Shown: positions 1 through 29,319 of the stretch, piece by piece
Layout of the letters: each line of letters starts with the position of its first letter
Position numbering within the stretch: position 1 is the stretch's first letter
DNA from: a virus
Direction: 5' to 3' (one strand)
DNA length: 29,319 nucleotides
Virus record (IMG/VR): IMGVR_UViG_3300035698_015530
Coordinates: 1-29,319 of that record
The notes under the pieces: model-generated
Seen by the model: only the letters and a program-made list of their open reading frames with translations
Databases searched by the model: none
What the model was told of the DNA's origin: nothing
Program-made: the position numbers and the translations under genes

Positions 1-1088
1 TCACTAGAGAAATATCTAGCAAACTGGTAGAAAGGAACTTCACTTGTAGCTGAATTAACCAAGAACATCGTCGCCTTATGCATCAATCCAGCAATATCAG
101 ACTTCCCAACTCCTTTAAACACCAACTCCATTTTCTCTTCTGCTTCAAACAACAACACCTTTGCTGCTTCTAAATCATCACTAGTTAATGTCAAGTCATG
201 CTTGCCATGTGCTGCGGAGACTACCATAGATAGTTTCATTAGATGTGTTCGCCTGCGTCCCATATAGCCGTCGAACTTTGGATCATAGAAAGGTGGATTG
301 TCTTCTGCTTCATGACAATAGGTATCCCAAAGTGCTGCAAAGTTTTCAGTGAAACTAAATTCCCCAGAAAGTAAAGATACTTTTTCTAGATCGTGGATTA
401 GTAATTCACGTAGATCCTTTTCCTTATTACTTTGTACGGGGATAGTTACAAGTTTCCCTTTCTTTTCCTCGTAGATGAATATGATTCGAGAAGTTAATCC
501 ACCTCCTATTGATTCTATAGGTAGAGAACTTTGAATTAAGTCAGGGGTAGTGCCAGCAATTAGATTAACCCAAACTCCTATGATTTCTTCTTTCTTCCTT
601 GCAATAGTTTCATATGCCCACTTGCGATCACAGTCGTACCAGTCGCATAGGGCAGCCATTAGCTCGTTGTTATGGTAGCCTAGAAATACGGTGAATTCTT
701 TAGAGAATATTGTTAGGGAGGAGTGGTAAGTTTGGACACCTGTAGCCATGTCTACATCAGTTAAATTAGTATCTTTCAGGTGACGAATCAGCGCTTGAAG
801 TGATGTAGCTTGAGCAGACATCTTAATCGCAGGCAATTCATTTAGAATATCCAATCCAGGATTCATAGCAGTACCTTTGCCTGTAGCAGAAGGTCCTACT
901 AAAACGATATAGAGATTAGGGTAAAATGTTAGGGCAGTTCCCCACTTGATAGAACACTTCCTTTGCATCGCTGATGCTATACATGAAATTGCAGTCCATT
1001 TGCGAAATAAAAGTGGTGGTTCAGTGTTTTGTGTATATGTGAGAAAGGCATCAATCCAGTTAGGGAGTCTTCGTTCTAATTGATTCAT
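1..1088 (-). CDS. P-loop replication protein, DUF3987-like helicase-like (truncated at window edge)
   Basis: An open frame runs off the left edge. It starts at the ATG ending at 1088, inside the last codons of the polymerase gene (29-bp overlap), and about 362 codons are visible. The protein opens MNQLERRLPNWIDAF. At about residue 65 it has a Walker A-like loop, VGPSATGKGT, preceded by a hydrophobic strand (NLYIVL). Later segments include AGTTPDLIQSSLP and GGGLTSRIIFIYEE. This layout (FRKWTAISCIASAMQRK, then a P-loop, then a GG-L-SR segment) resembles phage and mobile-element DUF3987/YfjI-type proteins, thought to be primase-associated or replicative helicase-like ATPases. Coupling to DNA polymerase supports a replication role. 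The C-terminus lies outside the window. Family assignment is from remembered pattern, not a search. Confidence 0.75.
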   Translation of the reverse strand, partial: MNQLERRLPNWIDAFLTYTQNTEPPLLFRKWTAISCIASAMQRKCSIKWGTALTFYPNLYIVLVGPSATGKGTAMNPGLDILNELPAIKMSAQATSLQALIRHLKDTNLTDVDMATGVQTYHSSLTIFSKEFTVFLGYHNNELMAALCDWYDCDRKWAYETIARKKEEIIGVWVNLIAGTTPDLIQSSLPIESIGGGLTSRIIFIYEEKKGKLVTIPVQSNKEKDLRELLIHDLEKVSLLSGEFSFTENFAALWDTYCHEAEDNPPFYDPKFDGYMGRRRTHLMKLSMVVSAAHGKHDLTLTSDDLEAAKVLLFEAEEKMELVFKGVGKSDIAGLMHKATMFLVNSATSEVPFYQFARYFSS

Positions 1089-3564
1089 ATATGTCTTTCA
1101 ATTTCTCAGCTAGTATATTAGGATTAGATGGAATGTATTTACTTTTAAATTCAAGCATATCTTCTTTGCACATATTTAGACCAATTGCAAGATCAGCAGG
1201 CGTTTGAATTTCTGTGTCATTGTAAATTAGTGGTGTCTCTAGAGATGCTTTAATCTTCAATAACATCTCTGCATGTTGAATCCAAGGAGCTGATAAAGGA
1301 ATTTGAAATACTACAGAGTCATGCACTTGAGCAAGAAGCTCTATAGGTTTGAACAGATGTTGATTGTAATAGATGTGTTCAACCCCTTGTTCATTGATCT
1401 TATCAGCGCATGTAGATTGTGGCAGTTGAGCATAACCTTCACGATAGGTTGCTAGGCAAGCTGACTTAGGTACATTAGGATAGGAAGGGATAATAGGTCC
1501 AAGAAATAATCTATTGCGACCAAAGAGATTTGTAACTACTCTATTCTTCTTTAGCATTTGTTGGATCTTAATATGATAGCCGTTGCGAATCTGCGGATAA
1601 CCTCGGTGAATCTTTTCTATAATATGTTTAGCATCATTCTCAGGCATTTCATTCTTGAGTGAGAATGTTCTAAACCCAACATCATAGTTCGTAGCATGAT
1701 TACCTTTCTTTCCCCAGAAGCGTTCACTCTGTCTACCATCGCCTAGTGGTGATGAACCATCTTCTGCTGAAATCTCACCATATGGTTTGCCTAGGATAAT
1801 TGAAGCGGTTAAGCGATGTAGGTCTATTCCTTCTTCAAATGCTCTAATCTGCTCAATAACCCCTCCAACATAAGCGACAATTCTATTTTCAATCTGGGAT
1901 AAATCGAAAGAGTATCCAATGTATCCTTCATCAAACAGGAAGAACCTAAGGAGATCGTGCGGCCAGTTTTGTTGATTACCTCCAAGTCCAAAGATAGTTT
2001 TACCTGAGGAAAGTCTCCCAGTTTCAACTGTTCCAGGTTTCCAACTTGATCTGTATCTGCCATCTTTATCCACCTTTCCTATGTCTAGGTATCTAGAGTT
2101 TCTGGTTTCCAGCCCACGAATATCAAGCATGATTTGGGCTGCTTTATAGTCGCGTCGAGCAAGTCGCTTCATAGCATCGACGTCTGTAGTTGGTACATAA
2201 GCTCCGTGAGTGTTTCTTTTCTTATAAGGTTTGATTCTTAATTCATCGTAGAAATATCTCATCAGTTGTTGCGGTGAGTTGTGGTTGATCTTGTAGCCAA
2301 CTTCCTCATGCAATGCTTCAATGAAGATATCAAGTTTAGCTTGTTCCTTTTTCTTATATTTCAACATGCCAGCTACGTCAACTTTAATTCCTCTCTCACC
2401 CATGTAGATTAGAGGTTTAATGAGCTTCCGTTGACGCTCGTAAGTTTCGATGTTGTCTTGTTTTATTATTTCTTCCATCTGCCCTGGGTGTGCAGCAGCT
2501 GTTGCAATAGAATCCATTCCATTGTAAGTCCACCATTGATCCCAGGTGCCAATGCCACGTTTGATCCACTGCTTCCCATCAGCTTTGTAATAAGGAATGT
2601 CAGTGTGCATTGTAGTTACAAAGTCAAGACCTGCACCGAAGTCAGGGAAGGAAATCTTCTGTGCTATCTGAGTGCAGTGAAGTTCTCCTCTAGGAATGAT
2701 TCCGTATTTATGAAGCATGAATTGTGTATCAAAGATGAAATTAGCACCACGTTTTTGGATCTTTGGACTTTGAATTATCTTAGCAACCAACAGCATGATT
2801 TCATACTCTTGATCAACCGTGAAGTAATCACCTTGGCTGTAGCGGAATGGGATTGAACAGGCATTTGTACCTTCCCAAGCAAAGGCAATGCAATCTACTT
2901 CCTCATTAATAACTTCAATGTCAATGTCTATGGTTCGACCATGTGTGCCTAACTCATAGCAATGGTTTAAGATTGAAATTGCTTCAGCGAATGTTACTCT
3001 AATTTTTATATCTCTAGGTGTTGATTTGATTTCAGAGAATTGACTTTCTTTATTTGCAAGCATTAGATCAGAGACGATTAGAGGTTTGTTTAGGTAGTTG
3101 AATTTAGGAACCATAAATGTAGCAGGGTGGAAGGTAGGGATTACCTTTAGACCAGGGACAATGGTAGACTCGATTACAGATCCACGCCACTTGGTGATAC
3201 CTACACGATTTGTCAAGGCGATCAACGCTACATTGCCAAAAGCTACTACCGCATTGAGATTTAATTTAGATAGTTCTTGGCCTAGTTCTTTAATGTAGGT
3301 GTAACCATCCTGGGAAATTGTATAGTTGCCACCTTTCTTTATGTTGATGTACTTGACCAAAGGTGCATCGAGATCTTTGATTACATTGGTTAGGTATAGA
3401 GAATGTCGTAGGACTTTTGCCATCTGTAGACATTCATCTAAGCCATGACCTGCAGGTCCAACCCAAGGTTTGCCTTGGTGTATCTCATGCATCCCAGGTT
3501 GTTTACCTACACCTGCAAGTTTTGCAGTTAGGTTACCAGATGGTGGGACATAGGTTCGTTTCAT
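1060..3564 (-). CDS. Family A DNA polymerase with N-terminal uracil-DNA-glycosylase-like domain
   Basis: An 834-aa replicative polymerase with three domains. Residues 17-165 look like a family 4/5 uracil-DNA glycosylase: a PG-x-x-E-x-x-Q-G-K-P-W-V-G-P-A-G loop at 23-39 and an HPA motif at 146-148. The Fe-S cysteines typical of family 4 are absent, so glycosylase activity is doubtful. Residues 205-360 carry a DnaQ-like 3'-5' exonuclease: DIE at 215-217 (Exo I), NFIFD ending at D279 (Exo II) and YNGMD at 347-351 (Exo III). The C-terminal half is a Pol I-type polymerase: motif A FDLSQIENR with D554, motif B around 614-629 (RFWGKKGNHATNYDVG) and motif C VHDS at 747-750, with HDS in place of the usual HDE. 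The start overlaps the stop of the upstream 62-aa gene (ATGA), and the end overlaps the P-loop gene, so the three are probably translationally coupled. Similar UDG-polymerase fusions are annotated in some other phages. Confidence 0.96.
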   Translation of the reverse strand: MKRTYVPPSGNLTAKLAGVGKQPGMHEIHQGKPWVGPAGHGLDECLQMAKVLRHSLYLTNVIKDLDAPLVKYINIKKGGNYTISQDGYTYIKELGQELSKLNLNAVVAFGNVALIALTNRVGITKWRGSVIESTIVPGLKVIPTFHPATFMVPKFNYLNKPLIVSDLMLANKESQFSEIKSTPRDIKIRVTFAEAISILNHCYELGTHGRTIDIDIEVINEEVDCIAFAWEGTNACSIPFRYSQGDYFTVDQEYEIMLLVAKIIQSPKIQKRGANFIFDTQFMLHKYGIIPRGELHCTQIAQKISFPDFGAGLDFVTTMHTDIPYYKADGKQWIKRGIGTWDQWWTYNGMDSIATAAAHPGQMEEIIKQDNIETYERQRKLIKPLIYMGERGIKVDVAGMLKYKKKEQAKLDIFIEALHEEVGYKINHNSPQQLMRYFYDELRIKPYKKRNTHGAYVPTTDVDAMKRLARRDYKAAQIMLDIRGLETRNSRYLDIGKVDKDGRYRSSWKPGTVETGRLSSGKTIFGLGGNQQNWPHDLLRFFLFDEGYIGYSFDLSQIENRIVAYVGGVIEQIRAFEEGIDLHRLTASIILGKPYGEISAEDGSSPLGDGRQSERFWGKKGNHATNYDVGFRTFSLKNEMPENDAKHIIEKIHRGYPQIRNGYHIKIQQMLKKNRVVTNLFGRNRLFLGPIIPSYPNVPKSACLATYREGYAQLPQSTCADKINEQGVEHIYYNQHLFKPIELLAQVHDSVVFQIPLSAPWIQHAEMLLKIKASLETPLIYNDTEIQTPADLAIGLNMCKEDMLEFKSKYIPSNPNILAEKLKDIYESIRTKTP

Positions 3565-3749
3565 TCAAGTAACCCTATTGTAGTCATGTAACCTAATTCA
3601 TTTAACTTTCCATTAATTATTCCAAAGGCATTAGCAGGATATAAGTTGATAAGAGATTCTAGTGTCTCCCATTTTTCTACATCTTCTTTATTACTTAAGG
3701 GATCTAAAAGATTTACCTTTCCAAATATCTTTGATTCAATAGTTTTCAT
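3561..3749 (-). CDS. Small hypothetical protein coupled to DNA polymerase
   Basis: A 62-aa protein (MKTIESKIFGKVNLLD...) with no recognised domain. Its start is preceded by GGGAGG in the leftward direction, and its stop overlaps the polymerase start by ATGA, which argues for a real co-translated gene. One copy of the 27-bp palindrome lies just upstream (3760-3786), between this gene and the Tat-leader gene. The sequence is mixed acidic and hydrophobic with no membrane segment. Function unknown. Confidence 0.8.
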   Translation of the reverse strand: MKTIESKIFGKVNLLDPLSNKEDVEKWETLESLINLYPANAFGIINGKLNELGYMTTIGLLE

Positions 3750-3759
3750 ATCTAACCTC

Positions 3760-3786
3760 CCAGTTAGTATTATTATTAAACGATCT
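3760..3786 (-). repeat. 27-bp dispersed palindrome, copy 1
   Basis: Read leftward, the left arm AGATCGTTTAAT is exact and followed by a free A; the right arm is degenerate (ATAATACTAACTGG). It covers the stop codon of the Tat-leader gene (3776-3778) and runs directly into the GGGAGG ribosome site of the 62-aa gene. So it fills the whole gap between two leftward genes. Confidence 0.75.
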
Positions 3787-4018
3787 TTTGAATTGGAGGA
3801 TATTTACCCCAGACAAATCGTCTTAATCTGATGATCTTTATTCCTTTCCATTCTGAAGGATATTCTGTTGCATGTGTTAGGTCTTTTATATTCACCTGAT
3901 AAGGATCAACTAACAATGCCTTTGGTATCCCTTCTTTCTTACCAGGACTTATCATATCAATGACTTTTACTGCAGGTGCAGCCATAAGTAGTTTGAGAAA
4001 TGATCTTCTGTCAATCAT
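3776..4018 (-). CDS. Small protein with twin-arginine (Tat) signal
   Basis: An 80-aa protein starting MIDRRSFLKLLMAAPAVKVI. RRSFLK at residues 4-9 is an almost perfect Tat motif (S/T-R-R-x-F-L-K), followed by a short, weakly hydrophobic stretch. No clear AxA cleavage site is visible, so it may stay membrane-anchored. The remainder (GIKIIRLRRFVWGKYPPI near the end) is basic and aromatic. The start has a strong AGGAGGACAATT ribosome site. Seen: the motif and the start. Known: Tat exports folded proteins. Inferred: export or membrane targeting of a phage miniprotein during infection. An alternative is an intracellular protein with a chance RR. It lies between the ParB-methyltransferase fusion and DNA polymerase. 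Confidence 0.85.
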   Translation of the reverse strand: MIDRRSFLKLLMAAPAVKVIDMISPGKKEGIPKALLVDPYQVNIKDLTHATEYPSEWKGIKIIRLRRFVWGKYPPIQKIV

Positions 4019-4049
4019 AATTGTCCTCCTGAAAATTCTCCAGTTATTT

Positions 4050-4065
4050 TAAAATGTACATTTTA
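4050..4065. repeat. Perfect 16-bp palindrome TAAAATGTACATTTTA
   Basis: A perfect palindrome in the 60-bp gap between the Tat-leader gene and the 22-codon membrane peptide gene. A near copy, AAAATGTAC-CATTTTT, occurs at 20537-20552 in the divergent control region. It could be an operator for a dimeric regulator, but AT-rich gaps also give such palindromes by chance. Confidence 0.35.
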
Positions 4066-4077
4066 GTAAGTTTTACT

Positions 4078-4146
4078 TCATTTGTTTACCTTTATAACAA
4101 ATAGTATAAAAGCTGTTATTGCTAATATAATAACTAATAATTCCAT
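4078..4146 (-). CDS. 22-aa single-helix membrane peptide
   Basis: A short frame encodes MELLVIILAITAFILFVIKV plus NK: one uninterrupted transmembrane helix with a lysine at its C-terminal end. Its ATG overlaps the stop of the ParB-methyltransferase gene (TAATG), with a GGGATGAAG purine stretch upstream, so it is positioned for translational coupling. Against chance: the sequence is entirely hydrophobic apart from the ends, and the gap holds nothing else. Function unknown. Phage peptides of this kind can act as small membrane modulators; that is inference. Confidence 0.55.
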   Translation of the reverse strand: MELLVIILAITAFILFVIKVNK

Positions 4147-5471
4147 TACTTCATCCCATGCAGTTTAATTAAAAAAGAATCTCTATAACCTTTACTCAGT
4201 TCAAACCCTACAGGACTCATACCTAGTTTATCCGCTGCGATTAGTCCATTGCCTGAACCTAGAAATGGAATCAAGACACGTGAACCAGGGAATGCAAAAG
4301 TATTGTAAATCTCTTGCATTAACTCTACTGGTCGTTCCGTAGGATGAGTCTTCTGTTGTGGTGGTACAGGTGGGAAACCATCGAAGTTGTTTGACCTGCC
4401 TGGTTTGTTGAGCGCAGGACGGCCTTTCCATGCATAGAAGAACATCTCGTAGGTGTTAGCCATATGCATCTCGGGTCGCTTAGATTGACCAGAGGGCTTT
4501 GTCCATATACCACACATTCTTGTTGTATTGAATCCTGCATTGATTATTCCTTTATATATGTCTTCAAACCAAGGTTCAGGAGCAAACCAGCAGATGATCC
4601 AAGAGTGTTCAGCCATAGCACGGTAACATTCTTTAAATGTTTTCTGCATGAATTTAATATAGTCACTTGTTGGTACCTCGTTGTAATCCTCTTGTACATA
4701 CCTAGACTCACCATCTGATTTCTTAGCATCGCTGCCCTTGCCTTTACCACCTATGTTGATAGCATAAGGTGGATCAATTTCAACCAAGTGCATGATGTTG
4801 TCAGGGATTTGCTTAACTCCTTTAAAAAAGTCACTAAGAATAAAACACTTTGCAAGTTGATTAAAAGCACTATTCTTATTAAGTTCAATCTTCTGTGCTA
4901 TTGTATCTTTAACCATTGCTTCACTCATCTTGTTTATCAATTTAGAAGCATCAGATTGTGTCTTGCATTTATCAAATAGTTCTGGAAATGCTTCGCGCGC
5001 TTCAGCTCGTTTGATAGCGGTGGAGACAGTACCTTTTGTTCGACCTATCTTTTCTGCAGTGTCACCTATACCCCATCCATCTTGGTTAGGACCAGGTGCT
5101 TTAACTCCATGAATTGATTTCTGTAATGTATCTGTTTCTCGAACTAAGTTATCATACTCCCAGTATTCAAAATCTTTACGGAAGAAATTTTCATCTAGTT
5201 CAATAACCTTCATTTCAAGCTCTGTTAGGTCACCATAGATACGTACAGGTATTGTTTCCACTTCATTTTTTTGCAGAACCATATAGCGACGTTCGCCTGC
5301 GAGTAGGAAGTATTTATCATTTTCAATCCTCTTCACAGCTAAAGGGGAGATTAATCCACTTTCTTTCATTGAAGATTCCATATCATTCAGATCACCCATT
5401 TCCTGCCTAGCACGTTCCCCTACCTCAATATCATCTAGTGCCACCATAGCCACTTCGCCTACGTTGATCAT
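4146..5471 (-). CDS. ParB-domain protein fused to N6-adenine DNA methyltransferase
   Basis: A 441-aa two-part protein. Residues 5-115 form a ParB N-terminal domain: LISPLAVKRI, the nucleotide-site motif GERR at 59-62, and ENFFRKDFEYWE at 94-105, matching the ParB EN-x-x-R box. Residues 134-158 (IGDTAEKIGRTKGTVSTAIK) form a helix-turn-helix like that of ParB/KorB. The C-terminal half is a beta-class methyltransferase: catalytic DPPY at 233-236, THPTERP at 375-381 and AdoMet site FLGSGNG at 403-409. The DPPY-before-FxGxG order and the DPPY residues point to N6-adenine methylation. The start has GGGAGGA upstream and follows the 67-aa gene at once. Such fusions are common in phages, usually read as protective methylation. 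The HTH makes a site-specific DNA-binding role plausible; see the dispersed palindrome. Confidence 0.93.
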   Translation of the reverse strand: MINVGEVAMVALDDIEVGERARQEMGDLNDMESSMKESGLISPLAVKRIENDKYFLLAGERRYMVLQKNEVETIPVRIYGDLTELEMKVIELDENFFRKDFEYWEYDNLVRETDTLQKSIHGVKAPGPNQDGWGIGDTAEKIGRTKGTVSTAIKRAEAREAFPELFDKCKTQSDASKLINKMSEAMVKDTIAQKIELNKNSAFNQLAKCFILSDFFKGVKQIPDNIMHLVEIDPPYAINIGGKGKGSDAKKSDGESRYVQEDYNEVPTSDYIKFMQKTFKECYRAMAEHSWIICWFAPEPWFEDIYKGIINAGFNTTRMCGIWTKPSGQSKRPEMHMANTYEMFFYAWKGRPALNKPGRSNNFDGFPPVPPQQKTHPTERPVELMQEIYNTFAFPGSRVLIPFLGSGNGLIAADKLGMSPVGFELSKGYRDSFLIKLHGMK

Positions 5472-5473
5472 AG

Positions 5474-5677
5474 TTATCCTCCCAACAGTTTTAATAAATT
5501 AGCTGCCTGTGCAGTAGATACTTTTGGAATAGCTTTTGCTTTTGCTTTCTTTGTCACAGATTTAGGTTTCTTGGTAGGGATTCGTCGGGACAGGCGAATT
5601 TGACGTAGATGTTCTATTGCTTCATCTTGAGACATATCGGTTAAGGCAGGGATGCCCAGGTCATTTAGGTTGGCCAT
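5474..5677 (-). CDS. Small Lys/Ala-rich hypothetical protein
   Basis: A 67-aa protein with an acidic N-terminus (MSQDEAIEHLRQIRLSRR), a basic linker rich in K, A and P (TKKPKSVTKKAKAKAIPK) and an amphipathic C-terminal helix (AQAANLLKLLGG). This looks like a small adaptor or DNA-contacting protein. Its stop codon lies inside the ribosome site of the ParB-methyltransferase gene, so the two are made together. No family is recognised with certainty. Confidence 0.8.
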   Translation of the reverse strand: MANLNDLGIPALTDMSQDEAIEHLRQIRLSRRIPTKKPKSVTKKAKAKAIPKVSTAQAANLLKLLGG

Positions 5678-5688
5678 TATGTTTTCCT

Positions 5689-5913
5689 TTAATCAGACAA
5701 TAATTTAAAGTTATGCTTTCTTTCTGAAGTACTTAGATGATTATATATAGCTTTTTGTACATTGTAGCTATTTCCTTTAAATTTTATCTCTATACGACTT
5801 AATACACCCTCTGATACCCATATAGAATTATTCTCTAATGACATAAAGTCTTTAATTATATGTATCATATGCTGTTCATGAATAATTTCTTTAATTGTAG
5901 TTTTCTTCATCAC
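5689..5913 (-). CDS. Hypothetical protein
   Basis: A 74-aa protein (MMKKTTIKEIIHEQHMIHII...) whose start overlaps the stop of the ribbon-helix-helix gene (ATGA). Predicted alternating helix and strand, mildly basic. No motif recognised. The coupling supports a real gene. Confidence 0.75.
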   Translation of the reverse strand: MMKKTTIKEIIHEQHMIHIIKDFMSLENNSIWVSEGVLSRIEIKFKGNSYNVQKAIYNHLSTSERKHNFKLLSD

Positions 5914-6152
5914 TTAGCCCTCTTCTCTGCTTGTGCCAAGGAAGGAATTATCTCTCTTGGCTTAGTTGATTTTTCCAACAAGATGCCAACTATAATCTGG
6001 CCATGTTCTTCAATTAAATCTAGAAGATCATCCAAGATTACACCAAATACTGTACGGCGAAGTCCATAAGTGTTCAATAGTTTATTAGCACGAGTTTGTT
6101 GTTCTTCTGTAATCTCAAATGATAGCCTAGGTTTGTAGTCGTCAACAGCCAT
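5910..6152 (-). CDS. Ribbon-helix-helix-like DNA-binding protein
   Basis: The frame can be read from 6206, but the start at 6152 (MAVDDYKPRLSFEIT) is preferred: it has GGAG seven bases upstream, and the longer N-terminus would lie within the HNH gene. The resulting 80-aa protein shows a strand (PRLSFEIT), helix A (EEQQTRANKLLNTYG) and helix B (RRTVFGVILDDLLDLIEEHG), the layout of a ribbon-helix-helix dimer, plus a basic tail. Such proteins bind short operator DNA as regulators. It is a candidate partner for one of the palindromic sites in this genome. Assigned from secondary-structure pattern only. Confidence 0.7.
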   Translation of the reverse strand: MAVDDYKPRLSFEITEEQQTRANKLLNTYGLRRTVFGVILDDLLDLIEEHGQIIVGILLEKSTKPREIIPSLAQAEKRAK

Positions 6153-6603
6153 TTTTGTCTCCAATACAGTTTGGTTTTTTGTATCCACTATATATATTAT
6201 ATACATATGATGCAGTTATACCAAATTTAGATGCTACATCTTTTTTCTTTGTACCTATTCTACACAATCTTTTTATTTCATTTATATCTCTATAAGTTAG
6301 TTTAGTTACTTTCCCACCTTGGTTATTAGAATTCCTATATGCTCTATCCATATTATTATCTGAATATGTACCACAGTAGAGGTGAGAAGGATTAACACAT
6401 ATTCTATTGTCACAATGGTGTAGTATTAATTTTCCTTTTGGAACATCTCTTTTTCTACTAAGTATCCATGATACTCTATGTGCTCCCAAAGTACCAAATC
6501 TACCATATCCTTTACCAGCTATTGCACCTTTCCAATTCCAACATTCACCAGATTGACCTACAATAACTTTATTCCAAAACCTTGTTTCATCTATCTTAAT
6601 CAT
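6142..6603 (-). CDS. HNH homing-type endonuclease with C-terminal HTH
   Basis: A 153-aa free-standing endonuclease. The HNH core is LHHCDNRICVNPSHLYCGT at 61-79, with H62/H63, N71 and H74 and paired cysteines C64 and C69. The typical NNMD segment follows. The N-terminus has the CWNWKG and GYGRFG motifs of the HNH_3 type. Residues 118-140 (KKKDVASKFGITASYVYNIY) form a resolvase-like helix-turn-helix for DNA recognition. It sits between the dCMP deaminase and RHH genes, overlaps the RHH start by 11 bp, and has GAGG upstream. Probably a selfish homing gene inserted into the operon. A second copy of the family lies at 14685-15221. Confidence 0.9.
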   Translation of the reverse strand: MIKIDETRFWNKVIVGQSGECWNWKGAIAGKGYGRFGTLGAHRVSWILSRKRDVPKGKLILHHCDNRICVNPSHLYCGTYSDNNMDRAYRNSNNQGGKVTKLTYRDINEIKRLCRIGTKKKDVASKFGITASYVYNIYSGYKKPNCIGDKNGC

Positions 6604-6610
6604 ATTTACC

Positions 6611-6637
6611 TCAGTACGTTTAAATATTAAACGATCT
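6611..6637 (-). repeat. 27-bp dispersed palindrome, copy 2
   Basis: Read leftward: exact left arm AGATCGTTTAAT, free A, right arm TTTAAACGTACTGA. The last codons and stop (6620-6622) of the dCMP deaminase gene are written inside it, and the HNH start codon lies 8 bases beyond its end. Confidence 0.85.
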
Positions 6638-7255
6638 TATTTTAATACTTGAATTATCTGCAATGAATGGAGTATGGATATCGTAGAAATCTGTATTATC
6701 TACAACAATTTCTACGATACCAGCATTGATTAAAGTACCGAAACAATTCTTACATGGGATTACTGAGTTCATATAAAGAGTTGTTCCAAGAGTTGAAACA
6801 CCTAATCTCGCAGCATTTGAAACACAGTTTTGCTCGGCATGTTGAGCAGGACAGTATTGCATACCTCTACCACTATCATATCCTAATAGTTTACGTGGGC
6901 AGGTGTTGTTGATTTCTGCAGGTGAATATAGTTCATTAGTCTCTTTCATATCAGGCAAACTTTTAAGTGTCATATCAGATCGAAAACGATCCTGTCCACA
7001 GTGAGGAATGCCACGAGGAGGACTGTTGTAACCTGTGGAGATAATAGATTTGTCACGTACTAAGATGGCACCTATCTTACGTGACATGCAGGATGAATTA
7101 GCAGCGATGGTTATGCAGATGTTATGGAAGTAGATGTCCCACTTGGTTGATGGGACACTAGATAATATAAACTCACTACATTCTAAACATTTACCTTCAT
7201 CTGTAATAGGTATACATTTTCCAGCTCTTATATTTCCACAGACTTTACAAGTCAT
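6620..7255 (-). CDS. dCMP deaminase-family protein with N-terminal zinc ribbon
   Basis: A 211-aa member of the cytidine/deoxycytidylate deaminase fold. The zinc and catalytic site is HAE at 139-141, with PCKNC (C168 and C171) completing the ligands. The segment RKIGAILVRDKSIISTGYN at 59-77 is the usual substrate-side strand pair, and extra Cys/His (C86, C119, C135) suggest a second metal site as in ComE-type dCMP deaminases. An extra N-terminal ribbon, CKVCG...CLEC at residues 3-26, is less usual. Expected reaction: dCMP to dUMP, feeding thymidylate synthesis; no thymidylate synthase is in this window. AAGGAG precedes the start, which overlaps the stop of the TTG-started gene upstream. Confidence 0.92.
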   Translation of the reverse strand: MTCKVCGNIRAGKCIPITDEGKCLECSEFILSSVPSTKWDIYFHNICITIAANSSCMSRKIGAILVRDKSIISTGYNSPPRGIPHCGQDRFRSDMTLKSLPDMKETNELYSPAEINNTCPRKLLGYDSGRGMQYCPAQHAEQNCVSNAARLGVSTLGTTLYMNSVIPCKNCFGTLINAGIVEIVVDNTDFYDIHTPFIADNSSIKIRSFNI

Positions 7256-7413
7256 TGTATCTCCTTGATTTTATCAATCTTATTAATAATAACTTTATGT
7301 AATTCTTCTGATGGACTTTCTAATTGCTTACAGATTAATAAATGAAGGGTATGATATTCACTTAGAAGTTTATATACTTTATCACGTAGAATTTCTAGTT
7401 GATATGTGTCCAA
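7252..7413 (-). CDS. Small hypothetical protein with TTG start
   Basis: A 53-aa frame starting with TTG at 7411-7413 behind an excellent GGAGGG ribosome site, and ending in an ATGA overlap with the dCMP deaminase start. Sequence begins MDTYQLEILRDKVYKLLSEY and is helical throughout, with no motif. The overlap and the ribosome site together make this a real gene that an ATG-only search would miss. Confidence 0.75.
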   Translation of the reverse strand: MDTYQLEILRDKVYKLLSEYHTLHLLICKQLESPSEELHKVIINKIDKIKEIQ

Positions 7414-7438
7414 AATACCCTCCATTTAGTTTAGTTTA

Positions 7439-7497
7439 ACAGACCTACACACGTTCCCGAAGAACGCCCTCACTCCCTATCCTCAACCTCAGTCTGC
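7439..7497 (-). ncRNA. Possible structured RNA or leader element
   Basis: Between two leftward genes lies a GC-rich, purine-rich stretch. In the leftward transcript an inner hairpin CGTTC-TTCGG-GAACG (7452-7466) is enclosed by a possible outer pairing of CAGAC with GTCTG (7492-7496 with 7440-7444). The side arm carries repeated GAGG/GGG runs. There is no U tract, so it is not a standard terminator. It could be an mRNA-stability or regulatory hairpin. No known RNA family recognised. Confidence 0.3.
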
Positions 7498-7507
7498 TAA
7501 GATTTAA

Positions 7508-7924
7508 TTACCTAGGAATAACATATTTCTTCACAGTATTCTGTTCTCCATACTCAGCTGATTTCTTAACCCCTGCAATCAACCAACATTCTTTTCCAGG
7601 GAGATCATCTTCCCATGAGAAAGGACGGGAATAGTCAAGTTCAATTGCTGCAGCGAATTGCTGAAAGGAATACAAAGAACGTGTGTATTCTTTGGGAGTA
7701 AGTTTGGTTTCATCAAGTTCCCAAAAGAAGTCATTGAACTCTGCTACCATAGGTTCATCTGGTACATCGTAAACTACCGAATACCAGGCGCAGTCATTCT
7801 TATCGCTGATGCCAGTTCTCACCATTACAATTCTGGCTTTTACTTCTACGCCAGCAGTAAGGACTTTAGGTTCTTCAGCATCTCCAATTTCTTTTTCAAT
7901 CGCACTGTAATCGGTTAAGCTCAT
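7508..7924 (-). CDS. DUF669-like protein, putative ssDNA-binding partner of the Sak4-like ATPase
   Basis: A 138-aa acidic protein. The C-terminal segment LPGKECWLIAGVKKS followed by EYGEQNTVKKYVIPR matches what I remember of DUF669 phage proteins, which sit beside RecA/Sak4-type recombination ATPases and are thought to be single-strand binding or replication accessory proteins. The N-terminal half (ARIVMVRTGISDKNDCAWYS) reads as OB-fold-like strands. It lies two genes downstream of the Sak4-like ATPase. AGGAGG precedes the start. The family call is moderate and the function is inferred from neighbours. Confidence 0.7.
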   Translation of the reverse strand: MSLTDYSAIEKEIGDAEEPKVLTAGVEVKARIVMVRTGISDKNDCAWYSVVYDVPDEPMVAEFNDFFWELDETKLTPKEYTRSLYSFQQFAAAIELDYSRPFSWEDDLPGKECWLIAGVKKSAEYGEQNTVKKYVIPR

Positions 7925-7948
7925 GGATACTTCCTCCTGTTTGGTTTA

Positions 7949-7975
7949 AGATTGTTTAATTGTTAAACGAACTTA
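7949..7975 (+). repeat. 27-bp dispersed palindrome, copy 3
   Basis: Left arm AGATTGTTTAAT (one change from consensus), free T, right arm GTTAAACGAACTTA. It lies between the stop at 8001 and the ribosome site of the DUF669-like gene, next to an unused AGGAGGTGAT ribosome site (7991-8000). Confidence 0.85.
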
Positions 7976-8000
7976 TTTTCTTGTTAGTTAATCACCTCCT

Positions 8001-8273
8001 TTAAAGTTCAACTCTTTCAAGTAGGTCACCTACTCTATTTGATTCAATGTTAATAAGTCTAGCAAATTCTTTTAACTGATTTGCTAAAGGAACTAAGCAT
8101 TCAGTTTCTTGTACAGGATCTTTTGGCCTATCTTCTGGTTGTCTTAGTACATCTGAAAAAGTTCCTTCAAGTCTATCATTTGTAGATGTTAGATATTGTA
8201 TTGCTTGATGGACTCTTTCCATTTCTTGATTAACTTGTGACTCAGCCTTTTTTGCATTTGTTACATCACTCAT
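8001..8273 (-). CDS. Coiled-coil hypothetical protein
   Basis: A 90-aa protein, predominantly helical (QVNQEMERVHQAIQYLTSTNDRLEG), with a Pro/Asp-rich break (EDRPKDPVQ) and a second helix (LKEFARLINIESNRVGDLLERVEL). Heptad-like spacing suggests a coiled coil. It overlaps the end of the ATPase gene by 8 bp, so it may work with it. No family recognised. Confidence 0.8.
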   Translation of the reverse strand: MSDVTNAKKAESQVNQEMERVHQAIQYLTSTNDRLEGTFSDVLRQPEDRPKDPVQETECLVPLANQLKEFARLINIESNRVGDLLERVEL

Positions 8274-9117
8274 CTTCCATTCCTCCTAGTTTAGGTTTAT
8301 CTTCCCATCCAAGTTTTACCTTCTTCAACAACTCTTTAATATCAGGTTCCTCCACAGCACCTAACTTTCCATCACTTTTTAATCTCGATCTAGCAATATA
8401 CTGACCGAGGGAGTCGACTAGCATTTCACGAATAGGGCCATCCCTACCTTCGGATTTCTTCTTTATGACGTATAGTTCGTCAAATAGCAATGGTATAGTA
8501 ATTACTGCCTGTCCAGTTACATGCAGACGATGCCATACCTCTTTGCGTACAATTCCAGATGATGCATCTATTGATTTAACTTCTTCATGTTGGCGTAGAT
8601 GGCCAGTCAAGATGAAATCGCAAGGTAGATTCATTAACTTTCGAATGTTATTAACTATCTTAACCTTCTGCGGATTATAATCTCGGCGATGCATAGGTGT
8701 TTCACCAGCTCTGTTTTGTGATGCTAGTTGATTATTCATAACTGCATCACCAAAGGTTGTAAGGCCATCTATACATACAGTTCCAAACATATCATAGTAG
8801 TGAGTGTTAAGACGAATTTCAATATCTTTCTCCCACTGTGCAAATGCAGTAGGTTTAAATGGATCTTCTTTTTCATAGGAAGTGTCAACTATGATTTGGC
8901 CTGTAGGATTATTCTTACTGCGAATCCAAGGTTCTAGACACTTCGTTCCACCAGGATCAAATGAATCTATGTGGATTGGAAAGCGTGCGGTTCGAAGTAT
9001 GTAGGTTTTTCCAGAATTAGTTTCGCCTGTGATGATTGCGCTAAATCTCTTCTGCAAAGGATCACCGTTGTAGTAGTCAGTAACACGTTTCAGTTCTTTC
9101 ATTTTATCGTAGGGCAT
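8266..9117 (-). CDS. Sak4-like RecA-fold ATPase (AAA_24 type)
   Basis: A 283-aa ATPase. Walker A is GETNSGKT at 31-38, followed by the characteristic IDSFDPGG at 50-57. Walker B is TVCIDGL at 113-119 with DGLTTFGDA, and a LTGHLRQ sensor-like strand follows. This matches phage AAA_24/Sak4 proteins, RecA-core single-strand annealing and recombination ATPases used in phage replication and repair. The neighbours agree: a DUF669-like partner downstream and a PD-(D/E)XK nuclease upstream. AAAGGAGA precedes the start. Confidence 0.92.
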   Translation of the reverse strand: MPYDKMKELKRVTDYYNGDPLQKRFSAIITGETNSGKTYILRTARFPIHIDSFDPGGTKCLEPWIRSKNNPTGQIIVDTSYEKEDPFKPTAFAQWEKDIEIRLNTHYYDMFGTVCIDGLTTFGDAVMNNQLASQNRAGETPMHRRDYNPQKVKIVNNIRKLMNLPCDFILTGHLRQHEEVKSIDASSGIVRKEVWHRLHVTGQAVITIPLLFDELYVIKKKSEGRDGPIREMLVDSLGQYIARSRLKSDGKLGAVEEPDIKELLKKVKLGWEDKPKLGGMEDE

Positions 9118-9293
9118 TGGTTCTCCTTTATTATTTCTTCTAATCTACAAAGCCAATCATCCAGAAATACCTTGTGTCTCTGAAGAGAATCATCTATGCT
9201 TGAAGCAGCAGCTTGCATTTGAGAAGCCGCTGATTGCATGTTGTGTGAAGCTCTAGAAACATCCTCAGCTCCTATTAGTTGTACAAAGTCCAT
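9099..9293 (-). CDS. Small helical hypothetical protein next to the ATPase
   Basis: The frame extends to 9401, but the start at 9293 (MDFVQLIGAEDVSRA) has AAGGAGGTAACT directly upstream, and the longer version would overlap the preceding gene. The 64-aa protein has an alanine/methionine-rich helix (SAASQMQAAASSIDDSL) and a second acidic helix. Similar short A/M/Q-rich proteins occur beside recombination ATPases in other phages, as far as I recall; function unknown. Its stop overlaps the ATPase start by 19 bp. Confidence 0.8.
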   Translation of the reverse strand: MDFVQLIGAEDVSRASHNMQSAASQMQAAASSIDDSLQRHKVFLDDWLCRLEEIIKENQCPTIK

Positions 9294-9303
9294 AGTTACC
9301 TCC

Positions 9304-9549
9304 TTATGAAAAGATAAAATAATCCTTAAACCATTGAAGCACATCCCAAACTGTTTGTTTTCTACTATAATCCCTATTAACTGAAGCAGGTAGATATCCA
9401 CTTATCTTACTATTATTATATATTACTATCATATTATCAAGGTTACCTGATTCAATTTCAGTTTTAAGGTAGTCTAATGCTTCCAATGGAGTACGTTGTT
9501 TTTCTAATTGATAATCTATTATTGGGATAGGTTTATCCATCATTTCCAT
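9304..9549 (-). CDS. Hypothetical protein
   Basis: An 81-aa protein whose start region overlaps the stop of the nuclease gene. Two further ATGs lie within four codons (9543 and 9540), and the one at 9540 makes a TGATG coupling, so the start is uncertain by three residues. The sequence (ALDYLKTEIESGNLDNMIVIY) reads as helix-strand and ends in aromatic WDVLQWFKDYFIF. No family recognised. Confidence 0.75.
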   Translation of the reverse strand: MEMMDKPIPIIDYQLEKQRTPLEALDYLKTEIESGNLDNMIVIYNNSKISGYLPASVNRDYSRKQTVWDVLQWFKDYFIFS

Positions 9550-10505
9550 TCCAAGTTCATTTTATTTGTAGTTTCCATTGCACTTGGGTCCCAATACTCT
9601 ATCTTAAACCCTAGCGGTGGCTCCTCGCATTGGCGTAGAGGATTAGCCCAGCACATACAGTAGTCGTGAAACTGGCATCCCCAATACTTGGTACACGCCC
9701 CTGGGTTCATAGGAAAGCACATCATCACTGCATCACCTTCCTTTGAATCACTCAGGCGATCCATATCTCTATCGACCTCATGAACTACATTCACAGTATT
9801 CCATAACCAGGTGTTCATCTGATCTGAAGTTTTCCATGCAGGTACACGAAGGAAAGATACATGATACCCTTGTTCACGTTGCTTTGAACCACGTTTTAAG
9901 TATTCAAAACAAGTTCCACAGAACTCTATGCCAATTACCTCTTCAATTGGATATAGACAGTAAAGGCAATGGGTGTAAGTGCCATTTTGAATAGAGAGGA
10001 AGAATTTATCTTCCCAGAACCTACCAAATTTCTTTGCAGATTTGTGGTCCCAAGAGAAGATCTTCCCACTTTGTCGGTTACGAAGAACAGAATCCATTCG
10101 ATAGTGGAGGACTCGTCCGTCTTCAGTGATAGGTACAGTGCCGGAGACTTCGGTGTATAGTAGATCATTTTCAGTTAGGTCAGATTGACGCTCGGTTGCG
10201 AACTTTAATAATGCATAGCCAACACCAGAGGGATCTTTTGGTCTATACATATCATCAGTTTCTACAGGGAATTCTTTACGATAGAAATCAATGAAAGCAC
10301 TGTATGCACCCTTGATGTCGTCATAGCCGTGGATTAGTTGATATTCTCTTGCAATGTGCCAAGCGTTGCCGAAGTAAAGATCATGGTTGGGCCTATTGAC
10401 ACGCCAACCTAGGATGTATTCATAGAAGAATTTCCTAGGGCAATCGTAGTAGGTGTCGAGTTTACTGGAGTCAAGAATAGAATGTGTTGGATGAGGCTGG
10501 ATCAT
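9540..10505 (-). CDS. PD-(D/E)XK nuclease with Fe-S cluster, Cas4/AddB-like
   Basis: A 321-aa RecB-family exonuclease. C22 in YYDCPRKF and C271, C277 and C283 near the C-terminus supply four cysteines for a 4Fe-4S cluster, as in Cas4/AddB. Catalytic residues visible are H50, D138 (RMDSV), D153-x-K155 (SWDHKS) and the QxxxY motif Q173-Y177. Expected role is single-strand exonuclease or end resection for phage recombination with the Sak4-like ATPase. No CRISPR array or cas1/cas2 is present, so it is a phage recombination nuclease rather than a CRISPR part. It is coupled by ATGA to the gene before it. Confidence 0.92.
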   Translation of the reverse strand: MIQPHPTHSILDSSKLDTYYDCPRKFFYEYILGWRVNRPNHDLYFGNAWHIAREYQLIHGYDDIKGAYSAFIDFYRKEFPVETDDMYRPKDPSGVGYALLKFATERQSDLTENDLLYTEVSGTVPITEDGRVLHYRMDSVLRNRQSGKIFSWDHKSAKKFGRFWEDKFFLSIQNGTYTHCLYCLYPIEEVIGIEFCGTCFEYLKRGSKQREQGYHVSFLRVPAWKTSDQMNTWLWNTVNVVHEVDRDMDRLSDSKEGDAVMMCFPMNPGACTKYWGCQFHDYCMCWANPLRQCEEPPLGFKIEYWDPSAMETTNKMNLEWK

Positions 10506-10771
10506 TTCTTATTTTCCTTTTCTATTAATCTAGCTAACTTCAATTTAAATTCCTCTGGCGTAGCCCTTTCTTTTGCCTTCCTATACATTTCAAGAAGAGA
10601 TTTGTACTTACGGCAAAGTCTAAGGTACTCATCCCAGGAGCATCCAATAGATTTGCAAAAGTCTTTCTTCTCCCCTTGAGAGATTAAAGTTTCACAATGG
10701 GATAGGAATGTTAAGTCCTGGTCTCGTTCTTGCTTGTTTAATTCAGCAAGGTCGATTACTTTATCGTTCAT
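10502..10771 (-). CDS. Helical hypothetical protein
   Basis: An 89-aa charged helical protein. The stretch KKDFCKSIGCSWDEYLRLCRKY could form a small HTH-like pair of helices, followed by a basic/acidic helix to the end. It overlaps the nuclease start by ATGA, implying coupled expression. No family recognised. Confidence 0.8.
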   Translation of the reverse strand: MNDKVIDLAELNKQERDQDLTFLSHCETLISQGEKKDFCKSIGCSWDEYLRLCRKYKSLLEMYRKAKERATPEEFKLKLARLIEKENKK

Positions 10772-11000
10772 TAGCTTCCTCTTCTAATACTTCACTTTCT
10801 TTATTTTTTACTGGTTCAAATATAGTTCCAGGTCCTTTATCCCAGTTCATTCTACCTTCGTCTCCAGGACATTGATTACGAGCAATTTCACGCTTATAAA
10901 AAGGACTGTAATAGGCTGTAGCACAATGAGAACCATAGGTACAGCCACAATGAATGCAGATTCTTTTATTTGCTTTTTTATGTTCTTCAATCATATTCAT
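10761..11000 (-). CDS. Small Cys/His-containing protein, possible zinc finger
   Basis: A 79-aa protein with a compact metal-site candidate in its first half: CIHCGCTYGSHC at residues 15-26, and a further cysteine in NQCPGD. The C-terminal third is acidic (NKESEVLEEEANER). It overlaps the next gene by 11 bp and the previous one by ATGA. Probably a structural zinc protein; role unknown. Confidence 0.8.
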   Translation of the reverse strand: MNMIEEHKKANKRICIHCGCTYGSHCATAYYSPFYKREIARNQCPGDEGRMNWDKGPGTIFEPVKNKESEVLEEEANER

Positions 11001-11194
11001 CTTGTCACCTTCCTCAACAAGTGTTGGTCAAGTAGTTCTTGGGTTAGTTTTAAAATGCGCTCACTTAGTTCCTTTATCTCACCTATATGAAATTCATGAT
11101 CAACTCCATCATTTGTAGCAAGAACTTCATGACAGATAATATCCTTAAGCGCTTCCCCTCTCCATTTCTTCAACGTTCTTTCCGTTATAGGCAT
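10997..11194 (-). CDS. Hypothetical protein
   Basis: The start at 11194 (MPITERTLKKWRGEAL) is chosen because GGAGGA lies seven bases upstream; the ATG at 11200 directly abuts that site. The 65-aa protein is helical and charged, with HEFHIGEIKELSERILKLTQ. It overlaps the upstream 96-aa gene by 50 bp, unusually long for this genome. No family recognised. Confidence 0.75.
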   Translation of the reverse strand: MPITERTLKKWRGEALKDIICHEVLATNDGVDHEFHIGEIKELSERILKLTQELLDQHLLRKVTR

Positions 11195-11435
11195 CTTCAT
11201 TCCTCCACATTCGTTCTAAGAATTTAATAAATCTAGGATAAACATGGTTACTGTTGTAGGGTGCTATGCTAGGAAATTTATCAACTGAAACTATCTCCAG
11301 CGTATCACCTTTCTTCAGCAACCATCTAAATTTCCTTAGTCTCATCTGACTCTGGTCATCGGTGTAGACAAATGGACTAAGGAAGACTCTGCCATTGTTT
11401 AAGATTAGTTTAAGCCTAGTCATTGGCTTAGTCAT
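11145..11435 (-). CDS. Hypothetical protein
   Basis: A 96-aa basic protein: strand-rich first half (RLKLILNNGRVFLSPFVYTDD), then KKGDTLEIVSV, ending in an acidic helix. Coupled to the preceding gene by ATGA. The long 3' overlap with the following gene is odd but both frames have good starts. Function unknown. Confidence 0.75.
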   Translation of the reverse strand: MTKPMTRLKLILNNGRVFLSPFVYTDDQSQMRLRKFRWLLKKGDTLEIVSVDKFPSIAPYNSNHVYPRFIKFLERMWRNEDAYNGKNVEEMERGSA

Positions 11436-11722
11436 AATATCAAGTTCCTTTCAATATAACTTCCATTTTTAAACAGAAGTAAATTCAAGGTGCCATGCTT
11501 TAATGCAAATACAGCACAGGCAATTGAGTTCATTACATTTAGAGAACATGGAACTATATAATCTTCTTTGGTAGAGTCCTTGAGAATCTCGTTGAACTTT
11601 CTATGCATGTTGTTAGTTGCATAGCGATTCATTGGACCTTCACTTAGGAAGATTATATCTCCATATGGTTCGGCTTCACTAAAGTCATGTGCACTTTTAT
11701 TAATAATGAATACTTTAGTCAT
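11432..11722 (-). CDS. Conserved phage hypothetical protein
   Basis: A 96-aa protein beginning MTKVFIINKSAHDFSEAEPY, with FLSEGPMNRYATNNMHRKF and a C-terminal SIACAVFALKHGTLNLLLF. This pattern looks familiar from other phage early regions, but I know no function for it. The alternating hydrophobic strands and conserved N/R/T segment suggest a folded nucleotide- or peptide-binding domain (inference). Coupled on both sides (ATGA downstream, 8-bp overlap upstream). Confidence 0.85.
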   Translation of the reverse strand: MTKVFIINKSAHDFSEAEPYGDIIFLSEGPMNRYATNNMHRKFNEILKDSTKEDYIVPCSLNVMNSIACAVFALKHGTLNLLLFKNGSYIERNLIL

Positions 11723-12119
11723 CTCCAGGCTCCTTTGATATATCAGATGCAGGGATAGTATTCTGCATAGATTTAATACTGGCTAAGATTCCATCAGGTG
11801 CAGATGATGTTTTCTCCTTCCGCATAGTATCACCTTTGCGTTTGTCATCTGTATGTGAGAATGGGTCTACTGGATTAACTTTAAGATCGTTTAATTTTTC
11901 AACGAACTTACCCTCAGCAAACTTTTCCTCAACAATAGATTCTGGTGGTCTGGGTTTTTCAATAGGTACAAAACCTTCCCTTTGTGATGGCTCTGCAATC
12001 TCCTCAGAACATTGATGAGGTTCTACAATGTCATAGATTTTACCTCTTATTGCTTTTCTAAGGAGAAGTAGTTCAGTTCCGCATTGGGCACAGTGTAGAT
12101 GTTTAGGCATCATCATCAC
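11715..12119 (-). CDS. Zinc-finger hypothetical protein, possibly two fused short genes
   Basis: A 134-aa protein with an N-terminal zinc-site candidate (HCAQCG...HQC, residues 9-37), a proline/glutamate-rich middle and an unrelated charged C-terminus. A palindrome copy (11884-11910) is translated within it as KLNDLK. Downstream of that lies an internal in-frame ATG at 11825 (MRKEKTSSAPDG) with its own AAAGGTGATACT ribosome site. The simplest reading is one protein; an alternative is that a separate 36-aa gene became joined in frame to the zinc-finger gene through the palindrome. The start is one of four consecutive ATGs. Confidence 0.75.
   Translation of the reverse strand: MMMMPKHLHCAQCGTELLLLRKAIRGKIYDIVEPHQCSEEIAEPSQREGFVPIEKPRPPESIVEEKFAEGKFVEKLNDLKVNPVDPFSHTDDKRKGDTMRKEKTSSAPDGILASIKSMQNTIPASDISKEPGDD
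11884..11910 (+). repeat. 27-bp dispersed palindrome, copy 4 (inside a coding region)
   Basis: Exact left arm AGATCGTTTAAT, free T, right arm TTTCAACGAACTTA. Unlike all other copies it lies wholly inside an open frame (11715-12119), 59 bases upstream of an internal ribosome site/ATG at 11825. Confidence 0.8.
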
Positions 12120-12507
12120 CTATAACAACTTCCAACTGTAACCAAGTCTTAGCTGTTGGATCAACAGTTTGCAAGATTGCAGTTGGCTTCTCTGCATATT
12201 CCAAGAAAGCTGACACCGCACCTGAGATCTTCCCAGGTACATAACCAATCATGAAGGTGTCATCTTCAATTGTTGCTATGAGTCGAACAGCATTGGCATC
12301 AAACTTGTTGCTTGGCTCTGGAGTCATTCTTAGATTCATTCCATTCTCCAGACGTGATAGACATGATTTAGCTTCATGGAACTTTACTCCTGCAACGAAG
12401 AACTTAAATTTTTCTTGCATTTTCTTTTCTCCCTTTCCATAGTTTTGGTTATGTGTTTCTTTCATTCCTAAATCTCTTAATTCATAGAAACTATCACCGT
12501 TAGTCAT
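12103..12507 (-). CDS. HIRAN-domain protein
   Basis: From about residue 34 the protein shows the HIRAN pattern: FFVAGVKFHEAK, then GMNLRMTPEPSNKFDANAVRL (split here at about 57-77) and FMIGYVPGKIS. HIRAN domains, known from Rad5/HLTF helicases and as stand-alone bacterial or phage proteins, bind single-stranded 3' DNA ends, consistent with the surrounding recombination genes. Two starts are possible: 12507, coupled by ATGA to the zinc-ribbon gene with AGGAAAG upstream, or 12420 (MQEKFKFF), with GGGAGAAAAG upstream. The N-terminal 29 residues are outside the domain. The domain call is by pattern. Confidence 0.82.
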   Translation of the reverse strand: MTNGDSFYELRDLGMKETHNQNYGKGEKKMQEKFKFFVAGVKFHEAKSCLSRLENGMNLRMTPEPSNKFDANAVRLIATIEDDTFMIGYVPGKISGAVSAFLEYAEKPTAILQTVDPTAKTWLQLEVVIGDDDA

Positions 12508-12716
12508 ATTGCTTTCCTTTTCATTGTCCTCTTAACATAGGTTAAAGGTTTAACATTAAACTTGCCTTTTTTAATCTGTATCAATCGTTCAGTGTAAGTA
12601 GACCTATATCGATTTTGACAACCATCTAAGCAAGAATAGTATTTGATCCGACCATAGTCTCCCACTGGTCTGGAGTCGTAGCAGCGTAGACGTTTAGAAC
12701 AATTTGGGCAGATCAT
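12504..12716 (-). CDS. NrdR/Ogr-like zinc-ribbon protein
   Basis: A 70-aa protein: MICPNCSKRLRCYDSRP, then YYSCLDGC and RYRSTYTERL. The CPxC, DSR, C-x-x-x-C and R-x-T-x-x-ER elements match the zinc ribbon of NrdR-type repressors and of Ogr/Delta-type phage activators. The ATP-cone of NrdR is absent, and the basic tail (KPLTYVKRTMKRK) suggests nucleic-acid contact. Probably a small transcription regulator; target unknown. Coupled by ATGA on both sides. Confidence 0.78.
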   Translation of the reverse strand: MICPNCSKRLRCYDSRPVGDYGRIKYYSCLDGCQNRYRSTYTERLIQIKKGKFNVKPLTYVKRTMKRKAI

Positions 12717-12892
12717 TTAATTACCTCTATCATTGTTATATCTTCAACTCTTGCATCCCTAAAGTTTGTATATGAATCTGTATCAATATGTCCTCCAATA
12801 TACGTTGTTAATAGATAAGTTCTTTCAACTTGAAGAATCACTTTCTTCTTCCAAGCCTTATAACGTTTTCTTCCAGTTAAGGTTTCTTTCAT
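12713..12892 (-). CDS. Small basic hypothetical protein
   Basis: A 59-aa protein beginning MKETLTGRKRYKAWKKKVIL and continuing with strand-forming segments (LLTTYIGGHIDTDSYTNF). Its start overlaps the ligase stop and its stop overlaps the zinc-ribbon start, both by ATGA, which is strong evidence for a real gene in what would otherwise look like a 175-bp gap. No family recognised. Confidence 0.82.
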   Translation of the reverse strand: MKETLTGRKRYKAWKKKVILQVERTYLLTTYIGGHIDTDSYTNFRDARVEDITMIEVIK

Positions 12893-13722
12893 TTAACTAC
12901 CTCTACAAATACAGGAAATCTAGGAACCTTTCTTCCTGGAGTTATATGTTGGTACTGGACTTTACAAATCTTCCCAACCAAGTTTTCTTTTTGTTTCCAT
13001 AGTTCTTTCCTAGCACTTTGTGTAAAGCCTGTCCCAACTGAAAAGGTGTTACCATCTCCTGATTGGCAGGTAAGTGCTCCAAGACTTCCTTTGGGAGTTC
13101 CAGATATGGAAATCTCTTCTTCATACCCAATGATAACATAATTATCCTCTTGCTTTGGCTTAAACTTCATAACATAAGTACTACGTTTCTTTACATAAGG
13201 TGCAGAGAAATTTCTAACAATAATCCCTTCATATCCCCAGCCTATGATTTCATCATAGATTGCCATTACTTCTTCAAGGTTATTAGCAAGCCAATAAGGT
13301 GAATTGATAATAGGTGATTGAAATCGCAGGTGAGACATAAAGATGGTTCGTTCAATCTGAGCTTCTTCCTCTACATAATCAAAGACATGAAATTGCATTT
13401 CTAGGTGATCTGGATGCAAGTTGACAGTTCGTGAGGTGACTGAGACTATCTGTTCAAAAGTCCATCCATAGCGATATAGTTCTCCATCTAATTCCATATC
13501 TGCTAGATTGTGTTCTTGAAGTGCTGCATTAATATGAGGAACGGAGAAGATTGGATTTTCTTCAGAAGATACTAATAAGTATCCACCACTAGGGAGTTTA
13601 ATAGCTCTGCATCGAACTCCATCATATTTAGGTTGGATGATAAAAGGCGGAGTCCATTTAGCAAGGCGTTTTTCTTCAAAAGGGTATGCCTTCATGATTC
13701 CCTTCCATCGTTGCCAGGTCAT
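12889..13722 (-). CDS. ATP-dependent DNA ligase
   Basis: A 277-aa ligase. The ATG at 13722 is preferred because it forms ATGA with the upstream stop; a GTG two codons earlier is possible. Motif I is QPKYDGVR, with the AMP-accepting lysine at residue 32. Motif III is HVFDYV, motif IV is EGIIVRN and motif V is VMKFKP. The C-terminal OB domain (SLGALTCQSGDGNTFSVGTGF) is present, so this is a minimal two-domain phage ligase. Role: sealing nicks in replication and recombination. Confidence 0.95.
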   Translation of the reverse strand: MTWQRWKGIMKAYPFEEKRLAKWTPPFIIQPKYDGVRCRAIKLPSGGYLLVSSEENPIFSVPHINAALQEHNLADMELDGELYRYGWTFEQIVSVTSRTVNLHPDHLEMQFHVFDYVEEEAQIERTIFMSHLRFQSPIINSPYWLANNLEEVMAIYDEIIGWGYEGIIVRNFSAPYVKKRSTYVMKFKPKQEDNYVIIGYEEEISISGTPKGSLGALTCQSGDGNTFSVGTGFTQSARKELWKQKENLVGKICKVQYQHITPGRKVPRFPVFVEVVK

Positions 13723-14180
13723 TCGCACATCATCTGAAGTTTGAAATGATTTTTGGATTTTTTAGCTTCTTCAACAAAGTCAATTTCCTTAGTTATCTTA
13801 CACGTCTGGAATTTACCTTCTTTGATACTAATAGATAGCCAATCATTCCAGGATTCATTATCTGTAAATTTAAACACTGGATCATTTACAGAACCTGTAA
13901 GTTCTAAATTCCAAAAGACATTAAACTTCCTATGTATTGGACCTAGGAGATTTTCTATAACATCTTCCAGTGGTAATCCATCTAAGCTAAATGCAAGGCT
14001 TTGCCATACATAGGTGGATACTTCACAGTGAGTAAATTTTTCTGGGAGATCTTCAAACCAAGGTAGGTTGTTGACGAATACTATAACTTCTTGACATTTA
14101 TTTTGGAAGGCTATTTTGTTCTTGTAGGTTTTTGATTCAGATTCTAGTCTAATACTTAAATCATCAATATTTAATTGCAT
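13719..14180 (-). CDS. Hypothetical protein
   Basis: A 153-aa protein with no recognised domain: strand-rich centre (VFWNLELTGSVNDPVFKFT, SWNDWLSISIKEGKF), N-terminal helix rich in lysine, basic tail. It directly precedes the ligase with ATGA coupling. It is the first gene after a terminator and a palindrome copy, so it may head a transcript. AGGAGAATAAGAA precedes the start. Confidence 0.82.
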   Translation of the reverse strand: MQLNIDDLSIRLESESKTYKNKIAFQNKCQEVIVFVNNLPWFEDLPEKFTHCEVSTYVWQSLAFSLDGLPLEDVIENLLGPIHRKFNVFWNLELTGSVNDPVFKFTDNESWNDWLSISIKEGKFQTCKITKEIDFVEEAKKSKNHFKLQMMCE

Positions 14181-14201
14181 TTCTTATTCTCCTATCATTG
14201 T

Positions 14202-14228
14202 TGAGTTTGTTTAATTATTGAACGATCT
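14202..14228 (-). repeat. 27-bp dispersed palindrome, copy 5
   Basis: Read leftward: left arm AGATCGTTCAAT (one change), free A, right arm ATTAAACAAACTCA. It lies in the 170-bp gap between the terminator at 14265-14310 and the gene starting at 14180. I saw no good promoter in this gap. Confidence 0.82.
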
Positions 14229-14264
14229 AATTGATGTTACTGAAATGTTCAATTTATAGATTTG

Positions 14265-14310
14265 AAAAAACGTCCTAGGCATCAACCGAAGGGTTACAGC
14301 CTAGAACGTT
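14265..14310 (-). terminator. Rho-independent terminator, leftward
   Basis: In the leftward direction, AACGTTCTAGGC pairs with GCCTAGGACGTT (12 bp, one mismatch), enclosing a smaller AACC-CTTC-GGTT hairpin, and the stem runs into TTTTTTC. Positions 14299-14310 pair with 14269-14280. It lies directly after the 123-aa gene. Confidence 0.85.
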
Positions 14311-14350
14311 TTAGCAGGGACGGCATCCAATTTATACCTGGAAGTGGTAC

Positions 14351-14722
14351 TTATCCCTGTGCGGCGACTTTCAACATCTCCAACATCTCGGCCTGTTTGT
14401 CTGGAGTAGCAGTCTTGAACTTGGCAATAAATGCTTGTTCTGCATCTACCTTCGCACCGATTATTGCTACACCCATTTTAGCATCTGCAAATTTGTCCTG
14501 GATTTGTTCTGGTGTTGATCCAGCTTTCAATGCAGTTCTAATACCACTTTGAATTGTAACGGCCCAGTTGCGAAAGGCATTAGTGAGTAATGCTTCTGCT
14601 CCAAACATTTGTTCAGCTTCGGCTAGATCATCTGAGTAGTTGACAACAACGGCTGCTGTCATTTCTTCTGTTCCCTTTTTCTCATTAGCCGGTACTCGTG
14701 CACTTACGTCTTTCTGAATCAT
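14351..14722 (-). CDS. Alanine-rich hypothetical protein
   Basis: A 123-aa, alanine-rich, helical protein (ADAKMGVAIIGAKVDAEQAF, KAEMLEMLKV-like end). The start at 14722 has a very strong GGGAGGA site, although it overlaps the end of the HNH gene by 38 bp; this suggests the HNH gene was inserted just upstream. It is followed by a terminator, so it is probably well expressed and ends a transcript. Function unknown; a small abundant DNA-associated or scaffold-like protein is possible. Confidence 0.82.
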   Translation of the reverse strand: MIQKDVSARVPANEKKGTEEMTAAVVVNYSDDLAEAEQMFGAEALLTNAFRNWAVTIQSGIRTALKAGSTPEQIQDKFADAKMGVAIIGAKVDAEQAFIAKFKTATPDKQAEMLEMLKVAAQG

Positions 14723-15221
14723 TTTGTTCCTCCCGATTTGATGATTTGATCTCTTTGAGTAACTCTCTACAATAGAAAGTCTTTCCTCTTAGAGACATGG
14801 AAACTGTTGTTGGATTAACTTTAATTACTTTTGATATTTCTGCATATGTAAGACCATGATTACGTAAAGCTAATGCTTCTTCTAATAATTTCTTTGTCAT
14901 TACAACACCTGCTCCAGAAACACTAGTATCTCTATTATTATCAGAAAAAGTACCTAAAGCTAAATGGTAAGGATTTATACATAATCTATTACTGCATAGA
15001 TGTCTAATACAAGTCTTTCTATTACCTATAATTTCTTGGTAATATCCATATGCTAGTATAAATGTTGCTCTATGTGCTGCCATAGGAGGCCCAATAAATG
15101 AAGTTCTACCATAACCTAAATTTTTATCTATTGGACCTTTCCATTCCCAACATTCATTAGTATCTCCAATGTCAGTGTATAAAGATAGGAATTTATCTAG
15201 TCGAGCATTATTTTTAATCAT
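14685..15221 (-). CDS. HNH homing-type endonuclease with C-terminal HTH (second copy of family)
   Basis: A 178-aa relative of the 6142-6603 protein: CWEWKG at 24-29, GYGRTSF, and an HNH core around 70-90 (CIRHLCSNRLCINPYHLALG) with H74, N83 and H86 and cysteines C76 and C81, then SDNNRD. Residues 123-146 (GLTYAEISKVIKVNPTTVSM) form an HTH. There is no ribosome site before the ATG; instead a TTGACG-17-TATATT promoter ends seven bases upstream, so the mRNA may be leaderless. It overlaps the next gene. Probably a selfish homing element with independent expression. Confidence 0.9.
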   Translation of the reverse strand: MIKNNARLDKFLSLYTDIGDTNECWEWKGPIDKNLGYGRTSFIGPPMAAHRATFILAYGYYQEIIGNRKTCIRHLCSNRLCINPYHLALGTFSDNNRDTSVSGAGVVMTKKLLEEALALRNHGLTYAEISKVIKVNPTTVSMSLRGKTFYCRELLKEIKSSNREEQNDSERRKCTSTG

Positions 15222-15227
15222 AAATAT

Positions 15228-15256
15228 AATATATCAGATCTACTGATGAACGTCAA
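15228..15256 (-). promoter_or_regulatory. Sigma70-type promoter for the HNH gene
   Basis: Leftward TTGACG (15251-15256), 17-base spacer, TATATT (15228-15233): 5/6 matches at both boxes. The expected start of transcription falls at or next to the ATG at 15221. Confidence 0.6.
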
Positions 15257-15284
15257 GGAAATTTTTGGTGTTTTTCCTTGCTGG

Positions 15285-15452
15285 TTATTTAACCTCTTCA
15301 AAAGTAATCTTGATTTTCTTCAAAGGTACACCACCAACCCTTGAGGTAGTCTGTGGGATGTAGGTAGTGTAACTACCTTCTACTTCCTTATACCTATCTC
15401 CACCACTTTTCCTAGCTGGTCTTTCAAGTGCTACGGTTACAGATTTTTTCAT
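15285..15452 (-). CDS. Small hypothetical protein
   Basis: A 55-aa basic protein beginning MKKSVTVALERPARKSGGDR, with KEVEGSYTTYIPQTTSRVGG and a final strand KKIKITFEEVK. AGGAGGTGATTAAACT, nearly a full anti-Shine-Dalgarno match, precedes the ATG. It follows the 64-aa gene by 3 bases. The stop codon lies in a small palindrome, GGTTAAATAACC. The pattern looks like a conserved phage miniprotein, but I cannot name it. Confidence 0.8.
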   Translation of the reverse strand: MKKSVTVALERPARKSGGDRYKEVEGSYTTYIPQTTSRVGGVPLKKIKITFEEVK

Positions 15453-15455
15453 AGT

Positions 15456-15650
15456 TTAATCACCTCCTTTTGGTTTTGCAATACATAGTATAGTTCTAGG
15501 ATGAAATCTAATAAAAGCTATCCCATCTACACATATCCAGATTCTACCATCTTCTGCTATCTGAATACCAAAGTCACAGAAACCAGATTTTGGTGTAAGG
15601 TTTTCAATAGACATAAAACCTTCTTGATGTGTTTCATCATAGGCTTTCAT
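15456..15650 (-). CDS. Hypothetical protein
   Basis: A 64-aa strand-rich protein (FCDFGIQIAEDGRIWICVDG, FIRFHPRTILCIAKPK). GAGGAAGGAAG precedes the start and abuts a palindrome copy. An internal start at MSIENLTPK (residue 13) is possible but has no better ribosome site. No family recognised. Confidence 0.78.
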   Translation of the reverse strand: MKAYDETHQEGFMSIENLTPKSGFCDFGIQIAEDGRIWICVDGIAFIRFHPRTILCIAKPKGGD

Positions 15651-15661
15651 CTTCCTTCCTC

Positions 15662-15688
15662 AGATCGTTTAATATTTAAACGGACTTA
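15662..15688 (+). repeat. 27-bp dispersed palindrome, copy 6
   Basis: Exact left arm AGATCGTTTAAT, free A, right arm TTTAAACGGACTTA. The stop codon of the 61-aa gene (15676-15678) lies in its centre, and the ribosome site of the next gene abuts its edge. Confidence 0.88.
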
Positions 15689-15861
15689 TCCATATCCATT
15701 TGATACTTCCTAACTTCCTCTTTACTAAACACCTTTATAGGTCCATTAGATTCCCACTTAGCCATGACTCGTTGTCCTTTGCGTGGAAGAGGAGAACTAT
15801 AAGATTCATTCTTACACTTGCATAAATTGAAGATATGTTTAGCACTTCCTTTGAAAGTCAT
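15676..15861 (-). CDS. Hypothetical protein
   Basis: A 61-aa protein with a CKCK motif (FNLCKCKNES), a possible small beta-domain (RKGQRVMAKWESNGPIKVFS) and an ending DMDKSV encoded inside the palindrome. AAGGAGATCCTCTA precedes the start. Function unknown. Confidence 0.75.
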   Translation of the reverse strand: MTFKGSAKHIFNLCKCKNESYSSPLPRKGQRVMAKWESNGPIKVFSKEEVRKYQMDMDKSV

Positions 15862-15876
15862 TAGAGGATCTCCTTT

Positions 15877-16161
15877 CTATGCTTCCTTTAGATAGTTACT
15901 TGGATTATATCCACTAGCATAAGGTTCTACACCACAATCACCAGCAAATACATGAGTATATCTACCACTTTCACTTATACAGATAAACTTTGTAAATATA
16001 CTATTATCCAATACATAACAATATGCCTTAAACATAATCTTTATTGGTTTGTTATACCAAACACCACTATGTACATGGATATATTCTTTACCCATCTCTA
16101 CATTCTCTATTCCTCTAATTCCTTCAGGAAACCTTTCTTTTGCTTCTTCTAGATTTAACAT
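15877..16161 (-). CDS. Hypothetical protein
   Basis: A 94-aa protein rich in aromatic beta-strands (EYIHVHSGVWYNKPIKIMF, KAYCYVLDNSIFTKFICI). No signal peptide or family recognised. AGGAGAATTAAATT precedes the start. Confidence 0.8.
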   Translation of the reverse strand: MLNLEEAKERFPEGIRGIENVEMGKEYIHVHSGVWYNKPIKIMFKAYCYVLDNSIFTKFICISESGRYTHVFAGDCGVEPYASGYNPSNYLKEA

Positions 16162-16191
16162 AATTTAATTCTCCTATTCCAAGTTAAGTTA

Positions 16192-16410
16192 TTAAATCCA
16201 TTCTTCCATCTGTTCATATATATCTTCATCTAGATAATCCCAGTCATTCCATAAAAGATCCTCATACCATCTATCATCATTTCTAGAACAATCTTTACAT
16301 TCTTTATTAGAATCTATTACATGACAAGATAGTGTATATTTACATTCACAGTCTGTAAGATTATCATCTATACTACCATTAATGAATTGTATAGTTGTCT
16401 TTTTAGACAT
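16192..16410 (-). CDS. Acidic Cys-containing hypothetical protein
   Basis: A 72-aa protein with CECKYTLSC and CKDC cysteine pairs in the centre (likely one metal site) and a strongly acidic, aromatic tail (DDRWYEDLLWNDWDYLDED). No family recognised. The acidic tail resembles DNA-mimic-like surfaces, but there is no direct evidence for that. Confidence 0.78.
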   Translation of the reverse strand: MSKKTTIQFINGSIDDNLTDCECKYTLSCHVIDSNKECKDCSRNDDRWYEDLLWNDWDYLDEDIYEQMEEWI

Positions 16411-16418
16411 GATTCTCC

Positions 16419-16727
16419 CTATTCTAAATTAAGTTGTTTACAAATTGCTGCAATCTGCTCCGAAGTCATCTTCTTCAACAACACATCTGCTGCAATCTCC
16501 GTAGGTTTCTTATTATTCTTTTTAGTCTTAGTTATCTTCATACATCTGCCATCAATTATAGCGAGTGAATGATCTACTTTACCATACTGTAACTTCAATA
16601 GCCGGTATCGGTCTTTGAGGATATTAAGATTAGGTTCAATCTTATTTATCTCTCTATAAGTTTCCAGTATTTGAGCATATAGATCATCTTTTTCGATTTG
16701 AAGATTTACTTTTTCATCTGTCGTCAT
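16419..16727 (-). CDS. Coiled-coil hypothetical protein
   Basis: A 102-aa protein with a long N-terminal coiled coil (NLQIEKDDLYAQILETYREI and on to about residue 50), a basic linker (KITKTKKNNKKPTE) and a C-terminal helix pair (ADVLLKKMTSEQIAAICKQL). Possibly a protein-interaction adaptor. It ends 8 bases upstream of the next gene. Confidence 0.8.
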   Translation of the reverse strand: MTTDEKVNLQIEKDDLYAQILETYREINKIEPNLNILKDRYRLLKLQYGKVDHSLAIIDGRCMKITKTKKNNKKPTEIAADVLLKKMTSEQIAAICKQLNLE

Positions 16728-16739
16728 TGTAGTTACCTC

Positions 16740-17009
16740 CTAATCATTAAGATAATCTACCTTATCCCTATAATACTCCCATACTTCTACATCAATAAAT
16801 ACATCCCAGCAGTTGCGACATTCTTCTTCAACTGTACACTTTTGCAGACACTCTTGCGTACACTCCATGTCAGTTGAACAGTTCCATTTTGGAGGAGCTG
16901 ACCAACCCTGGGTTTCTGAAGTATCGACAAAACCTGTAGATGCTGCAACTAGTAGAGTTATGGGAGCTGCTATTGCCAATGTTAGTTTTGCTAGCTTAGG
17001 TAGTTTCAT
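16740..17009 (-). CDS. Secreted cysteine-rich small protein
   Basis: An 89-aa protein with a Sec signal peptide: MKLPKLAKLT, then a hydrophobic run LAIAAPITLLVAAS ending near residue 24. The mature part has six cysteines at 44, 50, 54, 58, 64 and 67, spaced C-x5-C-x3-C-x3-C-x5-C-x2-C, suggesting a disulfide- or metal-stabilised helical hairpin. The rest is acidic. Seen: leader and cysteine pattern. Inferred: export to the host periplasm early in infection, where it could modify the host envelope or block superinfection. No homologous family recognised. Confidence 0.82.
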   Translation of the reverse strand: MKLPKLAKLTLAIAAPITLLVAASTGFVDTSETQGWSAPPKWNCSTDMECTQECLQKCTVEEECRNCWDVFIDVEVWEYYRDKVDYLND

Positions 17010-17267
17010 TTAGCTCACCTCTATCTCTATAGGTTTTTTAGGAAAAGTCCTGTCATTGTTAGGGTAAGGTGATTTCCTAGTCATTATTTCTTTAATCTTT
17101 CTAGCAGTCTTCAATATACCAAAGACATCAACATCACCTATCTTTGCTGCTCTTCCAACACCAGCACCTTGTGCAGTGTAGACACTAGCATTACCAACCT
17201 TAGCTTTACGATCCCATCTTTTAGAAATTCTTTTAGCTCCATGAGCTTTTGGATAGCGTTTTTCCAT
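17010..17267 (-). CDS. Basic hypothetical protein
   Basis: An 85-aa, strongly basic protein (MEKRYPKAHGAKRISKRWDR) with a glycine/alanine-rich middle (SVYTAQGAGVGRAAKIGDVD) and a lysine-rich end. No motif. It abuts the secreted protein gene. Possibly nucleic-acid binding by charge alone. Confidence 0.75.
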   Translation of the reverse strand: MEKRYPKAHGAKRISKRWDRKAKVGNASVYTAQGAGVGRAAKIGDVDVFGILKTARKIKEIMTRKSPYPNNDRTFPKKPIEIEVS

Positions 17268-17464
17268 TAGTTTTCTCCTTCTACTTTAAAGTTATTCTTC
17301 TGACCTAAGAACTGTTTATTGCAATAACCATAGTTTACATTTAATTCTTTAGCCAATCTAGAAATAGCATTACGTAGTGCTCTTGCTTTCCCAGCAGCAT
17401 CGGTGTAGTAGATGTGAATCTCTCCATGCCAATTTAGAGTTACTTTGTAGATTGTTTTATCCAT
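17267..17464 (-). CDS. Hypothetical protein
   Basis: A 65-aa protein with a two-strand start (IYKVTLNWHGEIHIYYTDA) and one helix (KARALRNAISRLAKELNV), possibly an alpha-beta dsRBD/AP2-like mini-fold. TAATG coupling with the next gene. No family recognised. Confidence 0.75.
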   Translation of the reverse strand: MDKTIYKVTLNWHGEIHIYYTDAAGKARALRNAISRLAKELNVNYGYCNKQFLGQKNNFKVEGEN

Positions 17465-17579
17465 AGATTACACTGTAGATTACACATAACAAACCTATCA
17501 ATGATCCTATGAGACCTAGAATAGCTATAGTTAATCTAATTACATATGACCATCCTATGAATGTAGATATGCTTGACAT
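17457..17579 (-). CDS. 40-aa membrane peptide
   Basis: A short frame with the sequence MSSISTFIGWSYVIRLTIAI continuing LGLIGSLIGLLCVIYSVIYG: at least one long hydrophobic helix, or two short ones split at R15. AAAGGA lies 5-6 bases upstream of the ATG and the end overlaps the next start by 8 bp, supporting translation. Predicted inner-membrane location; function unknown. Confidence 0.7.
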   Translation of the reverse strand: MSSISTFIGWSYVIRLTIAILGLIGSLIGLLCVIYSVIYG

Positions 17580-17589
17580 AGTATTCCTT

Positions 17590-17784
17590 TTATCCTTCCT
17601 CTATTGCATTAAACTTTGGAACTGGTCTTGGTTCAGTTTCCCTAAACATCATACTGAGTAGTTCATACAATCTATCAATTTGCTTTGATACATCAGCACG
17701 AACTTCATCGTTGTCAGATCCTAGTGATTTATGCAAATCAATCACTATATCGTGGATAGTTTCTCTTACTGATATTTTAGCCAT
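17590..17784 (-). CDS. Hypothetical protein
   Basis: A 64-aa helical protein (RETIHDIVIDLHKSLGSDND, KQIDRLYELLSMMF) with a Pro-rich C-terminus. AGGAGGTAATT precedes the ATG, and the terminator hairpin at 17801-17828 sits immediately upstream of that ribosome site. Function unknown. Confidence 0.78.
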   Translation of the reverse strand: MAKISVRETIHDIVIDLHKSLGSDNDEVRADVSKQIDRLYELLSMMFRETEPRPVPKFNAIEEG

Positions 17785-17800
17785 AATTACCTCCTAAACA

Positions 17801-17828
17801 AAAAAGGGCGACCATTTCTAGTCGCCCG
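17801..17828 (-). terminator. Rho-independent terminator, leftward, inside the operon
   Basis: Leftward stem GGGCGAC (17822-17828) with GTCGCCC (17807-17813), 8-base loop, then six T residues. It ends only a few bases before the AGGAGG of the next gene, with no room for a new promoter between. Confidence 0.9.
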
Positions 17829-17835
17829 ATTTAGT

Positions 17836-18060
17836 TTACATTCTAGATACGAAATCCATTAGTTCATCATATTGTTCACTAGTCAACACACCGGCAGTAT
17901 CTAGACCGGTTACAAAGCCCTCATTCCATCCTTTACCATTGCTAGGATTGCTAGGATCAGCTACATCCAATAGATGCGCTTTTACTTGTTCTTCATTGAT
18001 AACACGTTCACTATTAATACCATGTCCGATAGTCATATAATCAAAAGATGGTTTTGGCAT
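17836..18060 (-). CDS. Hypothetical protein
   Basis: A 74-aa acidic protein (EEQVKAHLLDVADPSNPSNG, GWNEGFVTGLDTAGVLTSEQ). GGGGAGAATAATCT precedes the start and a strong terminator follows the stop. No family recognised. Confidence 0.78.
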   Translation of the reverse strand: MPKPSFDYMTIGHGINSERVINEEQVKAHLLDVADPSNPSNGKGWNEGFVTGLDTAGVLTSEQYDELMDFVSRM

Positions 18061-18093
18061 AGATTATTCTCCCCTAGTTATTTGATGATTTAT

Positions 18094-18276
18094 TTATCTA
18101 GAATGTAATTCAACAGTCACACCATCTAGTTCCCATGCACCACTTTTGTCGCTAGTGAGAAGTTCAATAGTATGGTCACCAGGTGGTAATACAATAACAC
18201 TACCTGTTAATAGTTCAATACTCACATTTGCTCCATTGTCTATAATAGAACTAATGTTTTCGATTGTTAATTTCAT
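18094..18276 (-). CDS. Small beta-rich hypothetical protein
   Basis: A 60-aa protein of alternating strands (VSIELLTGSVIVLPPGDHTI, GAWELDGVTVELHS) with no signal peptide. It is the first gene after the 180-bp control region at 18277-18458, with AGGAGAAAATGCT upstream. Function unknown. Confidence 0.75.
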   Translation of the reverse strand: MKLTIENISSIIDNGANVSIELLTGSVIVLPPGDHTIELLTSDKSGAWELDGVTVELHSR

Positions 18277-18330
18277 AGCATTTTCTCCTAGTTTAAAATG
18301 TGATTGGTTATGGACTTCATTTCAATTATA

Positions 18331-18359
18331 ACAATATCACAATAATTGATAGGTGTCAA
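18331..18359 (-). promoter_or_regulatory. Leftward sigma70-type promoter
   Basis: TTGACA (18354-18359), 17-base spacer, TATTGT (18331-18336) with an extended TGA before the -10. A second extended -10, TGT-TATAAT, lies just downstream (18325-18330). It would start transcription into the 18276 gene. Near-inverted copies of GTGTCA-ATGG and CCA-ATGACAC flank the area, as operator half-sites might. Confidence 0.6.
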
Positions 18360-18435
18360 TGGATAAATTGCCAATGCTGCATGAAATGCGCTATTATTTC
18401 AATTCATTTCCCAATGACACTATTTGACAAATCAT

Positions 18436-18462
18436 AGATCGTTTAATAATTAAACCAACTAT
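18436..18462 (+). repeat. 27-bp dispersed palindrome, copy 7
   Basis: Exact left arm AGATCGTTTAAT, free A, right arm ATTAAACCAACTAT: the best-conserved core of all copies. The stop codon of the 273-aa gene (18459-18461) lies at its edge. It is 76 bp upstream of the -35 box at 18354-18359. Confidence 0.88.
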
Positions 18463-19280
18463 GCCGTGGCTTTAGGTGTACACATAGTATCTAACTCCTC
18501 CTGCAATTTCCTATCTTTCTCTTTAATCCTTTTAGCATCAGCTTCGTTTTCCATTTCAGTTTTCACTCTAGGTCGATTATCAACCTTTACAGTCCTCTCT
18601 TCCTTTAATTTAGCTGTTTTCTCTTTATCTATTCTCTTTAACTCTTCTAGTAAACTTTCACCAGAATTATCATCCTCTACCTCAAATTTACCTTCACCTA
18701 ATATAGCTACTCCATTCTTATCATACTTTATAGATGCTTTAGCTTTCTTACTTCTTTCCATATCTTTCTCTTTCTTTATTCTAGCAATCTTTGCATCAGC
18801 TACAGCAATATGCTCTTGTAAAGTCATGCTACCATCTACAACCTCTTCAGATTGTATAACCTTAGCATCCATACGTTTGCCAGGTCTAATACTTTTATGA
18901 CTAGCCAATGATTTATTTCTATCACTTAGCAATTGATTATGTGTAGCATTTTTCAATCCTCTACCGTCAATATTAAGATTAACTCTATACTTCCTCACTA
19001 GCATTTCCCTAGCTTCCATTGTATCTTCCGTCATGACTATCTCACCTGTATCAATTAGGAAGTCACAGAATATCTTCATATTATCTCTAACTACATCACT
19101 CATGAATCTAGTGAAGTTTCCTTCCTTATCCAACCATCTACTCAATGTTGCTAGTATCCTAGAATCCATCCAAACCTGTACCATTACATCCCCTTTGAAA
19201 GTCTTAGGATTGAACATACTACTTCCTTTAGTACTATTATCTGCATATGGTTTGTTTCTTACATATCCTTTTTTTCCCAT
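18459..19280 (-). CDS. Possible RHH DNA-binding protein with long charged tail
   Basis: A 273-aa protein. Residues 31-82 (GDVMVQVWMDSRILATLSRW, then FTRFMSDVVRDNMKIFCDFL) read as one strand plus two helices, compatible with a ribbon-helix-helix-type or similar small DNA-binding domain. From about 110 on it is extremely charged and low in hydrophobics (long KE/KD repeats such as KIARIKKEKDMERSKKAKA), probably a long helix or disordered tail. GGAGGTGTAAG precedes the start. Third gene of the main leftward transcript, so it could be an early regulator or DNA-coating protein. Moderate confidence for the fold, low for function. Confidence 0.8.
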   Translation of the reverse strand: MGKKGYVRNKPYADNSTKGSSMFNPKTFKGDVMVQVWMDSRILATLSRWLDKEGNFTRFMSDVVRDNMKIFCDFLIDTGEIVMTEDTMEAREMLVRKYRVNLNIDGRGLKNATHNQLLSDRNKSLASHKSIRPGKRMDAKVIQSEEVVDGSMTLQEHIAVADAKIARIKKEKDMERSKKAKASIKYDKNGVAILGEGKFEVEDDNSGESLLEELKRIDKEKTAKLKEERTVKVDNRPRVKTEMENEADAKRIKEKDRKLQEELDTMCTPKATA

Positions 19281-19294
19281 CTTACACCTCCAAT

Positions 19295-19507
19295 CTATTT
19301 AAGTGTCCTTATAAATCCAACAGTTTCAGCTACATCTTCTACATCTCTATCTTCAACTACTACTCTAAGAACTCCCTGTACAAAAGCATTACATGCTAAG
19401 GTTATTACATCTTTAGAATAACCTTTTTCTATTAATTCATTTGCATACTTATCCCAATATCTATTTACAATATCTTCTATCCTTTCCTTATCATTTCTTT
19501 CCCTCAT
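19295..19507 (-). CDS. Hypothetical early protein
   Basis: A 70-aa helical protein (RIEDIVNRYWDKYANELIEK, ITLACNAFVQGVLRVVVEDR), second ORF of the transcript from the perfect promoter at 19663-19691. It is coupled by ATGA to the 23-codon leader ORF. Function unknown. Confidence 0.78.
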   Translation of the reverse strand: MRERNDKERIEDIVNRYWDKYANELIEKGYSKDVITLACNAFVQGVLRVVVEDRDVEDVAETVGFIRTLK

Positions 19508-19575
19508 CTTGGTTTCTCATCTTTAGTTAATGTGGTTAATACATATAATGTGGATAATGCTTTAGTGCTATTCAT
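19504..19575 (-). CDS. 23-aa leader peptide ORF
   Basis: A frame beginning MNSTKALSTLYVLTTLTKDE and ending KPR, with AAGAGGTG upstream of its ATG and a stop that overlaps the next start (ATGA). Codons 2-5 form one side of a perfect 11-bp inverted repeat in the transcript leader, placing its ribosome site in the loop. It is the first ORF after the main leftward promoter. Possibly a regulatory leader peptide; alternatively a tiny protein in its own right. Confidence 0.6.
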   Translation of the reverse strand: MNSTKALSTLYVLTTLTKDEKPR

Positions 19576-19624
19576 ATACACCTCTTATATATATTTCTCT
19601 CTATGTCTATACCAATAGCACTAA
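19562..19624 (-). promoter_or_regulatory. 11-bp inverted repeat enclosing a ribosome site
   Basis: In the leftward transcript TTAGTGCTATT (19614-19624) can pair perfectly with AATAGCACTAA (19562-19572). The loop of about 41 bases contains the ribosome site and ATG of the leader ORF. Such an arrangement could control translation, or the two arms could be a protein-binding pair on DNA. Confidence 0.5.
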
Positions 19625-19662
19625 CCCAATAACGACATTAATTGTATTATTGTTATTATTAC

Positions 19663-19691
19663 ATTATATATGTAGTATGACATATTGTCAA
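19663..19691 (-). promoter_or_regulatory. Perfect-consensus leftward sigma70 promoter
   Basis: TTGACA (19686-19691), 17-base spacer, TATAAT (19663-19668), all 12 consensus bases matching. Transcription should start near 19656, giving an 80-base leader. A palindrome copy lies 23 bp upstream of the -35 box. The flanking CATATATAAT is shared with the rightward promoter at 20665-20693. Probably the main early promoter. Confidence 0.85.
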
Positions 19692-19714
19692 TGTATTAAT
19701 ATGTACAATTACTT

Positions 19715-19741
19715 AGATCGTTTAATCATTATATGATCTTG
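19715..19741 (+). repeat. 27-bp dispersed palindrome, copy 8
   Basis: Exact left arm AGATCGTTTAAT, free C, right arm ATTATATGATCTTG. It lies between the terminator of the 137-aa gene and the main leftward promoter. Confidence 0.82.
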
Positions 19742-19786
19742 ATGCTTATCTCATCTCCCAAGGTTAATTATAGATTAGAGAGCATG

Positions 19787-19819
19787 AAAAAACCCTAGAG
19801 CGTTGATGGCCCTAGGGTT
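19787..19819 (-). terminator. Rho-independent terminator, leftward
   Basis: Leftward AACCCTAG (19812-19819) pairs with CTAGGGTT (19791-19798), with a 13-base loop, then a T run. It closes the single-gene transcript of 19850-20263. Its CCTAG-type stem resembles that of the terminator at 14265-14310. Confidence 0.85.
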
Positions 19820-19849
19820 ATGTATTCTAGCATGATGATAGGTTGATGT

Positions 19850-20263
19850 TTATTCGATGATTTCGTTGTCGTTGTTGGTACTAGTATCAATATTTGGGCT
19901 AGGTTGTGGAATGTTGACGGTTTCTAGTAATGCCGGATTATCAACGGCAATTTTTGCTAGTTTCAACGGTATGCCGGCATTGACTAGGTTATCAATGCGT
20001 TCGGACCTAGACAACGTTTTTTTACCGGCATTGCTAGCCGCGATGGTTGTACCATCTAGCTCATTCAATTCATCCAATGATAACGCTCTAGACGGTCGTT
20101 GAAATGCGATTCTACGATTACCCGCTAACCATGATTTGATTTCGGTATCGCTAGCCGTTGTGAAATCCCATTCAACACGGATCGTTGTGCTAGCGCCACG
20201 GTTGTTGGTGATGCTAAATGAATCAATGATTGTACCGATCAGTATTCCTAGTTCATTACTCAT
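19850..20263 (-). CDS. Hypothetical protein in a CTAG-rich island
   Basis: The start at 20263 (MSNELGILIGTIID) has AAGGGG upstream and is preferred to the ATG at 20314, which lacks a ribosome site. The 137-aa protein has a strand-rich N-terminal half (TIIDSFSI, TTIRVEWDFTT, RRIAFQRPSR) and an acidic/Asn-rich tail. It has its own promoter-like sequence (20383-20411) and terminator, so it is a separate unit between the two main transcripts. Its codon use differs from its neighbours: more CCG, GCC and CTA, with very many CTAG tetramers. This suggests a different origin. No family recognised. Confidence 0.82.
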   Translation of the reverse strand: MSNELGILIGTIIDSFSITNNRGASTTIRVEWDFTTASDTEIKSWLAGNRRIAFQRPSRALSLDELNELDGTTIAASNAGKKTLSRSERIDNLVNAGIPLKLAKIAVDNPALLETVNIPQPSPNIDTSTNNDNEIIE

Positions 20264-20382
20264 GGTGTTATCCCCTTTCATATTGGAATGTGACATCATG
20301 CTAGAATGTTCCAATCATTACCGATGCTAGATGTAAATCATCTAGTCATACTCAATTTATCAAAGAACAATCAATCACCATT

Positions 20383-20411
20383 ATCATCACATATATATTC
20401 TAGGGTGTCAA
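20383..20411 (-). promoter_or_regulatory. Leftward promoter candidate for the 137-aa gene
   Basis: TTGACA (20406-20411), 17-base spacer, GATGAT (20383-20388): perfect -35, weak -10. The leader of about 110 bases contains a CTAGATG-TAAAT-CATCTAG hairpin (20327-20345) and an ATTGGAA/TTCCAAT inverted pair. Confidence 0.5.
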
Positions 20412-20454
20412 CATAAATCGTAACTAGCTGTTATCATTGAATATATTCGCTATG

Positions 20455-20560
20455 CAATGTCGATGGGGGAATGGCTAGGTAATAGCGCGGGGGTTACCAG
20501 TCTTACATTTTGGCTGAAAATCTAAGCAATTGTACGAAAATGTACCATTTTTCATGTAAT
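20455..20560. other. Non-coding stretch upstream of terminase, candidate packaging or origin site
   Basis: The 468-bp region 20264-20731 between the two gene blocks has no credible ORF. Within it, two runs of five G (near 20465 and 20490) and GCGCGGGGG stand out in AT-rich surroundings. GGTAA (20480-20484) and TTACC pair around the second run, and AAAATGTAC-CATTTTT lies nearby. Its place directly before the terminase small subunit gene is where cos or pac sites often lie. This is inference from position and composition. Confidence 0.3.
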
Positions 20561-20594
20561 GCTAGGCAGCTCAAGCATGGAAGGGTTACTAGAC

Positions 20595-20621
20595 AGATTG
20601 TTTAAAAATTATACAATCTAA
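20595..20621 (+). repeat. 27-bp dispersed palindrome, copy 9
   Basis: Left arm AGATTGTTTAAA, free A, right arm ATTATACAATCTAA: here the outer arms pair symmetrically (AGATTGT with ACAATCT), showing compensating changes on both sides. It lies 43 bp upstream of the -35 box of the main rightward promoter. Confidence 0.78.
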
Positions 20622-20664
20622 ATGCTGTTATCTACAACTATGGTCAAATACATTTATTAATACG

Positions 20665-20693
20665 TTGACAAAACATGATAGAACATATATAAT
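20665..20693 (+). promoter_or_regulatory. Perfect-consensus rightward sigma70 promoter
   Basis: TTGACA (20665-20670), 17-base spacer, TATAAT (20688-20693). Transcription should start near 20700, about 30 bases before the terminase small subunit start. It would drive the packaging/lysis/structural block. Confidence 0.88.
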
Positions 20694-20731
20694 CAATGGA
20701 TATTAGAATAGAATTATAATGGAGATTATGA

Positions 20732-21283
20732 ATGGAAGCTGTAGCAAGAAATTCTTTATACGGATTTGAGATGAGGGAAGTTGATAATCGTCGCAGCGAT
20801 CGAAAAGGTTGCCATGATATTAAGCAACTTTGGCAGCGTTCGCATGAAATTATCTCTATGGCTCTCCAAGGATTCAAACAATCTGAGATTGCTGATGTTT
20901 TAAGTATTACTCCAGCTACAGTATCCAATACTTTAAATTCCGAGTTAGGCCAGAAAAAATTATCTGAAATGCGTGAGAAGAGAGACGATGGAGTAGTTAA
21001 TGTATCTAAAAGAGTTGCAGAGCTTTCTGAGAAGGCTCTTAAAGTATATGAGAAAATCTTTGATGCTCAAGAAGCTCCACTCAGTCTTCAGAAATCTACT
21101 GCAGACACGATTTTGATGGATTTAGGTGGTCATCGTGCTCCTACAAAAATTGAATCTAAATCTCTACATGCATCTGCAACGCTGGAAGAAATTGAAGAAT
21201 TCAAACAACGAGGTATTGCTGCAGCCCGTGAGTCTGGGATGCTAGTGGAGGTGCCAGGTGAGTCTACGCCAGAAGCAGTCTGA
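20732..21283 (+). CDS. terS: Terminase small subunit
   Basis: A 183-aa protein. Residues 38-69 hold a helix-turn-helix (EIISMALQGFKQSEIADVLS, then ITPATVSNTLN), followed by a central helical region with RVAELSEKALKVYEKIFDA and a variable tail. This DNA-binding domain plus oligomerisation helices is the layout of small terminases that recognise the packaging site. First gene of the rightward transcript, with GGAG seven bases before the ATG. The large subunit lies 3.4 kb downstream rather than next door, since lysis and tailspike genes intervene. The HTH could suggest another regulator, but position and layout favour terminase. Confidence 0.8.
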   Translation: MEAVARNSLYGFEMREVDNRRSDRKGCHDIKQLWQRSHEIISMALQGFKQSEIADVLSITPATVSNTLNSELGQKKLSEMREKRDDGVVNVSKRVAELSEKALKVYEKIFDAQEAPLSLQKSTADTILMDLGGHRAPTKIESKSLHASATLEEIEEFKQRGIAAARESGMLVEVPGESTPEAV

Positions 21284-21560
21284 ATTTGCTATGAAACTAG
21301 CTCTTCTGATTCTCTTCGCAAATGAAGCAGGATATGAAGTAACTATCTCTGATGTTCAATCCTTTCCAAAACACAAGCGCCATCGCAGAGGAAGCTTCCA
21401 TTACAAACGTCTTGCTGCAGATCTTAATCTTTTTAAAGATGGGACCTATCTGAAAAATAACCTAGATCATTTGCAGTTAGGAGAATTTTGGAAAAGTATC
21501 GGTGGTAGTTGGGGTGGAGACTATGGTGATGGTAATCACTATTCATATGGTGAAGATTGA
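21258..21560 (+). CDS. Endolysin, M15-type peptidase
   Basis: A 100-aa single-domain enzyme. H48-x6-D55 (HYKRLAAD) and D91-x-x-H94 (DGNHYS) are the zinc ligands of the M15 (VanY/L-alanyl-D-glutamate or D-Ala-D-Ala peptidase) fold, and LGEFWKSIGGSWGGD is the typical stretch before the last ligand. It cuts the peptide part of peptidoglycan at lysis. Start is GTG at 21258 behind a GGAGGTG ribosome site, overlapping the small terminase gene by 26 bp. No signal peptide, so it needs a holin or similar for release. Confidence 0.9.
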   Translation: MSLRQKQSEFAMKLALLILFANEAGYEVTISDVQSFPKHKRHRRGSFHYKRLAADLNLFKDGTYLKNNLDHLQLGEFWKSIGGSWGGDYGDGNHYSYGED

Positions 21561-21578
21561 TTAATTATTAAACGATCT
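21552..21578 (-). repeat. 27-bp dispersed palindrome, copy 10
   Basis: Read leftward: exact left arm AGATCGTTTAAT, free A, right arm ATTAATCAATCTTC. It covers the endolysin stop (21558-21560) and abuts the GGAGG of the lipoprotein gene. First copy within the rightward block. Confidence 0.82.
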
Positions 21579-21590
21579 GGAGGTTAGCAA

Positions 21591-21956
21591 ATGTATAAAA
21601 AACTTTCATTATTACTAGCAATTTTGCTTGTAGCTTTACTAACATTCTCTTGTGCTGGATCGACTAAGAATACCTACAAGGTCTTAGCAGTTAGTTTCCA
21701 AACCTACGACACAGTACTTACTTCAATTGGAACTCTCTACAAGCAAGGCCATATTAGTGAAATTCAAAAAGAAAAGATAATTGCTGCAGGTCATACCTAT
21801 AAAGATGCCCATAACCTTGCTGTTGCTGCTTTACTACAATACAAGAATTCTGACAATCTAAGTGATGAAGTATCTTATCTCAGAGCAATTGCCATTGCTT
21901 CTTCAACACTTGCTGAATTAATCCGTATAGCAACACCTTTAATGGAGGGACACTAA
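21591..21956 (+). CDS. Small lipoprotein
   Basis: A 121-aa protein with a signal sequence (MYKKLSLLLA, then ILLVALLTFSC) ending at C21 in LTFSC-AGS, a slightly atypical lipobox with F at -2. The mature part is helical (KVLAVSFQTYDTVLTSIGTL, HTYKDAHNLAVAALLQYKNS). It lies in the lysis cassette, so an outer-membrane spanin-like role is possible, though it is longer than most o-spanins and no i-spanin partner is evident. A superinfection-exclusion lipoprotein is another option. GGAGG precedes the start. Confidence 0.85.
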   Translation: MYKKLSLLLAILLVALLTFSCAGSTKNTYKVLAVSFQTYDTVLTSIGTLYKQGHISEIQKEKIIAAGHTYKDAHNLAVAALLQYKNSDNLSDEVSYLRAIAIASSTLAELIRIATPLMEGH

Positions 21957-22120
21957 TGGCTAGTCCAGAAGTAACATTAGCAATCATTGGCGCTGTAGTC
22001 ACCCACGGTCCTGATGCTGTAAAATTAATTGCAGAGTTAATGGACAACAGGAAACCTTCAGCAGAGGAAATTGAATCTTTATTCATAACTAAAAATCCAG
22101 AGGAATACTTCGATGAATGA
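21956..22120 (+). CDS. Small hypothetical protein in lysis cassette
   Basis: A 54-aa protein beginning MASPEVTLAIIGAVVTHGPD, with KPSAEEIESLFITKNPEEYF near the end. It is coupled by TAATG to the lipoprotein gene, with GGAGGGACACTA upstream, and its end overlaps the holin-like gene by 8 bp. The short hydrophobic stretch is too weak for a sure membrane helix. Function unknown. Confidence 0.78.
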   Translation: MASPEVTLAIIGAVVTHGPDAVKLIAELMDNRKPSAEEIESLFITKNPEEYFDE

Positions 22121-22313
22121 TATAGTAAAGGAATTCTTACATAAAAATCTTGATAATATAATCTGGGGAGCTATTGGTGGTGTAGCAATTATAGCCACTG
22201 CATGGTTTACAGATCTTGATATGACAGCTATGATCGGTGCCTTTATTGGTATCTGTATCAATAAGATGCGTGGATCAAATGGAGTTGTTAAATCTATAGA
22301 CCCTGAGGTATAA
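22113..22313 (+). CDS. Holin-like small membrane protein
   Basis: A 66-aa protein with two hydrophobic segments: IIWGAIGGVAIIATAWF at 16-32 and MTAMIGAFIGICI at 37-49, followed by a basic KMRG and a short soluble tail. Size, helix number and its place after the endolysin suggest a holin that lets the endolysin through the inner membrane. AGAGGAATACTTCG precedes the ATG. Identification rests on topology and location only. Confidence 0.65.
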   Translation: MNDIVKEFLHKNLDNIIWGAIGGVAIIATAWFTDLDMTAMIGAFIGICINKMRGSNGVVKSIDPEV

Positions 22314-22314
22314 A

Positions 22315-24648
22315 ATGAAAAGATTATTTTTATCTTTAATCATAATCCTATCCTTAGCACTCCCATCCTTCGCAGCACTTCCATACACTAAAGATATCAT
22401 AGTAACCTCACCAGATGGTATCTGGACTGATACCCGTGCTTATACTACAGTAGCTGATGCAGTCACTGCAATCGGTGCAGATGTACGCACTTTAGTAATT
22501 CCTTCTGCACAAGCAGTAGGTACATTAACAATTCCTGCAAATGTTTCCCTTCGATTCGAACGAGATGGTTCCTTAGTAGTTGCAACTCAGTTAACTCTTC
22601 AAACTTCAAAAATCGAAGCAGATGCACATCAGATCTTCTCTGGCACTGGAGACATTGACTTTGTAGCAGGAACTATTGTCAAAACCTCTTGGTTCGATGA
22701 TTTGGATGAAGCTCTTGACGTCACCTCTGATGATACTTTAGTAATGCTTGTTACTGCAGCTGAAACTACAGACAATGATATGGCTATCGGTAATGATGTT
22801 ATTCTTAGATGGGAATCCCCTTTCATCATTACAGTAGATGCAGGTGATACTATCTCCAATCTCAAGAATATTGAAGCAGGATCATATCAAATTTTTGCAG
22901 GAGCTGGAGACTTTGACTTTCTTGCTGGTTCAATTATTCACTCTTCTTGGTTTGTTCGTATTCGTTCTATAGATGTCTACACAGATGATGATAATACTAA
23001 CATTACTATTCTAGTTGATCAACCAGAAACTGTAGATGCTAGTTTTACTTTTGATATATATCAAGGATTATATATAGAAAAAGGCTGTATTATATCTATA
23101 GACACTGCTCAAATACTTACCTTAGATAATCAATTTAGTGCTGGATTGTATCAAGTGTTTGATGGAAGTGGGAATGTAGTATTTGGTTCAGGAAGTATTG
23201 ACTTTGTTAGGCCAGAATGGTGGGGAGCAGTTGTAGATGGAGTTACTAATGATCAGCCAGCAATACAAGAAGCAGTTGATTCTTTACCAGTTGGTCCTAC
23301 TGGAGTTGTTGCAACAACTACTTCTGATTATACTGATGGTGGAGTTGTAAAGTTATCACGTGGTGATTGGGCTATTACAGCTCCTATTGCATTAGATAGT
23401 TATCAGCAAGTAGTTGGTTCTGGTCCATCTACAGTTATTATTAATACTGCAACTGATACTGCAGCCTTTGAATTGGGGGCTGATGATAATGCTTTTCATA
23501 TAAGGATGAAAATAAAGAATCTTACTATCCGTGGACCAGGAAGCGCCTACGATGCTGGTGGCTATGGCATACATGGTTATGCTGTTATGCGCTCATTGAT
23601 TGAAAATGTATGGATTAGCGGATGTACTGATAATGCTATTTATCTCCAAGGGTCATCTTATACATATATTGATAAAGTGCATATTTATGCCAATAAAGGG
23701 TATGGGATACATCTCTTTGGTGTAACCACAGATGCTTATCTTTGGACAACATCAACTCATATTTTAAATTCTACTGTAATTCTTAATTACAAAGCAGGAA
23801 TTAAAATTGAAGACGCTACAGGCAATAATACTATTCATCATAATACGCTAGAAAGCAACGGGTTTATTACACCAGAACAGCTTGGAACAGTTGGGCATTT
23901 ATCACCAATATCCTATGAATGTAATGTATTACTACATCAAGCACATTCCACCAAAGTACAAAATAATTATTTTGAACATACCGGTGGGTACGGAACTATT
24001 AATACAAATGTTCAAGTTGCTAATTCAGGAAGTGAGAAATGTTCTATAACAGATAATACTTTTGTAACTGGCATCGGCCTTATAATCTGGGCAAGTCAAA
24101 ACCAAGCCCCTTGGTATAATTTTATTGCAAGAAACTCTTTTCTTAAAACACAAGCTGGAAATATGATACTTGCATATGAAGTTGGAGAAACTGCATCATA
24201 TTTTAATAAGTTTGTAGACAATCTTGGTATGCGAGTTAATGATCAAGATGATCAACCATATAAACAACTTTGGGATTCAACTGGTATTGCTGATGGATTA
24301 AGATATAATGCAACTGAGGTTGCAGGTGGTGCTGGATATCTTCCTCCTTTAGCACTTACTACCTTAGACTCTCAAATCTCTGGTGTTTCCCCTCCAAGAA
24401 TTTTTATTATTACGTTAGATCAAAATATGATTGTAGGTGTACCAACTCCAGCTGGGTTGATAGATTTTGATATGACATTTATCTTTATTCAAGGTGGTGC
24501 TGGTGGATGGACTGTTACTTTCACTGCTAGTTATAAAAATGAGTGGAGTGATGTAGGAAATGTGGCAGGGAAAATATCAACTATAAAATTTCATTGTCCG
24601 ACAATAACTACAATGTATCAAATAGGTGCTCAGTCAGGATACTATTAA
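22315..24648 (+). CDS. Tailspike-like beta-helix protein with Sec signal peptide
   Basis: A 777-aa protein. Residues 1-20 (MKRLFLSLIIILSLALPSFA) form a textbook Sec leader with a likely cut at SFA-A. Residues 100-303 hold three related repeats of about 86 residues, each with a pattern like QIF-x-G-x-G-D-x-D-F-x-A-G-x-I-x-x-x-S-W-F: 106-127, 192-213 and, more divergent, 280-303. From about 300 (PEWWGAVVDGVTNDQPAIQ) it enters a pectate-lyase-type beta-helix with many N-rich turns (ATGNNTIHHNTLESNGF). A jelly-roll-like C-terminus follows. Such folds bind or cut host surface glycans. A leader on a virion spike is unusual. GAGGTATAAA precedes the start. Confidence 0.85.
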   Translation: MKRLFLSLIIILSLALPSFAALPYTKDIIVTSPDGIWTDTRAYTTVADAVTAIGADVRTLVIPSAQAVGTLTIPANVSLRFERDGSLVVATQLTLQTSKIEADAHQIFSGTGDIDFVAGTIVKTSWFDDLDEALDVTSDDTLVMLVTAAETTDNDMAIGNDVILRWESPFIITVDAGDTISNLKNIEAGSYQIFAGAGDFDFLAGSIIHSSWFVRIRSIDVYTDDDNTNITILVDQPETVDASFTFDIYQGLYIEKGCIISIDTAQILTLDNQFSAGLYQVFDGSGNVVFGSGSIDFVRPEWWGAVVDGVTNDQPAIQEAVDSLPVGPTGVVATTTSDYTDGGVVKLSRGDWAITAPIALDSYQQVVGSGPSTVIINTATDTAAFELGADDNAFHIRMKIKNLTIRGPGSAYDAGGYGIHGYAVMRSLIENVWISGCTDNAIYLQGSSYTYIDKVHIYANKGYGIHLFGVTTDAYLWTTSTHILNSTVILNYKAGIKIEDATGNNTIHHNTLESNGFITPEQLGTVGHLSPISYECNVLLHQAHSTKVQNNYFEHTGGYGTINTNVQVANSGSEKCSITDNTFVTGIGLIIWASQNQAPWYNFIARNSFLKTQAGNMILAYEVGETASYFNKFVDNLGMRVNDQDDQPYKQLWDSTGIADGLRYNATEVAGGAGYLPPLALTTLDSQISGVSPPRIFIITLDQNMIVGVPTPAGLIDFDMTFIFIQGGAGGWTVTFTASYKNEWSDVGNVAGKISTIKFHCPTITTMYQIGAQSGYY

Positions 24649-26189
24649 TGGATCAAGAAACTAAACAAATATTATCTCAGTGTTCTGTTAGTACTCGCAT
24701 GGCTGCACAGACTTTCTTTCCTGAGCGTTTCTACATGCCTTTTGCAGATGAAATTCATGGAAAGATATTTGATTTAATTGATGGTCCTGAGAAGAAAGTA
24801 GCTATTGCAGCTCCTCGTGGTTGGGGGAAGACTTCGATAGTTGCTCTTGCATTGATGGCCAGATATATCATGTTTAATCATACTGGATTCATTTGCTATA
24901 TCAATAAATCTCATGATGCTGCATCACTTCAAACTGAAAACCTTCGTCGTGAGCTAGTAACTAATAGAATGATTAAACATTTCTTCGGCCACTTCAGAGA
25001 ACGTGATGTTAATTCTAAAGAATTCGAAGAAGTATTTTCAAAGAAAGCATGGGTCGCTTACAATACCCTAATCTGGCCACGTGGCGCTGGTCAGCAAGTA
25101 CGTGGTGTGCTATTTAAAAATGATCGGCCTGGATTAATAATTATAGATGATCTTGAAGATCCAGAGAAAATCCACAATGATGAGATACGTAGAAAGTGGT
25201 ACGAGTGGCTTTATGCAGATGTTATTAAAGCTGTACCTCGTATAGGGAAAGCAGCTCAGAATTGGAAGATAGTTTATATCGACACTTTAAAACATGAAGA
25301 TTCTGTATTACAGAAGTTAATGGAATCAGATGAATGGGCTTCAGTGAGACTTGAAGCATGTGATGATAACTTTAAATCAACTGCACCTGAATTTATGTCA
25401 GATGAGGATATACAGAAGGAATGGCAAGAGCATCTTAATTCAGGCCAAACAGATGTATTCTTCAGGGAACTTCGCAATCTACCAATTTCAACAAAAGATT
25501 CTGCATTTCAAAAGGACTATTTCCATTACTATAATGTCCTAGACGATATGAATAAAAAGGAAGATGATCTAAGTGTTTTAGATGTTGAGATTCAATCTAA
25601 TCAAAATATCGAAACAGTAATCTTAATGGATCCTGCTAAAACAGTAAAGATCCACTCTGCTGAAACTGCAATCATTGGTGTAGGTATTGATTTATCAAGT
25701 GCTAAAATTTACGTAAGAGATGCAATTTCAGAGAAGTTCTATCCAGATGAAATATACGATGCGCTCTTTGGAATGGCCGTACGATTAGATGCAAAAGTAA
25801 TAGGGATTGAGGAAACTTCACTTAACGAGTTTATTCGTCAACCTATTAAAAACGAAATGTTTCGTAGAGGAAGTTTCTTCGAGTTGATCTGGCTTAAAGC
25901 CCGTGGTGGGATGAAGAAAGAACTTCGCATTAAGGAACTAGTCCCTTACTATCGTGGTGGATACATCTACCACAACAAAGCCAATGCAGTAATGAAGAAA
26001 CTTGAAGCACAACTCCTAATGTTCCCTCGTTCACGTCTATGGGATCTGATGGATTGTTTAGCTTACATCATTGAAATGTTAGAACTTGGCGAAAGATACT
26101 TCTCTCCATCTGATAATCCAGAAGATTCTGAATCGGAGTATAAAGAACTTGACTACGACAAACCTATTGAAGATTGGAGAATGGAATGA
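24648..26189 (+). CDS. terL: Terminase large subunit
   Basis: A 513-aa packaging motor. The start at 24648 overlaps the previous stop (TAATG); an upstream TTG frame is ignored. ATPase: Walker A APRGWGKTS at 55-63, Walker B LIIIDDLED at 163-171. Nuclease: D328 (VILMDPAK), E388/E389 (IGIEET) and D465/D469 (LWDLMD), the acidic triad of RNase H-like terminase nucleases. It translocates and cuts DNA during packaging with the small subunit and portal, whose gene is not in this window. Confidence 0.95.
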   Translation: MDQETKQILSQCSVSTRMAAQTFFPERFYMPFADEIHGKIFDLIDGPEKKVAIAAPRGWGKTSIVALALMARYIMFNHTGFICYINKSHDAASLQTENLRRELVTNRMIKHFFGHFRERDVNSKEFEEVFSKKAWVAYNTLIWPRGAGQQVRGVLFKNDRPGLIIIDDLEDPEKIHNDEIRRKWYEWLYADVIKAVPRIGKAAQNWKIVYIDTLKHEDSVLQKLMESDEWASVRLEACDDNFKSTAPEFMSDEDIQKEWQEHLNSGQTDVFFRELRNLPISTKDSAFQKDYFHYYNVLDDMNKKEDDLSVLDVEIQSNQNIETVILMDPAKTVKIHSAETAIIGVGIDLSSAKIYVRDAISEKFYPDEIYDALFGMAVRLDAKVIGIEETSLNEFIRQPIKNEMFRRGSFFELIWLKARGGMKKELRIKELVPYYRGGYIYHNKANAVMKKLEAQLLMFPRSRLWDLMDCLAYIIEMLELGERYFSPSDNPEDSESEYKELDYDKPIEDWRME

Positions 26190-26467
26190 ATGGACATTCT
26201 ATAAAGAAAGAGACTTATGTAGAAGCAGATGAAAAAACTACTAAAGCTTTAACCTTTGATATATTGGATAATATGTTTGAAAAGATAGATAGTATAGTTG
26301 ATGTTCAAAAAGCACAAGTTGTAAAATGTGGTGTAAGAATGGGAAAGATGGAAAAGAAAAGGAAATCAGATAGAAGAAAAGATACAACCATTTCAGCTAC
26401 TTCTGGTTTCTTTGGCGGTGGTGCAGCAATGGCTATAATCTATATTAAAGAACTTTTTTCAAAATAA
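26186..26467 (+). CDS. Small protein with C-terminal membrane helix
   Basis: The ATG at 26186 forms ATGA with the terL stop and is preferred to a TTG four codons earlier. The 93-aa protein has an N-terminal helical part (FDILDNMFEKIDSIVDVQKA), a very basic middle (KMEKKRKSDRRKD) and a C-terminal hydrophobic helix (GFFGGGAAMAIIYIKELF). Looks like a tail-anchored membrane protein; a holin-like or i-spanin-like role is conceivable but unproven. Confidence 0.78.
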   Translation: MNGHSIKKETYVEADEKTTKALTFDILDNMFEKIDSIVDVQKAQVVKCGVRMGKMEKKRKSDRRKDTTISATSGFFGGGAAMAIIYIKELFSK

Positions 26468-26493
26468 GATCGTTTAAAAATAAAACGGACTTA
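26467..26493 (+). repeat. 27-bp dispersed palindrome, copy 11
   Basis: Left arm AGATCGTTTAAA, free A, right arm ATAAAACGGACTTA. It fills the gap between the 93-aa gene stop and the ATG at 26495, leaving no ordinary ribosome site for the next gene. Confidence 0.85.
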
Positions 26494-26494
26494 A

Positions 26495-27571
26495 ATGGCT
26501 ATACAGTTTATAAGAATAGGTGCAATAGATGATGGCTTTGGATATGATGATACAGAGTTTCCAGATTCTGGTATTGAGCTTACTACACCAATTGCATGTG
26601 GAGCACCTGTAAATGCTAATGAAGTACTTCGTCTAGATGATGTAGGTGGAGTAGCTGGAGATCTATCTGGTCCTGCAACAGCTACAAATAATGCTATAGC
26701 TGTATTTGATGGAGGTACTGGAAAATTACTTAAGAATAGTGCCTGTATAATAAATGCTACTGGGCAGATAGGTATAGGAGTTAATCCTCCAACATATGCA
26801 CTACATGTGGTTGAAGCAGCTGCACCAACAGTATTTTTACAAGACACTACTAACACTTGCCAAGCTTTCTTACAAGCAGGAGATACTATAGCTCGTGTTG
26901 GTTCTGTAAGCAACCACGATTTCAGAATTCAATCTAATAGCGTAGATCGAGTATGGGTAGATAATGGAGGAGTTGTATCAATAGGTGGTAGTGTAGCTAA
27001 CAGTGTAACTATTGCAACTGATGGTCAGTTTACTTTACTTGGTACAGCAAGAGTTAACAAGATCCAACAAATTCATTTATCATCTATGAAAAGAGGTGTA
27101 GGTAATCCACCTGGGGAGAGCCTTAAAGATGGCTTTCCTACACTAGACTTTGATAATGTAGCAGATGAGGAAGTCTTCTTTTCTTTTACAGTTCCTGATA
27201 TGCAAGATGTTTCAGTAGATATGAGTATGCATCTACAATTTTTTGTAGATACTGCTCCTGTTGCTGCAGCTGGTGTTGCTTGGGTTATTGAATGGAAAGC
27301 AACGGCTGCAGGAGAAACTATTGATTTTACAGTTGGGACTGCTACAATACTCCATGTTGAAGCAATTACAACTGGAACACCTGCCAATGATGCTCTGAGA
27401 ATAGACTGTGATGATATAGCAGGTGGAGCAGGTGGTATTGTTGCAGGTGATTTATTACAGTGTAGACTATACCGTGATGTTAGTGATGCAGGAGATACCT
27501 TTGCTGGAGATGTAAGACTTATAGGATTTCATGTCCACTATACAGCTAATAAATTAGGCGAAGCTATATAA
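26495..27571 (+). CDS. Tail fibre/appendage protein
   Basis: A 358-aa protein of low charge. Residues about 88-105 (ATGQIGIGVNPPTYALHV) are the G-x-I-G-I-G-x-x-x-P-x-x-x-L-H-V motif common in phage fibres and other trimeric beta-structures. The C-terminal domain is beta-rich (VEWKATAAG-like strands, GDVRLIGFHVHYTAN). Probably a virion appendage or receptor-contact protein. No Shine-Dalgarno site precedes the ATG, only the palindrome. No signal peptide. Confidence 0.78.
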   Translation: MAIQFIRIGAIDDGFGYDDTEFPDSGIELTTPIACGAPVNANEVLRLDDVGGVAGDLSGPATATNNAIAVFDGGTGKLLKNSACIINATGQIGIGVNPPTYALHVVEAAAPTVFLQDTTNTCQAFLQAGDTIARVGSVSNHDFRIQSNSVDRVWVDNGGVVSIGGSVANSVTIATDGQFTLLGTARVNKIQQIHLSSMKRGVGNPPGESLKDGFPTLDFDNVADEEVFFSFTVPDMQDVSVDMSMHLQFFVDTAPVAAAGVAWVIEWKATAAGETIDFTVGTATILHVEAITTGTPANDALRIDCDDIAGGAGGIVAGDLLQCRLYRDVSDAGDTFAGDVRLIGFHVHYTANKLGEAI

Positions 27572-27580
27572 GGAGAAAAG

Positions 27581-27910
27581 ATGAAATATTCAACTACAAT
27601 AAATGGCATACCAGGTGTAACAACTAGAGTTGCAGCATCTGATGCTGTACAACAACTTGCAGATGCTTTAATCATTCCTGATGGCCATCCTGCGAATGCA
27701 GTTATGATTTCCTGTGAGGATCAAAATCTAAGATATGCATTTGAAGTTGATCCAACACCTGGTGCTACAGGCCTTGGTCATATTCTTTACGTAGGTCAGA
27801 GTTTAACTCTTTATGGTGGAAGACTTGTTAATGAATTTAGATTCATCAATGCTACACAGCAGACTGATGGGATTATCCAAGTTACTCCATTGTTTGAAAT
27901 AGGAGTTTAA
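27581..27910 (+). CDS. Small structural-like hypothetical protein
   Basis: A 109-aa beta-rich protein (AVMISCEDQNLRYAFEVDP, YVGQSLTLYGGRLVNEFRFI) with a compact sandwich-like pattern often seen in small phage virion or decoration proteins. AAGGAGAAAAG precedes the start and it sits between two fibre-like genes. Function inferred from context only. Confidence 0.78.
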   Translation: MKYSTTINGIPGVTTRVAASDAVQQLADALIIPDGHPANAVMISCEDQNLRYAFEVDPTPGATGLGHILYVGQSLTLYGGRLVNEFRFINATQQTDGIIQVTPLFEIGV

Positions 27911-27912
27911 TT

Positions 27913-29301
27913 ATGAAGAAATTACTTTTATCTATATTTCTTTCTTTATTAATTGCAGTACCTGGATTTGCTCAAAGTACATATACTCCACCTTTGTTAG
28001 TTACTGAAGTGGATGGTAGTCCTTCTAGTAATATAACTCAAATAGTCCTTCCTAATGGAACATTGACTATTACAGGTTCTCAAGCAACTTATACTCCTGC
28101 GGGTGCATCTTCAGATGAAGCAGCTCAGGATATTATAGGTGCAATGACTACTGGAAATACTGAAACTGGAATTACAGTAACATATCAAGATATTGATGGT
28201 ACTCTTGATTTTGTACTTGGAGATTTGTCTGCAACATATGCACCTACATCTACACATGGGACATCTATTGGAGCTGGATTTTTGCTTGATGTTGCAGTTC
28301 TAAAAGCATCTGTGATTCTGCAGAAATATCATGGAGTAGATCCATCTGCAAACATGCTAACCTTTTTGGATGCCACGGCCTATTCTGACATGCTTACATT
28401 GTTTGGTCTTGGCTCTACTGATTCTCCTCAATTTACCGGTATCAATCTTGGTCATGTAAATGATACGACTATTTTGAGGTCCGGTGCAGGAAATGTCACG
28501 ATTGCGGGTGTTGAGATATACAAAGTTGGTGACACTATTGACACAGGTGACATTCCAGACATAAGCGCAACGTATCAACCGGTTGACTCAGACCTAACAT
28601 ACCTTGCAGGGTTCACCCCAACAGCAAATGTAAAGTCAATCCTAAATGCTGCTAATTATGCCGCTATTGATACCCTGATGGACTTAGATGATTTGCAGAC
28701 ATCTACCGGTATAGCAAAGGGAACGTCACATCTTGGCACGTTTACTGGAACAACGATAACCGATTCAAGCACAATCAAGGTAGCTTTGCAGGAAATTGAG
28801 ACATCCCATGAAACTCTTAAAGGAACGGCTGTTGTAGTAGCTGATCCCGATGCAGATAGAATGTCGTTTTGGGATGATGGCGAATCAGCAATGGCTTTGC
28901 TTTCACCAGGAAGATCTTTAACCATAACTACTACGAATTTGGATGTTGATGTCGAACTCTACACTGATAGCGAAACCGCTTACATTGAAGACCCCGAAGT
29001 GGAAACCTTTGACGAAGCATGGTTTTTTGGTCGAGCGATAACTATAACACGGGTTAGTTGTGTAACGGACACCGGCACAGCAACACTGAATATTGAAAAT
29101 GGGGCTAACAATGTTTTAAGTTCTGAAATCGTTTGTGATGCAGGGGAACAAGATGCGTGCGGAAGCGGTTGTGATGTAAATACGATTAACAGTAGTTACG
29201 ATAACTTTTCTCAATTTTCATGGGCAGATATTGATATCTCAGCAGTAGCGAGTGATCCAACGAAGGTGTCAATAGCCTTAACTTTTACGGTAGATGATTA
29301 A
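27913..29301 (+). CDS. Fibre-like protein with Sec signal peptide
   Basis: A 462-aa protein. Residues 1-20 (MKKLLLSIFLSLLIAVPGFA) are a Sec leader with a likely cut at GFA-Q. The rest is low-complexity, T/S/G/D-rich beta-structure with fibre-type segments (LGSTDSPQFTGINLG, SGAGNVTIAGVEIYKVGDTI). Cysteines cluster near 392-419 (CVTDTGT, IVCDAGEQDACGSGCDVN), perhaps disulfide-bonded after export. Codon use changes near 28360: the first third is AT-rich, the rest uses more ACG, GCG and CCG, a mosaic sign. AGGAGTTTAATT precedes the start. Confidence 0.8.
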   Translation: MKKLLLSIFLSLLIAVPGFAQSTYTPPLLVTEVDGSPSSNITQIVLPNGTLTITGSQATYTPAGASSDEAAQDIIGAMTTGNTETGITVTYQDIDGTLDFVLGDLSATYAPTSTHGTSIGAGFLLDVAVLKASVILQKYHGVDPSANMLTFLDATAYSDMLTLFGLGSTDSPQFTGINLGHVNDTTILRSGAGNVTIAGVEIYKVGDTIDTGDIPDISATYQPVDSDLTYLAGFTPTANVKSILNAANYAAIDTLMDLDDLQTSTGIAKGTSHLGTFTGTTITDSSTIKVALQEIETSHETLKGTAVVVADPDADRMSFWDDGESAMALLSPGRSLTITTTNLDVDVELYTDSETAYIEDPEVETFDEAWFFGRAITITRVSCVTDTGTATLNIENGANNVLSSEIVCDAGEQDACGSGCDVNTINSSYDNFSQFSWADIDISAVASDPTKVSIALTFTVDD

Positions 29302-29310
29302 GGGGATGAT

Positions 29311-29319
29311 ATGAGAAAA
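29311..29319 (+). CDS. Start of a further gene (truncated)
   Basis: ATGAGAAAA follows an AGGGGATGAT ribosome site. Only three codons (MRK) are visible before the window ends. Confidence 0.55.

Follow-up and report, generated by a model that had tools for sequence, protein, structure and literature searches.

KorB of the IncP plasmids RK2 and R751 combines a ParB N-terminal domain with a helix-turn-helix (HTH) and acts at many dispersed sites, the OB operators, which are built on an odd, 13-bp palindromic core. The same architecture and the same layout recur in the locus described here: a ParB-methyltransferase fusion encoded in a 29,319-base phage record (this whole stretch of DNA is called the window), together with palindromes scattered over this phage and its relatives. 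The two systems nevertheless differ. The KorB operator reads TTTAGCSGCTAAA, whereas the phage palindromes are TTTAATNATTAAA-like and carry outer arms that extend them to 25 bp; the C-terminal dimerisation domain of KorB is missing from the fusion, which has a methyltransferase in its place; and KorB works with the ParA-type partner IncC, whereas no ParA partner was found for the fusion in 29 virus records. Nor did these records show the canonical ParABS arrangement, with a ParA gene alongside the ParB gene. Noc sites are also dispersed over the genome. The chromosomal ParB-parS and Noc-NBS systems resemble the fusion in that the same recognition-helix position decides the same base (Arg with G, Gln with A; PMC7383237), but they have even, 16-bp sites, serve partition or nucleoid occlusion and lack a methyltransferase.

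Fusions of a ParB-CTPase domain to an N6_N4 methyltransferase, the domain pair of the window protein, are common in phages and prophages and of unknown function, according to the available part of a survey (PMC12704722); that part reports no DNA sites, whereas cognate sites and specificity residues are identified here. In M.SsoII, too, a methyltransferase is fused to a distinct part of the protein that recognises a regulatory DNA site (PMC3978073, PMC6100179), but this C5 enzyme, whose regulatory region is N-terminal, controls its own restriction-modification system and has no ParB domain. The stoperators of mycobacteriophages are repressor sites distributed over the phage genome, as the palindromes are (PMC9283540), but they are asymmetric, are bound by a monomeric repressor and belong to temperate phages. 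A precedent for methylating only one's own DNA is DarB of phage P1, a methylase-helicase that protects phage DNA in cis (PMC5512222); it differs in working with an SF2 ATPase, in being part of the virion and in having neither a ParB domain nor dispersed sites. A temperate phage immunity repressor would be expected beside an integrase, and no PF00589 match was obtained in the 29 virus records. While the domain fusion has been described before, the literature searched contained no account of its site system.

Domains and motifs of the fusion

The fusion and its parts are located in the window as follows.

4146..5471, minus strand: ParB-methyltransferase fusion, 441 aa, proposed palindrome reader (ORF, Pfam, conservation, AlphaFold2 model)
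5187..5429, minus strand: ParB_N (ParB-CTPase fold) domain, residues 15-95 (Pfam PF02195, E 2e-11; Foldseek)
5286..5297, minus strand: GERR box, residues 59-62 (P motif, Box II; conservation, 43 relatives)
5178..5192, minus strand: ENxxR box, residues 94-98 (Box III, EN-F-F-R in the window; conservation, 43 relatives)
5064..5111, minus strand: pre-HTH loop, residues 121-136 (KAPGPxxGW), candidate outer-arm reader (correlation with half-site bases)
4989..5069, minus strand: ParB-type HTH, residues 135-161, with recognition helix 146-161 (AlphaFold2 model; co-variation)
5034..5036, minus strand: codon of residue 146 (Lys), equivalent to ParB R173 by motif alignment, GKSR / GRTK (column ranking; PMC7383237; KorB alignment)
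4179..4790, minus strand: beta-class DNA methyltransferase domain, residues 228-431 (Pfam PF01555, N6_N4_Mtase, E 1.3e-19; structural matches)
4764..4775, minus strand: DPPY catalytic motif, residues 233-236 (invariant, 43 relatives)

The GERR box, the EN-x-x-R box and the ParB-type HTH that the earlier note had picked out were all recovered, at residues 59-62, at residues 94-98 and in the AlphaFold2 model, with Pfam ParB_N covering the domain. The structure comparison of the ParB half that the same note had proposed gave a concordant answer: the model places an HTH formed by helix 135-142 and the recognition helix 146-161, and in Foldseek the N-terminal half comes structurally closest to ParB, Noc and Spo0J. 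Across 43 relatives, G59, R61, R62, E94 and N95 are invariant and E60 and R98 nearly so, and the ParB nucleotide boxes and methyltransferase motifs as a whole are invariant or nearly invariant. ParB_N with both boxes and the residue-to-base rule of the HTH are features of the ParB/Noc superfamily. In structure comparison, residues 201-441 resemble beta-class methyltransferases (Z about 20-23); M.MboIIA, M.BceJIV and CcrM are among the structural matches of the methyltransferase part (Z 22-23). The order of the motifs, DPPY and then FxGxG (FLGSG, residues 403-407), and the fold are those of beta-class N6-adenine methyltransferases; N4-cytosine enzymes share this fold. Both domains keep intact motifs.

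Palindromes in the window and in related phages

A 25-bp palindrome, approximately AGATCGTTTAATNATTAAACGATCT, is present in 11 copies in the window. These score 27-35 bits, whereas no other window position exceeds 8 bits and shuffled sequence reaches about 9 bits. The exact 13-bp core TTTAATNATTAAA is found once, at 18442-18454, the remaining copies differing from it at one position at least. The earlier note had likened the layout of this core to that of the KorB operator, a likeness that was confirmed on nine sites of plasmid R751.

3762..3786, no strand: palindrome, centre 3774, 26.9 bits
6613..6637, no strand: palindrome, centre 6625, 33.6 bits
7949..7973, no strand: palindrome, centre 7961, 33.9 bits
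11884..11908, no strand: palindrome, centre 11896, within the conserved gene 11715-12119 (not intergenic), 34.2 bits
14204..14228, no strand: palindrome, centre 14216, 30.6 bits
15662..15686, no strand: palindrome, centre 15674, 34.6 bits
18436..18460, no strand: palindrome, centre 18448 (exact 13-bp core), 30.4 bits
19715..19739, no strand: palindrome, centre 19727, 28.8 bits
20595..20619, no strand: palindrome, centre 20607, divergent region, 28.5 bits
21554..21578, no strand: palindrome, centre 21566, 29.9 bits
26467..26491, no strand: palindrome, centre 26479, 32.3 bits

A search of viral contigs returned 57 relatives of the fusion (45-72% identity), and an alignment search added further ones down to about 43% identity; a few are in metagenome-assembled genomes, and one lies in Desulfofustis phage LS06-2018-MD01. 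De novo motif search with shuffled controls revealed a palindrome family in nearly all of the approximately 87 fusion-bearing loci, 85 of which entered the final table. Length (25 bp) and register are constant, and the sequence is specific to each phage: cores include GTTTAAT, GTTCAAA, ATTAAAT, GATCnAA, nTCCAAA, GGTTAAA, GAATAAA, GATGATT and GTCCCAA, and outer arms follow AG(A/T)(T/C) or, in some loci, CT(A/T)TG, with AGATC, AGTCC, AGTTC, AGTTA and CTATG as variants. The top de novo motif in the window, L104, L105, L108 and L186 consisted of coding repeats and was set aside; for these loci the palindromes come from the following motif or were obtained with site models. L101, L103 and L105 (25% identity) yielded no palindrome family. 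Fusion-less fragments (L059, L061, L067 and L072 with palindromes, L154 and L168 with the polymerase) are uninformative on fusion loss, because they are fragments.

An RNA hairpin or terminator was rejected as the nature of the palindromes, since paired arms contain fewer G-U pairs (279 versus 341) and more mismatches (1468 versus 1295) than randomly paired half-sites. The two arms vary independently, and the upstream and downstream arms with respect to transcription are alike, slight biases aside. As the arms are not RNA-complementary, the palindrome is a DNA site. Among strong sites, the arms differ at half-site bases 3, 9 and 12 more than independent half-sites would (z 3.5-4.7), so that the sites seem to avoid perfect symmetry.

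Co-variation of the fusion and its sites

Across the 85 loci, residue 146, at the start of the recognition helix, follows base 7 of the half-site. Gln146 goes with A in 8/8 cases (1/77 among the others) and Arg or His146 with G in 8/8 (0/77 among the others), while the remaining residues go, all but one, with T. The exceptions are L089 (Ile with A) and L193 (His with T, from three sites only). Fisher tests gave 1.9e-10 and 2e-11 on rows that are related; a tree was therefore built without the HTH columns. On this tree the residue-146 class changes 10 times and base 7 changes 11 times, and independent pairs agree on the rule in 5/5 and 3/3 cases, each too small for significance alone but together 8/8 (two-sided sign test, p about 0.008). 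Three loci examined after the rule had been noticed fit it, L084 (Arg, G), L186 (His, G) and L191 (Lys, T), as do L087, L088, L090 and L092 (His, G), which are close to L086 and L091; L193 is the one failure among the loci examined at that stage.

A sliding-window, Mantel-type distance comparison between gene families could not distinguish the fusion above the noise and was replaced by a column test covering 2720 columns of 12 gene families from 68 non-redundant phages. For base 7, residue 146 came out on top (excess information 0.66, against 0.49 for the runner-up), as it did for base 6, and residue 145 ranked first for base 9. The association seen at base 2 is confounded by phylogeny. After correction for divergence, residues 145-160 track bases 7-12 and loop 121-136 tracks bases 1-6, the loop correlating with bases 1-3 at a partial correlation of 0.31 (0/300 permutations). 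L011, L039, L040 and L098, otherwise close relatives, combine an ST-type loop (ST..DA) with CT-type arms; L093 is an exception to this pairing.

The rule agrees with a recognition code described for ParB and Noc, in which position 173 makes contact with G1 of parS when it is Arg, as in ParB, and with A1 of NBS when it is Gln (R173 and Q173; PMC7383237). The GKSR173 motif of ParB aligns with G143-R144-T145-K146 of the fusion and, judging from the site layouts, the read base is nearly equidistant from the dyad (6 versus 6.5 bp). KorB, aligned directly, has Pro at the residue-146 position and T at the matching base, as do the Pro phages.

Natural loss of the fusion in one phage

Two conserved genes lie upstream of the fusion.

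5474..5677, minus strand: conserved 67-aa neighbour (56/58 loci; kept in L163)
5910..6206, minus strand: 98-aa ribbon-helix-helix-like neighbour, the main rival reader (56/58 loci; kept in L163)

L163, a record of 32.35 kb whose polymerase is 66% identical, is the single fusion-less case. It keeps the order of ligase, exonuclease, Sak4-like gene, 98-aa and 67-aa neighbours, polymerase and primase, but the 67-aa gene is followed by the polymerase with no fusion in between, and the fusion was not found elsewhere in that record. When L163 was scanned with 75 site models, 74 gave no site of at least 18 bits, where 13.6 would be expected. Since L163 has the neighbours and no palindromes, the neighbours alone do not maintain palindromes, as far as one case can tell. 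That the 98-aa and 67-aa genes persist there (8656-9109) after loss of the fusion indicates that they probably have a role of their own. A structure search found no useful fold match for the 98-aa protein. About half of the relatives have a gene of the NAD-dependent epimerase/dehydratase family directly upstream of the 98-aa one (L007, 8328-9506, and 28 other loci).

The window polymerase (1060-3564) is a family A DNA polymerase with an N-terminal domain of the uracil-DNA-glycosylase superfamily (residues 7-154) and a weak 3'-5' exonuclease match. The polymerase match spans about 3.4 kb instead of 2.5 kb in L024 (5867-9283), L160 (10001-13417) and L164 (4529-7963), pointing to an inserted element in the polymerase gene, for instance an intein or intron.

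Taken together, the fusion and its palindromes change together, so that the fusion almost certainly binds them: we hold it with high confidence to be a sequence-specific palindrome reader. Reading of the palindromes by the fusion, which the earlier note had inferred from motifs and layout, is supported by residue-level co-variation, by the loss in L163 and by the known ParB/Noc code. On this comparative evidence, fusion and palindromes belong together, and the residues that set the specificity are identified.

Placement of the sites

Six near-complete genomes carry 13-21 palindromes each. The Desulfofustis phage (OP947158) has 9 predicted sites, with centres at 256, 2258, 7695, 15481, 23066, 29977, 37120, 41288 and 42984. 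In the family the sites follow one another at intervals of roughly 2-4 kb. The gaps are more even than under random placement (mean CV 0.54 versus about 0.9; 0/4000 simulations). Among 517 strong family sites, 303 are intergenic and 64 lie at gene edges, whereas intergenic DNA makes up 4.9% of bases. Sites between co-directional genes stand a median of 18 bp ahead of the next start codon, and the convergent junction of the early and tail operons has a site within 30 bp in 26/31 loci; for the remaining five (L021, L023, L024, L025 and L046) the site lists place one no more than 60 bp away. Site density is higher near the divergent control region. Inside genes, sites number 0.284 per kb where the gene exceeds 3.5 kb versus 0.05-0.09 in genes of 0.6-3.5 kb, and 19/21 tail genes longer than 4 kb hold an interior site; genes below 600 bases, where gene calls are least sure, have 0.171 interior sites per kb. 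The calls are simple ORF choices, and single site locations may therefore be wrong.

No conserved flanking sequence or promoter element was detected beside the 327 sites between co-directional genes, and on this ground a promoter element was rejected as the explanation. Neither a match to a tyrosine integrase (PF00589) nor a ParA (AAA_31) above the cut-off was obtained in the 29 virus records, which are about 40-52 kb long and may in part be incomplete; this speaks against lysogeny control and partition.

Proposed mechanism and alternatives

We propose that a ParB-type dimer would put its two HTHs on the 13-bp core, with residue 146 reading base 7 of each half-site, residue 145 affecting base 9 and loop 121-136 probably touching the outer arms. 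A ParB clamp gated by CTP, or by another NTP, would load at the palindrome and then slide away over the phage DNA with the methyltransferase attached, acting in cis, so that coverage and methylation would fall on the phage genome and not on that of the host. Dimer binding, NTP gating, sliding and cis methylation are steps that we infer. Loading sites are the best reading because the sites span early and late operons, evenly, and enter genes where these are very long. Their positions follow spacing and not promoters, and this placement, including the sites at the convergent junction, favours clamp loading sites, or roadblocks, over promoter operators. Since all methyltransferase motifs are present, we regard cis methylation of phage DNA as the most likely reading, with KorB-like or stoperator-like roadblocks close behind. 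We give a probability of about 0.5 to the statement that the fusion reads the palindromes and that these are loading sites for a clamp carrying the methyltransferase in cis. Of its parts, a function that requires genome-wide spacing is probable, and delivery of the methyltransferase in cis falls somewhat short of even odds. The full picture, of apparently lytic phages in which a methyltransferase slides on its clamp from evenly placed palindromes and marks phage against host DNA, and in which the protein-site pair re-specifies repeatedly, is offered tentatively. Nucleotide use by the fusion is uncertain because, in the one survey, some ParB-methyltransferase fusions bind ATP and most of the ParB-fold proteins tested gave no nucleotide signal (PMC12704722). 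One ParB-methylase with nicking activity is cited in PMC5512222.

Genome-wide transcription control of the KorB or stoperator kind, in which the fusion would block or terminate RNA polymerase or silence promoters at a distance and the methyltransferase would tune this control or be a side activity, is a doubtful but serious contender. KorB acts in this way from dispersed sites (PMC11790492), and the predominance of intergenic and gene-edge sites suits such control too, as do their position just before start codons, their presence at the convergent junction and their density near the divergent control region. The missing promoter element at the 327 co-directional sites, the sites inside very long genes and the evener-than-chance spacing argue the other way; moreover, with no tyrosine integrase in the 29 records, a lysogeny repressor is not needed.

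A role in DNA organisation or packaging, with the clamp condensing, segregating or marking phage DNA through parS-like or NBS-like sites, appears unlikely. It would account for the even spacing and for the structural proximity of the N-terminal half to ParB, Noc and Spo0J, but no ParA was found above the cut-off in the 29 virus records, the methyltransferase replaces the C-terminal dimerisation domain of ParB, and KorB, for its part, failed to condense DNA in vitro (PMC11790492).

Still less is to be said for modification of an adenine in each palindrome, in GATC or elsewhere, as an epigenetic switch, which we consider improbable although the fusion appears, from co-variation, to read the site. 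The earlier note had placed a GATC in at least one arm of most copies; this stands for the window (9/11 copies) but fails for the family, where 132/517 strong sites (26%) have one. At this frequency GATC was rejected as the functional feature: it is a local feature of the window phage's arms, not a conserved one. Moreover, the specificity region of the methyltransferase co-varies weakly with the sites, at most 0.19 after divergence correction, and the methyltransferase may be unrelated to them. As a separate observation, GATC is rarer than the trinucleotide expectation (observed/expected 0.62-0.83) in the window, L004, L007, L009, L044, L104 and L100, perhaps owing to host restriction.

Finally, reading of the palindromes by another phage protein, above all the 98-aa neighbour (5910-6206), is very improbable: it is present in 56/58 loci and predicted to be helical after an extended N-terminal stretch, but the cores differ widely between phages and its conserved RFSFEI stretch does not vary with them, the recognition helix of the fusion ranks first for bases 6, 7 and 9 among the 2720 columns, and the gene is retained in palindrome-free L163.

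Significance

One family of ParB-methyltransferases now has DNA sites, specificity residues and a natural loss control, with which direct tests become simple. The approximately 85 co-evolved protein-site pairs constitute a natural experiment on how ParB/Noc proteins recognise their sites, and orthogonal ParB-site pairs can be drawn from them. Should the loading model be true, it would represent a new way for a virus to mark solely its own DNA.
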